Shown here in pieces: positions 1-64,000 of a DNA stretch of 64,000 nt. The notes under the pieces are model-generated. The model was not told the DNA's origin. It searched no databases and saw only the letters and a list, made by a program, of their open reading frames with translations. The position numbers were made by a program, and so were the translations under genes. Source of the DNA: an uncultured Lachnospiraceae bacterium (GTDB lineage: Bacteria > Bacillota > Clostridia > Lachnospirales > Lachnospiraceae); assembly GCA_945868305.1 (NCBI GenBank), contig CAMBKU010000003.1, forward strand, positions 1-64,000, in the 5' to 3' direction. Position 1 is the stretch's first letter. Each line of letters starts with the position of its first letter.

Positions 1-298
1 TTTTTTCAATCTTAACCTGAGTGAACGCCTGTCTGTGACCGTTTTTCTTGTGATAACCGGTTTTTCTCTTGTACTTGTAAACAATAACCTTTTTTGCTCT
101 GCCTTCCTTTACTACGGAAGCAGTAACGGTTGCATTAGCTACGATTGGATCACCAACTACTAATTTCCCGTTGTTTACAGCTAAAACCTGATCAAATGTA
201 ACAGTCTCTCCAGCTTCTGCACCAAGTTTTTCAATGGTAATGATATCGCCTTCGGATACTTTGTACTGTTTACCACCTGTTGCTATAATTGCGTACAT
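1..298 (-). CDS. rplU: 50S ribosomal protein L21, partial at the window edge
   Basis: The minus strand from the ATG at 298 reads [14 protein letters not shown] and continues to a C-terminal part ending in AFTQVKIEK at the window edge. This is a typical bacterial L21, a 23S rRNA-binding protein of the large subunit. About 99 codons are present; the family is about 100-105 residues, so only the last few codons and the stop are missing. AGGAGG lies just upstream of the ATG. In Firmicutes rplU normally starts an rplU-(ysxB)-rpmA operon, which would continue to the left of the window. Confidence 0.95.
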
Positions 299-382
299 AT
301 GGCACCTCCTATTATCATTACTCGCCAGTTGCGGTGCTGCGTAAGGGCAGACTTATAACCTCACTGTGCGGCATACTATGAA
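299..382 (-). promoter_or_regulatory. Probable L21 leader, 5'UTR of rplU
   Basis: About 85 bases lie between the promoter and the rplU start codon. On the minus strand they hold GC-rich blocks (GCCGCAC, GTCTGCC, GCAGCACCGC) able to form stems, ending in AGGAGG. Firmicutes rplU genes are commonly preceded by the structured L21 leader, thought to bind L21 for autoregulation. Position and composition fit, but I have not verified the consensus fold. Confidence 0.5.
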
Positions 383-411
383 AGAATAGCATAGAAACTA
401 TGATTCGTCAA
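383..411 (-). promoter_or_regulatory. SigA-type promoter for rplU
   Basis: On the minus strand TTGACG, a 17-base spacer and TATTCT are present. The -35 and part of the spacer overlap the last codons of the upstream rng gene. This suggests rplU is transcribed independently of rng. Confidence 0.7.
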
Positions 412-1663
412 TACTTTTTTGGAAATAAATCTGCTCTCGCAATGTTTTTTTTACTTTTTTCCGTGTCAGCTCTACCAAGCCCAATTTAGTGATATCAATA
501 AGCTGTGTTGCGACTGGGTCTTTTTTTAATTCCATGCGGAAAGTGTGCATCAGTTCTTCCTCATCCTCTTTTGATTTCATGTTGATGAAATCCACGATAC
601 AGATACCGGAAATATTGCGAAGCCTCAACTGCCTTGCAATTTCTTTTGCTGCCTCCAGATTGATTTTTTTAAAATTTTCTCCGGAGGACTTTTTTGCAAT
701 ATTTTTTCCACTGTTGACATCAATGACTGTAAGTGCCTCCGTAGGCTGAATAATTAAATAAGCCCCGGATTTTAGCCAGACTCGCTCTCTCAAGGCATCC
801 CTAAGCTCCCCTTCCAGATTATAAAGCTTGTGAAGAGGCAGCATATCGTCTTCGTATAGTCTGAGATTTCCCTTAAAATTTATATTACCTTTATAATAAG
901 CTGTAATTTCTTTAAAAACACTGGCATCATCTGTCACAATTTCTGCAAGAGAATCCATATCTAAATCCTGCAGGGTCTTTAAAATACCATGTTCCTGGCA
1001 GTAAAGCAAACTGAAACAGGTTTTATGAATAGAGGTTTCTTTTAAATGAATAAATTCCTGCTCAAGGTCTTTTAATTCCTGCAATATATCGTAATCAGCT
1101 GCATTTTTTGCGTTAGTTCGAACAATTACGCCATATTCTTCCCTCTTATTTGCTTCAATCAGCTTTTTAATCCTTGTTCCCGTCTCCTTATCCAGTTTTT
1201 TTGATACACCGGTCCTCAAATTTTCTGTAGTGAGCACCAGATAGTTTCCGGTAAAATTTAAGTTTGTAGTAAGATAAGGATCTTTGGTCTTCATAGCTTC
1301 CTTTTCTATTTGAACAAGGAGTTCATCCCCGATACATAAAGGCTTTTTTCCTATTTTTTTTGTAAAAAGCGGATGCTTCAACTGTTCCATAGGATAATAG
1401 CCCTGCTCTCCATTTCCGGAAAACTGGATGAAAGCAGCGTTTAGGTTCTTTACAATGTTAGTAACTTTCCCTATATAAATATTTCCGAGAATGGATTCCT
1501 GATTTACCGGGGTTAAAAACAAATCTGCAAGCTTATCATCTTCATAAACAGCAGTAATCCGGTATTCTGGATTACTCATTTCCATTCTGTGGGTAAAGGA
1601 ATTTGCCAGCATAAGCAGTTCAGGTGAAAGTTTTTTTTTAGTTAAAACCAGTTTCTTTTTCAA
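398..1663 (-). CDS. rng: Ribonuclease E/G family protein
   Basis: A single-strand-specific endoribonuclease of the RNase E/G family, expected to act in rRNA maturation and mRNA turnover in the cytoplasm. An S1-like RNA-binding region lies near residues 55-145. The catalytic segment has the metal-binding aspartates in VIDVNSGKN (about 315) and CIVDFINM (about 357). At 421 residues it stops about 28 residues after the block LGLVELTRKK and lacks the CPxCxG zinc-link that joins dimers in RNase E. The start is TTG with AGGAGG seven bases upstream. It follows the DUF2344 gene by 23 bases, the usual order in clostridia before rplU. Confidence 0.9.
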   Translation of the reverse strand: MKKKLVLTKKKLSPELLMLANSFTHRMEMSNPEYRITAVYEDDKLADLFLTPVNQESILGNIYIGKVTNIVKNLNAAFIQFSGNGEQGYYPMEQLKHPLFTKKIGKKPLCIGDELLVQIEKEAMKTKDPYLTTNLNFTGNYLVLTTENLRTGVSKKLDKETGTRIKKLIEANKREEYGVIVRTNAKNAADYDILQELKDLEQEFIHLKETSIHKTCFSLLYCQEHGILKTLQDLDMDSLAEIVTDDASVFKEITAYYKGNINFKGNLRLYEDDMLPLHKLYNLEGELRDALRERVWLKSGAYLIIQPTEALTVIDVNSGKNIAKKSSGENFKKINLEAAKEIARQLRLRNISGICIVDFINMKSKEDEEELMHTFRMELKKDPVATQLIDITKLGLVELTRKKVKKTLREQIYFQKSIDES

Positions 1664-1686
1664 CGTTTATCCTCCTTATACAACAT

Positions 1687-2433
1687 CTATTTGTCTTGAT
1701 GCGCAGGAATCTCCGTTAATATATCGTTTCCCAGATCACCAAGGGGAACAAATCCCTCTCCTTCTTTTTTCGCATATACATCCACACGATGAATCTGAAA
1801 AGCAAATTCTTCGTAAGAAAGGGAAAGAAATTCATAAAAAGCCAAAAGTACCAGTTCCGGTTTTAAGTTATCCGTACTTCCAGTACAGACCTTCAGATAA
1901 AAGACAGGGCGGTTTGCTTCTTCCAAAATCTGAAAGTCATAAACAAGCTGCTTTAAGTCCATGACCTTCTCACTTTTCTTTGTTTTTTTTGTGACAAGAA
2001 CTTCACTCCTGTCATAGAAAAAATGGTTTAATTTTTCCTGCCATTCCGGTATGCTGTAAGGATTATCATAGCCCTCTTTGATATAAATTTTATAGTCTGC
2101 GGCAGCCACAATAGACATCGCATTTTTTGCGTCAGTTGGAAGTTGCCGATATTCTAAGACTTCTACGCCATCAACCATTGCAAGATTTAAGTTTTTAATC
2201 GATGCTTCCGTCGTTTTCGTGGAATTTACCTCAATATCCAGATATTCGCCGTCACTGGTGATACCCACACCGAGGGGCGCAGCAAAGGACATAATCTGAT
2301 GCGGGGAAAAGCCTTCGGAATATTTGATATCAATGTCTGCCCGACGCATAGCTTTCTGGAAATAACGCATCATGTCCAGATGTCCAATAAATTTCATCAC
2401 TCCGGATTTTGCAAATTTAATTCTTATCTTCAA
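1687..2433 (-). CDS. TIGR03936-type radical SAM-associated protein (DUF2344)
   Basis: About 248 residues, starting KIRIKFAKSG and containing FIGHLDMMRYFQKAMRRA, the conserved opening of the DUF2344 family. These proteins occur fused to, or beside, TIGR03960 radical SAM proteins; the biochemical role is unknown and tRNA or RNA modification is only a guess. The ORF track starts at GTG 2442, but AAGGAGG lies seven bases before the TTG at 2433, so I prefer that start. The 5' end overlaps the 3' end of the upstream radical SAM gene by 17 bases, which points to translational coupling. Confidence 0.85.
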   Translation of the reverse strand: MKIRIKFAKSGVMKFIGHLDMMRYFQKAMRRADIDIKYSEGFSPHQIMSFAAPLGVGITSDGEYLDIEVNSTKTTEASIKNLNLAMVDGVEVLEYRQLPTDAKNAMSIVAAADYKIYIKEGYDNPYSIPEWQEKLNHFFYDRSEVLVTKKTKKSEKVMDLKQLVYDFQILEEANRPVFYLKVCTGSTDNLKPELVLLAFYEFLSLSYEEFAFQIHRVDVYAKKEGEGFVPLGDLGNDILTEIPAHQDK

Positions 2434-4285
2434 AGCAGACACCTCCTTTATAGTTCATAGCACCGCAACCGGAACACTGCATCCGGCAGTTTGGTGTAAC
2501 CTTTTCTTCCTGTGCCGTATTCCACTGTCGAATAAGGAAATCTTTTGTCACGCCTGCATTGATAAAGTCCCATGGGAAAATTTCAGTGAGTGGTCGTTCG
2601 CGCATAGTATAGAAATCAGTATCCATACCAATTTCCTGAAAAGTTTTTATCCATTTTTCATTGTCAAAAAATTCTGTCCAGGCATCAAAAATACAGCCAT
2701 TCTCATACGCCTTTAAAAGTGCCTGTCCCACCTTACGATCTCCTCTGGCGAAAATCCCCTCTAAGACCGTAACGTCAGCTTCATGCCAGTTATACTTGAT
2801 GCTCTTTTTGTTTAACTGCTCTTTCACCGCGTCATTTACTACCTTTGCCCTGCCAAGATAACTGTCCCTGTCGTACATTCTTGCCCACTGAAAGGGGGTA
2901 AAAGGCTTTGGAACAAAAAAGGAAGTGCTGATAGTAATCTGACATTTTCCGTTTCTTTGGTCTTTCGGAATCTCATAATAGCGAACCGCAATCTTATTTG
3001 CCAGTTCAGCAATGGCACGCATATCTTCCGCTGTTTCCGTTGGCAGTCCTAACATAAAATAAAGTTTTACCTTTTGCCAGCCGCCTTCAAATGCCATTCC
3101 AGCTCCCTCTAAAATAACATCCTCAGTCAGTCCCTTATTGATTACATTTCTTAATCGCTGAGAGCCTGCTTCCGGTGCAAAAGTCAGACTACTTTTTCGG
3201 ATATCCTGCACTTTACTCATGACATCCAATGAAAATGCATCAATGCGTAAGGAAGGAAGTGAAATATTAACCCCTTTGTCCTTAAAGTTGTCAATTAAGA
3301 AACTGACTAATTCCTCCAGATGGGAATAATCGCTGGAACTTAGGGAACTTAAAGAAATCTCCTCGTGTCCGGTGTTTTTTAACATTTCATAAGCATGTTT
3401 TTTTAAGACATCTATATCCTTTTCACGATTAGGACGGTAAATCATTCCTGCCTGGCAAAAACGGCAGCCACGAATACACCCACGCTGTATTTCCAGTACC
3501 ACACGATCCTGTGTTGCCTTGATAAAAGGCACAATCGGCTTTTCGGGATAGGTAGCGTCTGTGAGATTTGTAACGACCTGTTTCTCTACTTTTGCAGGAA
3601 CATCCTCATAAACAGGCTTCATTTCCTTTATCGTTCCGTCTTCTTTATAGGTCACTTCATAAAGCGATGGAACATAAATGCCTGGGATTTTGGATGCCTC
3701 ATGCAAAAAATCAGCTCTGGAAATGCCTTTTTTACGACAGTCTTTATAAAGAGCAAACAGGTTATCATACTGTGTTTCGCCCTCTCCGATATAAAATAAA
3801 TCAAAAAAATCTGCCAAAGGTTCCGGATTATATGTGCAGGGACCTCCGCCAATTACAAGCGGTACATCCCAGTTTCTGTCTTTTGCAAAAAAGGGAATTT
3901 GCGCCAAATCCAAAATCTGTAGTATGTTGGTATAACACATTTCATATTGAATTGTAATACCTAAAAAATCAAAGTTTTTTATTGGTTCCTGGCTTTCCAG
4001 TGCGAAAAGCGGAATGTTTTTTTCTTTCATAATCTCATGTAAATCTGGCCATGGAGAAAATACACGTTCACAGTAAACATCGTCTCTCTTATTGAACATG
4101 TCATATAAAATCTGCATGCCAAGATGTGACATTCCAATCTCGTAAACGTCTGGAAAGCACATACAAAACCGTATTTCTACACTTTCAGGATCTTTTTTTA
4201 CCATATTTAATTCATTTCCAATATAACGGGCAGGCTTATCTACCGTTAAAAGAATTTCATCAGATAATGCTAATTTTTTACTCAT
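2417..4285 (-). CDS. B12-binding-type radical SAM protein (TIGR03960 family)
   Basis: A 622-residue radical SAM protein. The N-terminal third (to about 230) resembles a cobalamin-binding type fold with the conserved block FPDVYEIGMSHLGMQILY. The cluster motif CIRGCRFCQAG at about 270 binds the SAM-linked 4Fe-4S cluster. A small Cys-rich tail (CRMQCSGCGAMNY) near the C terminus could hold another metal. Its partner DUF2344 protein is encoded directly downstream with overlap. Substrate unknown. The ATG has GAGAGG upstream. Confidence 0.88.
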   Translation of the reverse strand: MSKKLALSDEILLTVDKPARYIGNELNMVKKDPESVEIRFCMCFPDVYEIGMSHLGMQILYDMFNKRDDVYCERVFSPWPDLHEIMKEKNIPLFALESQEPIKNFDFLGITIQYEMCYTNILQILDLAQIPFFAKDRNWDVPLVIGGGPCTYNPEPLADFFDLFYIGEGETQYDNLFALYKDCRKKGISRADFLHEASKIPGIYVPSLYEVTYKEDGTIKEMKPVYEDVPAKVEKQVVTNLTDATYPEKPIVPFIKATQDRVVLEIQRGCIRGCRFCQAGMIYRPNREKDIDVLKKHAYEMLKNTGHEEISLSSLSSSDYSHLEELVSFLIDNFKDKGVNISLPSLRIDAFSLDVMSKVQDIRKSSLTFAPEAGSQRLRNVINKGLTEDVILEGAGMAFEGGWQKVKLYFMLGLPTETAEDMRAIAELANKIAVRYYEIPKDQRNGKCQITISTSFFVPKPFTPFQWARMYDRDSYLGRAKVVNDAVKEQLNKKSIKYNWHEADVTVLEGIFARGDRKVGQALLKAYENGCIFDAWTEFFDNEKWIKTFQEIGMDTDFYTMRERPLTEIFPWDFINAGVTKDFLIRQWNTAQEEKVTPNCRMQCSGCGAMNYKGGVCFEDKN

Positions 4286-4310
4286 TTCATACCTCTCGAT
4301 AATTATCGGT

Positions 4311-4697
4311 TCAAATATCAGAATCGAATACCATCATAACATATTTTTCGAGATTTGTATAATCATAGTTTTCTTCGATTTTTTCCGTAATATCTTCTGA
4401 AGAAAAACCAAGGATTGAGATATCATTTTTCTCACAGAAGAAAAAGATCGCAAAAAGTAAAACAGACAGAAAGAAACGAATTCTTATCCCAGCGCCGATT
4501 CCAGCTGCCTGTGCTTCTACATCATTTTCTTTCTCCAGGCAATTTCGATATTTTTCACCGGAAGATTTTATCCCACAATCAGGGAAAGATTTCCGAACCT
4601 CCTCAATATATTTTTTTCTGTTTCGAATGTCTTCTTCATTCATAGCACCCAATAGTTTACATAAATATTTTATGTAAATCTCCTGTTTGATTTTCAT
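4311..4697 (-). CDS. Hypothetical protein with one membrane segment
   Basis: A 128-residue protein I do not recognise. It has a charged N-terminal half, one hydrophobic helix (about residues 74-88, FFLSVLLFAIFFFC) and an acidic C-terminal part rich in Asp and Glu. It lies 25 bases upstream of the TIGR03960 gene and so may be the first gene of that operon. No convincing Shine-Dalgarno precedes the ATG at 4697; a start at the internal Met (MNEED, about residue 19) is possible. Confidence 0.55.
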   Translation of the reverse strand: MKIKQEIYIKYLCKLLGAMNEEDIRNRKKYIEEVRKSFPDCGIKSSGEKYRNCLEKENDVEAQAAGIGAGIRIRFFLSVLLFAIFFFCEKNDISILGFSSEDITEKIEENYDYTNLEKYVMMVFDSDI

Positions 4698-4740
4698 AAT
4701 TACTATAAATATATCGCATATATTTCAATTCATAACTAAA

Positions 4741-4772
4741 ATAAAAATAGAAGCTGCCACAAACAGCTTCTA
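4741..4772 (-). terminator. Intrinsic terminator after the MarR/citrate synthase operon
   Basis: On the minus strand GAAGCTG and CAGCTTC form a 7-bp stem followed by TATTTTTATTTT. It sits just after the stop codon of the distal MarR gene. Confidence 0.8.
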
Positions 4773-4778
4773 TCTCTT

Positions 4779-5222
4779 TTATCCCAGAGTATTTTCTTTT
4801 TCCTTTAATATATCCGATATCTTATGCATGGTCCTTAAAGTAATCTCCATATCTTCTGGCGAAATCTGTTCACTGATTTCGGAATAATATTTTTGCATCA
4901 TATTTCTTTGATCATTCATAAGTTCAATGGATTTATTGGTCAGCTCTACATATGTGCGTTCCTTTTCCGCATCTGTTTTCCATTTAACATATCCCCTGTC
5001 ATAAAGCTTTTGAATTGCCTTTGAGATATCCGGCATGGAAAGCTGCATCGCCTCCGCCAATTCGGAAAGGTAAACGCCGCTTTTTAATGTTGAGGTTTCC
5101 TCGCAATGTTTGATGTAATACAAAAACATATAATCCGTTCGCTTAATAGAATGGAACACTTTATCGATATTAAAGTTCTTTAAAAAGAATTCTTCGGCAT
5201 GATACTTTTCATTTTCCTGCAT
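4779..5222 (-). CDS. MarR family transcriptional regulator, distal gene of the citrate synthase operon
   Basis: A 147-residue winged-helix regulator. The helix-turn-helix region is near residues 50-90 (LSELAEAMQLSMPDISKAIQ) and the wing follows (RGYVKWKTDAEKERTYVELT). It abuts the citrate synthase stop codon, so it is co-transcribed with it. The track start is GTG 5225; the ATG one codon later is equally likely. It differs clearly from the other MarR protein of the operon (6615-7055), so the two are not a recent duplication. Ligand unknown. Confidence 0.85.
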   Translation of the reverse strand: MQENEKYHAEEFFLKNFNIDKVFHSIKRTDYMFLYYIKHCEETSTLKSGVYLSELAEAMQLSMPDISKAIQKLYDRGYVKWKTDAEKERTYVELTNKSIELMNDQRNMMQKYYSEISEQISPEDMEITLRTMHKISDILKEKENTLG

Positions 5223-5225
5223 CAC

Positions 5226-6581
5226 TTATCTCGCCTCTCTCTCTACATACTCTTTTTTGGTTACCAGACTCTTGTAGGCCGGACGAATAATTTTATCTGT
5301 GGAAATCAGTTCCTCAATTCTGTGTGCACTCCAGCCAACAATACGGGCAATCGCAAATAACGGAGTATAAAGTTCCACCGGTATGCCCAGCATATCATAA
5401 ACAAATCCGCTGTAAAAATCGACGTTAGGGCTGACGCCTTTATAAATCTTACGTTCCTCTGCAATAAGTTCCGTGGCAATTTTTTCCACATTATTGTAAA
5501 GAACCATATCTTCTTCACGTTCTTTGTCTTTTGCCAGTTTTTCCACAAAATCCTTAAAGATCACTTCTCTAGGATCAGACAGAGAGTAAACTGCATGCCC
5601 CATTCCGTAAACTAATCCTTTGTGGTCAAACGCTTTTTTATTCAAAATCTTATCCAGATAATCCCGGATTGCCGTTTCATTCCCTGGATCCGGTACATGG
5701 GCACGAATATCTTCCATCATTTTCATGACCATAATATTGGCACCACCATGTTTCTTTCCTTTTAAGGAAGATAATGCCGCTGCTATTGCAGAATAAGTGT
5801 CGGAACCTGAAGATGTAACTACTCTGGTCGTAAAAGTAGAATTGTTTCCACCACCATGTTCCATATGAAGCAGTAATGCCACATCCAATACATTTGCTTC
5901 CAGACTGGAGAACTGCATATCCGGTCGCAGCATACGAAGGAAATTCTCCGCAATAGAAAGAGAAGCGTCCGGTCGGTGAATATACATACTTCCGTCTTTT
6001 TCGTAATGATTGTATGCATGATAAGCGTAGACTGCCATCATGGGAAAGATACTGATAAGCTGAATACATTGGCGCAGTACATTGCTAATAGACAAATCAG
6101 CTGTATCATCATCATAAGATGCCAGTGTCAACACACTTCGTGTCATGGAATTCATAATATCATGACTTGGTGCTTTCATGATAACGTCTCTGGTAAAGTT
6201 TGTCGGCATTTCCATACTATCCGCAATAATTTTCTGGAATTCGTTTAATTCTCTCTCCGAAGGAAGTTCCCCAAACAGAAGCAGATATGCTCCTTCCTCA
6301 AAAATAAAACGTTTATTTTTGCTTCCCTTTACCAGATCTTTTACATTATATCCACGATATAACAGTTGACCGTCACAAGGTACCTGCTTTCCTTCTACAT
6401 TTTTAAACGCTGTAATTTCAGAAATATTGGTAAGTCCTGTCAGAACTCCCTTTCCATTTTCATCACGCAGTCCACGTTTTACTCCGTATTCCTGATATAA
6501 GTCTTTGGAAACGGTATCGTTTTTCAGGCAAAGCTGCTCCAGCTTTTTCGCATAATCAATCGCGTTGTCTCGATTTCCCAT
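5226..6581 (-). CDS. Citrate synthase family protein
   Basis: A 451-residue citrate/2-methylcitrate synthase, condensing acetyl-CoA with oxaloacetate (or possibly propionyl-CoA). The family blocks are present: HGGGNNSTFTTRVV with an active-site His, and GMGHAVYSLSDPR with the second. It is slightly longer than the 370-430 residue type, with an N-terminal extension. In anaerobes it feeds 2-oxoglutarate and glutamate synthesis. No aconitase or isocitrate dehydrogenase gene is nearby. It lies between two MarR genes in one operon; GAGGTG precedes the ATG. Substrate choice (oxaloacetate or another 2-oxoacid) is not decided by sequence reading alone. Confidence 0.9.
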   Translation of the reverse strand: MGNRDNAIDYAKKLEQLCLKNDTVSKDLYQEYGVKRGLRDENGKGVLTGLTNISEITAFKNVEGKQVPCDGQLLYRGYNVKDLVKGSKNKRFIFEEGAYLLLFGELPSERELNEFQKIIADSMEMPTNFTRDVIMKAPSHDIMNSMTRSVLTLASYDDDTADLSISNVLRQCIQLISIFPMMAVYAYHAYNHYEKDGSMYIHRPDASLSIAENFLRMLRPDMQFSSLEANVLDVALLLHMEHGGGNNSTFTTRVVTSSGSDTYSAIAAALSSLKGKKHGGANIMVMKMMEDIRAHVPDPGNETAIRDYLDKILNKKAFDHKGLVYGMGHAVYSLSDPREVIFKDFVEKLAKDKEREEDMVLYNNVEKIATELIAEERKIYKGVSPNVDFYSGFVYDMLGIPVELYTPLFAIARIVGWSAHRIEELISTDKIIRPAYKSLVTKKEYVEREAR

Positions 6582-6614
6582 TCAGTCACCTCATTCTTTC
6601 ATACAAGTTGTTGT

Positions 6615-7055
6615 TTATAGTTTCTCCAGTTCCCGGACGATATTGCCCTGCATCTTAGCACAGATTTGCTCCAATAAAACTCTTTCTTCCTCCGAAATAT
6701 CCGTAAGTAAAATACGCCAGCATTCTTCATGTATCTTTAAAAAATCTTCGATTACCGGATCTGCTTCTCCGGACAGACGAATATGGATAAAACGATGATC
6801 TGTTCTATCTTCGCTCAGGAAAATAAATCCCCGTGCTTTCAGGTTATCAATAGACTTTGAAACATGAGCCTTTGAAATATGTTTTTTTTCCATAATATCC
6901 TTTGCCGTATCTCCACAGCGTCCATTGGAAAGATATGCAAGGATATCAAGTTCTATCTTTCGCAGTCCATATTTCTGCATCAGAGGTTCAGATTTCTTTT
7001 CCAACAGTTTCTTTAGTTCTGATCCTAACGTCAGCACATCATATTCTTTGTACAT
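6615..7055 (-). CDS. MarR family transcriptional regulator, first gene of the citrate synthase operon
   Basis: A 146-residue MarR-type regulator with the recognition region AKDIMEKKHISKAHVSKSID (about 53-73) and the wing LSEDRTDHRFIHIRL. It is the promoter-proximal gene, 33 bases before citrate synthase. A perfect palindrome overlaps its transcription start region, so autorepression and repression of citrate synthase are likely. What it senses cannot be read from the sequence. Confidence 0.87.
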   Translation of the reverse strand: MYKEYDVLTLGSELKKLLEKKSEPLMQKYGLRKIELDILAYLSNGRCGDTAKDIMEKKHISKAHVSKSIDNLKARGFIFLSEDRTDHRFIHIRLSGEADPVIEDFLKIHEECWRILLTDISEEERVLLEQICAKMQGNIVRELEKL

Positions 7056-7076
7056 TTTTCCGCCATCCTGTTATTG

Positions 7077-7090
7077 GTTCACTTGTGAAC
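7077..7090. promoter_or_regulatory. Palindromic operator GTTCACTTGTGAAC
   Basis: A perfect 6+2+6 inverted repeat just downstream of the -10 box of the MarR/citrate synthase promoter, covering the expected start of transcription. This is the usual place for a MarR autorepressor site. The assignment to a specific MarR protein is inferred. Confidence 0.7.
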
Positions 7091-7098
7091 TATTTAAA

Positions 7099-7127
7099 AT
7101 TATACCGTTCTTTATGTAGAATGTCAA
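7099..7127 (-). promoter_or_regulatory. Consensus SigA promoter of the MarR/citrate synthase operon
   Basis: TTGACA, 17 bases, TATAAT on the minus strand: a perfect match to the housekeeping consensus, 44 bases before the MarR start codon. Such a strong promoter fits a repressed operon. Confidence 0.9.
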
Positions 7128-7136
7128 ACTCTTTTC

Positions 7137-7151
7137 TAACGGATTCTGTTA
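7137..7151. promoter_or_regulatory. Second palindrome TAACGGATTCTGTTA upstream of the -35
   Basis: A 15-bp inverted repeat with one mismatch per arm (TAACGGA/TCTGTTA), located nine bases upstream of the -35 box. The half-site TAACAGA recurs at about 7199. Its sequence differs from the GTTCAC palindrome, so it may bind another regulator, possibly the second MarR protein. Confidence 0.4.
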
Positions 7152-7215
7152 ATATTTTATAAAATTATTCTTAATTTTCCTTATTTTTATACATTCTCTA
7201 ACAGAAAGAATATGC

Positions 7216-7253
7216 AAAAAACTCCGCGTACCCGGAATGGTACGCAGAGTTTT
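7216..7253 (-). terminator. Intrinsic terminator of the his operon
   Basis: On the minus strand ACTCTGCGTACC and GGGTACGCGGAGT form a long stem followed by TTTTTTGC, directly after the hisIE stop codon. It is a strong rho-independent terminator. Confidence 0.93.
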
Positions 7254-8534
7254 CTAACGTTGCGATAATTCTGTTGTGATTTCTTCCCATGTGATTCCCT
7301 TTTCTACCATAAGAACCATGATATGATAAAGAAAATCTGATATTTCATATTTGATTTCCTGTGAATCCGGATTTTTGGCTGCGATTACGATTTCCGTGCA
7401 TTCTTCACCGCATTTTTTCAAAATTTTGTCAAGCCCTTTGTCAAAGAGATAGTTTGTATAGGAACCCTCCTTTGGATGCTCCTTTCGGTCTGCAATGACA
7501 TTGTAAAGCGTTTCAAAGACTTTGAGCGGATTTTTTTCTACATATTCCTTTTTGATGATTTCGTTGAAAAAGCAAGTTCGATTTCCCGTATGACATGCTG
7601 CACCAACCTGAGATACCCGTGCCAAAATGGTATCATAATCACAGTCTGCCGTTAAAGACTTCACATACTGAATATGACCGGAGGTCATGCCTTTAATCCA
7701 AAGCTCTTTCCTGCTTCTACTATAGTAGGTCATTTTACCAATATTAATTGTAGTATTGAAAGCTTCTTCATTCATATAAGCAAGCATTAAGACCTCATTT
7801 GTCTTGTAATCCTGCACAATAACCGGAACCATGCCATCAGAGTTTAACTTAAGATCAGACCACTGAATCGCAGGCTCAAAATTATCCATCTTGATACCGG
7901 CTTTTCGACATTCGGTCTTTAATGCCATGACGTCAATTTCTGTGTTATTGATAAAACTGCCCATGATGCCGCGGACATTTACTTTCTTTAAGACCTCAAT
8001 AATCTCATCTGGATTATATTCATCCATCTGGATAATATAAGGAATAGGCGTAATATTTTCTACCGCTTCTAAAATATTATAGTCCATAACAACAATTTCA
8101 TGAAACATATCCTGCATTTCCGCCCGATGTTTAAAGATATAATCCACATTCTGGATGGAAAGCAGCATTTTATCCTTACCAAAGCGTTTACTGCCCTCCT
8201 CCGCAAGCTGGGTAGTCTCTGGCTTGGAACCATTTAAAACGACCTGTTTGCATCCGGCATAAAGGAATTTCTTAATATCTTCAAGACGCTTAATGTTTCC
8301 CCCGGCACAAATCGGAATTTCAATATTCTGCCACAAATTCTTTATGGTATGAATGTTTTTCTCATGTTCATTATCATCATCCGATAAATCATAAATTATG
8401 ATTTTGTCGATTCCGCTGTCATTGTACATCTGCACAAGGGAATATAAATCGCCTGCCGAAGAAAAATCATCCGGTCCTTTTACAGCAACTCCATTCTTCA
8501 AATATAAGGTTGAGACAATTGTTTTCTTTTCCAT
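7254..8534 (-). CDS. hisIE: HisIE with an N-terminal HisF-like domain
   Basis: A 426-residue, three-part protein. Residues about 1-215 resemble the HisF/HisA half-barrel proteins (opening [16 protein letters not shown], and [21 protein letters not shown]). Residues about 220-320 are phosphoribosyl-AMP cyclohydrolase HisI, with zinc/active residues in DCDYDTIL and [10 protein letters not shown]. The rest is phosphoribosyl-ATP pyrophosphatase HisE ([22 protein letters not shown]). HisI and HisE catalyse steps 2 and 3 of histidine synthesis. In the HisF-like part the two catalytic Asp positions appear to be Tyr (CLDVKDG becomes TLYLKNG) and Gln, so this domain is probably not a cyclase. It is the last gene of the operon, before a terminator. 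Confidence 0.9.
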
Positions 8535-8543
8535 AACATCACC

Positions 8544-9131
8544 CTATAAACTGCCTTTCGTCGATAAAATATCCGTAATCCGTGGATCTAAGCCGGTTGC
8601 TTCGTCCAGTGCTCTGGCAAATGCCTTAAACATTGCCTCTATCATATGATGATTATTTCCGGCGGACAATACCTTAATGTGAAGGTTCATGCCTGCAGAA
8701 TAAGAAATAGCATAGAAAAATTCCTTTACCATCTCGGTATCCATATAACCCACACGGTCTGTGGTAAATTCTCCGTCGAAAGACAAATACGGACGTCCCG
8801 AAATATCAATAGCACAAAGCACTAGGGTTTCGTCCATCGGTAAAATACAGCTTCCAAAGCGCTTCATCCCTTTTTTATCGCCAACCGCTTCACGGATTGC
8901 CGTTCCGAGAACAATCCCAGTATCTTCAATCGTATGATGGCAATCCACCACAAGGTCACCCTTGACCTTAACGTTAAGATCAAATAAACCATGTCTTGAA
9001 AAACCGTCCAGCATATGATCAAAAAATCCGATTCCCGTATCAATATCAGCTTTTCCGGTTCCATCCAGCTTTAAGGTAAGAGAAATGTCCGTTTCCTTTG
9101 TTGTTCTTTTACATTCTGCAATTCGTTCCAT
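8544..9131 (-). CDS. hisB: Imidazoleglycerol-phosphate dehydratase
   Basis: A 195-residue, monofunctional HisB that dehydrates imidazoleglycerol phosphate to imidazole-acetol phosphate. The manganese-binding repeats are visible: FFDHMLDGFSRHG (about 37), VDCHHTIEDTGI (about 64) and AGNNHHMIEAMFKAFARAL (about 160). The fused phosphatase seen in enterobacteria is absent. It lies nine bases upstream of hisIE and 21 bases downstream of hisD. Confidence 0.97.
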   Translation of the reverse strand: MERIAECKRTTKETDISLTLKLDGTGKADIDTGIGFFDHMLDGFSRHGLFDLNVKVKGDLVVDCHHTIEDTGIVLGTAIREAVGDKKGMKRFGSCILPMDETLVLCAIDISGRPYLSFDGEFTTDRVGYMDTEMVKEFFYAISYSAGMNLHIKVLSAGNNHHMIEAMFKAFARALDEATGLDPRITDILSTKGSL

Positions 9132-9152
9132 CGCGCACTCCCTTTCCTCAAT

Positions 9153-10454
9153 TCATTTCTTATTATCTTCAAATCTTACCCGGATTGAATTTGCATGCGC
9201 AGTAAGCTGTTCACATTCTGCAAACTGCACAATATCTTTATAAACCGGCTCTAATGCTTCTCTGGAGTAAGAAATAATACTGGACTTTTTCACAAAGGCA
9301 TCAACACCAAGCGGTGAGAAAAACTTTGCGGTTCCGTTGGTCGGAAGCACGTGATTTGGTCCGGCAAAATAGTCACCTAACGGTTCACTGCTATATTCTC
9401 CTAAGAAAATCGCACCTGCATTGCGAATTTTAGTCATTGTTTCAAAAGGATTTACCGTAATAATCTCAAGGTGCTCCGGTGCAATCTCATTTGCCGTGGC
9501 AATGGCAGTCTCCATATCCTCGGCAACCAGAATATAGCCAAACTGATCTAATGATTTCTGAATAATTTCTTTTCTGGATAATTCTGCTACAAACTTGTCA
9601 ACTTCCTTTGATACTTCATCTGCCAGTTCTTTGCTGGTAGTGACAAGAATCGCAGAAGCCATTTCATCATGCTCCGCCTGAGAAAGCAGATCGGCAGCTA
9701 CATAACGAGCATTTGCCGTTTCATCAGCCAGAACCAAAATCTCGCTTGGACCTGCAATAGAATCAATATTGACATAACCAAATACAGCCTTTTTTGCCAG
9801 CGCAACATAAATATTTCCTGGTCCCACGATTTTATCGACCTTGGGAATACTTTCCGTACCAAAAGCAAGGGCTGCTATTGCCTGGGCACCGCCGACTTTA
9901 TAAATCTTGTCTGCACCTGCTTCTTTTGCAGCAACCAACGTAGATGGGTTGACTTTTCCATCCTTTCCAGGCGGCGTTGTCATAATAATCTCATCTACAC
10001 CTGCGACTTTCGCAGGAACAATATTCATCAGCACCGAAGAAGGATAAACCGCCTTTCCGCCAGGCACATATACACCGACTTTCTGAAGCGGTGTTACCTT
10101 CTGACCTAAAATTGCTCCGTTAGATTCCGTAGAAATCCAGCTGTTTTGCTTTTGCTTTTCATGATAGGAACGAATATTTACAAGAGATTTTTGCATAACC
10201 TTTAAAAGGGTTTTATCCACTTTCTCATATGCTTCTTTTATTTCATCTTCAGTTACAAGGATGTTGCCGGCATTAATGTCAGCTCCGTCAAATTTTTTCG
10301 AGTATTCAAAAATAGCAGCATCTTTATTTTTGCGCACATTGGCAACAATATCCGCCACTCTGCCCTCAAATTCACCATAACTGTTCGGACTTCTTTTTAA
10401 TAAATTTTCGAGGATGTTCTCGGTCGTTTCTTGGGTTAAAGTTACAATTCTCAT
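9153..10454 (-). CDS. hisD: Histidinol dehydrogenase
   Basis: A 433-residue zinc- and NAD-dependent enzyme that oxidises histidinol to histidine in two steps. Recognisable blocks are VGVYVPGGKAVYPSSVLM, IDSIAGPSEILVLAD and the catalytic EIAPEHLEI with the Glu/His pair, then GPNHVLPTNGTAKF. Length is normal. Third gene of the operon, 22 bases after hisG. Confidence 0.97.
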   Translation of the reverse strand: MRIVTLTQETTENILENLLKRSPNSYGEFEGRVADIVANVRKNKDAAIFEYSKKFDGADINAGNILVTEDEIKEAYEKVDKTLLKVMQKSLVNIRSYHEKQKQNSWISTESNGAILGQKVTPLQKVGVYVPGGKAVYPSSVLMNIVPAKVAGVDEIIMTTPPGKDGKVNPSTLVAAKEAGADKIYKVGGAQAIAALAFGTESIPKVDKIVGPGNIYVALAKKAVFGYVNIDSIAGPSEILVLADETANARYVAADLLSQAEHDEMASAILVTTSKELADEVSKEVDKFVAELSRKEIIQKSLDQFGYILVAEDMETAIATANEIAPEHLEIITVNPFETMTKIRNAGAIFLGEYSSEPLGDYFAGPNHVLPTNGTAKFFSPLGVDAFVKKSSIISYSREALEPVYKDIVQFAECEQLTAHANSIRVRFEDNKK

Positions 10455-10476
10455 GACAATTCAGACTTCCTTTCTT

Positions 10477-11130
10477 TTAATTTTCGTTTATCACACGTTT
10501 TAAGTCAGTAATCAATTTTGTAATTCGCTCATTTTCCATCTTCATGCTGACCTGATTTACCACCATACGGGCAGACAGTGGGCACACCTCTTCCAAAACC
10601 ACAAGGCCATTTTCCCTTAAGGTAGAACCAGTTTCTACGATATCACAAATAACCTCGGAGAGCCCCACGATTGGAGCTAACTCAATAGAACCGTTTAACT
10701 TGATGATTTCTACAGTCTGATGCTTTTTATTATAGAAATAATCCTTTGCGATTCTTGGATATTTGGTAGCAACCCGGATCTGTTCATGATGTCTTAACAG
10801 CTCCTTCGCTTCTGCCGGACCGCAGATGCACATCCGGCATTTTCCAAAACCAAGATCAAGCACCTCATAAATATTTCTGGCTTCTTCCAGTATCGTGTCT
10901 TTTCCGACGATGCCAATATCAGCGGCTCCATACTCTACGTAGGTCGGTACATCGGGTCCCTTGGCAAGAAAAAAGCGGAGCTTATATTCCTCATTCACAA
11001 AAATCAGTTTTCTTGTATTTTTATCTTTCATTTCCTCACAGGTGATACCGATTTTTTCAAAAGTTTCCAGTGTTTTATTCGCAAGGCGTCCTTTTCCTAA
11101 AGCGAAGGTCAAGTATCTCATATCTTCCAT
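10477..11130 (-). CDS. hisG: ATP phosphoribosyltransferase, short form
   Basis: A 217-residue HisG catalytic subunit. It joins ATP and PRPP in the first step of histidine synthesis. It begins [11 protein letters not shown] and has the PRPP-binding block [13 protein letters not shown]. It lacks the C-terminal regulatory domain of the 290-300 residue form and so needs HisZ, which is encoded just upstream with a three-base gap. An internal Met (MRYLTF) three codons in is an alternative start. Confidence 0.96.
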
Positions 11131-11133
11131 TTT

Positions 11134-12327
11134 CTATTCCCCAATCTTATATGTAATCTGCATAATTCCGGTTCTTTTTGCATATGCCTCGTATTCTGTT
11201 TTTCCATGAGCCGGATCATACAAAAGCAACTCTACAAAGTTTCCGTTTTTCCGAAGTTCTTTTGCCTGTTCAATCGCTTCTTTTTTGTGCGCGTTATCAT
11301 AAACAAAAAGCTGTGTCTTATTTTCCACATAAACCGGAATCTTCTGCCGGGATAAAGCAGCTAAAAGCTGGTCAATGACAACTGCAAAACCGATAGCAGG
11401 TGATTTTTTTCCGAAATGAGTCAAAAGTTCATCATACCGTCCGCCTTTTACGATAGGTTCTCCGCTTCCGAAGGTATAACCTGCAAAAATGATTCCGGTA
11501 TAATAATGATACTTACTGATTACGCTGAGTTCATAGGAAACATATTTATCTACGCCGTAAAGCTTTAAGACTTCATCCAGTTTCTCAAGACGTTCAACTG
11601 CATGCAAAATACGGCTGTAAGGAGCTGCAAGTCTTTTTACTTCTGCCAGATCATCTGCCGAATTATAAAAGGTTCCAATCTTCCCGAAAAGCTGCTTTAA
11701 ATCTGTATCCATAGGAAGATTTGCCACAAATTCTTCTACTCCGAAGAAATTCTTATTGGCAATGAGGTCCTTTAATTCTTCCTCACTGTCTTCATCTAAT
11801 CCAGCTGCATCCATTAATCCCTGCAAAAATTCCGCATGACCAATGCCTAACTGGAATTCCTTTAAACCGGAGGTTAAAAGACAGTCCACTGCCATTGCAA
11901 TGATTTCTGCATCTGCATCTACAGAATCCTCACCAATCAACTCCGCACCAAGCTGTGTATTCTCCTTCAGACGTCCCTGATAACTATTGTTGTTGATGAA
12001 AGTGTTACCCATATAGGAAAGCCGGATTGGAAGCTCCTCGTCCATATAATACTTTACAGCACACCGGGCAATGGATGGTGTGATATCAGGGCGAAGCACC
12101 AGCGTGTTGCCCTCTCTGTCAAAAAACTTATATAACTCCCGGGAAGGAATTGTTCCAATCTCTTTTCCGAAAATATCAAAAAATTCAAAGGTAGGTGTCT
12201 CAATGGCATGATATCCATAGCTTTTTAGCGTATCCCGCAGATTATCCTGCAGTACCATCTTCTTCTCACATTCCCCATTATAAATATCCCTTACACCCTC
12301 TGGTGTATGAAGTAACTGCTGTTTCAT
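11134..12327 (-). CDS. hisZ: ATP phosphoribosyltransferase regulatory subunit
   Basis: A HisRS-like protein without tRNA ligase function that activates short HisG and carries histidine feedback. It has class II synthetase-type blocks (TPEGVRDIYN at the start, LVLRPDITPSIARCA, and GSGEPIVKGGRYDELL). The ORF track starts at 12351, but GGAGG lies just before the ATG at 12327 (MKQQLLHTPEG), which gives 397 residues and a normal N terminus. First gene of the his operon. Confidence 0.94.
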   Translation of the reverse strand: MKQQLLHTPEGVRDIYNGECEKKMVLQDNLRDTLKSYGYHAIETPTFEFFDIFGKEIGTIPSRELYKFFDREGNTLVLRPDITPSIARCAVKYYMDEELPIRLSYMGNTFINNNSYQGRLKENTQLGAELIGEDSVDADAEIIAMAVDCLLTSGLKEFQLGIGHAEFLQGLMDAAGLDEDSEEELKDLIANKNFFGVEEFVANLPMDTDLKQLFGKIGTFYNSADDLAEVKRLAAPYSRILHAVERLEKLDEVLKLYGVDKYVSYELSVISKYHYYTGIIFAGYTFGSGEPIVKGGRYDELLTHFGKKSPAIGFAVVIDQLLAALSRQKIPVYVENKTQLFVYDNAHKKEAIEQAKELRKNGNFVELLLYDPAHGKTEYEAYAKRTGIMQITYKIGE

Positions 12328-12417
12328 AAAATCCTCCAAATCCTCGTTCATATTCCATCTATGTTCTTTTTTGCACTTTAGTGTGCTACCATGCTACTAC
12401 GCGAAAATACTTACCCT

Positions 12418-12446
12418 ATTATATCCAGTAACCGGTAAATTGTCAA
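12418..12446 (-). promoter_or_regulatory. Consensus SigA promoter of the his operon
   Basis: TTGACA, 17 bases, TATAAT on the minus strand, about 90 bases before the hisZ start. The short leader shows repeated TAGCA units and a weak GCAC/GTGC hairpin but no T-box or histidine-rich leader peptide. Confidence 0.92.
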
Positions 12447-12472
12447 TCCTTGGCAATAAAAGATTTTATCAT

Positions 12473-13006
12473 TTATTCCCGCAAATCAAGGTCTTTTTGC
12501 AATGTCGTCAGATAAGGAACCAGAACTCCCTTTTCCACAGATAAAAAGAAGTTCGGATCCAGTTCCTCATAGCGGAAGCTCTTGCGGCCACCTTCTTTCG
12601 CCCTGTTCCAATATACCAGAAGCTCAGCCAGTCTCAAATAATAAAATTCATTCCTTGCGGTAAAGGATAAAAGGAAAAAGGAAATGCCGCCTTGCTTTTC
12701 AAAATCCTCCATGAATTTTACCTGATGTTCATGTATATTTTGTAACGGAAACGTATCTGTATTACATTCCTTGGCATCAAAACAAACCGGAATGCCCTGC
12801 ACCGCACCAATATAGTCGACCGTACTTTTCTGGTCAAAATAGGCAAGCGTGATATGCCTGGTCTCTTTGTCAATATTGATTGGTGTAATCGGCGTAGGAA
12901 CTTTCTGAATCAACGCCAGTCCGTTTTCTAAATATTTTTCATTTGTCCGGTTAATAAATTCCTCTAAAGTGGAACCTCTTAAACCTCTTGAATTCCAAGT
13001 TGCCAT
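12473..13006 (-). CDS. recU: Holliday junction resolvase RecU
   Basis: A 177-residue Firmicutes-type Holliday junction resolvase. The PD-(D/E)xK-like nuclease core is visible in STVDYIGAVQGIPVCFDAKE (about residues 60-80), with a conserved NIHEHQVKFMEDFEKQGG block after it. It cuts four-way junctions during recombinational repair with RuvAB, whose genes are also in this window. Length is normal. It ends the minus-strand run that starts at the M23 peptidase gene. Confidence 0.93.
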   Translation of the reverse strand: MATWNSRGLRGSTLEEFINRTNEKYLENGLALIQKVPTPITPINIDKETRHITLAYFDQKSTVDYIGAVQGIPVCFDAKECNTDTFPLQNIHEHQVKFMEDFEKQGGISFFLLSFTARNEFYYLRLAELLVYWNRAKEGGRKSFRYEELDPNFFLSVEKGVLVPYLTTLQKDLDLRE

Positions 13007-13049
13007 AAATACTCCCTTTTCGCAGTCAAAAGCATTTGTCTATAATTTG

Positions 13050-14513
13050 CTAGATATATTTTTCCATGAGATAAAATCTTCCCTTACGCCAATCGATGTC
13101 GCCAGCTTTGGAATAACCGATACCGTAATACAATTTTAGCGCAAAGGGATTTTTGCTGAATACATCCAGCCGGATTGCATGAATTCCTAAAGTTTTCAAA
13201 TGATCTTCTATATGAAGTAATGTACTTTTGGCAATTCCCCTATTCTGAAAAACAGGATTCACACATAGTCTGTGTATAATATAAAACGGTTCCTCCTTAT
13301 ACTTCCAATTTCCATTTTCATATTCAACATCAAATTCCTGATTTAATACATAAATAACTGCAATGTGATTTCCCACAAGCCCGACGTAAAGCTGCTCTTT
13401 TTTAATATCTTCGTAAAAATCCTCTCTGGTAGGATAGATCTCATCCCATTGGAAAATGTTCTGCCTGTTCATAGTGTCTATTGCGTTATGAACCAGACTG
13501 CACACTTCATCCAAATCATTCAAATTTGCAATTCTGTAGGTTATCTTTTCCTTCCGTTCATTTTTTCCTAATATGTCAGAAAAGCTCTCTGGCAACGGTG
13601 CCGTCACCTCTCTCCCGTCACGGAACACCATCCGGTAAGCATGAAGCATCTGTCCTTTTATCTTAAAGTTTTCCTTTAACTTCAGGTTTAGCTTATGGTC
13701 GCCATATTTCTCATCTCCTGCGATTGGATGCCCGATAGAGGCAAGATGTGCCCGAATCTGGTGAGAACGCCCGGTAATAAGATGCACTTCAAGTAATGTA
13801 AAGCCATCACAGGATTTGATGGGCGTGTATTCCGTTTCAATATATTTACTACCTGCCACTTCGTATTCCAAAATTGTGACCTGATTGCTTTTTTCATCTT
13901 TTTTCAGGTAACCGGTAATCTTTTTTGGCTCTTTTACTATTCCCTTTACGATACAACGGTAATATTTTTTCAGCCGTCTGTCCTTTAACTGCTCTGCCAT
14001 ATCCTGTAATCCTTTTAAGCTTTTTCCGGCAATCAGAAGTCCCGACGTATTTCGATCCAGCCGGTTGCAGATAGATGGGCGGAAGGTCTTTAATTCTTCT
14101 TCTGAAATGGCACCGCTTTTTAACAGATAGTCTAAAATATATTCGTTGGCAGAGATATCCGAAGGTTTTGCTTTCTGGGAAAGCATTCCCTGGGGCTTAT
14201 TGATGATTAGGATATCTTCATCCTCATAAATTACATTAAGAGGATTCTCTTTCCCGTTCAAAAGCTGCTTTAACTCCGGCTCTGCCACAGCCGTCCCGGA
14301 AAATTTAAGAAAGGTCTCGTCTGAGAGAAAGAGCTTTACAAGATCCCCTTCCTTTAATTTTTCCGTACCCGCTGCCTTCTTTCCGTTTAAGGTGATGTTC
14401 TTCTTCCTTAACATCTTATACAGGAAGCCGTTTGTAGTCTCTTTCAGTAATTTATGAAGGTATTTATCCAGTCTTTGATTTGCTTCATTTTTTCCAATAA
14501 TATATTCTTTCAT
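13050..14513 (-). CDS. RluD-type pseudouridine synthase fused to a GNAT acetyltransferase
   Basis: 487 residues from the ATG at 14513, which has GGGAG upstream (the track's GTG at 14525 is less likely). Residues about 1-75 form an S4 RNA-binding domain (NQRLDKYLHKLL). Residues about 90-310 are an RluC/RluD-type pseudouridine synthase with catalytic Asp in NRLDRNTSGLLIAG and the block LITGRSHQIRAHLASIGHPI. From about 325 a GNAT N-acetyltransferase follows (RLCVNPVFQNRGIAKSTLL, the acetyl-CoA loop, and DVFSKNPFALKLYYGIGY). The pseudouridine synthase acts on rRNA or tRNA; the acetyltransferase substrate is unknown. The two parts form one uninterrupted ORF. Confidence 0.9.
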   Translation of the reverse strand: MKEYIIGKNEANQRLDKYLHKLLKETTNGFLYKMLRKKNITLNGKKAAGTEKLKEGDLVKLFLSDETFLKFSGTAVAEPELKQLLNGKENPLNVIYEDEDILIINKPQGMLSQKAKPSDISANEYILDYLLKSGAISEEELKTFRPSICNRLDRNTSGLLIAGKSLKGLQDMAEQLKDRRLKKYYRCIVKGIVKEPKKITGYLKKDEKSNQVTILEYEVAGSKYIETEYTPIKSCDGFTLLEVHLITGRSHQIRAHLASIGHPIAGDEKYGDHKLNLKLKENFKIKGQMLHAYRMVFRDGREVTAPLPESFSDILGKNERKEKITYRIANLNDLDEVCSLVHNAIDTMNRQNIFQWDEIYPTREDFYEDIKKEQLYVGLVGNHIAVIYVLNQEFDVEYENGNWKYKEEPFYIIHRLCVNPVFQNRGIAKSTLLHIEDHLKTLGIHAIRLDVFSKNPFALKLYYGIGYSKAGDIDWRKGRFYLMEKYI

Positions 14514-14531
14514 GATTTCTCCCACACAAGA

Positions 14532-16484
14532 CTATTTTGTTTTCTTTTTGTGTATATTCCGAATCGGCTTATGTGCCACTTTTTTACTGTTTGGTTTCCC
14601 GTTATGTTTGTCTTTTACCTGAAAGCTTGTTTTTCTATTTCCATTCTGCTGTTTTGCTGTTGCTCCTTTATTTTTTTCTTTTTTTATTTTTCTCGGACGA
14701 ATCAGACATTTTTCATCAAATCCTATTAAATCTTCACGTCCAGCTTTTATCAGTGCTTCATGCACCAAATCATAATTGTCCGGATTCCGGTATTGAATCA
14801 GGGCACGCTGCATTGCTTTTTCATGCGGATTTGTTGCAACATAGACAGGTTCCATGGTTCTTGGATCCAGTCCTGTATAATACATACAGGTGGAAATCGT
14901 AGATGGTGTGGGATAAAAATCCTGTACCTGTTCCGGCATATAGCCTAAATCCCGCAAAAACTCTGCAAGTTCCACCGCTTCTTTTAACGTAGAACCGGGA
15001 TGGGAGCTCATCAGATAAGGCACCAGATACTGTTTTTTGCCAAGCTTTTCATTCATCTTTTGATACTCTTTGACAAACTGGCGGTAAACTGCAACTGACG
15101 GTTTTCCCATTTTCTGGAGCACTGCATCAGAAATATGCTCCGGTGCCACTTTAAGCTGACCGCTGACATGATGTTCACAAAGTTCCTTTAAAAAGGTGCG
15201 GTCCTTATCGGCTAACAGATAATCAAAACGGATACCGGAACGGATAAACACTTTTTTTACCTTCGGCAAAGCTCTAAGTTTATGCAAAAGCTCCAGATAG
15301 TCTCTGTGATCTGCGATTAAATTTTCACAGGGCTTCGGAAACAGACACTGTTTGTTCGGACAGGCCCCCTTTGTCTGCTGTTTTTTGCAGGCAGGTGCCC
15401 GGAAATTTGCCGTTGGTCCTCCCACATCATGAATATATCCCTTAAAGTCCTTATCCTCTGTGATCTGTTTTGCTTCCTTTAAAATAGAGTCATGGCTTCT
15501 GGTCTGGATAATTCTGCCCTGATGAAAAGTCAGCGCACAGAAGCTACAGCCGCCAAAACACCCCCGATTGCTGATTAAGCTGTTTTTCACTTCGGAAATA
15601 GCTGGAACTCCGCCCAGCGCTTCATAAGAGGGATGATACGTCCGCATATACGGAAGGTCATAGACCTCATCCATTTCGGCCTGGGAAAGTGGCTTCTGTG
15701 GCGGATTCTGAACTACAAACAACTTTTCATCATAGGTTTCAAACAATCGCCTTGCCACAAATGGGTCAGTATTGCAGTACTGCGTATAAAAGCTTTTTGC
15801 ATAGGCACACTTGTCGGCCTTTATCTCTTCAAAATGCGGCAGTTCAATGGCATCATAAATGTCTTGCCTGTTTCTCGTTTTATAAACCGTGCCGTCAACA
15901 AAAGTAATATCCTTTACATCCAGTCCACTGTCCAGGGCCTCTGCGAGCTGCACCACACTGCGCTCTCCCATGCCGTACATGACAATATCAGCACCGGAAT
16001 CTAAAAGAATGGAACGCTTTACTTTATTAGACCAGTAATCATAATGGCCAAGCCTGCGCAGGCTGGCTTCAATCCCGCCAATCAAAATAGGCGTATGCTT
16101 ATAGGCCTGCCGAATCAGATTGCAATAAACGATGGTTGCATAATCCGGGCGCTTTCCCATAACACCGCCTGGGGTAAAGGAATCCGTATTTCTTCTGTGC
16201 TTGGATACAGAATAATGGTTTACCATGGAATCCATATTTCCTGCAGTCACAAGAAACGCCAGCCTTGGCTCTCCGAAAATGGAAATACTCTCTTTGTTTC
16301 TCCAGTCCGGCTGTGAAATAATCCCAACCGTATATCCGTGAAGTTGCAAAATACGGCTGATAATAGCATGTCCAAAGGAGGGATGATCCACGTAAGCATC
16401 CCCAATGACATAGACAAAATCAAACTGTGAAATATGCTCCTTTTGCATATCTTCTTTTGAAATTGGTAAAAATCCGTTACTCAT
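14532..16484 (-). CDS. YgiQ family radical SAM protein
   Basis: A 650-residue protein of the YgiQ/UPF0313 family. An N-terminal domain ([20 protein letters not shown]) is followed by the radical SAM cluster motif [20 protein letters not shown] at about 310, and a region with further cysteines ([22 protein letters not shown]). The last 50 residues are a low-complexity Lys-rich tail. Function is not established for the family. Overlaps the upstream HAD gene by eight bases. Confidence 0.9.
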
Positions 16485-17151
16485 GCTTTAAAACCTCATA
16501 GGAATGATCTAAGATTTGTTCATAGGATGTAATATAATAATCTGCCAGTTTCTTTTTGCTCTCCACCAGATCCACAGAATAAGCATCTTCAATGGCGCAT
16601 ACCGTCATCCCGGCATTTTTTCCGGCAAGAATGCCATTTGGAATGTCCTCAAATACCAGACAGCCTGCTGGAGAAACCATAAGCTGTTCCGCTGTCCGAA
16701 GAAACACATCCGGTGCAGGCTTTCCCTTTTTGACCTCGTCAGAGGTCTGAAACACATCAATATAAGAATAAAGGTCGTGCGCCGTAGCAACGGCATGTAG
16801 CAGATCTCTGGAATTGCTGGTAGCAATTCCGGTTTTTATTCCCTTTTCTTTTAAATATTTCAAAAAGTGTTCTGCACCAGGTTTAAAAGGAACTTCCTTT
16901 TTATATTTTTCCCGAGCCATTCCGTTCCAGATAACTTTTAATTCCTCTGGTGTCTCAGAAATTGGAAAGGCTGCGGCAAAATATTCGGCAGTCTCATCAA
17001 AACTCATGCCTTCTATCTCTGCTTCCAGATTTTCGGGATATGCAAGCCCTTTTTTCGCCAGAAATTCCATGTCAATTCCCTTCCACATCCACATGGAATC
17101 TACCAATGTACCATCTAAATCAAAAATCACTGCTTTTTTATGCTCTAACAT
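16477..17151 (-). CDS. HAD-superfamily phosphatase/phosphomutase, beta-phosphoglucomutase-like
   Basis: A 224-residue HAD hydrolase, subfamily IA. Motif I is [17 protein letters not shown], motif [11 protein letters not shown], motif III around [10 protein letters not shown], and motif [17 protein letters not shown]. The helical cap between motifs I and II matches beta-phosphoglucomutase or small-metabolite phosphatases; the substrate cannot be assigned. Start taken at ATG 17151 (the track uses GTG 17154). It overlaps both neighbours, showing tight coupling. Confidence 0.85.
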
Positions 17152-17869
17152 CACTGTTTCCTTTCAAATCGCTTATTTCTTTTTCGGAAAGCGGTCGATA
17201 CTGTCCGGGCTTTAATGTATCATCCAAAGACAGTGTTCCCATAGAAAGCCGCTTTAAATATAATACCTCTTTTCCAACTGCTTCAAACATCCGTTTTACC
17301 TGATGAAATTTTCCCTCTGTGATTGTAAGACAAATTTCCGATATTTCATCGGAAGTTAAGATTACAAGTTCTGCCGGAAGTGTTGGCTTTTTTTCTCCAA
17401 TATCAAGTCCTGCTTTCATTCTTGTCACATCCGTGTCATCCACCCTGCCTCTAATTTTTGCAAAGTATGTTTTTTTCACATGCTTCTTTGGTGACAGAAG
17501 CTTATGCGCTAAAGCACCGTCATTTGTGATAAGCAAAAGTCCCTCTGTATCGATATCCAGTCTCCCCACCGGGAAGAAATCTTTTTTCTGTGGCACTTCC
17601 AGTATATCCAACACTGTTTTATGAATTTCGTCCTCCGTAGCAGACACATATCCGGCAGGTTTATTTAACATATAATAAGAAAACTTTGCATAAGCAATTT
17701 TCTTACCATTTAGTGTAACGATATCCATTTCCGGATCCACTTTAAACTCCGGCCTTTTTACGCTCTCTCCGTTGACAGAAACCTGCCCCTTTTTTATAAT
17801 TTCTTTTATCTCACTTCTTGTGCCGATTCCCATATCGGCAAGATATTTATCCAATCTTAAATTCTTCAT
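17138..17869 (-). CDS. RsuA/RluB-type pseudouridine synthase
   Basis: 243 residues with an N-terminal S4 domain (LRLDKYLADMGIGTRSEIK) and the catalytic block FPVGRLDIDTEGLLLITNDG, followed by LTITEGKFHQVKRMFEAVG. It isomerises a uridine in 16S or 23S rRNA; which site cannot be told. It overlaps the HAD gene by 14 bases and follows the M23 gene by nine. Confidence 0.92.
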   Translation of the reverse strand: MKNLRLDKYLADMGIGTRSEIKEIIKKGQVSVNGESVKRPEFKVDPEMDIVTLNGKKIAYAKFSYYMLNKPAGYVSATEDEIHKTVLDILEVPQKKDFFPVGRLDIDTEGLLLITNDGALAHKLLSPKKHVKKTYFAKIRGRVDDTDVTRMKAGLDIGEKKPTLPAELVILTSDEISEICLTITEGKFHQVKRMFEAVGKEVLYLKRLSMGTLSLDDTLKPGQYRPLSEKEISDLKGNSDVRA

Positions 17870-17878
17870 GATATATCC

Positions 17879-18721
17879 TTAATAATCATAACTTAACTTT
17901 TTTTCATCTAAAGTGCGTAAAATCCAGTACGGATTTACACTGACCTCATTTCCATCTTTATCGTTAATGTAGATTCCAACATGCAGATGCACAGGAAAAT
18001 TACCGACAGTTCCTTCTGTATCACTATAACCGCTGTCACCCATGAATCCCAATAGTTCACCTGCTCTTATTTCATCTCCGGCCTTAAAATCTTTTGCGTA
18101 ATCATATAAATGCGCATAATAGAAATATCCGCCGCTCGGACTACGGATACCAAGCCGCCAGCCGCCCAGTTTTAACCAGCCCACCTGCTCTACTATACCA
18201 TCTGTCATGCTTACAACAGGGTAAACTCCACGTTCATTTATGGATGCCATAATATCACAGCCTTCGTGTCCCCGTTTCCCACCGTAAGTGCGGCTCTGCA
18301 TCCAGGAATCCGAATAACTTACTGTGGCATTGTCATTTTGTTCGGATTCCGGAACCGGAAAATAAACGACATCCTTCCAGACCGCATCAATATAGGAAAT
18401 AAATTCCTGTTGTACAGGATTTTTTCTACGCTCTAAACGCTTTGTAAGCTGTAATGCTGTATCTTCCCCGGTATCTCCGGTCACAAAATAGCAAAAAAGC
18501 CGATTGGAAAAGTCTGCCTTACTTCCATCTTTCTTTAACGTTTTTGAAACCTCAAGTGGAACCTGTTCATCCCGGAAGGTCTCATAAATCCGATCCCGGT
18601 CTATCACATAAGCAAACTTGGCTTCCTGCTCCATCCGGGCAAAAAGCTGTACATCCAGGCAAAGAATGCCTACAAACATAAGAAAACCAAAGACCGAAAA
18701 AGAATGTTTCTTTTTTTTCAT
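17879..18721 (-). CDS. Membrane-anchored M23 family metallopeptidase
   Basis: About 280 residues. A Lys-rich start is followed by one membrane anchor (about residues 8-26). The C-terminal M23/LytM domain has the zinc ligands in HEGCD (about 174) and the HLHVG motif (about 250), so it is expected to be an active peptidoglycan endopeptidase outside the membrane. Its start codon is unclear: the track uses GTG 18730; the ATG at 18721 (MKKKKHSFS) gives a classical anchor. It is divergent from ylbJ across fewer than 50 bases. A sporulation link is only suggested by that neighbour. Confidence 0.85.
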   Translation of the reverse strand: MKKKKHSFSVFGFLMFVGILCLDVQLFARMEQEAKFAYVIDRDRIYETFRDEQVPLEVSKTLKKDGSKADFSNRLFCYFVTGDTGEDTALQLTKRLERRKNPVQQEFISYIDAVWKDVVYFPVPESEQNDNATVSYSDSWMQSRTYGGKRGHEGCDIMASINERGVYPVVSMTDGIVEQVGWLKLGGWRLGIRSPSGGYFYYAHLYDYAKDFKAGDEIRAGELLGFMGDSGYSDTEGTVGNFPVHLHVGIYINDKDGNEVSVNPYWILRTLDEKKLSYDY

Positions 18722-18767
18722 TACACACACTTGTCATATCATTTCTTTTTTCTAAATATATTGAAGT

Positions 18768-19700
18768 ATGAAAAAAACTATTTCTGTCTTTTTATTGTTT
18801 TCTTTTATTTTTTTAATGCTTATGTTTCCTCAGGAGACAGTACGTGCTGCCGGAGATGGATTGATTTTGTGGTATACCTCACTGCTTCCGACTCTGCTTC
18901 CATTAAGCATTTTTTCCAACATTCTGATAACATCAGGATATTTTCATTATATCACAAAATATCTCTACGCAGTAGTAAAACCGTTTTATCCCATCAGCCG
19001 TTCCGGTGTATTCCCACTATTCGCCGGACTGCTGTTCGGTTTTCCTCTGGGCAGCAAGATTACTGCTGATTTAGTGGAAAAAAAGGAGCTTTCCAAAGAA
19101 GAAGGAGACATCTTAATTTGCATTTGCAATAATTTAAGTCCTGTATTTATAAACAGCTATGTCTTTCGGGAATGTTTAAAACGCCCGGACTTACTGCCGT
19201 TTGGCTTTGCTATTCTTTATCTGCCGCCGCTTATCTGGGGTTATTTTAAATTAAAGAAATGCGCAGACTATAAAAGAACAGATATAAAAAAGCCGGCATC
19301 AAGATCTCAATTAAATTTTAAAATCATTGATGCTGGCATTATGAATGGATTTGAAACTTTAACGAAACTGGGCGGTTATATCATGCTCTTTTCTATTCTG
19401 AATGCTTTTATCCGTATGCTTCCGCACTCCAGTAAATTAGCTGAAACAATCTGTGCCGGCATCCTTGAGGTGACAAACGGTGTCCATGCCGTCACTGCAA
19501 TTTCCTCTCCTGCTCTTCGTTTTGGCCTGGCATTGGGATTTACAGCATTTGGCGGCATCTGCGGTCTGGCGCAGACTGCTTCCATGATAAAAGATTCCGG
19601 TCTTTCCGTTTCCTGCTATTTGAAAGCCAAACTGATATTTGCCCTGCTTGGCGGCGGAATCGGTGGTTTCCTTTTTTATATGGCAGCACCGGGTTTATGA
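18768..19700 (+). CDS. ylbJ: YlbJ-like sporulation integral membrane protein
   Basis: A 310-residue polytopic membrane protein of the nucleoside-recognition (Gate) domain type. Several hydrophobic segments are visible, with the typical block FAGLLFGFPLGSKITADLVE (about 85) and FGGICGLAQTASM (about 265). In Bacillus, YlbJ is needed for spore cortex formation and is encoded next to rsmD-coaD, as here. The ribosome binding site is weak. The last six bases overlap the convergent coiled-coil gene. The identification rests on both sequence character and synteny. Confidence 0.82.
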   Translation: MKKTISVFLLFSFIFLMLMFPQETVRAAGDGLILWYTSLLPTLLPLSIFSNILITSGYFHYITKYLYAVVKPFYPISRSGVFPLFAGLLFGFPLGSKITADLVEKKELSKEEGDILICICNNLSPVFINSYVFRECLKRPDLLPFGFAILYLPPLIWGYFKLKKCADYKRTDIKKPASRSQLNFKIIDAGIMNGFETLTKLGGYIMLFSILNAFIRMLPHSSKLAETICAGILEVTNGVHAVTAISSPALRFGLALGFTAFGGICGLAQTASMIKDSGLSVSCYLKAKLIFALLGGGIGGFLFYMAAPGL

Positions 19701-20330
19701 GAGCATATCCGTGTTAATTTCTGTCTTTGTTTCTTCTTTTTCACCTTCCGAAGCAGAAACAGAGTCCTCCTGCGGCGCTTCATTCATAACTTCCGGAGGC
19801 ACTAACTCAGCACGGTTCGCCGTAACAATGTTCATACATTCCTGAAGGGAATTGATAAGATTATCGTACCGGGCACGGGAAGAGTCAATCGCATGGGAAA
19901 GAATCTCCTCGGTATTTTTAAGTAGTTCATCGGTATATGTAATGGCACCCATACGAATATCATTGGCATCACTCGTCGCTTTATCCAAAATCTCCTGCGC
20001 CTGTTTTGTTGCAATCATGACAACCTCATTTGCCTGGGCATATGCCTGCTGCATAATCTGATGCTCACTGACCAGTTCACTGGTCTGCACCTGCGCCTGC
20101 GCAATAATTGCATCTGCTTTTGCCTGCGCATCTGCCAAAATTGCTTCCTTGTTGCTGATAATTTTCTGATAACGTTTGATTTCCTCCGGTGTCTTCATGC
20201 GAAGCTCGGTCAACAGTTCTTCCAGTTCTTCCTTGTTGACTAGAATCTTCGTACTGGATAATGGCTGAAATTTACAGCTATCTATGTATTCTTCAATCTC
20301 TTCAATAATCTGTTCCATCCTGCTGCTCAT
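19695..20330 (-). CDS. Coiled-coil protein between coaD and ylbJ
   Basis: About 211 residues, mostly predicted long helix: residues 45-170 are rich in Ala, Gln, Glu and Lys with repeats such as AILADAQAKADAIIAQAQ, like ATP synthase b/H or DivIVA-type coiled coils. The C-terminal 40 residues are acidic and probably disordered. No membrane segment. Such genes are often labelled ATPase subunit H-like, but there is no ATP synthase operon here, so the name should not be trusted. GGAGCGG precedes the ATG at 20330. Convergent overlap with ylbJ. Confidence 0.72.
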   Translation of the reverse strand: MSSRMEQIIEEIEEYIDSCKFQPLSSTKILVNKEELEELLTELRMKTPEEIKRYQKIISNKEAILADAQAKADAIIAQAQVQTSELVSEHQIMQQAYAQANEVVMIATKQAQEILDKATSDANDIRMGAITYTDELLKNTEEILSHAIDSSRARYDNLINSLQECMNIVTANRAELVPPEVMNEAPQEDSVSASEGEKEETKTEINTDMLS

Positions 20331-20343
20331 GTCCACCGCTCCT

Positions 20344-20829
20344 TTATTTCTTTATATTATATTTTGCATAAATCTTGTCAACGAGCTGCTCCGGAACGAA
20401 CTGGGAAATATCTCCGCCATAGGAAGCAAACTCTTTTACAATCGTTGAACTTAAATATGCATATTCCAGACTGGATGTCAAAAATACGGTGTCTACTTTG
20501 GGATTCACCTTGTGGTTTGTCTGCGCAATCTGAAGTTCATATTCATAATCCGAAATAGCACGAAGCCCACGGATAATAATCGTCGCTCCAATCTGCTCCA
20601 TAAAGTCCACCAAAAGTCCATCAAAAGAATCCACCTTCACATTTGGCATGTCCTTCGTCATCTCTTTTAACATACTAACACGTTCCTCAACAGAAAACAA
20701 CGAATTTTTTGCGCTGTTGTTCAGGACGCCAACCACCAGTTCATCCACCATTTTCGATGAACGCTCGATAATGTCCAGATGTCCGTTTGTAATCGGGTCA
20801 AAACTGCCCGGATAAATTGCTCTTGTCAT
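20344..20829 (-). CDS. coaD: Phosphopantetheine adenylyltransferase
   Basis: 161 residues. It adenylates 4'-phosphopantetheine in coenzyme A synthesis. Nucleotidyltransferase motifs are clear: [19 protein letters not shown] (T/HxGH) at the N terminus and [14 protein letters not shown] near the C terminus. Normal length. It follows rsmD, a pairing widely conserved in bacteria. Confidence 0.97.
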
Positions 20830-20853
20830 AATCTTTCTCCATTACGCTGTTTC

Positions 20854-21408
20854 TTATTTCTCTTTTTGTAAAAATACATGCTTATTTGTTTTGTAGCATT
20901 TTTCCTTTAAAACTGCAAATCCAAATTCACCGGCATAAGAAAAATCCGTCTCAAGTGACGCCTCTACAATAATCTTTGCTGATGGCTTTACCAGAGAAGA
21001 ATGGCTTAAAAAGGAAAGAACCTCTTTTTCCAATTCTTTGTTGTAAGGCGGATCCATAAAAATCAAATCAAACTGATATTTTCCTTCCAACGCACGAAGC
21101 CCCGAAATAACATCCATCTGTACCAACTGGCATTTATCATCAAATTTCGTAAAATGAATGTTATCCTGTATACAGGCTGCCGCATTTTTAGCATTTTCAA
21201 TAAAAAATGCTCTCGCAGCTCCCCGGCTCACCGCTTCTAAGCCTATTTGACCGCTTCCCGCAAACAAATCCAGAAAATAGCAATCCGGTACATCCTGTTG
21301 AAGCATATTGAAAAGTGTTTCTTTGATACGATCCGTTGTAGGTCTTGTATCCATTCCTGCTATAGTCTTTAACGGCAGGCTTCTTGCCGTTCCCGCAATA
21401 ATCCTCAT
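20854..21408 (-). CDS. rsmD: 16S rRNA (guanine966-N2)-methyltransferase
   Basis: 184 residues. It begins MRIIAGTARSLPLKT, with the DxRPTTDRIKETLFNML block, the SAM-binding LDLFAGSGQIGLEAVSRGA and the catalytic FMDPPYNKE (DPPY). Normal length. Its ATG overlaps the end of the cinA-like gene by four bases; GAGG lies upstream. Confidence 0.95.
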   Translation of the reverse strand: MRIIAGTARSLPLKTIAGMDTRPTTDRIKETLFNMLQQDVPDCYFLDLFAGSGQIGLEAVSRGAARAFFIENAKNAAACIQDNIHFTKFDDKCQLVQMDVISGLRALEGKYQFDLIFMDPPYNKELEKEVLSFLSHSSLVKPSAKIIVEASLETDFSYAGEFGFAVLKEKCYKTNKHVFLQKEK

Positions 21409-21887
21409 TTCTTTTCCTCATCTAAAATCATTTCTTTTACAAAGTTTAATGCCTCTGTTGCAGCACTTCTCCGCACCTGACTGCGGTCTCCAGGAAAAAC
21501 AAATCGTTTTGCCTGAACCTCTCCTTTCAAGGCACATCCAATATAGACCAGTCCAACCGGCTGATCCAGACTGCCGCCGTCCGGTCCTGCGATTCCGGTT
21601 ACTGAAACACAGATATCACATCCTGCTGCTTTTGCGCCGCCAAGCGCCATAGCCTCTGCGGTCTCACGGCTGACCACAGTAAATGTCTTTATTAGTTCAG
21701 GATCCACACCAAGCATTTTTTCCTTTGCTTCATCGGAATATGTGATGTATGCTTCCTTCAAATATTCGGAAACTCCCGGCACGTTAATCAATGTCGCAGC
21801 CACCAGTCCTCCGGTACAGGATTCAGCAGTGGTAATGCTAAGGTCATATTCCTTAAGCAGTGATACAACTTCTTCTTCTACTGCCAT
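21405..21887 (-). CDS. CinA-type nicotinamide-nucleotide amidase (PncC domain only)
   Basis: A 160-residue protein equal to the C-terminal CinA domain. The conserved blocks TTAESCTGGLVAATLINVPG, VSRETAEAMALGGAKAAGCD and SVTGIAGPDGG are present. PncC converts NMN to nicotinic acid mononucleotide, recycling pyridine nucleotides. The N-terminal molybdopterin-binding-like domain of full CinA is absent, which is a normal stand-alone form. Confidence 0.92.
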   Translation of the reverse strand: MAVEEEVVSLLKEYDLSITTAESCTGGLVAATLINVPGVSEYLKEAYITYSDEAKEKMLGVDPELIKTFTVVSRETAEAMALGGAKAAGCDICVSVTGIAGPDGGSLDQPVGLVYIGCALKGEVQAKRFVFPGDRSQVRRSAATEALNFVKEMILDEEKK

Positions 21888-22439
21888 CTATTTCTGCTCC
21901 TTTAAAACCTGCTTGTTTTTAATAATATAATCAACCAGAGATACTACCGTAAGAATCAGCGCCACATAGGTAAGAATCACACCGAGTACCTGGAAGAAAG
22001 AATTTGGGATATCCAGAATCAACACAATAATCATAAGCATCTGAAATACCGTTTTAAATTTTCCCCAGTAGCTTGCAGCAATGACAATCCCATTGTCCGC
22101 TGCAATCAAACGAAAACCACTGATAATAAATTCACGGCTGATGATAATAATTACAATCCAACACGCCAACTGTCCGGTTGCCACCAGGCAGATCATTGCT
22201 GAGCAGACAAGCAGCTTATCTGCGAGCGGATCCATAAATTTTCCAAAATTAGTGACCAGATTGTATTTTCTTGCAATCTTTCCGTCAAGCATATCGGTCA
22301 GACTTGCCACGATGAAGATTGCTACCGCTATATATTTTCCATATTCTGGAAAATAAGACGTTAACATAAAAAATACAAAGAATGGGATTAAGATAACTCG
22401 AAATATAGTTAATTTGTTTGGTAAATTCATATTACACAA
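21888..22439 (-). CDS. pgsA: CDP-diacylglycerol-glycerol-3-phosphate 3-phosphatidyltransferase
   Basis: 183 residues, four to six membrane segments. The CDP-alcohol phosphotransferase motif is DMLDGKIARKYNLVTNFGKF followed by MDPLADK. It makes phosphatidylglycerophosphate for anionic membrane lipids. It abuts cinA and overlaps rimO by eight bases, so it is part of the same transcript. Confidence 0.95.
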   Translation of the reverse strand: MCNMNLPNKLTIFRVILIPFFVFFMLTSYFPEYGKYIAVAIFIVASLTDMLDGKIARKYNLVTNFGKFMDPLADKLLVCSAMICLVATGQLACWIVIIIISREFIISGFRLIAADNGIVIAASYWGKFKTVFQMLMIIVLILDIPNSFFQVLGVILTYVALILTVVSLVDYIIKNKQVLKEQK

Positions 22440-23754
22440 TCTCTCCTATCAAATCATATTCATATGCACCGGTGATTTTTACTTTTACAAAATCCCCGGA
22501 CATGAGTTCTTCTTCTGTATTGATGAAAATATAGCCATCTACGCCAGGAGCATCCCGGTAAGTTCTTCCTACATAGGCATTCTCATCGGCAACTTTTCCC
22601 TCAATGAAAGCCCATATTTCTTTACCTGTCAACTCCTCATTCTGGTCAAAAATAATTTCCTGTTCTAGTTCCATGACATCATCTTTCCAGGTAAGTTTGG
22701 TTTCTTCTTCAAGCTGATCTGGAAATTCTGCTGCAGGAGTTCCCTCCTCCGGAGAATAAGCAAAAGCACCGAGACGTTCAAATTCCATATCATTTACAAA
22801 CTGCATCAGTTCCTCATGCTGCGCCTCCGTTTCTCCCGGAAAACCACAAATCAATGTTGTGCGTAAAGCAATATCCGGTATCTCCTTACGCAACTTTTCT
22901 ATGATACAGACCAAATCTTTTTTGCTGGTTCTTCGTCCCATCCGCTTTAAAATTTCATCATTGGCATGCTGAATCGGCATATCCAGATAATGGCACACTT
23001 TATTATTCCGCTTAATCGCATCAATCAGTTCATCATATATTTCTTCCGGATAACAGTAAAGAATACGAATCCAGACAAGTCCCGGAATTTCATTTAACGC
23101 ATCAAGCAATCTGTGCAGACTCTTTTTTCCATAAAGATCAATTCCGTACAGTGTAGTCTCCTGTGCAACTAAAATTAATTCTTTCACACCTGATTCTGCC
23201 AGTTCTCTTGCCTGCACAACCAGTTCTTCGATTGGAACGCTGCGATAACTGCCGCGGATGGACGGAATAATACAGTAAGTACAGTGCTTATTGCACCCTT
23301 CTGCAATTTTTAAATAAGCGTAATGTCCACCGGTAGTTAAAATACGCTTTGCTTTCACTCCCGGCATTCCCTCTAAAGCAGCAAAGTGTTCATATTTTTT
23401 CCCTTCCAATGCCTGTTTTACCGCATTTACAATGTCATCATAGGAATTCGTTCCAAGTATTGCATCGACCTCTGGTATTTCCGTTTCTATCTCTTCGCGA
23501 TAACGTTCTGCCAGACACCCGGTTACAATCAACGCCTTGCAACTTCCTTCCGTTTTTAACTGTGCCATTTCCAAAATAGAATTTACACTTTCTTCTTTTG
23601 CATCATTAATAAAGCAGCAGGTATTGACAATAATAATATCCGCTTCTCTTTCATCATCTGTAATCTCAATGCCCGCATCCGCAAGCATGCCGAGCATATA
23701 TTCGCTGTCTACCAGATTTTTGTCACAGCCAAGTGAAACAAAAAGCAGTTTCAT
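22432..23754 (-). CDS. rimO: Ribosomal protein S12 methylthiotransferase RimO
   Basis: 440 residues from the ATG at 23754, which follows GGAGG (the track starts four codons earlier). The N-terminal UPF0004 domain has three cysteines (SLGCDKNLVDSE, NTCCF, TGCLAERY), the radical SAM motif is AEGCNKHCTYCIIP and a TRAM domain ends the protein (to EYDLIGEIV). RimO methylthiolates an Asp of S12. The related MiaB is also in this window (52473). Confidence 0.95.
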   Translation of the reverse strand: MKLLFVSLGCDKNLVDSEYMLGMLADAGIEITDDEREADIIIVNTCCFINDAKEESVNSILEMAQLKTEGSCKALIVTGCLAERYREEIETEIPEVDAILGTNSYDDIVNAVKQALEGKKYEHFAALEGMPGVKAKRILTTGGHYAYLKIAEGCNKHCTYCIIPSIRGSYRSVPIEELVVQARELAESGVKELILVAQETTLYGIDLYGKKSLHRLLDALNEIPGLVWIRILYCYPEEIYDELIDAIKRNNKVCHYLDMPIQHANDEILKRMGRRTSKKDLVCIIEKLRKEIPDIALRTTLICGFPGETEAQHEELMQFVNDMEFERLGAFAYSPEEGTPAAEFPDQLEEETKLTWKDDVMELEQEIIFDQNEELTGKEIWAFIEGKVADENAYVGRTYRDAPGVDGYIFINTEEELMSGDFVKVKITGAYEYDLIGEIV

Positions 23755-23771
23755 GAAAACCTCCATATTGT

Positions 23772-23805
23772 GAAAAAGGGGGCCAAACTTCTTTGGACAC
23801 CCCTC
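23772..23805 (-). terminator. Probable terminator or attenuator between rpoZ and rimO
   Basis: On the minus strand GGGGTGTCCAAA, a GAAG loop and TTTGGCCCCC are followed by TTTTTC. The stem has mismatches. It could partly terminate or attenuate transcription before rimO. Confidence 0.55.
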
Positions 23806-23814
23806 TCCGTAATT

Positions 23815-24060
23815 TTACTGTTCGTTTTCCTCGTCACTCATAATTTTTACTTTTCCGGTATAAAGTTCTTCTACCGCAATGGACAGAGGCTTCTTTCCTT
23901 CCGCATGAGCAACAAGCGGTTCATCTCCGGCAATAATCTGTCTTGCACGCTTTGCCGTTGCAATTACGATGGAATAACGGCTGTTTACCACCGGTTCCTC
24001 ACCGATTTCAACGTCATGGTTTACGACTTTCATAAGTTCTACATAAGATGGATGTATCAT
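23815..24060 (-). CDS. rpoZ: RNA polymerase omega subunit
   Basis: 81 residues, starting MIHPSYVELM, with the SRYSIVIATAKRARQI block that marks omega. It supports assembly of RNA polymerase. The gene follows gmk by 14 bases, the common gmk-rpoZ order. Confidence 0.93.
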   Translation of the reverse strand: MIHPSYVELMKVVNHDVEIGEEPVVNSRYSIVIATAKRARQIIAGDEPLVAHAEGKKPLSIAVEELYTGKVKIMSDEENEQ

Positions 24061-24074
24061 AAGTTATTCTCCTT

Positions 24075-24698
24075 TCAAAAACTTTTCAGTTCTTTTCTGA
24101 TTTCTTGAATAAAATTTATATTACGTGATACACGGAATTTTTCATTTTGGATAATGGAATGTACTTCTTCCACACACACATCCAATTTGTCGTTTATCAC
24201 GAGATAATCATAATTTTCAATTCCGGCAGATTCTTCTACTGCTCTTGCCAAACGTTTTTCTACTGTTTTTTCATCTTCAGTACCGCGTCCAATCAGCCGT
24301 TTTCTTAAAATCTCAACAGAAGGCGGTGATACAAATAATAACAATGTATCCGGGAATTTTTCTTTTACTTTCAATGCTCCCTGAATCTCTATCTCTAAAA
24401 TGACATCCTTGCCTTCCTCTAACATTTGCTCCACATAAGCCTTGGGTGTTCCATAATAGTTTTCTACATACTGGGCATATTCAATCAGTTCCCCGTCAGC
24501 AATCATTTTTTCAAACTGTTCTCTGGTCTTAAAAAAATATTCCCGTCCGTCTACTTCGCCAACACGCGGCTGTCTTGTTGTTGCGGAAATAGACAACGCA
24601 TACTGGGTATCGTACTTTTTTAAAAGCTCTTTCATAATTGTACCTTTTCCAGAACCGGAAAAGCCTGAAACAACAATTAAAATTCCTTTTTTCTTCAT
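24075..24698 (-). CDS. gmk: Guanylate kinase
   Basis: 207 residues. The P-loop GFSGSGKGTIMKELL is at the N terminus, followed by SATTRQPRVGEVDGREYFF, which binds GMP. It phosphorylates GMP to GDP. Three bases separate it from remA, and rpoZ follows. Confidence 0.97.
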   Translation of the reverse strand: MKKKGILIVVSGFSGSGKGTIMKELLKKYDTQYALSISATTRQPRVGEVDGREYFFKTREQFEKMIADGELIEYAQYVENYYGTPKAYVEQMLEEGKDVILEIEIQGALKVKEKFPDTLLLFVSPPSVEILRKRLIGRGTEDEKTVEKRLARAVEESAGIENYDYLVINDKLDVCVEEVHSIIQNEKFRVSRNINFIQEIRKELKSF

Positions 24699-24701
24699 TT
24701 C

Positions 24702-24959
24702 TTATTCCTCTGTTTCATTTTCCCTGCCATTAAAACGTCCGGCAAGCGTATCGGGTTGCAAGGCAGATAAAATCACCTTGTTCCCGTCTACCAGAATAAT
24801 CCCTCTGGTCCGTCTTCCCTGCGTTGCGTCTACAATCCGGTCTTCTTCTTTTGCCTTTTGAACCAGACGCTTCGCCGGAGCAGAATCCGGCGTAATGATA
24901 GAGACAATTTTATCCGTATTGACCACATTTCCAAATCCAATATTTAAAAGTCTTGCCAT
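24702..24959 (-). CDS. remA: RemA-like DNA-binding regulator (DUF370)
   Basis: 85 residues of the RemA/DUF370 family: LLNIGFGNVVNTDKIVSI and the basic block ATQGRRTRGIILVD. In Bacillus RemA activates biofilm matrix and osmoprotection genes by wrapping DNA. The neighbourhood yicC-remA-gmk-rpoZ is conserved in Firmicutes. Its targets here are unknown. Confidence 0.92.
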   Translation of the reverse strand: MARLLNIGFGNVVNTDKIVSIITPDSAPAKRLVQKAKEEDRIVDATQGRRTRGIILVDGNKVILSALQPDTLAGRFNGRENETEE

Positions 24960-24969
24960 ATCATTACAC

Positions 24970-25848
24970 CTATTCTATATTCTGAATCTGTTCTCTTACT
25001 TTTTCAATATCTGTTTTTAAATTGATTCCGGCATCCGAAACTGCAAGGTCATTTGCTTTGGAAAGAATCGTATTTGCCTCCCGGTTCATTTCCTGCGCAA
25101 TAAAATCCAGCTTTCGTCCAATGCAGCCCCCCTGCTCCAAAACATCCTTTGTACTTTTAATGTGGCTGCGCAACCGGACAAGCTCCTCATCCACGCAGAT
25201 TTTATCAGAAAGAATCGTAACCTCTGTGGCGATTCTCCCTTCTTCCATTGTCGTATCACCAAGCAACTCTGCTACCTTTGCTTCCAGTTTTTCCCGGTAA
25301 TCCTGCACAATTTCCGGAGAACGTTCTTCGATAAAATTCACATAAGAAAGCATCGTATCAAGCTTTTCTAGCAAATCCTTCTTTAAATGTTCTCCCTCTT
25401 TTCTCCGGGACTCTACAAACTGTTCGGCAGCCTTCCGGATGGTACGCTCTAAAAGCGGCCAGACTGTATCCTCGTCTACTTCCTGTTCCTCTAAAGTAAA
25501 AACCTCCGGATAACGGGATAATGTGCTGGTCTTAATATCATTTTCCAATCCAAACTGCTCTGCCATATGTTTCAAATGTGTCAGATACTCATAAGCGACC
25601 GCCTCGTTATATTTCAGTACAAAATTATCTTCCGTATAATCCTCATAAGTAAGAAATACATCTACTTTTCCGCGCTCTATATATTCCTTTAACAAACTGC
25701 GGATAGCTCCCTCAAAAACATTCAGTTTCTTAGGAAGCTTTATGTTCATATCAAGATAACGATGATTTACTGATTTTAATTCCACTGTGACTTTGCGGTT
25801 GCCCTCCAAAATCTCGCACCTTCCAAAACCTGTCATGCTCTCAATCAT
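24970..25848 (-). CDS. YicC family endoribonuclease-like protein
   Basis: 292 residues from the ATG at 25848 (MIESMTGFGR), with AAGGTG upstream. The track's start at 25926 lies in the promoter and is rejected. The typical opening MTGFGR, SVNHRYLDMNIKLP, and the C-terminal GRKLDFIAQEMNREANTILSK (DUF1732) are present. YicC proteins have been linked to RNA degradation and stationary-phase survival. First gene of the long run to the coiled-coil gene. Confidence 0.9.
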   Translation of the reverse strand: MIESMTGFGRCEILEGNRKVTVELKSVNHRYLDMNIKLPKKLNVFEGAIRSLLKEYIERGKVDVFLTYEDYTEDNFVLKYNEAVAYEYLTHLKHMAEQFGLENDIKTSTLSRYPEVFTLEEQEVDEDTVWPLLERTIRKAAEQFVESRRKEGEHLKKDLLEKLDTMLSYVNFIEERSPEIVQDYREKLEAKVAELLGDTTMEEGRIATEVTILSDKICVDEELVRLRSHIKSTKDVLEQGGCIGRKLDFIAQEMNREANTILSKANDLAVSDAGINLKTDIEKVREQIQNIE

Positions 25849-25897
25849 CGTGTTCACCTTCTTATCTTCTTTCCTGCATTCATGCACAGATAGATAT

Positions 25898-25926
25898 ATT
25901 ATAGATGATAAAATCCCATTCGTCAA
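25898..25926 (-). promoter_or_regulatory. SigA promoter of the yicC operon
   Basis: TTGACG, 17 bases, TATAAT on the minus strand, about 50 bases before the yicC start. It also shows that the longer yicC ORF in the track is not translated. Confidence 0.85.
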
Positions 25927-25927
25927 A

Positions 25928-26746
25928 TCAAATTAAATGAAGTTTCTGAAAGCCAAAAAAAATGCCATCTTCATCCACCGGTTTTGTAACAAAATCCGCA
26001 TATTCTTTCAAACTTTCAATTGCATTTCCCATAGCAACACCCGTTCCTGCAAAGGCAAGCATTTCGATATCATTTGCACCGTCCCCAAATGCTACAGCAT
26101 CTGCTCTTTTACTGCCAACACAATCAAGATATGCCTGCATTCCGGTCGATTTATCAAGACCGGAAATACCGATTTCACCACTGCTTCCCTTCATATTTTG
26201 GTAGCTCATGGCTGTAACGGTAAAATCCGGGGATAAGTCTCGCTGCACCTGAGCTACTCCAAAAGGCGCCATATGGTAAATGACCTTTTCCGAGTGCTCA
26301 TAATTTTCTAAATCCTCGCGAATCATTAGTTCGCCTTCCAAATCTTTCCGCTGTTTTTCTGTCAAACGCATGGTCTTATAAACATCATCTAAAAGAACTG
26401 CACAACGTCGATTTAGAAGAGTGCCCACATCTGTTTGGACTGAATAAAAAAAATTATTTTCTTCCAAATAGGAAATCAACTTTTTTCTCTGTTTCGGTTG
26501 AATGTAATGATGAAACAATTCCTTTCCGCCACAAATAACAAAAGCACCTGCTCCTCCCACGATACCGTCAAAAGGAAGAGATAAAATTTCCCTTGAAATC
26601 TGATAACGGCTCCGCCCGGTACAGACCACCAGATGGTGGCCTGCTTTTTTTGCCAGGGCAAGAGCCTGCTTTGCAGAATCCGGGATCTTTCCATGAAAAT
26701 CCACTAAAGTTCCGTCAATATCCAGAAAAATCACTTTTTTATCCAT
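25928..26746 (-). CDS. Cof-type HAD phosphatase
   Basis: 272 residues, HAD subfamily IIB. Motif I is FLDIDGTLVDFHGKIP, motif II VVCTGRSRYQ, and motif IV AFGDGANDIEMLAFAGTGVAMGNA. Likely substrates are sugar phosphates or similar small molecules; placement after the beta-glucoside PTS genes hints at sugar phosphate clearance, but this is inference. Seven bases separate it from ptsI. Confidence 0.88.
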   Translation of the reverse strand: MDKKVIFLDIDGTLVDFHGKIPDSAKQALALAKKAGHHLVVCTGRSRYQISREILSLPFDGIVGGAGAFVICGGKELFHHYIQPKQRKKLISYLEENNFFYSVQTDVGTLLNRRCAVLLDDVYKTMRLTEKQRKDLEGELMIREDLENYEHSEKVIYHMAPFGVAQVQRDLSPDFTVTAMSYQNMKGSSGEIGISGLDKSTGMQAYLDCVGSKRADAVAFGDGANDIEMLAFAGTGVAMGNAIESLKEYADFVTKPVDEDGIFFGFQKLHLI

Positions 26747-26753
26747 ATGTTTC

Positions 26754-28367
26754 CTATTCAGCCTCCCGGATCACTTTACGCACCGGAAGAATGCAGCCCG
26801 GAGATACAGACAGTTCATCCAGTCCCATCTTTAAGAAACGCTCCGTCAACTCTGTATCTGCACCAAGTTCTCCGCAAATACCAGCCCAGATTCCTTCCGC
26901 ATGCGCATTTTTCACAACACGCTCAATCAAACGTAATACAGCCTCATGATGCGGATTATAGAAACGATCCAATTTACTGTTCTGGCGGTCAATGGCAAGG
27001 GTATACTGAGTCAGGTCATTTGTTCCAATACTGAAGAAATCTACTTCCTTTGCCAATTCGTCACTCATTACTGCAGCCGCCGGAGTCTCAATCATGATGC
27101 CCTGCTCTACTTCGCCAAACGGGATATTTTCCTTCGTAAGCTCGTCTTTTACTTCTGCAACAATCTTTTTGATTTCACGTACTTCATCTACAGAAATAAT
27201 CATCGGGTACATGATGGCTATATTTCCATAGTTGCTGGCACGGAACAGTGCCCGAAGCTGTGTTTTAAAAATTTCAGGCTGGGTCAGACAGATTCGAATG
27301 GCCCGATAACCAAGTGCCGGGTTATCCTCTTTCCCCAGATTAAAATAATCCACCTGTTTATCTGCTCCAATATCAAGTGTACGGATAATAACCTTCTTAC
27401 CTGCCATAGTCTCTGCCACCTTACGGTATACGGCAAACTGTTCTTCTTCTGTTGGAAAATCATCTTTTTCCAGATACAGGAATTCGCTTCGAAACAGACC
27501 GATTCCTCCTGCATCGTTTTCCAACACACTTGCAAGATCTGAAACATTTCCAATGTTGGCATAGAGATTGATTTTCTGCCCGCTTTTTGTTACATTTTCT
27601 TTTCCTTTCAAGGTTAAAAGAAGTTCTTTTTGTTCTTCGTCTTTTTTACGTTTTTCTTCATACTCTGCCAGCGTTTTTTCATCCGGTTCTACAATAATCT
27701 TTCCTTCATAACCATCCAGTATGGCAGTTTTTCCATTCCAGGATTCATCAATATCTACGCTGATAAGCGCCGGAATGCCCATTGTTCTCGCAAGAATAGC
27801 AGTATGGGAATTTGCAGAGCCAAGGTGGGTAACAAAGCCAAGAAGCTTACTTTTATCCATCTGTACGGTTTCACTTGGCGCCAGATCCTCTGCCGCAATA
27901 ATGACCGGTTCATCGCCGATATCCGAGCCGGTATCGTTACCATTCAATATTGTAATAACACGTTCAGAAATATCCTTTACATCTACGGAACGGGCTTTAA
28001 AATATTCATCATCCATATCTGCAAACATTTTTGCAAAATTATCTCCGGTCTGTGCCACCGCATACTCAGCGTTTACATTCTGTCCTTCAATCAGATTTTG
28101 AACGGAATCGTTGTAGTCTCCATCTTCTAACATCATTGCATGTACATCAAAAATCTGTGCGTTTACCTCGCCTACTTCTTTCAGCGCCTTTTCATAAAGC
28201 ACATGAAGCTGTGCAATGGCTTTTTGCTTTGCCTCCTCATAACGCGCCAGTTCTGCTTTACTATCTTCTATTTTCCTTCTTGCCACCTGATTTTCTGTCT
28301 TTTTTAACACTCGGATTTTTCCAATTGCCACTCCGTGAAATACTTTTTTTCCTTCTTTATATTCCAT
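26754..28367 (-). CDS. ptsI: PTS enzyme I (phosphoenolpyruvate-protein phosphotransferase)
   Basis: 537 residues, a little shorter than the usual 570. It takes phosphate from PEP and passes it to HPr. The phosphohistidine is in GSANSHTAILARTMG (about 190), PEP-binding blocks RSEFLYL and GIMIETPAAAVM follow, and GICGELGAD holds the active-site Cys. Start ATG at 28367 with an AGGAG-like site. It ends a dedicated beta-glucoside operon; whether it is the only EI of the cell cannot be told. Confidence 0.95.
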   Translation of the reverse strand: MEYKEGKKVFHGVAIGKIRVLKKTENQVARRKIEDSKAELARYEEAKQKAIAQLHVLYEKALKEVGEVNAQIFDVHAMMLEDGDYNDSVQNLIEGQNVNAEYAVAQTGDNFAKMFADMDDEYFKARSVDVKDISERVITILNGNDTGSDIGDEPVIIAAEDLAPSETVQMDKSKLLGFVTHLGSANSHTAILARTMGIPALISVDIDESWNGKTAILDGYEGKIIVEPDEKTLAEYEEKRKKDEEQKELLLTLKGKENVTKSGQKINLYANIGNVSDLASVLENDAGGIGLFRSEFLYLEKDDFPTEEEQFAVYRKVAETMAGKKVIIRTLDIGADKQVDYFNLGKEDNPALGYRAIRICLTQPEIFKTQLRALFRASNYGNIAIMYPMIISVDEVREIKKIVAEVKDELTKENIPFGEVEQGIMIETPAAAVMSDELAKEVDFFSIGTNDLTQYTLAIDRQNSKLDRFYNPHHEAVLRLIERVVKNAHAEGIWAGICGELGADTELTERFLKMGLDELSVSPGCILPVRKVIREAE

Positions 28368-28385
28368 TTTATTTCTCCTTTACGA

Positions 28386-28432
28386 AAAATAGGACAATCA
28401 GCCGTCCTTAAAACTAAGGGCGGCAGATGTCC
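28386..28432 (-). terminator. Hairpin between ptsH and ptsI, likely partial terminator
   Basis: On the minus strand GGACA...GCCG.CCTTA and TAAGG.CGGC...TGTCC form a long interrupted stem, followed by TATTTTT. It could lower ptsI expression relative to ptsH or stabilise the upstream mRNA. Confidence 0.6.
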
Positions 28433-28446
28433 GTTCTCTTTTATTT

Positions 28447-28704
28447 TTACAAATTTTCTTCAAAAAATGTTTTCATGGCATCCAATGCCATTGTTTCATC
28501 GGTTCCATCGGCCGAAACAGTTACTTCATCTCCACACTTGACACCCATTGCCATAACTGCCATCAGCCTTGTAGCATCAGCATTCTTACCATTACAGGAA
28601 AGTGTTATATTTGCTTCAAATTCCTTTGCTGCCTTTGCCAACATACCGGCCGGTCTTGCATGAATTCCGATTTCATCTTTAATTGCGTAATTAAATGATA
28701 CCAT
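28447..28704 (-). CDS. ptsH: HPr phosphocarrier protein with Arg at position 46
   Basis: 85 residues. The phosphotransfer site is intact in EIGIHARPAG (His15). By direct numbering residue 46 is Arg in DATRLMAVM, where Bacillus HPr has the Ser that HPr kinase phosphorylates. So it should work in sugar uptake but not as the Ser46-P corepressor of CcpA. It is the fourth gene of the beta-glucoside operon, just before ptsI. See the HPr-like protein at 58144. Confidence 0.93.
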   Translation of the reverse strand: MVSFNYAIKDEIGIHARPAGMLAKAAKEFEANITLSCNGKNADATRLMAVMAMGVKCGDEVTVSADGTDETMALDAMKTFFEENL

Positions 28705-28715
28705 ATGTTTCCTCC

Positions 28716-32237
<3,522 letters not shown>

Positions 32238-32250
32238 TGCTTTTATTGTA

Positions 32251-33093
32251 TTACCTTTCTGCCCTGTCTCTGCGGATGATTCTGGCAATGTGCATGGTAA
32301 GATATGTAAGTTCTTCTTCGGATACCACATAATCAATCCTCTGGCGCACATAATCCCTGATTTTTCTGGCACAGGCATACTCTTTCGTATAACGCTTTCG
32401 AATGCTCTCACTCAGTTCCGGATCTTCATTGTCATAGCAGACCCCCTGAACAGCCCGCTGCAGGAAGAATTTTAAATGTGTGACAAATCTTTCATAGGAA
32501 AGTGTTGATTCGTCAATTTCTATTCCGAAAGTATAACGGACAATGTTTAACATATCCTTTATCATTTCCGGCATGCTTCCCGCCTGTTTGATATCGCCAT
32601 CCATTTCCGCATTAACAATATGCAGGGCAATAAATCCCGCCTCATCTTCCGGAAGCACTACTCCAATTTTCTCCTTTACCAGTTCAATTGCCTTTAAACC
32701 AATTTCAAATTCTTCTTTATAAAATTTCTTTGTTTCCCACAACAGTGCATTTTGAAAAATCACACCCTGTTTCTGACGTTCCACCGCAAAATTCAAATGA
32801 TCCGTCAGCGTAATATAAATGTTTTTGTTTAAATGACGATTCAGGGTCTTTCCTGCATACCGAATAATTTCTTCAGCCATCTTAATATGTTCATAAGGCA
32901 TATCGCTGACCAAACGTTCATACTGATTGGTATGCTCTCTGGGCAAATGAAACACCTTTTCTATCTTTTCATCTTCAATGGTATCTCCTGCCTTTTTTTG
33001 AAAGCCAATTCCCCTGCCCATCACGACAACTTCTCTTTTCTCTGCATCCAAAGAACTGATAACATTATTGTTAATGACTCTCAAAATCTGCAT
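32251..33093 (-). CDS. licT: LicT/BglG family transcriptional antiterminator
   Basis: 280 residues from ATG 33093 (MQILRVINNNVISS), preceded by AAGGGG; the longer ORF in the track is upstream leader. The first 55 residues are the RNA-binding CAT domain, followed by two PRD domains (conserved His in DHLNFAVERQ, ALHIVNAE, HLKFFLQRAV and TMHIARI). PRD phosphorylation by the PTS controls dimer state. It is the first gene of the beta-glucoside operon and appears to control both itself and bglP. Confidence 0.93.
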   Translation of the reverse strand: MQILRVINNNVISSLDAEKREVVVMGRGIGFQKKAGDTIEDEKIEKVFHLPREHTNQYERLVSDMPYEHIKMAEEIIRYAGKTLNRHLNKNIYITLTDHLNFAVERQKQGVIFQNALLWETKKFYKEEFEIGLKAIELVKEKIGVVLPEDEAGFIALHIVNAEMDGDIKQAGSMPEMIKDMLNIVRYTFGIEIDESTLSYERFVTHLKFFLQRAVQGVCYDNEDPELSESIRKRYTKEYACARKIRDYVRQRIDYVVSEEELTYLTMHIARIIRRDRAER

Positions 33094-33148
33094 ATTTAAA
33101 CCCCTTACTGTCATCTTATTGCCCGGCGGCTTCTTTTCTCTTAAAATG

Positions 33149-33241
33149 AAAAAAGCTGGCATTATACTTCCTATCGCTGATTTTCTAAATCCACACATAA
33201 TAAAAGTATAATCCAGTCTTGCCTCGCACGAGTAACAATCT
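33149..33241 (-). promoter_or_regulatory. Second RAT/terminator switch, before licT
   Basis: On the minus strand AGATTGTTACTCGTGCGAGGCAAGACTGG (33213-33241) resembles a RAT. Its last bases CTGG begin the left arm of a terminator: CTGGATTATACTT pairs with AAGTATAATGCCAG (one bulged G) and is followed by CTTTTTTC (33149-33216). This places licT under its own antitermination control. Confidence 0.78.
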
Positions 33242-33259
33242 GTTCTTGTTTATAGTGAT

Positions 33260-33288
33260 ATATTACTATGATTTATTCTTCCTGTCAA
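33260..33288 (-). promoter_or_regulatory. SigA promoter of the licT-bgl operon
   Basis: TTGACA, 17 bases, TAATAT on the minus strand, ending about 18 bases before the first RAT. The interval from 33094 to 33483 holds this promoter and switch and the divergent rqcH promoter; the stretch 33290-33415 is AT-rich with nothing else I recognise. Confidence 0.85.
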
Positions 33289-33418
33289 CCCAGTTTTGAA
33301 ATATCATACAAAAGTCCCAAAAATTATCATTTGTTTTTGAACATTGTGTACAATTATTGTTTCTATAATCAAAAATCATCTTGCCGACAAAAAAATTTTT
33401 ACATCTTATATGTGCAGA

Positions 33419-33448
33419 TTGAATTTTCCTGCTTCTTTCGTGTATAAT
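33419..33448 (+). promoter_or_regulatory. Promoter of rqcH
   Basis: TTGAAT, 18 bases, TATAAT on the plus strand, 35 bases before the ATG, with GGAGG at 33471. Confidence 0.75.
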
Positions 33449-33483
33449 AGTCTTTAATGTAAAAGGAACTGGAGGACAAACTT

Positions 33484-35220
33484 ATGGCTTTTGACGGAAT
33501 TGTCATCGCAAATCTGGTACACGAATTAAATGAAACTATTTTGAATACAAGAATCAGCAAAATTGCGCAGCCGGAAACGGATGAACTGCTTTTTACTTTA
33601 AAGGGACAAAAAGGGCAAACACGTCTACTCATCTCTGCAAGTGCTTCCTTGCCCCTCATTTATTTGACCGAAAATAATAAACCAAGCCCCATGACAGCTC
33701 CAAATTTCTGTATGCTTTTACGCAAACACATTGCAAACGGGCGCATTACAAAAATCTATCAACCGGATATGGAACGTATCATCAATTTTGAGATTGAGCA
33801 TTTAAATGAACTTGGAGATTTGTGCAAAAAAACACTTGTTGTTGAAATCATGGGCAAACACAGCAACATTATATTCTGTGACGATAAGGGCATGATTATT
33901 GACAGCATCAAACACATCTCTGCGCAGGTCAGCTCTGTCCGGGAGGTGTTGCCGGGACGGAATTACTTTATTCCTAAGACACAGGAGAAATTTAATCCAC
34001 TTGAAACAGACCGTAATTTCTTTTGTTCGCATGTATTATGTAAACCCATGTCGATCAGTAAAGCTATCTATACTACATATACCGGAATCAGCCCGGTCAT
34101 TGCCGGTGAAATCTGCCACCGTGCTTCTCTGGATGGTGATATATCTACAGATGCCTTAAATGAAGAAGAAGGTCTGCATCTTTACAACAATTTTTCCTGG
34201 CTGATGCAGGATATCAAGGAATGTCACTTTAACCCTAATATCATTATGAATGGCAGGGAACCGATAGAATTTTCCTCGTTTCATCTGTCGGAATATGACG
34301 ACTACACCTGTGTGGATTATGATTCAATATCTTCTGTCTTAGAGCAGTACTATGCAAAGAAAAATGATTATACCCGTATTCGGCAGAAATCCGTGGATTT
34401 AAGAAAAATCGTTTCTACTGCCCTGGAGAGGGAACGCAAAAAATTTGATTTACAAAAAAAGCAGTTGAAGGATACTGAAAAAAGGGAAAAATATAAAGTA
34501 TACGGAGAATTGCTCACCACCTATGGCTATCAGGCCGAGGAAGGCAGTAAAAGCCTTGAAGTTTTAAATTACTACACGAATGAAATGATACAAATACCTT
34601 TGGACGAAACACTCTCTCCTTTAGAAAATGCAAAAAAATATTTCAATAAATACGCAAAACTAAAACGGACCTATCTGGCACTGACGGATTTGACTACAGA
34701 AACAAGTAACCAGATTGCTCACCTTGAATCCATCGCAACCTCCCTTGACATCGCAGTCAAAGAGGAAGATTTAGCTGAAATCAAAGATGAACTGATTGCC
34801 TACGGCTATATCAAGAAAAAAAGCGGTGAAAAAAAGAAAAAGAGCAAAAGCAAACCGTTTCACTATGTTTCTTCTGACGGTTATCATATGTATGTAGGAA
34901 AAAACAATTATCAGAACGATGAACTCACCTTTAAATTTGCTGTGGGAAACGACTGGTGGTTTCACGCAAAGGGAATGCCTGGCTCTCATGTCATTGTAAA
35001 GACAAACGGTGATGAACTGCCGGATGCCACCTTTGAGGAAGCTGGACGACTTGCTGCCTTCTATTCCAAAGGCAGGGAAAATCCGAAAGTAGAGATTGAT
35101 TATCTGGAAAAGAAAAATGTAAAAAAACCAAATGCTGCTGCTCCAGGCTTCGTGATCTATTACACGAATTATTCCATGACCATAGAACCGGATATCACGG
35201 GCATCCAACAAATTGAATAA
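33484..35220 (+). CDS. rqcH: RqcH/NFACT family ribosome quality control protein
   Basis: 578 residues of the NEMF/FbpA/Caliban/Tae2 family, the bacterial Rqc2 homologue. It has the NFACT-N start (MAFDGIVIANLVHELN) and PEARL/NFACT-R part (KPFHYVSSDGYHMYVGKNNYQNDELT and DWWFHAKGMPGSHVIVK), with a coiled coil around 290-440. RqcH binds obstructed 50S subunits and adds C-terminal Ala tails. Old names call it fibronectin-binding protein A. It stands alone with its own promoter. Confidence 0.94.
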   Translation: MAFDGIVIANLVHELNETILNTRISKIAQPETDELLFTLKGQKGQTRLLISASASLPLIYLTENNKPSPMTAPNFCMLLRKHIANGRITKIYQPDMERIINFEIEHLNELGDLCKKTLVVEIMGKHSNIIFCDDKGMIIDSIKHISAQVSSVREVLPGRNYFIPKTQEKFNPLETDRNFFCSHVLCKPMSISKAIYTTYTGISPVIAGEICHRASLDGDISTDALNEEEGLHLYNNFSWLMQDIKECHFNPNIIMNGREPIEFSSFHLSEYDDYTCVDYDSISSVLEQYYAKKNDYTRIRQKSVDLRKIVSTALERERKKFDLQKKQLKDTEKREKYKVYGELLTTYGYQAEEGSKSLEVLNYYTNEMIQIPLDETLSPLENAKKYFNKYAKLKRTYLALTDLTTETSNQIAHLESIATSLDIAVKEEDLAEIKDELIAYGYIKKKSGEKKKKSKSKPFHYVSSDGYHMYVGKNNYQNDELTFKFAVGNDWWFHAKGMPGSHVIVKTNGDELPDATFEEAGRLAAFYSKGRENPKVEIDYLEKKNVKKPNAAAPGFVIYYTNYSMTIEPDITGIQQIE

Positions 35221-35260
35221 TTTGTTATCCTGTTTTTCGACATAAAAACAAAAATTTCCA

Positions 35261-35289
35261 GTTTAAAGTGCGTTTTTTGTCACATACTA
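35261..35289 (+). promoter_or_regulatory. Candidate SigG promoter of the SASP gene
   Basis: GTTTA, 17 bases, CATACTA on the plus strand. The -10 matches the SigG/SigF pattern CATNNTA; the -35 is one base off GHATR. The position, about 55 bases before the SASP start codon, fits forespore expression. Confidence 0.5.
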
Positions 35290-35344
35290 TTCCTGTAGCA
35301 AATGATTGTTACATTCCATTCAAACATTAAGGAGGAAAATAGAT

Positions 35345-35545
35345 ATGACATCATCTAACAAAGCTGCTGTACCTGAAGCAAAGAGCGCACTGAACAGATT
35401 TAAATACGAAGTAGCAAGTGAACTGGGAGTTCCACTTTCCGATGGTTATAACGGTGATTTAACCTCCCGTCAGAATGGTTCTGTCGGTGGGTATATGGTC
35501 AAAAAAATGATTGAGGCCCAGGAAAGACAGATGGCAGAGAAGTAA
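35345..35545 (+). CDS. Alpha/beta-type small acid-soluble spore protein
   Basis: 66 residues from the ATG at 35345, after AAGGAGG (the track starts 13 codons earlier). The family blocks are ALNRFKYEVASELGVPL, with the GPR protease site region (EVA instead of EIA), and GDLTSRQNGSVGGYMVKKMI. These proteins coat and protect spore DNA. Good evidence that the organism, or a recent ancestor, forms spores. Confidence 0.95.
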   Translation: MTSSNKAAVPEAKSALNRFKYEVASELGVPLSDGYNGDLTSRQNGSVGGYMVKKMIEAQERQMAEK

Positions 35546-35560
35546 TCCTTTTCGTCAAAT

Positions 35561-35609
35561 AAAAAAGCTGTAGCACGGACTTGGATAAAGTCCCTGCCGC
35601 AGCTTTTTT
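35561..35609. terminator. Bidirectional terminator between SASP and recG
   Basis: AAAAAAGCTG...GGACTT and AAGTCC...CAGCTTTTTT form a stem with A and T runs on both sides. It serves the plus-strand SASP gene and the minus-strand recG operon. Confidence 0.88.
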
Positions 35610-35629
35610 AATTATATGTTTTCGTCTAC

Positions 35630-37687
35630 TTATAGATTCAGTTTCCCTGCCCTGTCTTCCCAATAACTTTCCAAACGCTTCTTCAAATCAAAGTTTTCCT
35701 CCAAATCCAATGAAAAATCTTTTTCTAATATTCTGTCACATTCTTCAGATGCCTGTTTTAAAACTTCTGCATCCTGATAGATATCACCTAATTTAAAGTC
35801 CATGATACCGCTTTGTCTGATCCCAAAAAAATCTCCAGGTCCACGTAGTTTTAAATCTTCGCCAGCAATATAAAATCCGTCATTCGACTTATTCAAAATT
35901 TCCAGCCGCTTATTTGCCTGCTTGCTGTCCGAACCATTTATCATAATACAATAAGACTGAGCATCGCCTCTGCCGACACGTCCTCTTAACTGGTGAAGCT
36001 GCGCAAGACCAAAGCGCTCTGCATTTTCAATCATCATGACAGTGGCATTCGGCACATTAACACCTACCTCAATGACCGTAGTAGATACCAACACCTGAAT
36101 TTCGTTCTGCAAAAAGCGCTCCATAATCTGATTTTTCTCCTCTGCCTTCATCTTTCCGTGAAGGCAGGCAACAGTCACCCGCTCATCCAATTGGGAACGC
36201 AGTTTTTCCGTATAATCCGTCACATTTTCACAATCAGAATTTTCACTTGCCTCCACCAGCGGACAAATGATATACGCTTGATGTCCCTTTGCCACTTCGT
36301 CCTGAATAAAATTATAGGCTTTCGGACGATATGCGGTATTTACCACACAATTCTTGATTGGAAGCCGTTTCGCAGGGACTTCATTCATTACAGAAATATC
36401 CAAATCACCATAAATGATAATTGCAAGAGTTCTCGGAATCGGTGTTGCACTCATCACAAGGGTATGCGGACGTATACCTTTTTCTGTCAGACTCTCCCGC
36501 TGTTTTACGCCAAATCGGTGTTGCTCATCCGTAATGACCAATGCCAGATTTTGATAAATGACTTTCTCCTGAATCAATGCATTGGTCCCGATAATCATGG
36601 CATTCGGAAAAAGCCGGATTTTTTCATACGCTTCTCTTTTTTGTTTTGCCGTTAAAGAGCCTGTCACAAGAATCACTGGAATATCCAGACCGAAAAGTTT
36701 ACAGTTCGCCTGAAAGGTTTCAAAGTGCTGCCTTGCCAGCACCTCGGTAGGTGCCATAATCGCAGACTGATAACCGTTATGTGAGGCTTCCGCCATAGCA
36801 AGAAACGCAACAATTGTCTTACCGGAACCCACATCTCCCTGAATCAGACGCTGCATAACATATTTTCCGTGCATATCTCCTTTGATTTCTTCCAGCGTTT
36901 TCTTTTGCGCCCCAGTCAATGGATACGGAAGTTTTTCGATTAACTCCTCCACAAAAGAATCCTCCGCAAACGTAAAAGGGTTCTCCTCCTTTTGCGCAAT
37001 TTCTTTTTGTTTCCTCATATTCAAAATAAAGAAAAAAAACTCATCAAATACCAGCCGCCGCCTTGCTGCAATCAAATGCTCCATATCATCAGGAAAATGC
37101 ACCTGTTGCAGCGCTTCCCGATAAGGCACGAAATCATATTTTTCCAATATGTCCGCGGGAAGATATTCTGCCAATAAGTTTTCCTGTTCCAGCGCCTGCT
37201 TTACCGCTTTTTGCACCATACGATTCGTAAGCCCGAAGGAAAGAGGATAGATGGGCAACAAATTATTTTCCAGCTTTTCATATTGCTCCACCGTGTAAAT
37301 TGCCGGCTGTTCCATGGCAAGATCATTATTTTTTGCAATAACTTTTCCATAAAAAACGTATATATTTCCAGGCTTCAACATATTTTTGATATAGGGCATG
37401 CGGAACCAGACGAACTGCATCGTCACACCGCCCGCTTCGGTCCGCGCCGTGGTAATCTGCATCCTTCTCGTCTTTTTTACCAGCGGGGCCGAAGAAATCC
37501 GTACAAGAACAGCCGCTGTCTCGCCGACAGCGGTCTGATTCACATACTTTTTCTCTGGAAATCTCACATAATCCCTAGGATAATGAAGGAGTATATCACG
37601 CAAGGTGTATACTCCTATTTTCTGAAACAGCTTTTCTGTTTTTTCACCAATTCCCTTTAATTCCCGAATGGGTGAATTTAATTCCAT
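35630..37687 (-). CDS. recG: ATP-dependent DNA helicase RecG
   Basis: 685 residues. The N-terminal wedge domain (to about 150) is followed by the helicase core: Walker A GDVGSGKTIVAF, the DEQH box ITDEQHRFGVKQR, SATPIPRT, and the C-terminal QLRGRVGRGDAQSYC. It remodels stalled forks and Holliday junctions. It follows fakA by 13 bases, as in the Bacillus asp23-fakA-recG order. Length normal. Confidence 0.96.
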   Translation of the reverse strand: MELNSPIRELKGIGEKTEKLFQKIGVYTLRDILLHYPRDYVRFPEKKYVNQTAVGETAAVLVRISSAPLVKKTRRMQITTARTEAGGVTMQFVWFRMPYIKNMLKPGNIYVFYGKVIAKNNDLAMEQPAIYTVEQYEKLENNLLPIYPLSFGLTNRMVQKAVKQALEQENLLAEYLPADILEKYDFVPYREALQQVHFPDDMEHLIAARRRLVFDEFFFFILNMRKQKEIAQKEENPFTFAEDSFVEELIEKLPYPLTGAQKKTLEEIKGDMHGKYVMQRLIQGDVGSGKTIVAFLAMAEASHNGYQSAIMAPTEVLARQHFETFQANCKLFGLDIPVILVTGSLTAKQKREAYEKIRLFPNAMIIGTNALIQEKVIYQNLALVITDEQHRFGVKQRESLTEKGIRPHTLVMSATPIPRTLAIIIYGDLDISVMNEVPAKRLPIKNCVVNTAYRPKAYNFIQDEVAKGHQAYIICPLVEASENSDCENVTDYTEKLRSQLDERVTVACLHGKMKAEEKNQIMERFLQNEIQVLVSTTVIEVGVNVPNATVMMIENAERFGLAQLHQLRGRVGRGDAQSYCIMINGSDSKQANKRLEILNKSNDGFYIAGEDLKLRGPGDFFGIRQSGIMDFKLGDIYQDAEVLKQASEECDRILEKDFSLDLEENFDLKKRLESYWEDRAGKLNL

Positions 37688-37700
37688 ATCGTGCTCCTGA

Positions 37701-39413
37701 CTATTCTACTGAAATAACATAATAATAAATAGGCTGTCCTCCGAAATGAACCTCTGTCTCAACATCCGGATACTCTGCTTCAATATCTTCTGCCAACTTA
37801 TTTGCATCATCCTCATCCACTTCTGCACCGTAGTAAATACAGATAATAGAGGATTCTTCATCCAGCATCTGGCCGACCATATCCTTAGTCACTGTTTCCA
37901 TATCCCCACCAACAGAAAGGATAGTCTTGTCTCCAATGCCCATGTAGTCTCCCTGCTTGATTTCCTTATCATCAATAACCGTATCGCGAACTGCATAAGT
38001 CACCTGACCTGTTTTCACATTCTCCAGTTCTTCGGTCATGCGGGCGGCATTTTCCTCTGCGGAAGATTCCGGAATATAATTAATCAAAGCCGTAATTCCC
38101 TGCGGAATGGTCTTTGTCGGAATCACAAAAATATTTTTATCTTCTACCAGAGACACCGCTTGATTTGCAGCCAGAATAATATTCTTGTTGTTTGGTAAAA
38201 TAAAAATATTCTTTGCGTTTACCTTGTCAATGGCATTTAACATATCCTCCGTACTCGGATTCATAGTCTGACCACCCTCGATAATATAATCAACGCCTAG
38301 ACCTTTAAAAATCTCATTTATTCCTTCGCCAATGGATACAGAGATAAAGCCCATCTCTTTTTCCTCGACCGGTTCTGCGCTTTCTCCTGACGCAGCAGTT
38401 TCTTTTTCTTCCTCTGGAAGTTCTGCCTTTTGCATTTCCTTCTCTTTCATGGCAGAAATTTTCTCGTCTCGTTCCAGCTTCATATTTTCGATGATGATTG
38501 TCGTAAGGCTTCCGTATGTCAGCGCCTTCTGCATTGCCATACCCGGATCATTGGTATGTACATGCACTTTTACAATTTCGTCATCTGCAACGACCACAAT
38601 GGAGTCACCAATCGTCTCCAGATAAGATTTAAATTCATTTTCTTTTTTACTGTTGAACGGTTTTTCCAGCATAATCAAAAACTGGGTACAGTATGCAAAC
38701 TTAATCTCCTGATTTGCCTGCGCGTCGATATAGGAATTGGAAGTTCCCTCCGCCTCCTTCTTTGGCGTGGCACCTTCGATTGTATAATCGATTTCCTTGC
38801 CCAGCAGGGAATCCAGTCCGCCCTTCAAAACCTGAACCAATCCCTGTCCACCAGAATCCACAACACCAGCCTGCTTCAACACCGGAAGCATATCCGGAGT
38901 CTTGCTCAAAACAAGCTCTGCCTCTTTGATTACTTCATCAATAAAGAACACCAAATCATCGGTCTCATCCACAAGCTCCAATGCCTTGTCAGCCGCACCT
39001 TTCGCAACGGTAAGTATGGTTCCTTCCTTCGGCTTCATAACTGCCTTATAAGCTGTCTCTACCGCTTTCTGAAGTGCATCACAAAGCACGTTGACATCAA
39101 TCGTATCATACTCAGCAATAACTTTGGTAAACCCACGGAATAGCTGGGATAAGATAACTCCCGAGTTACCCCTTGCCCCTCTCAATGAACCGGAAGAAAT
39201 CGCTTTTGCAAGAGCCTTCATATCCGGATTTTCCAACGCACTTACTTCTTTTGCCGCAGACATGATTGTCATTGACATATTTGTTCCCGTATCACCATCC
39301 GGTACCGGGAATACATTTAACTCATTGATCCATTCTTTCTTTGCATCCAGATTCTTTGCTCCCGCAAGGAACATTTTTGCAAAGACCGAAGCATCTATTG
39401 TATTGATTTCCAA
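37701..39413 (-). CDS. fakA: Fatty acid kinase catalytic subunit-like (DAK2 domain) protein
   Basis: 570 residues, YloV/FakA family. The N-terminal DAK2-type kinase domain has FPVPDGDTGTNMSMT and SLRGARGNSGVILSQ; a middle domain and a C-terminal DegV-like/DAK-phosphatase domain follow (to PIYYYVISVE). FakA phosphorylates fatty acids bound by a FakB (DegV family) protein; a DegV gene is at 50086. A charged linker with Glu/Lys repeats lies at about 310-350. Confidence 0.93.
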   Translation of the reverse strand: MEINTIDASVFAKMFLAGAKNLDAKKEWINELNVFPVPDGDTGTNMSMTIMSAAKEVSALENPDMKALAKAISSGSLRGARGNSGVILSQLFRGFTKVIAEYDTIDVNVLCDALQKAVETAYKAVMKPKEGTILTVAKGAADKALELVDETDDLVFFIDEVIKEAELVLSKTPDMLPVLKQAGVVDSGGQGLVQVLKGGLDSLLGKEIDYTIEGATPKKEAEGTSNSYIDAQANQEIKFAYCTQFLIMLEKPFNSKKENEFKSYLETIGDSIVVVADDEIVKVHVHTNDPGMAMQKALTYGSLTTIIIENMKLERDEKISAMKEKEMQKAELPEEEKETAASGESAEPVEEKEMGFISVSIGEGINEIFKGLGVDYIIEGGQTMNPSTEDMLNAIDKVNAKNIFILPNNKNIILAANQAVSLVEDKNIFVIPTKTIPQGITALINYIPESSAEENAARMTEELENVKTGQVTYAVRDTVIDDKEIKQGDYMGIGDKTILSVGGDMETVTKDMVGQMLDEESSIICIYYGAEVDEDDANKLAEDIEAEYPDVETEVHFGGQPIYYYVISVE

Positions 39414-39427
39414 CTTAAAAATCCTCC

Positions 39428-39787
39428 TTAATCAATTACTCTGACACCCTCTACGAAGATGTTGATCTTTTCAATCTCCATACCCGTAAATTCTTCTACT
39501 TTATATTTCACGGTCTCAATCAGGTTATCAGATACCGTACTGATGCTCACACCATAAGAAATAATCACATGAAAATCAATGGTAATTTTGTTGTCAGCAT
39601 TTACCGTTACATTAATACCGTGTGTAAGATAATCCCGTTTTAAGAGTTTTACAAGACCATCCTTCATATTTACAGCAGCCATGCCGACGATGCCGAAACA
39701 TTCTACTGCCACCGAGCCGGCATAAGTTGCAATTACATCTGGATTGATAATGATTTTTCCATATTGAGTTTCCATTTGTCCTCTCAT
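39428..39787 (-). CDS. Asp23/Gls24 family protein
   Basis: 119 residues from the ATG at 39787, with GGAGGG seven bases upstream; the track's longer form includes leader sequence. The block GKIIINPDVIATYAGSVAVE and VDFHVIISYGVSISTV identify the family (YloU-like). The role is envelope-stress or membrane-associated; the biochemistry is unknown. First gene of asp23-fakA-recG, divergent from rpmB, as in Bacillus. Confidence 0.9.
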   Translation of the reverse strand: MRGQMETQYGKIIINPDVIATYAGSVAVECFGIVGMAAVNMKDGLVKLLKRDYLTHGINVTVNADNKITIDFHVIISYGVSISTVSDNLIETVKYKVEEFTGMEIEKINIFVEGVRVID

Positions 39788-39919
39788 ATTTTGCCCTCCA
39801 TATATCTTACCGGTCTGAAGTGCATTACGCACTGACTCCAGTATGAGATATATTATAACCTGTTTTCCGTAAAAAAGAAACCTCAATTTCATGATTTTAT
39901 AAATTTTTCAATTTTTTTC

Positions 39920-39948
39920 TTGCAATTCCTATTGGTTTCTGGTATGAT
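39920..39948 (+). promoter_or_regulatory. Promoter of rpmB
   Basis: TTGCAA, 17 bases, TATGAT on the plus strand, 57 bases before the rpmB start codon. Confidence 0.78.
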
Positions 39949-39960
39949 ATACACGTTGTG

Positions 39961-39980
39961 AGCCTGTAGGACAGCAGGCT
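39961..39980 (+). promoter_or_regulatory. Small hairpin in the rpmB leader
   Basis: AGCCTG and CAGGCT form a 6-bp stem with an 8-base loop near the expected transcript start, 12 bases before AAGGAGG. It may protect the 5' end or serve in ribosomal protein control; the function is not known. Confidence 0.4.
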
Positions 39981-40005
39981 ATTAAATTCCAAGGAGGTGC
40001 TATCG

Positions 40006-40191
40006 ATGGCAAAATGTGCAATTTGTGGAAAAGGCGCTCATTATGGTAACAATGTGAGCCATTCTCATAGAAGATCAAATAGAATGTGGAAATCAAACAT
40101 CAAATCCGTTAAATGTAAAGTAAACGGAACTCCGAAGACACTTTATGTATGTACTTCCTGTTTGAAATCCGGAAAAGTTGAAAGAGCTTAG
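40006..40191 (+). CDS. rpmB: 50S ribosomal protein L28, zinc-ribbon form
   Basis: 61 residues from ATG 40006 after AAGGAGG. It begins AKCAICGKGAHYGNNVSHSHR and ends with CTSCLKSGKVERA. The two CxxC pairs show the zinc-binding C+ version of L28. Monocistronic: it has its own promoter and terminator. Confidence 0.96.
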   Translation: MAKCAICGKGAHYGNNVSHSHRRSNRMWKSNIKSVKCKVNGTPKTLYVCTSCLKSGKVERA

Positions 40192-40198
40192 TAAAAAA

Positions 40199-40228
40199 TA
40201 GAACTGTCACTTCTGGCAGTTCTTTTTT
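40199..40228 (+). terminator. Terminator of rpmB
   Basis: GAACTG and CAGTTC form the stem, followed by TTTTTT, directly after the rpmB stop codon. Confidence 0.9.
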
Positions 40229-40259
40229 ATTGCTGTATTTTACACACTCTACAACTCCT

Positions 40260-40397
40260 CTAACAGCAAAACAAGTTGTAGCCGATAAGCAAGCAGGCGC
40301 AGATTAATAAAATGCCGATTATTTCATTGGCGATAAGAAGCATGAGAATCATTCCTACCGCTACAAAAAATAAGGCAAAACCACAGACTCTTTTCAT
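40260..40397 (-). CDS. Small hydrophobic membrane protein, 45 residues
   Basis: An ORF too short for the ORF track. It reads MKRVCGFALFFVAVGMILML, then a second hydrophobic stretch, and ends GYNLFCC. Two short membrane segments are separated by a polar turn (ANE), with a Cys-Cys C terminus. A weak GGTG site precedes the ATG. It is the last minus-strand gene of the gerW cluster, after a perfect inverted repeat. The hydrophobic pattern and lack of internal stops support coding. Function unknown. Confidence 0.6.
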   Translation of the reverse strand: MKRVCGFALFFVAVGMILMLLIANEIIGILLICACLLIGYNLFCC

Positions 40398-40408
40398 GAC
40401 ATCACACC

Positions 40409-40443
40409 AAAGGGCATATCTTATTATTAAGATATGCCCTTTT
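40409..40443. terminator. Perfect 15-bp inverted repeat downstream of gerW
   Basis: AAAGGGCATATCTTA and TAAGATATGCCCTTT with a four-base loop. In the minus-strand transcript it follows gerW and lies 11 bases before the small ORF, without a long U run. It could be a weak terminator for gerW or a structure near the small ORF's ribosome binding site. Confidence 0.6.
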
Positions 40444-40479
40444 CCTTGTTATGAGACTAAAAACTTTTCCATTTTTATT

Positions 40480-40950
40480 TTATGCATTTGTCCCGTCTGC
40501 GTCCGCTTCTTTTGATGAAACCGCATCGGAGAGGATTTCTTCCATCTCATCACTAGCTTTCTTTTTTGTCTCTTCATCCACGATTACTTCTTTTCCCACA
40601 TTCTTATCGTCTTTTTTGGATGCAAATTTGTTTACAAAATCCGGCACCATGTCAAGCACTTTTGTAATGCCGTCCTGATTTTTAATATTGACGAGTTTCG
40701 TCGTTCCGTTCTGGATGACTAGTACGGCACTTGGTGTAATCTTTCCGCCCATACCTCCGGCACCGTTGTTCTTCTTATCCTGAGAAAGTGCTCCGGCTGC
40801 CACGCCAAAAGAAACATCGACGAGTGGCAGAATAATTGTATCACCAATATGGATTGCATCCCCTACCACTGTCTTTGTCGTAATGAAACTGTCCATTCCT
40901 TTAAATAAAGACTCTACCGTCTGACTGAATGTATTATTGTTCTCTGCCAT
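40480..40950 (-). CDS. GerW/YtfJ family sporulation protein
   Basis: 156 residues. The core VVGDAIHIGDTIILPLVDVSF, the Gly-rich GAGGMGGKITPSAVLVI and the DMVPDFVNKF end define GerW/YtfJ. In Bacillus it is needed for spore germination. An acidic tail of about 35 residues follows. It comes 23 bases after the DUF2953 gene, equal to the Bacillus ytfI-ytfJ pair. Confidence 0.92.
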   Translation of the reverse strand: MAENNNTFSQTVESLFKGMDSFITTKTVVGDAIHIGDTIILPLVDVSFGVAAGALSQDKKNNGAGGMGGKITPSAVLVIQNGTTKLVNIKNQDGITKVLDMVPDFVNKFASKKDDKNVGKEVIVDEETKKKASDEMEEILSDAVSSKEADADGTNA

Positions 40951-40973
40951 TTTATTTTCCTCCTGACTTTCTT

Positions 40974-41852
40974 CTATTTTCTGATTAAATTACGGATATT
41001 TTTGTCTTTCAAAATACGAACCCCAGCACAAAGTGCATGGATAAAACGTATTCGTCCCCTAATCTGAAAGGTTCCTCTTACATAAGCTGACTCGGATTCA
41101 AAATCCGGAATCAAGTGCATATCATTCTGATATATAATCGGAAATATACAGATAACGCCCAAAAGCTGCCCGGTGAACGCCGGATCTCCTGTTGAAAATG
41201 TCAAATCCGCCAGTATTTTTCTCGGCCCAAAATGCCGCAAAAGATACTTTATTTCCTGAAACCCATGCGTAACTGCGGCCTTATTATTTTCATCATAAAG
41301 CATCTCTTTGATATGTGCAAGATTTTTTCCCAGCTGTTTTAGTTTTTGAGGAATCATTAAAATCCATTCCCCGATTTTTGCTAAAATTTGTTTTATCTTT
41401 CCGCTTTTTCTCGTCTTTTCTTTTTTCTTCTCAATTTGCGATTGTTCCAAATGGCACAGTTCCTTTTCAATCTCGCTTTCCTGCTGTGTATCTTTCCCCT
41501 CCCAATCGCTTTTCGAAACACACGTATCCTTTTCCCTCACACGCCGAGAACGCTTTTTCCGCCGTTTCTTTCTTTTTTTATTGGGTTCTTGCGCTTTTGG
41601 ATAGGAAAATACAGGAAATCCAAACAGCTGTATTTTTACTGTCACTGCTTTCCCTTCTATCTCACCGACTACACGTAGCACAAAAAACAGCCAGGTACCA
41701 CGAATATGAAACTTTTTTTCTTCAAACAGTTCTCCCGTTGCCTGATAACAAACCGGAATAAACAACACTGCACAAAGAAGCAAAATAAGAATTCCAATCA
41801 GAACAAGAAGAACTATTCCCAATATTTTCAAAATCATAAGGAGGATGTGCAT
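40974..41852 (-). CDS. DUF2953 (YtfI-like) membrane-anchored protein
   Basis: 292 residues. A long N-terminal hydrophobic segment (about 4-35) is followed by a conserved domain with Arg/Lys-rich stretch (about 92-108) and the C-terminal DUF2953 block (KILADLTFSTGDPAFTGQLLG). The family is found beside GerW and is probably involved in sporulation; mechanism unknown. It overlaps the upstream 116-residue gene by 19 bases. Confidence 0.82.
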   Translation of the reverse strand: MHILLMILKILGIVLLVLIGILILLLCAVLFIPVCYQATGELFEEKKFHIRGTWLFFVLRVVGEIEGKAVTVKIQLFGFPVFSYPKAQEPNKKRKKRRKKRSRRVREKDTCVSKSDWEGKDTQQESEIEKELCHLEQSQIEKKKEKTRKSGKIKQILAKIGEWILMIPQKLKQLGKNLAHIKEMLYDENNKAAVTHGFQEIKYLLRHFGPRKILADLTFSTGDPAFTGQLLGVICIFPIIYQNDMHLIPDFESESAYVRGTFQIRGRIRFIHALCAGVRILKDKNIRNLIRK

Positions 41853-42184
41853 AACGTTTCCTCCCTATCCTGCTTCTTTCTTTTTATATATTCCCGCACT
41901 TTAAAGCTTCCGGTAGCGGCATAGGCTTCACAGACAATTTGGGCAGCAAGCTCTGTTGCCTCCTCATAATTTCCAGCAAGCCCGACGATGAAAATGTGCT
42001 TCTTCGGATAATGCTTCTGCATTAATTCCCATGCCGGAATCAAATCCAGCAAATTATCATGGTTAGATGCCAGTGCAACAACATAGACATCAAGTTGTCC
42101 CGCATTATGGATAATCTTCCACTTTACCCGATTTTTCTTATGCGCAATGCTTTCACCTATATATAAATTTTTATACCATTTCAT
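41834..42184 (-). CDS. Hypothetical protein, 116 residues
   Basis: I do not recognise a named family. The protein has an alternating hydrophobic core (LDVYVVALASNHDNLLDLIP, HIFIVGLAGNYEEATELA), suggesting a small alpha/beta fold, and a basic C terminus. No signal or membrane segment. It lies between the Nudix remnant and DUF2953, overlapping the latter by 19 bases, so it is translated in the same operon. Confidence 0.65.
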   Translation of the reverse strand: MKWYKNLYIGESIAHKKNRVKWKIIHNAGQLDVYVVALASNHDNLLDLIPAWELMQKHYPKKHIFIVGLAGNYEEATELAAQIVCEAYAATGSFKVREYIKRKKQDREETLCTSSL

Positions 42185-42225
42185 GAAAAATCCTCATATT
42201 CTGCGCACGGCTTTTCCCTGCAGTA

Positions 42226-42678
42226 TCAAAAATATTTATGGCTTCCCCATAAATTACTGCGCTTTAATTCCAAATACTCCTGATACGCCTGTTCCAATAT
42301 CTGCTTCTCATTTGCAAATTTTAACAGGTGATATGCCTCATGAAATTTATAATATCCGGAATCAACAAAAAATTCTTCCCGTTGTGGTTTGCTGTAATAA
42401 CTGTCTGCCATCATAAGATACCAATGGACATCCTTCCATACAGTGTCCTCCGGGACGGTAAAAGAATATTGGCTTTTGCCAACATATTTAATCACAGAAG
42501 CACTGACACCTGTTTCTTCCCGCACTTCACGCAATGCTGTTTCTTTGTATTCCTCGCCCTGTTCCACTGTCCCCTTTGGCAATACCCATCCCTCATATTT
42601 ATTTCGGTAATTCTTCTATAAAACCAATATCTTACCACGAAAGATCACCACACCACCACAACTTGTTGCTTCGATCAT
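42226..42678 (-). pseudogene. Nudix hydrolase interrupted by one in-frame TAG
   Basis: From the ATG at 42678, which has AGGAGG seven bases before it, the reading frame gives MIEATSCGGVVIFRGKILVL, then TAG (42618-42616), then KNYRNKYEGWVLPKG and the rest of a normal 150-residue Nudix protein. The Nudix box is intact (GTVEQGEEYKETALREVREE, then TG). The ORF track shows only the part from an internal TTG. There are no other stops, so the lesion is a single change, most simply TAT or TAC to TAG. It may be a pseudogene, a sequencing error, or a strain-specific mutation. Substrate unknown (NUDT2/Ap4A-like proteins have this size). Confidence 0.85.
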
Positions 42679-42720
42679 TGCAATACCTCCTGATGTGGTT
42701 TTAATACATAAACTAAAAAC

Positions 42721-42749
42721 AGTATACCTCTTTTTCTTCTATCTTGCAA
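42721..42749 (-). promoter_or_regulatory. Promoter of the Nudix-DUF2953-gerW cluster
   Basis: TTGCAA, 17 bases, TATACT on the minus strand, about 43 bases before the Nudix start codon. The promoter and ribosome binding site both look functional, so the nonsense codon appears recent. Confidence 0.75.
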
Positions 42750-42756
42750 GCCGCCT

Positions 42757-44247
42757 CTAATTACTGTAATATGCATCAAATATTTGTTTTGCAGCAGGAA
42801 CTGCATAAGTACTTCCTGCTCCAGCGCCCTCTACAACAACTGCAAGTGCAATATCTGACTTATCATCCCTGTGGGCATAACCTACAAACCAGGCATGACT
42901 AGAATCATCAGCGTCACTGTATTCTGCAGAACCCGTTTTCCCAGCAGCAATGTAGCTCTGTCCCTTCAATTTCCGTCCGGTTCCCTCCTGGACTACAGCT
43001 TCCATAAAATCCTGCATCGTTTCTGCTTCTTCCTTTTCTAAGAGTGTTCCATATTCGGAAGGAGAATATTCTTTTACCACATTTCCCTCATAATTTTCCG
43101 TGTGATCAATCAAATACGGTTTCATCAAAACACCGTCATTGGCTATGGCAGAAGTTACCATTACCATATGAAGCGGAGTCACCAGAGTCTCACCCTGTCC
43201 GATGGAAGTCTCCATGATGTCATGGACTGACGCGCCCTTTTTTAGCGTAAAACTGCTTTGCTTATACCCATAAGCGTAAGGCAATTTCTGATTAAACAGT
43301 AAATCCTCACAGGTATCTGCGAACTTTGTCTCATCTAAAGAAAGCCCCAGATTCGCATAGGAAGAATTACAGGAGTTGGTAAAAGAATCAAGCAGGTTTT
43401 CTCCCCCATGAACATCATTATTGTAACAATGAATGACCGTTCCCTCTCTTTCAAACTCTCCGTCACAGGTAAACTGGTATCCCGAATAGTCCGGATTCTC
43501 CCTGATATATTCTAACGTTGTAAATATTTTAAATGTTGAACCCGGTGGATATAAGCCCTGCGTTGCCCGGTTTAAAAGCACAGATTCTTTATTGTCATCT
43601 GCGGTTATTTTATCCCAATTTTCCGCAATCGTGTTCGGATCAAAATCCGGTTTTGATACCATTGCAAGAATCTTTCCGGTAGACGGTTCCAAAACGATTA
43701 CTGCGCCGTCATGACTGCCCAGCGCATCATAAGCCGTCTGCTGCAATGTCAAATCCAACGTTGTCACCACATTATCACCTATGTTTTTTTCTCCCTGAAA
43801 CTCATTTCCCAGACGCTCCAGGAAAAATGCATGAGAACTTAAAAGCCGAAAATTCATAGAAGATTCAATGCCTGATTTTCCGTTTGTCGCATAGCCTACT
43901 ACATGGGCAAAGGTTTTTCCATACGGATAATTTCTTGTCTCTTTCCCAGTCGAATCTGTGACTGTCTCTGCTAAGACATTTCCATTTCTGTCCTGGATTT
44001 CACCACGAACGACTGTTTTTGCAAAAAGATCCTGTCTTTTATTGTAAGAGCTATTGATAAATTCTTCACTCTTTACCGCCTCAAAATACACAAAATAACC
44101 AATTAACGCCACAAACAGAAACACAAACAGATACGTGACTACTGCAAATTCCCGATTTTTAGAATTCTTCGATTTTCCCGTCAAACTTTGTTTCGGCAAT
44201 TTTCTTTTTTCGGCTCCGCTTTTGGGATTCCTTGTCTCTCTTTTCAT
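42757..44247 (-). CDS. Penicillin-binding protein, class B transpeptidase
   Basis: About 496 residues from the ATG at 44247, which has AAGGAG upstream (the track starts at 44262). A Lys-rich cytoplasmic tail and one membrane anchor (about 38-58) precede the transpeptidase domain. Motifs are PPGSTFK (SxxK), SCN, and AAGKTGSAEYS (KTG). It cross-links peptidoglycan together with the partner FtsW/RodA-type polymerase encoded upstream. The first 89 bases overlap the end of that gene in another frame. It could serve division, elongation or sporulation. Confidence 0.92.
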   Translation of the reverse strand: MKRETRNPKSGAEKRKLPKQSLTGKSKNSKNREFAVVTYLFVFLFVALIGYFVYFEAVKSEEFINSSYNKRQDLFAKTVVRGEIQDRNGNVLAETVTDSTGKETRNYPYGKTFAHVVGYATNGKSGIESSMNFRLLSSHAFFLERLGNEFQGEKNIGDNVVTTLDLTLQQTAYDALGSHDGAVIVLEPSTGKILAMVSKPDFDPNTIAENWDKITADDNKESVLLNRATQGLYPPGSTFKIFTTLEYIRENPDYSGYQFTCDGEFEREGTVIHCYNNDVHGGENLLDSFTNSCNSSYANLGLSLDETKFADTCEDLLFNQKLPYAYGYKQSSFTLKKGASVHDIMETSIGQGETLVTPLHMVMVTSAIANDGVLMKPYLIDHTENYEGNVVKEYSPSEYGTLLEKEEAETMQDFMEAVVQEGTGRKLKGQSYIAAGKTGSAEYSDADDSSHAWFVGYAHRDDKSDIALAVVVEGAGAGSTYAVPAAKQIFDAYYSN

Positions 44248-45559
44248 GGATTTCTCCTTCATCCTCTTTCTTCAAATAAAGTCCCTGAATAATTGCAAAA
44301 ATAATAAATGTGGAAAGCAGGGAGCTTCCGCCGTAGCTTACAAAAGGCAGAGTGACTCCGGTAGACGGAATAAACTTTGTCACACCTCCAAGTGTTAAAA
44401 AGACCTGAAAACCATATACCGTGCCAAGTCCAAGTGCTACATATTTATAATAAACATCTTTCATCTGCATAGCTATATTAAAAAACATCAGAAAGCAGCT
44501 CACACAGATCAAAATCAGGCATAAAGCAAAAATTCCGCCCAGTTCTTCTGCGATAGCAGAAAACACAAAATCCTGTTCGACCACCGGAATCGTATTCGGA
44601 ACTCCTTTATAAAGCCCCATACCGAACCATCCTCCGGTCCCGATGGCAAACAGGGACTGGCAAATCTGATATCCCTCATTATCTATTACGCCGAGCGGAT
44701 TTTTCCATGCTACCACGCGGACACGCACATGACGAAATATCTTGTATGCAACAAATGCGGCCGCCCCACCAGCAGCAAAACCACCTGCAAAATAAAGAAC
44801 TTTTTTGGTCGCAACATAGAGCATGACAAGATAAACCACAAAAAAGATGAGTGCCCCACCAAGGTCTTTGGAAACTACCAATATAAGCACATGAAGCGCT
44901 GCCATTATGGTGGTTTTTACTACCTGCGTAAATTCCGTGGATTCATAAAACATTCCTGCAACAAAAAAAACATACAGGATTTTTATAAATTCAGAGGGCT
45001 GTATGGTAATTCCTCCAAAAGTAAAGGAAATCTTTGCCCCATAACTAACAGCGCCCGCAACTGCCACAATCCCAAGCAGTGCAATTCCTACTCCCGCATA
45101 TAGCCAGGTCAGTTTCCGCAAAGCTTTTGCTCTTTTTATAATAAAAGGAATGAAAAATGTTGCAGCAGCAGAAATAACCGCAATCACAAACTGCTTCGTC
45201 GCTCTTTCAAAATTCAGTCTGGTCAAAATAATAAAGCCAACTGTTAGAAGCATACACATGTTATTGAGCACTAACTCATTACTGTTTTTATAAACCATGG
45301 TATACCCAAAATGCAAAGACAACAGAAAAATAAGCTGCATCAGATACATTCCGATAACCTGTATATCCAGTGTCGCTGCAAAAATAACCAAAAAAGCATC
45401 CAGATGTATCAGATAGACACATGCCATTTGTCTTTTATAAATTTTTTCCCGTTCATAATTTCCATATTTTTTTCGAAATACTGCAAAGCATTCATATGTA
45501 TAAAATGCAAATAAAAATATCAATAGATATTTTGAAATTTCCGTAATCAAGTTCAACAT
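44159..45559 (-). CDS. FtsW/RodA/SpoVE family SEDS protein
   Basis: 466 residues with at least ten membrane segments. The SEDS blocks are GGITIQPSEFIKILYVFF, VVSKDLGGALIFFVVYLV, AIAEELGG and LPFVSYGGSSLLS. SEDS proteins polymerise glycan strands from lipid II with a class B PBP, here encoded immediately downstream. An N-terminal extension of about 100 residues adds membrane segments compared with the 360-400 residue core. The charged C-terminal tail is translated from DNA that also encodes the start of the PBP. Confidence 0.92.
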   Translation of the reverse strand: MLNLITEISKYLLIFLFAFYTYECFAVFRKKYGNYEREKIYKRQMACVYLIHLDAFLVIFAATLDIQVIGMYLMQLIFLLSLHFGYTMVYKNSNELVLNNMCMLLTVGFIILTRLNFERATKQFVIAVISAAATFFIPFIIKRAKALRKLTWLYAGVGIALLGIVAVAGAVSYGAKISFTFGGITIQPSEFIKILYVFFVAGMFYESTEFTQVVKTTIMAALHVLILVVSKDLGGALIFFVVYLVMLYVATKKVLYFAGGFAAGGAAAFVAYKIFRHVRVRVVAWKNPLGVIDNEGYQICQSLFAIGTGGWFGMGLYKGVPNTIPVVEQDFVFSAIAEELGGIFALCLILICVSCFLMFFNIAMQMKDVYYKYVALGLGTVYGFQVFLTLGGVTKFIPSTGVTLPFVSYGGSSLLSTFIIFAIIQGLYLKKEDEGEIHEKRDKESQKRSRKKKIAETKFDGKIEEF

Positions 45560-45564
45560 AAGTT

Positions 45565-47769
45565 TTATTCTACTCCACGATTGAAATGCCCATTTGTATA
45601 ATCCTTTAGATAGGAAACGGCTTTGATATCCATCTCCTTCTGCCAGAGTTTTTCATACAAAGAAAGAATTTCTCTTATTGTTTCTCTTTTTTCATTAGTA
45701 AATTGCAGACGATAGCTCATGAATCCAAGCGGTGCAATTTCCTTTTTCCGATGCATCAGGGAAAGCGGGCTGGAATTATAGATGATATTATAGCATTCCC
45801 CGCAATTATTTTTAACCGCAAATTTTTTCCGGTAACGATCCTTTAAATAGCGAAGCTGGCTCTTTTTATCGCATCCCTCCATATTTTTATGCACACACTG
45901 GGCACTTATCATAAGCGGCAGATACCCGTATAAGATTAACTCACTGTTAGCATTCTTCCGTCCGGATAATTCTCTTTTGTTCAATTCCAGAGGTGCCGTA
46001 TCATACAAAATGCCTGAACGCCAAAAAGCTTCTTTCGCCGCATTGGAATAAGTATACATATTGTGATCCAAAATCATTCTTTCTTCCTGAATTTTTCTTT
46101 CTTTACAAAACCCAAGTACATCATAGCTTTTTATCAAAAATCCATCCAACCCGGAAATTTCAATTTTATCCCATATTTTGAGATATCTTTCTCTTGTTTC
46201 CCCGCGAAAAACTGCTGGAAAAGTAAAATATGCTTCTTTTCCCGCTTTGTGTACCAGGTTTACCGCTTCCTTTAATTCCACTTCAAACCCAGACTGCGAA
46301 AACATCATACTATCCAGATAAACCCGCTTTACAAACCAAGCAGAAAGTACCGTATCAAAAGCTTCCCTTGTCTCCACGGAAACCGCCAGAAAAGGCTCGT
46401 TTTTTTCGTTCAAACGCTGTTTCGGTATAACAAACGCCGCATAGGAAAGTTCCTCAACCGTTTTTCGACGGTAAGGCTCATTTTCCGCTGCTGCAAGCCT
46501 GTCCAGTACTTCTCTGCGAAGTTTATTCAGCGCTTGTACCGGAAGAAAAACATCTTTATCCATGATAATCTCAAGTTTATCAAAGTAATAAGGCGTATTT
46601 CCGGTCTTCAAAAGCTTTTCCCGCACCATTTCTTCTGTCAGAGGGCGCTTATCCGCCTGTTGCACCACATCGCCAAAACCTTCTGCCTTTCTTTCTTTCC
46701 CAAAAACTTCCAGTTTGACTTTATTTCCTTTTTCAAGCCACAACTTCCCCGAAACCTGCTCTTTTTTCTCATGGTCAATATACGCGCTTCGCACCTGCTC
46801 CTGCAGTGCTTCGTCGCCCTTTGTATGCCCCGGCCTATCAAGAGTCATCATTTCTCTGCCATTGTGCATATCATAATAGCCACTGGTAAACCCACTACGG
46901 TTTCCAAGCTCTAAAAGCTTTTTTTGGTCTTCCCGTGACACATGGAAATTATCCTTGCCACCTTTTAAGTAATCATCCATGTATTTCCGGTAGATACTCA
47001 CAACACCGGCAGCATATTCTGCCTGTTTCATACGTCCCTCTATCTTAAAAGAATAAAGCCCGCATTCTGCCAGCTTTGGAATATTATCTATCGTACATAA
47101 ATCTTTCGGACTTAAAATGTAATTCTCGGCTTTCCCGATTGCCTTTCCCTGTACATCCAATACTTCGTAAGGAAGTCTGCATGGCTGTGCGCAACGTCCA
47201 CGATTTCCGCTTCTTCCACCAAGCATACTGCTAAGCAGACACTGACCGGAATAGCAATAACAGAGTGCTCCGTGTACAAAACCTTCCAGTTCTACATCCA
47301 CTGCATCATGGATTTTCCTTATCTCGGCAAAAGAAAGTTCTCGCGCCATAACGATTCTGGACGCTCCATGCTTCACTAAAAACTTTGCTCCATCCACACC
47401 GGTAACCGTCATCTGGGTACTGGTATGCAACGGCAGATCTGGAAACTGCTCATGCAAAAATCCCATCACACCAAAATCCTGTACTATGACCGCGTCAATC
47501 CCCCGTTCATAATAAGGCAATATATATTCATATAAATGCTTTTTTAATTCTTCTTCCTTTAACAGCGTATTGACTGCAAGAATCACCCTGCAATTATTTC
47601 TGTGCCCATAATCAATCCCTTCGAATAATTCTTCCTGTGTAAAATTATCTGCATAAGCTCTCGCCCCAAACATTTCTCCGCCAAGATAAACTGCATCCGC
47701 ACCTGCGTTCACAACTGCCTTAAGCGTAGCCAAAGACCCCGCCGGTGCCAGAAGTTCTAATTCTTTCAT
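45565..47769 (-). CDS. U32 family peptidase
   Basis: 734 residues from the ATG at 47769 (KELELLAPAGSLATLKAV), which has GGAG upstream. The U32 signature lies at about 170 (EGFVHGALCYCYSGQCLLSS) with the Cys ligands continuing in GNRGRCAQPCRLPY. A long C-terminal part (DUF3656-like) follows, with more cysteines (CVHKNMEGC, NCGECYN). Relatives act in RNA hydroxylation (RlhA, TrhP) rather than proteolysis, so an RNA-modification role is possible. Confidence 0.88.
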   Translation of the reverse strand: MKELELLAPAGSLATLKAVVNAGADAVYLGGEMFGARAYADNFTQEELFEGIDYGHRNNCRVILAVNTLLKEEELKKHLYEYILPYYERGIDAVIVQDFGVMGFLHEQFPDLPLHTSTQMTVTGVDGAKFLVKHGASRIVMARELSFAEIRKIHDAVDVELEGFVHGALCYCYSGQCLLSSMLGGRSGNRGRCAQPCRLPYEVLDVQGKAIGKAENYILSPKDLCTIDNIPKLAECGLYSFKIEGRMKQAEYAAGVVSIYRKYMDDYLKGGKDNFHVSREDQKKLLELGNRSGFTSGYYDMHNGREMMTLDRPGHTKGDEALQEQVRSAYIDHEKKEQVSGKLWLEKGNKVKLEVFGKERKAEGFGDVVQQADKRPLTEEMVREKLLKTGNTPYYFDKLEIIMDKDVFLPVQALNKLRREVLDRLAAAENEPYRRKTVEELSYAAFVIPKQRLNEKNEPFLAVSVETREAFDTVLSAWFVKRVYLDSMMFSQSGFEVELKEAVNLVHKAGKEAYFTFPAVFRGETRERYLKIWDKIEISGLDGFLIKSYDVLGFCKERKIQEERMILDHNMYTYSNAAKEAFWRSGILYDTAPLELNKRELSGRKNANSELILYGYLPLMISAQCVHKNMEGCDKKSQLRYLKDRYRKKFAVKNNCGECYNIIYNSSPLSLMHRKKEIAPLGFMSYRLQFTNEKRETIREILSLYEKLWQKEMDIKAVSYLKDYTNGHFNRGVE

Positions 47770-47784
47770 ATTTTTCTCCATAAC

Positions 47785-47826
47785 AAAGAAAGAGACAGAC
47801 AAATCCTGGTTCTGTCCCCTCTCTTT
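47785..47826 (-). terminator. Hairpin between zapA and the U32 peptidase gene
   Basis: On the minus strand AAAGAGAGGGGACA and TGTCTGTCTCTTT form a stem with a small interior loop, followed by CTTTG. The poly-U run is short, so it may only attenuate transcription. Confidence 0.5.
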
Positions 47827-47828
47827 TC

Positions 47829-48257
47829 TTAATTCTTTTCTTCTTTTACAATAGCTGCACTTTGTTCCAGCGCTGCCTCCATTTTTGTTTTGGCCAAAAG
47901 AAGTTCTTTATTTTCATCTTCCAGTTCTTTTCTTGCCTTTGCATCATTTTCCTGTTGAATCTGGGCAGAAACCAGTTCATGCTTTAAATCATAGATTTCC
48001 TTGTCTTTTTGTTCTATTTCCTGTTCCAGACGCTCTGCCTGTGCTTTCGCTTTAAAGTAATCATCTGCAATATTGAGTTCCAGCAGAGTGGACTTCATAT
48101 CACTGGAAAGTTTCGGATAATCCTCCAAAGATTTAAATTCTTCCAGTTTACCATTAATATAGGTAGCAACCTTCTGCAGATATTCTTCCTCCTCGTATCC
48201 GCTTAAGGTATAAACTCTCCCGCCAATAATAACCTGTGCACTTGTTTTGGATGACAT
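47829..48257 (-). CDS. zapA: Cell division protein ZapA
   Basis: 142 residues from the ATG at 48257, after AGGAGG (the track starts eight codons earlier). The N-terminal ZapA globular part (AQVIIGGRVYTLSGYEEEEY) is followed by a coiled coil (about 65-140). It bundles FtsZ filaments at midcell. The coiled coil is longer than in the 85-residue Bacillus form. Confidence 0.88.
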   Translation of the reverse strand: MSSKTSAQVIIGGRVYTLSGYEEEEYLQKVATYINGKLEEFKSLEDYPKLSSDMKSTLLELNIADDYFKAKAQAERLEQEIEQKDKEIYDLKHELVSAQIQQENDAKARKELEDENKELLLAKTKMEAALEQSAAIVKEEKN

Positions 48258-48289
48258 ATTACGGCCTCCTTTTTCTTCCATATCTTATT

Positions 48290-48318
48290 ATTATAATTTG
48301 TTTTGAACGGAATGACAA
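48290..48318 (-). promoter_or_regulatory. SigA promoter of zapA
   Basis: TTGTCA, 17 bases, TATAAT on the minus strand in the gap between ruvB and zapA. It separates zapA and U32 from the ruvB transcript. Confidence 0.82.
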
Positions 48319-48323
48319 CTCTT

Positions 48324-49316
48324 TTATCGTACAATGCCAAAATGCTGATAAGCCAGGTCTGTCACAACCCGTCCTTTGGGTGTACGGTTAATAAATCCGT
48401 TTTTTACAAGATATGGCTCGTAAACATCCTCAATCGTACCGCCATCCTCTCCGATTGCCGCTGCCAACGTGTCAAGTCCTACCGGACCTCCTTTAAACTT
48501 TTCAATAATCGTCATTAAAATATTCCGGTCATTCTGATCCAGACCAAATTTGTCTACCTCCAGCAAATCCAGTGCAAAAGAAGCGACCTCCTTTGTGATA
48601 ATCCCGTCATATTTGACCTGGGCAAAATCACGCACCCGTTTAAGCAGACGATTTGCAAGACGGGGCGTTCCACGGGAGCGTCTTGCCAGTTCGTAAGCGC
48701 CATCCTCCTCAATTTCTACTTCCAGCTTTTTCGCAGAATGCAGAATAATTGTGGTCAGCTCCTCTACATTATAAAATTCCAGATGATGCACCACGCCAAA
48801 GCGGTCACGCAAAGGTGCCGACAAAAGTCCGGCTCTTGTGGTAGCTCCCACCAGCGTAAATTTAGGCAAATCCAGGCGGATGGAACGGGCAGTCGCACCC
48901 TTCCCGATCATGATATCAATCACATAATCTTCCATAGCCGGATAAAGCACTTCCTCCACCTGACGGTTCAACCGGTGAATTTCATCTACAAAAAGCACAT
49001 CTCCTTCCTGAAGATTGCTTAAAATTGCAGCCATTTCCCCTGGTTTACCAATGGCAGGACCAGATGTAATCTTTATATGAGTTCCCATCTCGTTTGCAAT
49101 GATTCCGGCAAGCGTGGTCTTTCCAAGTCCCGGAGGACCATAAAAAAGTACGTGGTCCAAGGACTCCTCCCGCTGCTTTGCTGCCTCAATATATACCTTT
49201 AATTTTTCCTTCGTCTTTTCCTGTCCTATGTATTCATCCAATGTCTGAGGGCGCAGACTCGTCTCAATTTTGACATCCTCATCCTGCAGCTGGGTTGAAA
49301 TCACTCTTTTTTCCAC
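48324..49316 (-). CDS. ruvB: Holliday junction branch migration helicase RuvB
   Basis: 330 residues. AAA+ motor: Walker [14 protein letters not shown], Walker [12 protein letters not shown], sensor region [18 protein letters not shown] with the arginine finger, and the C-terminal winged helix ([17 protein letters not shown]). Works with RuvA (50957) and RecU (12473). It is separated from ruvA by degV and a hydrolase gene, an insertion compared with the usual adjacent ruvAB. Confidence 0.97.
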
Positions 49317-49387
49317 GATAACACTTCCCTTTCTTTCCGTATTACATTCGGTAATTTTTCCTGATATCTGCTAAAGCAAACTGAAAG

Positions 49388-50068
49388 TTATCCTTTTAAA
49401 AATTCCAGCACTTTTTGATTAAACTCTCCAGCATTCTTATTTGCAATAAAATGATCTCCTTTTACAAAAACAAGCTCTGAATGTGGAATACTTGCAGCAA
49501 TCAGCCGAGTATGTTCCTCCTTAATCATATCTTTGGTTCCAGCAATAACCAATGTCTTTGCCTGTATTTTAGAAAGCTCCGATACAGATACATTTGGATC
49601 ATTGACCATAAGGCCGAGCATCTCAGCATTTGACTTTGCAGCAGCATTTTTTCCCGAAAATTTTCGAGCAATTCTATAACCAATCTCAATAGGAATCTGT
49701 ATCGTACGTTTCACCCCATCGGCATTTAAATTTGCTCCATCCAGTATCAGCTTGTTTACCCGGTCAGGATTATTTATTGCAAATACCATAGCAATATTGC
49801 CGCCATCGGAAAAACCAAGCAGATGTGCTTTATCTATCTGATGTTCATTCATGAATTCTAACAAATCCTTTGAAAACTGCCGTATCGTAAAAGGTCTTTC
49901 TCCTCGCGGTGTCTGACCATGTCCTCTTGTATCAATTGCATACACATGGTACAGACGAGAAAACTCATCAATCTGACCTTTGAAATAATTACTGTTTTCT
50001 CCATTGCCGTGAAGCAGAATGATAACCTCACCTTGACCTTTTTCTATATAAAAATGTTTAATATCCAT
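49388..50068 (-). CDS. Alpha/beta hydrolase
   Basis: 226 residues from the ATG at 50068, which follows GGAGG. The oxyanion block is LLHGNGENSNYF, the nucleophile elbow LLGFSDGGNIA (Ser), the acid near AGTKDMI and the catalytic His in GDHFIA. Substrate unknown; esterase or lyase-like hydrolase. It starts near the stop codon of degV, so the two are coupled. Confidence 0.88.
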   Translation of the reverse strand: MDIKHFYIEKGQGEVIILLHGNGENSNYFKGQIDEFSRLYHVYAIDTRGHGQTPRGERPFTIRQFSKDLLEFMNEHQIDKAHLLGFSDGGNIAMVFAINNPDRVNKLILDGANLNADGVKRTIQIPIEIGYRIARKFSGKNAAAKSNAEMLGLMVNDPNVSVSELSKIQAKTLVIAGTKDMIKEEHTRLIAASIPHSELVFVKGDHFIANKNAGEFNQKVLEFLKG

Positions 50069-50085
50069 CACTGCACCTCCAAAAA

Positions 50086-50934
50086 TTATTGGGAAATGAA
50101 TAACACTCCTAATGTTCCTGGTCCACAATGGCTGGAAATCACCCCTCCGGCTCTGGTAATCAATATTTCATCAAAAACATTCAACTCCTGCAGATAAGAT
50201 TGAATCTTTCCAATTGTTTCATTATCACATCCGGAATGTGTAATAAACACCCTGTCTTTTTTAGCATTTTTTAAGTCATTCTCCATTTCTTTGACATACT
50301 CCAGCAGAACCTTATTCATCTTTCCGCGATATTTTTGGGAAGGGCTCATTTTTCCATTTGCAACTACAATTTTAGGATGAAGCTTTAATGCTCCTCCTGC
50401 CATAGCAGCCAATCCGCTACAGCGTCCTCCTCTATGCAAATAGACTAATGTATCCACTACAAAACTTGCTCGGACAAGCGGTTTTAATTCTTCGATTTTT
50501 TCTGTAATTTCCCTCGCATTTTTTCCCTCTTTTGCCATTATTGCAGCTTCAATTACCAGCAATCCGATACCTGTAGAAAGATTCGCCGAATTGATAACAG
50601 TAACCAAATTGTCTCCATCCAATTCTTCTGCCGCAAGACGCATAACATTTGCCGATGTCGACATATCTTCTGATATAGAAAAACATATCACTTCTCTGCC
50701 GGATTCCACATATGGCCGCAGTAACTCTATTGCCTTATCCACTGCCGGAGCAGAGGTTTTGGGCGTGAGCTTATTCTCATCTGACCAACGGTAAATTTCG
50801 TCAGGCGAAATATCCCTACCGTCTTCACACTCTCTTTCCCCCAAAACAATGTGTAAGGGCAAAATTGATACCTCGTATTTTTGCAGCAGTTCCTCAGACA
50901 AATCACAGGTGCTGTCAGAAATAATTTTTACCAT
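50086..50934 (-). CDS. DegV family fatty acid-binding protein
   Basis: 282 residues. The N-terminal domain starts VKIISDSTCDLSEELL, and LVYLHRGGRCSGLAAM is the family's lipid-contact block. DegV proteins (FakB) hold a fatty acid for phosphorylation by FakA, which is encoded at 37701. The partnership is inferred; the genome may hold other DegV proteins. 22 bases separate it from ruvA. Confidence 0.9.
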   Translation of the reverse strand: MVKIISDSTCDLSEELLQKYEVSILPLHIVLGERECEDGRDISPDEIYRWSDENKLTPKTSAPAVDKAIELLRPYVESGREVICFSISEDMSTSANVMRLAAEELDGDNLVTVINSANLSTGIGLLVIEAAIMAKEGKNAREITEKIEELKPLVRASFVVDTLVYLHRGGRCSGLAAMAGGALKLHPKIVVANGKMSPSQKYRGKMNKVLLEYVKEMENDLKNAKKDRVFITHSGCDNETIGKIQSYLQELNVFDEILITRAGGVISSHCGPGTLGVLFISQ

Positions 50935-50956
50935 TTCTATCTGTCCCCCTTTTACC

Positions 50957-51574
50957 TTATAAAAACGCCATCTGTTTCAACGCCTGCTTCAGAACTTCTT
51001 CCACCGTAATATGCTCATTCAGTTCCACTGCACTCACCGCCTTTAATGCCTCAGAGGAAGAATATCCCAATGCCGTCAATGCCTGAACTGCTTCGTTTTT
51101 GATGCTGGAAGCTGCATTCGAATTTGCCTCTGCTATGTGATTGGTCTTTGCTTCAAATGCCTCCTCTAAGCTCAACTTGTCCTTTAACTCCAAAATCACT
51201 CTCTGAGCTGTCTTGCTGCCGATTCCCGGAGCCTTTGCAATAGCTTTAGAATCCTCGCCCAAAACCGCAAAACGCAAATCATCTGGCGTCATCACAGATA
51301 AAATAGCAAGAGCTCCTTTGGGTCCAATACCATTCACACCTAAAAGCAACTTAAAAATGTTTAAGTCATCTCTGGAAAGAAAGCCGTAGAGCTGCATGTC
51401 ATCTTCCTTCACCTGCAAATATGTGTAAATTTTTACTTCCTGTCCGATGCCCGTGAAATTGTCAATCATGCTGGCAGGAATATGGATATTGTAGCCAATC
51501 TGACCTGCTTCCACCACAATAACATCCTCTAAAATCTCAACCAATTCACCTTTTATATAAGAATACATTTCCAC
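50957..51574 (-). CDS. ruvA: Holliday junction branch migration protein RuvA
   Basis: 205 residues. Domain I starts YSIKGELVEI-like (YSYIKGELVEIL), domain II has two helix-hairpin-helix motifs (LLGVNGIGPKGALAIL, APGIGSKTAQRVILEL), and the C-terminal domain III (EALKAVSAVELN) binds RuvB. Normal length. The genes next to it downstream are degV, a hydrolase and then ruvB. Confidence 0.95.
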   Translation of the reverse strand: MEMYSYIKGELVEILEDVIVVEAGQIGYNIHIPASMIDNFTGIGQEVKIYTYLQVKEDDMQLYGFLSRDDLNIFKLLLGVNGIGPKGALAILSVMTPDDLRFAVLGEDSKAIAKAPGIGSKTAQRVILELKDKLSLEEAFEAKTNHIAEANSNAASSIKNEAVQALTALGYSSSEALKAVSAVELNEHITVEEVLKQALKQMAFL

Positions 51575-51585
51575 GTTCTCCTTTT

Positions 51586-52089
51586 TTATTTCTGCGTTTT
51601 ATTAAGTATCTGAAAACGCCGGATAAATTCCTGCCCCAAAATTCCAATTAAAAACCCTGTCAAAACGCCTGCAATCATAAGTACCGGCATATAATAAAAA
51701 ATATTGTAGGTTTCCACTACAACCGCCGCCACCACAAGCTGACCTATATTATGGGAAATCCCGCCAGCCACGCTGACGGAAACCACATTTAATTTCCCGA
51801 TTTTTTTTAGCAGATACATGATAAGGAAACTGAGAATACCACCTGCCAGACTGTATAATATACTGAACATATTTCCAAATAAAAAGCCTGCCAGCACAAT
51901 CCGCATCATGGAAATCCCAAATGCTTCTTTGGTTCCGGTGCAATAAAGCATGACCACCACCACAAGATTAGTCAGTCCAAGCTTTACCCCAGGAATTCCA
52001 AAATAAAAGGGAATTAAAGATTCCACATAGCTCAATATCAATGCAAGTGCCAGAAAAACACCTAAATATGCTACTTTTTTTGTTTTCAT
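51586..52089 (-). CDS. Gx transporter family (HepS-like) membrane protein
   Basis: 167 residues with about five membrane segments. The block PFYFGIPGVKLGLTNLVVV and the Gly-rich AGGISHNIGQLVVA are typical of the Gx transporter/heptaprenyl diphosphate synthase component I family. It resembles an ECF-type S component; the substrate is unknown. It follows the NusG-II gene by four bases. In Lachnospiraceae these two genes often accompany flavin/Rnf-type genes, which are encoded 7 kb away here. Confidence 0.83.
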   Translation of the reverse strand: MKTKKVAYLGVFLALALILSYVESLIPFYFGIPGVKLGLTNLVVVVMLYCTGTKEAFGISMMRIVLAGFLFGNMFSILYSLAGGILSFLIMYLLKKIGKLNVVSVSVAGGISHNIGQLVVAAVVVETYNIFYYMPVLMIAGVLTGFLIGILGQEFIRRFQILNKTQK

Positions 52090-52093
52090 CTTA

Positions 52094-52489
52094 TCACCCT
52101 GCTATTGAATCTATATTGTTTTTCTCTTTTGCTTTGATAATCTTTACCACTACTTTATTCGGCAGACAGACAATCGTTTCATCTTCCTTTGAAATTGCCC
52201 GCTGATGAACGCACAAAAGATCCGGGCAGTCAGCATCCGTCATATCCGCCTTTCCATCCCTGATAGAAAGCACATTGGTTACTTTTCCGTCTTTTTTTAT
52301 TTCAACCGTTTGATTTTCCGCCAGCGCATATGTCCCATAAACTTCCCCGTCTACGGTAACTTCAACATACGCTCCGCTTCCACCTCTAACAAACTGCATC
52401 AGAACAAACAGAAAAACTGCAATAGCAAGCAAACCGCCAATAAAAACAATATCATTTTTTCCAATTCTTTTCTTATTCAACAACCTCAC
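52094..52489 (-). CDS. NusG domain II-containing protein
   Basis: 131 residues. One N-terminal membrane segment (about 14-32) is followed by a small extracytoplasmic domain with VTVDGEVYGTYALAENQTVEI and DADCPDLLCVHQRAISK, where two Cys are conserved. The family resembles the NusG insertion domain but lacks the transcription factor part. It overlaps miaB by 17 bases and is followed by the Gx transporter gene, a recurrent pair. Function unknown. Confidence 0.85.
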   Translation of the reverse strand: MRLLNKKRIGKNDIVFIGGLLAIAVFLFVLMQFVRGGSGAYVEVTVDGEVYGTYALAENQTVEIKKDGKVTNVLSIRDGKADMTDADCPDLLCVHQRAISKEDETIVCLPNKVVVKIIKAKEKNNIDSIAG

Positions 52490-53912
52490 CCAGATAATAA
52501 AATCCTTTACATTCCGTCAAGCGTACCAAAACCAGCTTTCCAATCATATCCGCTGTTCCTGGCAGATGTACAACAGAATTATTGGAAAGTCTTCCAGTTA
52601 CCAAATGGGAATCCTGTTCATTTATATTTTCAATCAGAACTTCTTCTACACTTCCCGTAAGTTTTTCTGCCTTTTCCCCCGCAATTGTCTGTACCCGTTC
52701 AAGGAGACGTTCAAAACGTTGCTTGACAATTTCTTCCGGCACCTGCTCCTCCATTTGAGCTGCCGGAGTTCCGGTTCGTTTTGAATAAATAAATGTAAAA
52801 GCACTGTCATAGCGCACCTGCTCTACAACATCCATGGTTTCTAAAAAGTCTTCCTCGGTCTCACCCGGAAAACCTACGATGATATCCGTAGTAATCGCAA
52901 TATCCGGCACTGCCGCCCGAATTTTTTCTACCAAAGCAAGATATTGCTCCTTCGTATAATGTCGGTTCATAATCTTAAGCAGTCTGGAACTGCCGGACTG
53001 CAACGGAAGATGAAGATGTTTGCAAATTTTTTTAGAATGTTTCAACACTTCAATTAATTCATCGGATAAATCCTTCGGATGGGATGTCATAAAACGAATG
53101 CGCTCTAATCCCTCTATCTTTTCTACCTCCTGTAGAAGTTCCGCAAAGGTGACCGGATGTTCTAAGTTCTTTCCGTAGGAGTTAACGTTTTGTCCCAAAA
53201 GCATTACTTCCACTACACCATCTGCCACAAGCTGCTCAATTTCCCGGATAATATCCCTGGGTTCTCTGCTGCGTTCCCTGCCCCGCACATAAGGCACAAT
53301 ACAGTAGCTGCAGAAATTGTTACAGCCGAACATGATATTCACACCGGATTTGAATGAATATTTTCGTTCTATCGGAAGATCCTCCACAATTTTGTCCGTA
53401 TCATCCCATACATCCACTACCATAGAGTCCGCTTCCAACGCGTTGACCAAAAGCTCAGCAAATTTATAAATATTATGCGTCCCAAAAATAAGGTCCACAA
53501 AACGATAGCTGGATTTTATTTTTTCCACTACTTTTTCTTCCTGCATCATACAACCGCAGAGAGCAATCATCATATCACGGTTTTTCTTTTTAAATCCATT
53601 TAAATAGCCGAGCCTGCCGTAAACCTTGTTGTTTGCATTCTCACGAACAGTACAGGTATTATAGATAACAAAATCAGCTTCTTCCGTATCCGTTTCCACA
53701 TATCCGATATTTTCTAATATTCCTACCAGTTTTTCAGAATCCCTGGCATTCATCTGACACCCGAAAGTCGATACATGAAAGGTCAGTTTTCTACCCTTTT
53801 TCCCCTCAAGCTGATGCACATACTGCTTTGCGATATCCATATAATAAAATTGACGCTGCGGCTCCGTCTCCGGTACCGGAAGGTCACATACAATTCTTGT
53901 TAATTCCTTCAT
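52473..53912 (-). CDS. miaB: tRNA-2-methylthio-N6-dimethylallyladenosine synthase MiaB
   Basis: 479 residues. The UPF0004 domain cysteines are in TFGCQMNARDSE, NTCTVREN and LCGCMMQ, the radical SAM motif is GCNNFCSYCIVPYVRG and a TRAM domain closes the protein. It adds the methylthio group to i6A37 in tRNA. Paralogue of RimO at 22432. GAGG precedes the ATG. Confidence 0.96.
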   Translation of the reverse strand: MKELTRIVCDLPVPETEPQRQFYYMDIAKQYVHQLEGKKGRKLTFHVSTFGCQMNARDSEKLVGILENIGYVETDTEEADFVIYNTCTVRENANNKVYGRLGYLNGFKKKNRDMMIALCGCMMQEEKVVEKIKSSYRFVDLIFGTHNIYKFAELLVNALEADSMVVDVWDDTDKIVEDLPIERKYSFKSGVNIMFGCNNFCSYCIVPYVRGRERSREPRDIIREIEQLVADGVVEVMLLGQNVNSYGKNLEHPVTFAELLQEVEKIEGLERIRFMTSHPKDLSDELIEVLKHSKKICKHLHLPLQSGSSRLLKIMNRHYTKEQYLALVEKIRAAVPDIAITTDIIVGFPGETEEDFLETMDVVEQVRYDSAFTFIYSKRTGTPAAQMEEQVPEEIVKQRFERLLERVQTIAGEKAEKLTGSVEEVLIENINEQDSHLVTGRLSNNSVVHLPGTADMIGKLVLVRLTECKGFYYLGEVVE

Positions 53913-53931
53913 AAAATCCTCTTTCTAAATA

Positions 53932-55194
53932 TTACTTTCTAACCTGACCATTTCCATAAATAATATATTTTGTACTGGTCAATGCTTCTAAGCCCATCGG
54001 CCCTCTTGCATGAAGTTTCTGGGTACTGATCCCAATTTCTGCTCCAAAGCCAAACTCAAAACCATCGGTAAAACGGGTGGACGCATTTACATAAACCGCC
54101 GCTGCATCTACTTCATTTAAGAATTTTTCAGCATTGTTATAACTGTTTGTAATGATTGCTTCGGAATGTCCGGTATTGTACTTATTAATGTGAGCAATTG
54201 CCTCATCCACATTTGCCACGGTTTTCGCAGAAATAATGTAATCCAGATATTCCATGCCCCAATCTTCCTCCGTAGCTTCCTTCACCTCCGCTTTGCTTTT
54301 ACTTTCTGCCAAAACTTCCATTACCCGTTTATCTCCACGGATTTCCACGCTTTTCTCTTTTAACTTTTCTGCCAAAAGCGGCATAAACGTATCCACGATT
54401 TTTTCATGAATAACAATGGATTCGCAGGCATTACATACCCCGATACGCTGCGTCTTTGCATTAAAAATAATATCGACCGCCATATCAAAATCTGCTGTTT
54501 CATCTACGAAAATGTGACAATTTCCCGTTCCCGTCTCGATAACCGGAACCGTAGCATTTTTCACTACCGCCTGAATCAACCTTGCACTGCCTCTTGGAAT
54601 CAGCACATCCACATATCCATTCATCTGCATGAATTTTGTTGCTGTTTCATGGCTGGTATCTTCAATCAACTGAATTGCAGTTTCAGGCAATCCAACCTCT
54701 TTTAATGTATTCTGGATGCTCGCTACAATTGCCTTGTTGGAATATAAGGCATCACTGCCGCCTTTTAAGATTACCACATTCCCGGTTTTAAAACACAAAG
54801 CAAAAGCATCTGCCGTCACATTAGGTCTCGCTTCATAAATAATACCGACTACACCGAGAGGAACTCTCTTTTTTCCAATCATCAGTCCATTTGGACGCTT
54901 TTTCATGGAAAGCACTTCCCCAATCGGATCATCCAGCGCTGCCACTTGAAGCAATCCTTCTGCCATCTGTGCGATGCGTTCTTCCGTCAGAAGCAGACGA
55001 TCCAGCAAACCATCCGGCATTTCCTTTTTCTTACCGTTCTCCATATCGACTGCATTCGCTTTTATAATCTCTTTACTGTCCCGCTTCAAATTTTCCGCTG
55101 CCCGTCTTAAAACTTCGTTTTTTGTATTTGTATCCAAAGTACGCATGGTACTTTCTGTCTCTTTTGCTCTTTTCCCAAGTTCTTCTAAGTTCAT
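53932..55194 (-). CDS. proA: Glutamate-5-semialdehyde dehydrogenase
   Basis: 420 residues of the aldehyde dehydrogenase superfamily. It reduces glutamyl-5-phosphate with NADPH in proline synthesis. Typical blocks are [20 protein letters not shown], the nucleotide-binding region, and the catalytic Cys in [14 protein letters not shown]. proB is nearby (55959), separated by fthC and a DUF896 gene. Confidence 0.97.
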
Positions 55195-55197
55195 GTC

Positions 55198-55755
55198 TTA
55201 TCCTCCTATTTCTATTATTCCCTTTTCCGTTACCAGATACTGCATCCGAATATCCTGCGGCTCTGTCGACAGATTTTGCACAAGCTGCATTTCATATGCT
55301 GTTCCCAGCCGCAGGCAGTCGGGATGTGCCGCAAAATAACGATCATAGTAGCCTTTTCCATACCCTGCCCTGTTTCCTTCTTGATCAAAAACCACACCGG
55401 GTACCAATACCAGCTTGGGTTCTCCGTTTCCAACTTTTGTTTTCACTGGCTCCATTACATGAAAATATCCCTCTTCTAACTGGGAAAAATCTGAAATCTC
55501 ATAAAATTCCATATTGTCTCCCTGCACTTTGGGAAAAAAAGTTTTCTTACCGTCTTGCCAGGCCTGCTCCACTACTTTATTCAAACGTACTTCATTTCCC
55601 AATGGATAGTAAAAGCCGATACTTTCTGCTGTTTTGTATAAATTGCATTCTAAGATAACAGAACAAATTTTCTCAGAAGCCAAAGCCGTCTCTGTTTCTG
55701 TCAACTTTTCCCGCTTATTTTTATATTGTTTTCTAATTTGCGCTTTTGTTTCCAT
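55198..55755 (-). CDS. 5-formyltetrahydrofolate cyclo-ligase
   Basis: 185 residues from the ATG at 55755, with GGAG upstream. The family blocks are IRKQYKNKREKLT, IGFYYPLGNEVRLNKVV and the C-terminal LVPGVVFDQEGNRAGYGKGYYDRY. It converts 5-formyl-THF to 5,10-methenyl-THF using ATP. The ORF in the track overlaps the DUF896 gene; with the internal ATG the overlap is 23 bases. Confidence 0.93.
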   Translation of the reverse strand: METKAQIRKQYKNKREKLTETETALASEKICSVILECNLYKTAESIGFYYPLGNEVRLNKVVEQAWQDGKKTFFPKVQGDNMEFYEISDFSQLEEGYFHVMEPVKTKVGNGEPKLVLVPGVVFDQEGNRAGYGKGYYDRYFAAHPDCLRLGTAYEMQLVQNLSTEPQDIRMQYLVTEKGIIEIGG

Positions 55756-55954
55756 ATTTTTCTCCAAGATTTTCAATTGTGCCGTCCGCGTTTTGAATAT
55801 CTATGTTATTTAACTGATTTCTCAAATTATTCCGAACACTGGCAATAAACTCCTTCCGGAGGATTGCCTGTTCTTCTTTTTCTGCCTCAGTCAGGCCTTC
55901 TGCTTTTGATTTACGGTATAATTCATTGATTCTTTCAATTTTTGTATCGTTCAT
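55733..55954 (-). CDS. DUF896 (YnzC-like) small protein
   Basis: 73 residues beginning KIERINELYRKSKAEGLTEA, then EKEEQAILRKEFIASVRNNL. DUF896 proteins are short helical hairpins of unknown function, in Bacillus linked to the SOS region (YneA-YnzC). Here it lies between proB and fthC, four bases after proB. Confidence 0.9.
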   Translation of the reverse strand: MNDTKIERINELYRKSKAEGLTEAEKEEQAILRKEFIASVRNNLRNQLNNIDIQNADGTIENLGEKYGNKSAN

Positions 55955-55958
55955 AATT

Positions 55959-56807
55959 TTAACCTATACTTTCTTCAATATAATCTGCAATATAAAAGTC
56001 TTCATTCTTATGTGCTTTAAACAGAGTTCCGGTATATTCTCCCTCGAAAATCTGATGAATGACACCTACATTTTCTCCGTTGGCGATTACCATATCGGCA
56101 CCGGAAACCGTTGCAATATGTGCTGCCGTCAGCTTTGTGGCCATACCTCCGGTTCCCACATCGCTTCCTGTGGAATCCTTCGCCATATGTAAAATATGAT
56201 CATCCAGCTGATCTACAATCCGAATCAATTTGGCATCTTTGTTCTTATGCGGATCATCCGTAAACAATCCGTCAATATCCGAAAGAAGAATCAAAAGATC
56301 CGCTCCAACCAGGGACGCTACAATTGCCGATAACGTATCGTTATCGCCAAACTGCATCTCATAAGTAGACACTGTATCATTCTCATTAACAATAGGAATC
56401 ACACCAAGGTGAAACAATTCTTCAAAGGTATTCTGCGCATTTTTCCGTGATACATTATTTATCATGGTGTTCTTTGTCATAAGCACCTGTCCCACAGTCT
56501 GATTATATTCTGCAAACATTTTCTGATAAACCATCATGAGCTTAGCCTGTCCCACCGCGGCACAAGCCTGCTTTGTCGCAATGTTCTTCGGTCGTTCTGC
56601 AAGTCCAATGCTCTTTCTTCCCGCCGCAATCGCTCCGGAAGATACTAAACAGACATCCATGCCCTGATTACGCAAATCACATAATTCGCGTACCAGGCGT
56701 TCCACCTTAATCAAGTTCATATCCCCGGTTCCCGGATGCTGCAGCGAAGAAGAACCGATTTTTACTACAACACGCCTTTTTTCTGTTTCCTGCCTTGTGC
56801 TTTCCAT
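55959..56807 (-). CDS. proB: Glutamate 5-kinase
   Basis: About 282 residues from the ATG at 56807 (MESTRQETEK), with GAGG upstream; the track starts 13 codons earlier. The amino acid kinase fold is seen in RVVVKIGSSSLQ, LVSSGAIAAGRKSIG, NENDTVS and VGTGGMATKLTAA. It phosphorylates glutamate for proline synthesis. The C-terminal PUA domain of the E. coli enzyme is absent. It probably starts the proB-to-hydrolase transcript, though I see no strong promoter. Confidence 0.95.
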   Translation of the reverse strand: MESTRQETEKRRVVVKIGSSSLQHPGTGDMNLIKVERLVRELCDLRNQGMDVCLVSSGAIAAGRKSIGLAERPKNIATKQACAAVGQAKLMMVYQKMFAEYNQTVGQVLMTKNTMINNVSRKNAQNTFEELFHLGVIPIVNENDTVSTYEMQFGDNDTLSAIVASLVGADLLILLSDIDGLFTDDPHKNKDAKLIRIVDQLDDHILHMAKDSTGSDVGTGGMATKLTAAHIATVSGADMVIANGENVGVIHQIFEGEYTGTLFKAHKNEDFYIADYIEESIG

Positions 56808-56905
56808 TTTATCATAACCTCGCCATTTTATCTTATTATTTCTCAACTATATACTTTACCATATCCGTCATAAAAAATCATCTCCTATTTCATATTTATC
56901 GCATC

Positions 56906-56970
56906 TTGTCTGCTTTCCATAGTTGTGCTATCTTATTTTAAGAGCATTTTTCCGGTTTCTGCCGGAAAAT
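56906..56970 (+). promoter_or_regulatory. Promoter and leader hairpin of apbE
   Basis: TTGTCT, 17 bases, TATCTT (56906-56934) on the plus strand, then a perfect TTTTCCGG/CCGGAAAA hairpin at about 56946-56970 in the leader. The apbE ATG is at 57000. The hairpin could act in 5' end stability. Confidence 0.6.
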
Positions 56971-56999
56971 AAGAAATTAAGGAAGGAACGGCAGCCAAC

Positions 57000-58022
57000 A
57001 TGCGAAAGAAAATTGTATCAGTTATCGGAATTTTATGTTTTATCGGAATTCTTCTTATTTTTTATAAAAATTCATCCCTGGAGGAAACGGATACCACCAT
57101 TTCTAAAACTGGATTTTATTTTGACACAGTCATCAAAATCACTCTCTATGATACAGACAACGAAACTTATCTCGACGAATGTTTTGCTCTGGCGGAAAAA
57201 TACGAAAATCTGCTCAGTACCACCATTACAGAAAGCGATGTTTCCAAAATTAACGTTTCCGGCGGTACACCGGTTGTTGTTTCCGATGAAACCCGAGAAC
57301 TGATTGAGTACGGAATATACTATGGGAATTTAAGCAGTGGAAATTTTGACATTACAGTTGGAAAGCTTTCTTCACTGTGGGATTTTTCTGAAAATTCAGG
57401 AACCGTGCCTGACGCAGATGCCATCGCTTCCGCAGTTTCTACCATCGGATACCAGGATATTAACCTGACCGATAATACTGTCACCCTGTGTAACCCCGAT
57501 GCCTCTATTGATCTCGGTGGTATTGCAAAAGGCTTCATCGCCGATAAAATGAAAGCTTACTTAAATGAAAACGGTGTCACAAGCGGCATCATCAATCTGG
57601 GTGGAAATGTGCTGACTCTGGGCGAAAAGGAAGACGGTTCCGATTATATCATTGGCATTCAAGAACCATTCTCCGACACTGGAACCGCCCTTGCTACGGT
57701 ATCGGTCAAGGATGCTACTGTCGTAAGTTCCGGTGTTTATGAGCGATATTTTAAGAAAGATGGCAAACTGTATCACCATATCTTAAACCCAAAGACTGGT
57801 TATCCCTACGAAAACGATCTGACTGGTGTCACCATCATATGTGAGCACTCTGTAGACGGAGATGGCCTAAGCACCACTTGCTTTTCTTTGGGACTCACCG
57901 ATGGGATGAAACTTATCGAATCGCTCCCCAACACAGAAGCTATCTTTATTACCTCCGACGGAGAACTTCATACTTCTTCTGGAATTGGAACTACTATTCC
58001 CTTCGAACTCCTAACTGAATAA
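57000..58022 (+). CDS. apbE: FAD:protein FMN transferase ApbE
   Basis: 340 residues. One N-terminal membrane segment (about 5-22) without a lipobox Cys suggests an anchored enzyme facing outward. ApbE blocks are TGFYFDTVIKITLYD, SIDLGGIAKGFIADKM, GIINLGGNV and HHILNPKTGYPYEN with the metal-binding residues. It attaches FMN through a phosphoester bond to Thr or Ser in proteins such as RnfG and RnfD. The Rnf operon is encoded 0.8 kb away on the opposite strand, the most likely target. Confidence 0.94.
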   Translation: MRKKIVSVIGILCFIGILLIFYKNSSLEETDTTISKTGFYFDTVIKITLYDTDNETYLDECFALAEKYENLLSTTITESDVSKINVSGGTPVVVSDETRELIEYGIYYGNLSSGNFDITVGKLSSLWDFSENSGTVPDADAIASAVSTIGYQDINLTDNTVTLCNPDASIDLGGIAKGFIADKMKAYLNENGVTSGIINLGGNVLTLGEKEDGSDYIIGIQEPFSDTGTALATVSVKDATVVSSGVYERYFKKDGKLYHHILNPKTGYPYENDLTGVTIICEHSVDGDGLSTTCFSLGLTDGMKLIESLPNTEAIFITSDGELHTSSGIGTTIPFELLTE

Positions 58023-58087
58023 TTTTTAGTCTGAACGCTCTGCCATTACGCAGAATACGCCTTTCGTATAACAGTTACTTTTTAATA

Positions 58088-58131
58088 CAAAAAAGGATTT
58101 TTACCGAAACAATGGTAAAAATCCTTTTTTG
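58088..58131. terminator. Bidirectional terminator between apbE and the HPr-like gene
   Basis: AAAAAAGGATTTTTACC and GGTAAAAATCCTTTTTT form a perfect stem with a short loop, with A and T runs on both sides. It serves the two convergent genes. Confidence 0.93.
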
Positions 58132-58143
58132 ATACCTTATTAA

Positions 58144-58380
58144 TTAATCAATCACATAATCCTGCAAATGCTGAATAACTTTTTTGGCTTCTGCATCATC
58201 TGCATGAATAGACAATTCTACACACTTTTTCAAATTCAGGCTCATAACACCAATAAGAGACTTGGCATCGACGCACCCCCGTCCGGATTCCAAATCAAAA
58301 TCGCAATTATACTTCTGCAAAATCTGAATAAACTTCCCCACTTTTTCCGGTGAATTAATTAATACATTGACTTTTTTCAT
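58144..58380 (-). CDS. HPr-fold protein lacking the phosphohistidine but keeping the Ser46-type motif
   Basis: 78 residues. The fold and block VDAKSLIGVMSL are those of HPr. The catalytic region is changed: where HPr has IHARPA this protein has NSPEKVGKF, so there is no His15. The Ser before LIGVM (residue 41) matches the kinase site of HPr/Crh. It therefore resembles Crh in logic: no sugar phosphotransfer but possibly regulated by HPr kinase. Crh itself has Gln in place of His15. Monocistronic, with its own promoter and terminator. Confidence 0.8.
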   Translation of the reverse strand: MKKVNVLINSPEKVGKFIQILQKYNCDFDLESGRGCVDAKSLIGVMSLNLKKCVELSIHADDAEAKKVIQHLQDYVID

Positions 58381-58420
58381 AAACTTCTAATACCCTTTTC
58401 TTTTTTCATTTTACTTAATA

Positions 58421-58449
58421 AATATACACTTAAATTTTTCTATTTTCAA
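58421..58449 (-). promoter_or_regulatory. Promoter of the HPr-like gene
   Basis: TTGAAA, 17 bases, TATATT on the minus strand, 41 bases before the start codon. The ribosome binding site is weak (AAAAGGG more than ten bases upstream). Confidence 0.65.
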
Positions 58450-58618
58450 CCTTCAATGGAATATTTGTCAGTATTCCTATTTTTTTTTACATTTACTCTG
58501 TTTTATGACATGTTTTTACATTCTTTTACTTTTCGTTTTTCGTTTAATTGTAACATATGTATAAATTAATTCTTTATTTTTGTTTTTTCCTATCATTTTA
58601 TATATATTGTCTCACATT

Positions 58619-58632
58619 TGAAAACGTTACCA
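58619..58632. promoter_or_regulatory. cre site (CcpA box)
   Basis: TGAAAACGTTACCA matches the catabolite-responsive element consensus TGNAANCGNTNNCA at all fixed positions. It lies in the 440-base gap between the HPr-like gene and rnfB. On the minus strand it overlaps a weak promoter-like pair (TTTTCA, 16 bases, TATAAA) that would read into the HPr-like gene. The rest of 58450-58618 is very AT-rich with nothing else I recognise. Confidence 0.65.
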
Positions 58633-58666
58633 TTTTTTACCTTACAGCAAAAAAAGCATTAATTAA

Positions 58667-58766
58667 GAAAAAATATACAGAGACGAGCTTTTGCGAATCT
58701 CTCTCTGATTAGCGGTCGTCAAATGTCCCTTCGTGCAAGCACGATGTCCATTTTCCTCGTCACCAT
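58667..58766 (-). ncRNA. Candidate structured RNA in the rnfB/HPr-like gap
   Basis: About 100 bases of higher GC inside an AT-rich gap. On the minus strand GACGAG (58761-58756) can pair with CTCGTC (58687-58682), enclosing TCGTGCTTGCACGA and GCTAATC/GATTCGC hairpins. The 3' part can instead fold as CAGAGA...TCTCTG (58707-58678) followed by TATATTTTTTC, like a terminator. ATGTCC occurs twice on the plus strand as a direct repeat (58723, 58744). It also contains a 15-codon ORF starting MVTRKMDIVLARRDI without a good ribosome binding site. It fits no riboswitch class I know. It could be a small RNA, an attenuator, or a dispersed repeat. Confidence 0.4.
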
Positions 58767-58769
58767 AAC

Positions 58770-58801
58770 AAAAAGAAAGTGCCTGATAAACAGACACTTT
58801 C
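58770..58801 (-). terminator. Terminator of the rnf operon
   Basis: On the minus strand GAAAGTGTCTG and CAGGCACTTTC form the stem followed by TTTTTG, shortly after the rnfB stop codon. Confidence 0.9.
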
Positions 58802-58820
58802 CTCTATGCTACCCAGCACT

Positions 58821-59612
58821 TTAAAGAATAATCTTCTTTGGACATTTTTCGGCGCAAACACCACAACCAGTACATTTACTCTGATCAATATATGCTACAT
58901 TGTCCACAACATGTACTGCATCACTCGGACAATTTTTCTCACAAAGATGACAGCCGATACAACCAACAGAGCATGCCTTCATAACATCTTTGCCCTTATC
59001 CTTAGAACTGCACTGTACCAGATGCTTTGCGTTATACGGTACAAGCTCAATCAAGTGTTTCGGACATGCAGCCACACATTTACCACAAGCCTTACATACT
59101 TCTTTGTCTACCACTGCAATACCGTCTACAATGTGAATTGCATCAAACGGGCAGGCTTTTACACAGCTTCCATACCCAAGGCATCCATAATTACAAGACT
59201 TTGGTCCTCCGTTTGGCACAAATGCCATTGCCGAACAATCCTCTACACCTGAATATTCATAATCACGGTTTGCTTTTTCACAGTTACCTGCACATTTTAC
59301 AAAAGCAACCATTTTCTCGCCTTCATCAGCTTTTACTCCCATGATTTCACCGACCTTGGCAGCAACTGGAGCGCCACCTACCGGACACTGATTCACCGGA
59401 GCTTCGCCTTTTACGATAGCAGCAGCAAGACCGGAACATCCAGCATAGCCACAGCCACCACAGTTATTTCCAGGAAGAACATCTAAAATGGCTTCTTCCC
59501 TTTCATCTACTTCTACTTTAAATTTTTCTCCGGCGATTCCGAGGAAAAATCCAATAAAAATACCTACGCAGCCAACAACAACGGCCGCAATAATAATTGC
59601 TGTTACGCTCAT
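58821..59612 (-). CDS. rnfB: Rnf complex iron-sulfur subunit RnfB
   Basis: 263 residues. An N-terminal membrane anchor (about 5-27) is followed by the 4Fe-4S domain with GNNCGGCGYAGCSGLA and CPVGG, then several ferredoxin-type clusters: CLGYGSCVKACPFDA, CKACGKCVAACPKHL, CHLCEKNCPSDA and CTGCGVCAEKCPKK. It is the likely entry point for electrons from ferredoxin. Last gene of the operon, before a terminator. Confidence 0.96.
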   Translation of the reverse strand: MSVTAIIIAAVVVGCVGIFIGFFLGIAGEKFKVEVDEREEAILDVLPGNNCGGCGYAGCSGLAAAIVKGEAPVNQCPVGGAPVAAKVGEIMGVKADEGEKMVAFVKCAGNCEKANRDYEYSGVEDCSAMAFVPNGGPKSCNYGCLGYGSCVKACPFDAIHIVDGIAVVDKEVCKACGKCVAACPKHLIELVPYNAKHLVQCSSKDKGKDVMKACSVGCIGCHLCEKNCPSDAVHVVDNVAYIDQSKCTGCGVCAEKCPKKIIL

Positions 59613-59625
59613 TATATTTTCCCTC

Positions 59626-60201
59626 CTAAATCATACCTGAGAATCCCATGAATGCAATAGACATGAGACAGGCTGTAATAAGTACGATCGCAGTTCCCTG
59701 AAAGGTTTTCGGGATATCATTGTATTCAATCTTTTCACGCAGACCAGCCATGATTACGATTGCAATAAAGAATCCCACTGCTGTTGCAAAACCATTGATG
59801 ACGCTTTCCAAAATACCAAATTCCTTGGTTACATTAGTTAGACAAACGCCAAGTACCGCACAGTTTGTTGTAATAAGCGGCAAATAAACACCAAGTGACT
59901 GGTACAATGCCGGCATGGATTTCTTTAAGAACATCTCAACAAACTGAACCAGTGCCGCAATAACAAGAATGTATACAATAGTTTTCAAATATTGAATATC
60001 TAACGGTGTTAATATAAATTTGTAAATCAAAGCTGTGATAAAGGAAGAAATCGTAATAACGAAAATTACGGCTCCACCCATACCAGCAGCAGTTTCTGTT
60101 TTCTTGGATACGCCTAAGAACGGACAGATACCAAGAAACTGGCTTAACACGACGTTGTTAACGATTGCAGAACCAACTGCAAGTAAAAGTAATTCTTTCA
60201 T
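59626..60201 (-). CDS. rnfA: Rnf complex membrane subunit RnfA
   Basis: 191 residues, six membrane segments, starting KELLLLAVGSAIVNNVVLSQ and containing FLGICPFLGVSKK, where the Cys pairs with one in RnfE to hold a membrane 2Fe-2S cluster. The related half VYLPLITTNCAVLGVCL carries a second conserved Cys. It forms the ion-translocating core together with RnfE. Confidence 0.96.
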   Translation of the reverse strand: MKELLLLAVGSAIVNNVVLSQFLGICPFLGVSKKTETAAGMGGAVIFVITISSFITALIYKFILTPLDIQYLKTIVYILVIAALVQFVEMFLKKSMPALYQSLGVYLPLITTNCAVLGVCLTNVTKEFGILESVINGFATAVGFFIAIVIMAGLREKIEYNDIPKTFQGTAIVLITACLMSIAFMGFSGMI

Positions 60202-60215
60202 CCGTATCTATCCTC

Positions 60216-60926
60216 CTATTCTGTTTTAGCCGATTCCGGCTTTTTTCCGGTACACATTGCAGACTGTCCGCAGGATGCACAATCTCCAGTCAAACATCCG
60301 GACGGTGCCGGCAATGGTTTGCCCTTTGCTTCCATCTTTTTACGGATAATATTCATGCCTGCTACCAAAAATGCCAGAACCAGGAATGCCCCCGGAGCCA
60401 TAACAAAAATGGTAATCGGTGTAAACCAGTCTAAGGATAATACCTGAAAACCAAACAACTGTCCTGCACCTAAAAACTCTCTGACAAGACCAATACTTGT
60501 AAGACCAACGGTAAATCCAAGCCCCATTCCAATACCATCAAAGATGGACGGAACGATTGGATTCTTGGACGCATAGCTTTCGGCACGTCCCAGAATAATA
60601 CAGTTAACAACAATAAGTGGAATATAAACACCTAAAGATGCAGACAAACTTGGCGTATACGCTTCCATAATAAACTGTACTACTGTAACCAGTGATGCCA
60701 CGATAACGATGTAAGCCGGCATACGGACACCATTCGGAATCACTTTACGAAATGCTGAAATCAGCAGATTAGATAAAATAAGTACAACGGTAGTAGAAAG
60801 TCCCATTCCAAGTCCGTTGATGGCAGAGGATGTAACCGCAAGTGTTGGACACATACCAAGCATCAGAACGAAAGTCGGATTTTCTTTAATAATTCCGTTA
60901 TATAAACGTTCTACATTTTTATTCAT
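60216..60926 (-). CDS. rnfE: Rnf complex membrane subunit RnfE with a Cys-rich tail
   Basis: 236 residues, six membrane segments, homologous to RnfA (PTFVLMLGMCPTLAVTSSAIN and VYIPLIVVNCIILGRAES). After the last membrane segment an extra tail carries CLTGDCASCGQSAMC, a CX4CX2CX5C arrangement not present in the core RnfE fold. This might bind a metal or Fe-S cluster. The gene overlaps or abuts rnfG by one base. Confidence 0.95.
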   Translation of the reverse strand: MNKNVERLYNGIIKENPTFVLMLGMCPTLAVTSSAINGLGMGLSTTVVLILSNLLISAFRKVIPNGVRMPAYIVIVASLVTVVQFIMEAYTPSLSASLGVYIPLIVVNCIILGRAESYASKNPIVPSIFDGIGMGLGFTVGLTSIGLVREFLGAGQLFGFQVLSLDWFTPITIFVMAPGAFLVLAFLVAGMNIIRKKMEAKGKPLPAPSGCLTGDCASCGQSAMCTGKKPESAKTE

Positions 60927-61534
60927 TACTGCGCACCTCCCAAGTCACTGTTAAAGTATGAAAGCGCTGCATTGACACCATTTGCAATTGCTTTTGAAGT
61001 AATGGTTGCTCCGGAAATGGATTCAATCTGATTATCTGCAGACGGGGCTGATTTTACAACCTCAAAGCTTTCTACCTGTTTTCCTTCGAACTGTCCGTAG
61101 AACTCCTCATCCTCTGCTTTCATACCAAGTCCCGGTGTCTCTGCGATACTGGTGATGGAATAGCCGTTTACAGTTCCATCATTCTGAATACCTACAGAAA
61201 AAGTAATGTTATCCTGGCTGGCATCCTTTGCCGTAACGGTTACAACATAACCAATTACATTGCCGCTTGCATCTTTTGCTTCCTGGATATCATCAATAGA
61301 GTCTTCATATCCTTCTGCAACTACAGCAGCCGTTGCCGCATCCTTGTCAAATCCCTCCAATGCACTAAAGGAATCCGCATCCGAAAACACTTCCTGATAA
61401 GCAGCCTGTGCTGCGGCAAGATTTGCAGCCGCAATCGGCTCTTTGGTAATCTCATAAACAAGACCGAGTACGGTACCAAGCACCAGGGTAAAAGCTGTTA
61501 AAATAAGAGCGTCATGTACAATTTTCTTATTCAT
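60926..61534 (-). CDS. rnfG: Rnf complex flavoprotein RnfG
   Basis: 202 residues. An N-terminal membrane helix (about 9-30) anchors an extracytoplasmic FMN-binding domain. The flavinylation motif is ISGATITSKAI (SGAT, with Thr as the FMN site), and GYSITSIAETPGLGMK is typical. ApbE, encoded 3 kb away, should attach the FMN. It overlaps rnfD by eight bases. Confidence 0.95.
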   Translation of the reverse strand: MNKKIVHDALILTAFTLVLGTVLGLVYEITKEPIAAANLAAAQAAYQEVFSDADSFSALEGFDKDAATAAVVAEGYEDSIDDIQEAKDASGNVIGYVVTVTAKDASQDNITFSVGIQNDGTVNGYSITSIAETPGLGMKAEDEEFYGQFEGKQVESFEVVKSAPSADNQIESISGATITSKAIANGVNAALSYFNSDLGGAQ

Positions 61535-62468
61535 TCTTTTTTGCCTCCTTTACCTGACCGAATGCTTTCGGTACTGTAAATTTCTCAATAATCGGTACAA
61601 GAACGTTGCTCAAGATGATAGCAAAAGATACGCCCTCTGCATTTGCACCGAATACACGGAATAATCCGGTCAATACACCAAGACAAATACCGAAGATAAT
61701 CTGACCTTTTGGTGTGATTGGAGAAGTTACATAGTCAGTTGCCATGAAGAAAGCTCCAAGCATCAGACCACCACCGCAAAGTTCTGCTACGATGTAATTC
61801 CAGTCAAATCCGTGTCCTCCGAATAAAAGAAGGAAAATCACGAATGTAATGATATAAGTTCCCGGAATACGCAAATCAATCACGCCCATAAGAATCAGGA
61901 AAATCGCACCAATTAAAATGCAAATTACAGACGTTTCACCAATCGTACCTGCGGTACGTCCGATTAACATATCCATAACATTTACTTCTTCTCCGTTTCT
62001 AAGCTGTGCCAACGGAGTTGCTCCGGTTACACCATCAAAAGTAAACTTTGTCATATCTGCTGCAAAAGCAATCAAAAGGAAACATCTTGCACCCAGTGCC
62101 GGGTTCATGAAGTTCTGTCCCAGACCGCCAAACAGCATTTTTACGATAACAATAGCAAACACACCACCGATAACTGCTTCCCACCAAGGAAGTGTCGGCG
62201 GAAGATTTAATGCCAGCAAAAGTCCCGTAACAACGGCACTCAAATCATTTAATGTACTTTTTTTATGTACGATTTTTTCAAAAATCCATTCGGAAGCTAC
62301 ACAGCTTGCGATAGTTACTAAAATCAGGACCAATGCATGCAGTCCAAAATTGACGATACCAAATATACTGGCTGGTAATAATGCAATAATCACATACAGC
62401 ATGATTCTGCTGGTTGTGTCTTTATCGCGCACGTGTGGTGATGAAGAAACATGATATAAATCACTCAC
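61527..62468 (-). CDS. rnfD: Rnf complex membrane flavoprotein RnfD
   Basis: 313 residues, nine or ten membrane segments. It starts LYHVSSSPHVRDKDTTSRIM; the covalent FMN motif is GVTGATPLAQL (TGAT), at about 160. It holds FMN and possibly riboflavin and takes part in ion translocation. Second gene of the operon, after rnfC. Confidence 0.95.
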   Translation of the reverse strand: MSDLYHVSSSPHVRDKDTTSRIMLYVIIALLPASIFGIVNFGLHALVLILVTIASCVASEWIFEKIVHKKSTLNDLSAVVTGLLLALNLPPTLPWWEAVIGGVFAIVIVKMLFGGLGQNFMNPALGARCFLLIAFAADMTKFTFDGVTGATPLAQLRNGEEVNVMDMLIGRTAGTIGETSVICILIGAIFLILMGVIDLRIPGTYIITFVIFLLLFGGHGFDWNYIVAELCGGGLMLGAFFMATDYVTSPITPKGQIIFGICLGVLTGLFRVFGANAEGVSFAIILSNVLVPIIEKFTVPKAFGQVKEAKKNE

Positions 62469-62492
62469 AGATATCCACCTCTTTCTACTGTA

Positions 62493-63812
62493 TTATTTCT
62501 TTTTTCTTTCTGCTAAAATTGTCTTTTTCATTGTCTTAATGGACTGTGCAAGCTGTCTCTTTGCCGGGCAGATAAAACTGCAGCTGCCACATTCTACACA
62601 TTCCATACCATTCCATTTTTCAAACATATCGGACAGACCGTTGTTTGAGAATTTTGCAAGTCTGGATGGAATCAGCAGTTCCGGACAGGCCTCAACACAA
62701 CGACCACAGTTAATACATGGAGAAGGCTCGAATTCTGCTACTTCATCTTTTGTCAGACATAATAAAGCAGATGTTGTCTTTGTGGTTGGGATATTCAGAT
62801 CAAAAAGAGCAAATCCCATCATAGGACCACCTGCAATGATTTTTTCCGGCTGTTCCTTAAATCCACCCGCTGCATCTAAAAGCTCTTGAAAGCTTGTTCC
62901 GATGCTAAAACGGAAATTACACGGATCACTTACGGCATCACCAGTAACGGTAAAGATTCTTTCGGTAACTGGCTTACCCAATTTTACCGCATTGTAAATA
63001 GAGATAATAGTCTCTACATTATCTACTACACATCCCGCATCTGCCGGAAGCATCTTGGAGTTGATAGCACGTCCGGTCACGGCATAAATAAGCTGACGCT
63101 CACCACCCTGCGGGTACTTCGTCATGAGCTCTGCCACTTCCATGCGAGGTTCATCTTTTACAAGTTCTTTTAATTTTTCAATACAATCCGGCTTGTTATT
63201 TTCAACACCGAATACGCCCTTGGCATTGTCAAAGAGCTTCAATACAATACGCATGCCCTCTACTAATTTTTCCGGATCCTCCATCATTCTACGGTAATCA
63301 GACGTCAGATACGGTTCGCACTCTGCGCAGTTGGCAATTACGTACTCGATTTTCTCCGGCTCCTTTGGTGATAATTTTACATGAGTTGGGAAACCTGCTC
63401 CACCCATACCTACCACACCTGCATTCTTAATCCGCTCAATAATTTCTTCCTTTGAAAGCGAATCAACATTGTCAGCCGGGGAATAGGTAACTTCCTTATA
63501 CTCTCCATCATTTTCAATGATAATGGAATTCACCATATCGCCCACTGAAACACGGCGCGGTTCAATCGCTTTTACTGTACCGGATACGGACGAAAATACC
63601 GGAGATGAAACAAAGCCTCCTGCTTCTGCGATCATCTGACCTTTTAACACCGTATCGCCTACAGCGACAATAGGTTTTGCCGGTGCACCGATATGCTGAG
63701 ATACCGGATAAACCAGTTCACCTTTGGGTAGTAATTCACGTGTCGGCTTATCTTTTGATAAGTCCTTCCCCTCATAGGGATGGACACCGCCTTTAAATGT
63801 CAATAAACCCAT
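62493..63812 (-). CDS. rnfC: Rnf complex NADH-side subunit RnfC
   Basis: 439 residues from the ATG at 63812 (MGLLTFKGGVHPYEGK); the track's longer start lies in the leader. It has the NQO1-like FMN/NAD-binding part (GMGGAGFPTHVKLSPK, IANCAECEPYLTSDY) and two 4Fe-4S motifs (CINCGRCVEACPE and CVECGSCSFICPAKR). It passes electrons to NAD+ in the ferredoxin:NAD+ oxidoreductase, which pumps Na+ or H+. First gene of rnfCDGEAB. Confidence 0.96.
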   Translation of the reverse strand: MGLLTFKGGVHPYEGKDLSKDKPTRELLPKGELVYPVSQHIGAPAKPIVAVGDTVLKGQMIAEAGGFVSSPVFSSVSGTVKAIEPRRVSVGDMVNSIIIENDGEYKEVTYSPADNVDSLSKEEIIERIKNAGVVGMGGAGFPTHVKLSPKEPEKIEYVIANCAECEPYLTSDYRRMMEDPEKLVEGMRIVLKLFDNAKGVFGVENNKPDCIEKLKELVKDEPRMEVAELMTKYPQGGERQLIYAVTGRAINSKMLPADAGCVVDNVETIISIYNAVKLGKPVTERIFTVTGDAVSDPCNFRFSIGTSFQELLDAAGGFKEQPEKIIAGGPMMGFALFDLNIPTTKTTSALLCLTKDEVAEFEPSPCINCGRCVEACPELLIPSRLAKFSNNGLSDMFEKWNGMECVECGSCSFICPAKRQLAQSIKTMKKTILAERKKK

Positions 63813-63884
63813 TTTCCTGTGCCCCACTTTCTCTTTAAATTGTAATCTCAATATAAGTACAATCCTCTTTGTACTGTCTTTGTA

Positions 63885-63893
63885 ATTATAGCA
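63885..63893 (-). promoter_or_regulatory. Extended -10 promoter of the rnf operon
   Basis: TGCTATAAT on the minus strand, an extended -10 element about 73 bases before the rnfC ATG. No good -35 at 17 bases; TTGTGA lies 19 bases upstream of the -10. Confidence 0.65.
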
Positions 63894-63963
63894 CAATTTT
63901 GGGCGAAAATCACAATGAATTTGTATTTTTTTTGTATTTTTTCCAGAATTATCAACGAATTTA

Positions 63964-63972
63964 TGGTATAAT
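63964..63972 (+). promoter_or_regulatory. Possible divergent promoter at the window edge
   Basis: TGGTATAAT on the plus strand is an extended -10. GAGAGG, a possible ribosome binding site, lies at the very end of the window. This suggests a plus-strand gene starting beyond the right edge. Confidence 0.4.
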
Positions 63973-64000
63973 GACTTTCACCAAACAAAATGAGAGGCAT

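Follow-up and report, generated by a model that had tools for sequence, protein, structure and literature searches.

The gene under study lies on the minus strand at positions 58144..58380 of the window, the 64,000-nucleotide stretch of Lachnospiraceae DNA that was analysed, and is an open reading frame with an ATG start that encodes a 78 aa HPr-fold protein without the His15 loop. Its upstream neighbour in both members of the genus is the rnf operon rnfCDGEAB (58821..63896, minus strand), whose order is the same at locus L050 and whose RnfB has Fe-S domains. Its convergent neighbour is apbE, a flavin transferase gene (57000..58022, plus strand; Pfam ApbE, 2e-85). A hairpin with a T-run closes the rnf operon between rnfB and the gene (58770..58800, minus strand), and a similar hairpin is found at the orthologous locus. 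A second hairpin, with an A-run and a T-run on either side, separates the gene from apbE (58090..58129, no strand assigned) and is likely a bidirectional terminator. Both hairpins were read from the sequence; the scan did not report the second.

The promoter-like sequence TTGAAA-N17-TATATT (58421..58449, minus strand) precedes the gene. Its score in the promoter scan is by itself at chance level; identical hexamers with identical spacing stand upstream of the orthologue in R. hominis, a species of the same genus whose protein is 78% identical. Because rnf ends in the hairpin and T-run, and in both species the gene is preceded by TTGAAA-N17-TATATT, the gene forms its own transcription unit, in agreement with the original prediction that it stands alone with its own promoter. 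That prediction also placed a consensus cre box upstream. The cre-like palindrome ATGGTAACGTTTTCAA (58618..58633, minus strand) does fit published consensuses, with 0.15-0.28 such matches expected per window under two stricter patterns and 1.7 under the loosest, but it lies ~240 bp upstream of the start codon, and the R. hominis orthologue is not preceded by such a box. The box was rejected as a sign of CcpA because it is not conserved and because cre-like operators serve other LacI regulators, as reported for one in C. phytofermentans (PMC5171806).

An HPr fold without the phosphocarrier loop

The protein's match to the Pfam PTS-HPr profile (PF00381; E 2e-11, 44 bits against a cut-off of 23) places it in the HPr superfamily, and the alignment covers only profile positions 19-79, leaving the His15 part unaligned. 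Its AlphaFold model, built with 20 relatives as input, has an HPr fold with a pLDDT of 94, and the closest solved folds are HPr, Crh and HPr bound to HPrK or CcpA. When the protein is aligned to the HPr, NPr and Crh paralogues of this genome, codons 9-14 (58339..58356, minus strand) encode NSPEKV, a shortened helix-1 N-cap that replaces the GIHARPA loop, and both His15 and Arg17 are missing. The kinase site is intact: VDAKSLIGVMSL aligns to the kinase-site helix of B. subtilis HPr (PDB alignment), and Ser41 (codon 58258..58260, minus strand), the equivalent of Ser46 in that protein, is the presumed target of HPrK. An HPr-fold protein that lacks His15, has an altered IHARPA region and keeps the Ser46 motif is what had been predicted. 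With the His15/Arg17 loop cut out and a plain helix cap in its place, alignment and model firmly predict that the protein cannot accept phosphate from Enzyme I.

Compared with known systems, the protein shares its fold and PF00381 with the phosphocarrier HPr (PtsH), but the active-site His15 is absent from both the PF00381 and the paralogue alignments, the gene is unlinked to ptsI, and the score of 33.8 bits falls under the 47.9-bit cut-off of the NCBIfam HPr model TIGR01003. In this genome, ptsI (Enzyme I; 26754..28367, minus strand) adjoins a PTS HPr gene (28447..28704, minus strand) whose product has His15 and an Arg at position 46.

In Crh the loop persists with a substitution at position 15; the protein retains Arg17, is encoded beside whiA and works with CcpA. 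The window protein resembles Crh of Bacillus subtilis in its HPr fold, its lack of a phosphorylatable His15, its Ser46 block and the presence of HPrK in the genome. However, its position 15 is non-His by deletion of the loop and not by substitution; the loop is shortened, Arg17 is missing, the locus is another, the tree position is outside the Crh types (SH-aLRT 99), and its family does not co-occur with CcpA. The predicted difference from Bacillus Crh is borne out by the shortened loop and the missing Arg17, and the predicted Crh-like character has support in principle, but the protein is not Crh. Arg17 is named as a CcpA contact residue in Horstmann et al. 2007 (title, as cited in PMC4591507), and a Crh-like protein, Ccel_0806, has been reported in C. 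cellulolyticum (PMC3656788).

HPr-fold genes and the His-less family

Seven HPr-fold genes were found in the genome with Pfam, and a profile of the window protein's relatives added an eighth. Besides the window gene, the seven comprise two PTS-type HPr genes whose products carry Arg46, one NPr-like gene adjoining glmM, a helicase-linked gene (G000:C112, L007), a gene near an AGCS transporter gene, and a Crh-type gene (C5:31751-31987; G000, L002) with Glu15, Arg17 and Ser46 that sits beside whiA/rapZ, with hprK ~4 kb away. The eighth gene, at C6:48185 beside mtaB, is the parental gene of the His-less family. Its absence through genome incompleteness had been suspected after PF00381 missed it, an explanation dropped once the gene was found. 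The window gene is a duplicate of this mtaB-linked parent, specific to the genus Roseburia, where we provisionally place the window organism.

The window gene was also considered as this genome's Crh and rejected, as the gene at C5:31751 holds the whiA/rapZ locus. The whiA-linked Crh-type proteins of Clostridia resemble the window protein in carrying Ser46 without the carrier histidine and in occurring in the same genomes as the His-less family, but they retain Glu/Asp15 and mostly Arg17, and are here the product of a separate gene.

The same HPr types recur across further Lachnospiraceae genomes. Their PTS HPr has His15 in 22/22 sequences and Ser46 in only 3/22, the 19 others having Arg (nine), Lys (seven), Gly (two) or Gln (one). 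The Crh type combines Glu, Asp or Ala at position 15 with Ser46 in 21/21 (Arg17 in 16), and the NPr type has both His15 and Ser46 in 26/26. For these counts at positions 15, 17 and 46, a B. subtilis HPr sequence served as the alignment anchor only. There is a division of labour between a PTS HPr without Ser46 and other HPr types that carry it. The proposal that the window gene complements an Arg46 HPr was partly right: the PTS HPr does have Arg46 and the loss of Ser46 is general in Lachnospiraceae (19/22), but a lone Crh-like gene filling the gap was rejected in view of the at least eight HPr-fold genes, the whiA-linked Crh type among them. The HPr-like protein encoded near the AGCS transporter gene and prs has His at position 15, Asn17 and Ser46 (G000:C1:34068-34304, L005; G122, L121).

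The search across Lachnospiraceae that the original prediction had proposed, run with the window protein, gave a match at E 1e-3 in 199/200 genomes, of which some weak ones could belong to other HPr types; the top 30 matches proved on inspection to be family members. A family profile found matches in 300 of 391 Clostridia genomes at E 1e-3 and in 217 at E 1e-15 (~55% strong), and a genome is called family-positive by this score cut-off (E < 1e-15). Here and for CcpA, E-value and bit thresholds serve as proxies for orthology, and some of the genomes are incomplete MAGs. Ser41, Lys40 and Gly44 are invariant in 132/132 family sequences and in 15/15 deeper paralogues (147/147), and Ser10 is found in 130/132 family members. 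The window protein has the family's traits, namely the shortened loop, the invariant K-S-x-x-G, and F17, D29, D38 and S47, and a tree from a short alignment places it inside a His-less clade that stands apart from HPr, NPr and Crh with an SH-aLRT of 99. No NCBIfam model reached its cut-off for the family members tested, and the literature library searched returned nothing specific to the His-less family.

Some His-less HPr relatives have other neighbours. Four adjoin a MATE exporter, some also guaA (L277, L282, L283 and L284; Pfam-tested in L283), and three adjoin a DEAD_2/Helicase_C_2 helicase (G000:C112 at L007, L281 and L286; Pfam-tested in L281).

Co-occurrence with HPrK and CcpA

HPrK is present in this genome and in 193/200 Lachnospiraceae. 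Across Clostridia the family is tied to HPrK, which occurs in 206/217 family-positive and 100/174 family-negative genomes (Fisher 6e-20, uncorrected for phylogeny); the 11 family-positive genomes without a detected HPrK are all listed as 61-95% complete. CcpA above the NCBIfam cut-off was found in none of the 200 Lachnospiraceae or 391 Clostridia genomes. As this cut-off is too strict for Clostridia, we used a threshold of 300 bits together with a motif check. Among HPrK-positive Clostridia, 206 genomes then have the family only, 38 have CcpA only, and none has both. These co-occurrence counts follow lineages, so that independent events are fewer than genomes, and the 38 CcpA-bearing genomes fall in seven families, with few independent events. 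Six CcpA-bearing genomes were inspected, and all carry the motif Y-[DE]-x-G...R...K; one family-positive genome reaches 290 bits to the CcpA model and lacks the Arg of this motif. At the level of the family, the gene is thus kept where CcpA is absent, which the original prediction had named as a refuting outcome, and the predicted role as a CcpA co-repressor is not supported.

Proposed role and its alternatives

The family tracks HPrK and avoids CcpA, and therefore probably reports sugar status by a non-textbook route. We propose that the window protein is a dedicated carrier of a Ser-phosphorylation signal, phosphorylated by HPrK, standing outside the PTS and acting on a target other than CcpA, with sugar uptake as the likeliest target class; the arguments for and against this proposal appear to us evenly balanced. 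Based on the invariant site and the co-occurrence, HPrK would phosphorylate Ser41 when glycolytic intermediates are high. The mutual exclusion with CcpA suggests that the phosphorylated form would bind and modulate a non-CcpA target, and for the family as a whole this could be sugar uptake, through inducer exclusion at the ATPase of an ABC transporter. Sugar uptake is the likeliest class because two relatives, in two other genera, lie in operons with an ABC sugar transporter, a MalK-type ATPase and a GH32 hydrolase gene (G124 and G195; L051 and L285), although this shared context could be one transferred operon. As a counterpoint, the parental gene has mtaB/thiI beside it instead of sugar genes, and the window copy has rnf/apbE.

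There is a precedent for such control. P-Ser-HPr has been reported to inhibit maltose ABC ATPases in L. casei and L. lactis, the same has been proposed for Listeria, and repression of the Listeria maltose genes depends on HprK and is independent of CcpA (PMC2860498). By analogy, Ser46 phosphorylation that controls sugar uptake without CcpA is the mode that we favour for the His-less family, which may perhaps act by inducer exclusion; the difference is that an ordinary HPr does this job in L. casei and L. lactis. More broadly, and with less confidence, we put forward the possibility that in clostridia without CcpA, HPrK signals through His-less HPr-fold proteins. These would work on transporters or other targets directly, individual pathways would have recruited copies of their own, and the PTS HPr has given up Ser46. 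If true, catabolite control in gut Lachnospiraceae and their relatives would be largely independent of CcpA. A conserved family that is linked to HPrK, excludes CcpA and has an invariant serine is a testable candidate for the missing output in the sugar ranking of gut Lachnospiraceae without CcpA.

Several other readings were weighed against this signal-carrier role. As a co-effector, the protein might serve some LacI-family regulator other than CcpA, one that has assumed the role of CcpA, which would suit a genome with 11 LacI-family regulators and the cre-like operator of the C. phytofermentans regulator. We consider it unlikely: the CcpA model picks up general LacI proteins too, and 53/217 family-positive genomes have no match to it whatever. 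In addition, the full CcpA phosphoprotein-binding motif is found in 0/11 LacI proteins of this genome (one of them is too short for the motif to be visible). The equivalent of Arg304, anchored by literature and a PDB alignment, was discarded as a stand-alone marker of CcpA as it is unspecific; the genome's LacI proteins have Arg there without the remaining motif.

The genomic surroundings raise a second reading, also improbable in our estimation, in which the protein controls what the adjacent genes encode, namely tRNA modification by MtaB/ThiI in the case of the parental gene and Rnf/ApbE in that of the window copy. The family gene adjoins mtaB in most loci inspected, often with thiI and nifS beyond, and the window copy, which is not beside mtaB, is linked to rnf in both genus members. 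However, the parental genes and mtaB are transcribed divergently, rnf has a terminator and the window copy a promoter of its own, and further copies adjoin MATE/guaA, helicase or ABC/GH32 genes.

In another reading, the protein would compete for HPrK as a substrate or sink and in this way adjust how the kinase acts on the Crh-type and NPr-type proteins; the several Ser46 proteins in one genome and the tight co-occurrence with HPrK speak for it. Yet family conservation reaches past the kinase helix (NSID, SGRY and LDLSKP), suggesting a further partner, and we rate this reading as quite improbable. The Crh-type CcpA co-repressor that stands in for an Arg46 HPr, as originally predicted, has in its favour the HPr fold, the Ser46 block and a nearby cre-like box; it is very improbable, given the loss of the Arg17 equivalent, the separate Crh-type gene, the unconserved box, and a CcpA that is found above the strict cut-off neither in this genome nor in the sampled Lachnospiraceae and Clostridia and is never found with the family at 300 bits.

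A decaying, functionless relic is hardly credible: the window gene is more diverged than its parent, but its dN/dS against the R. hominis orthologue is 0.18 (dS 0.9), indicating purifying selection, its promoter is conserved, and every invariant residue is retained.
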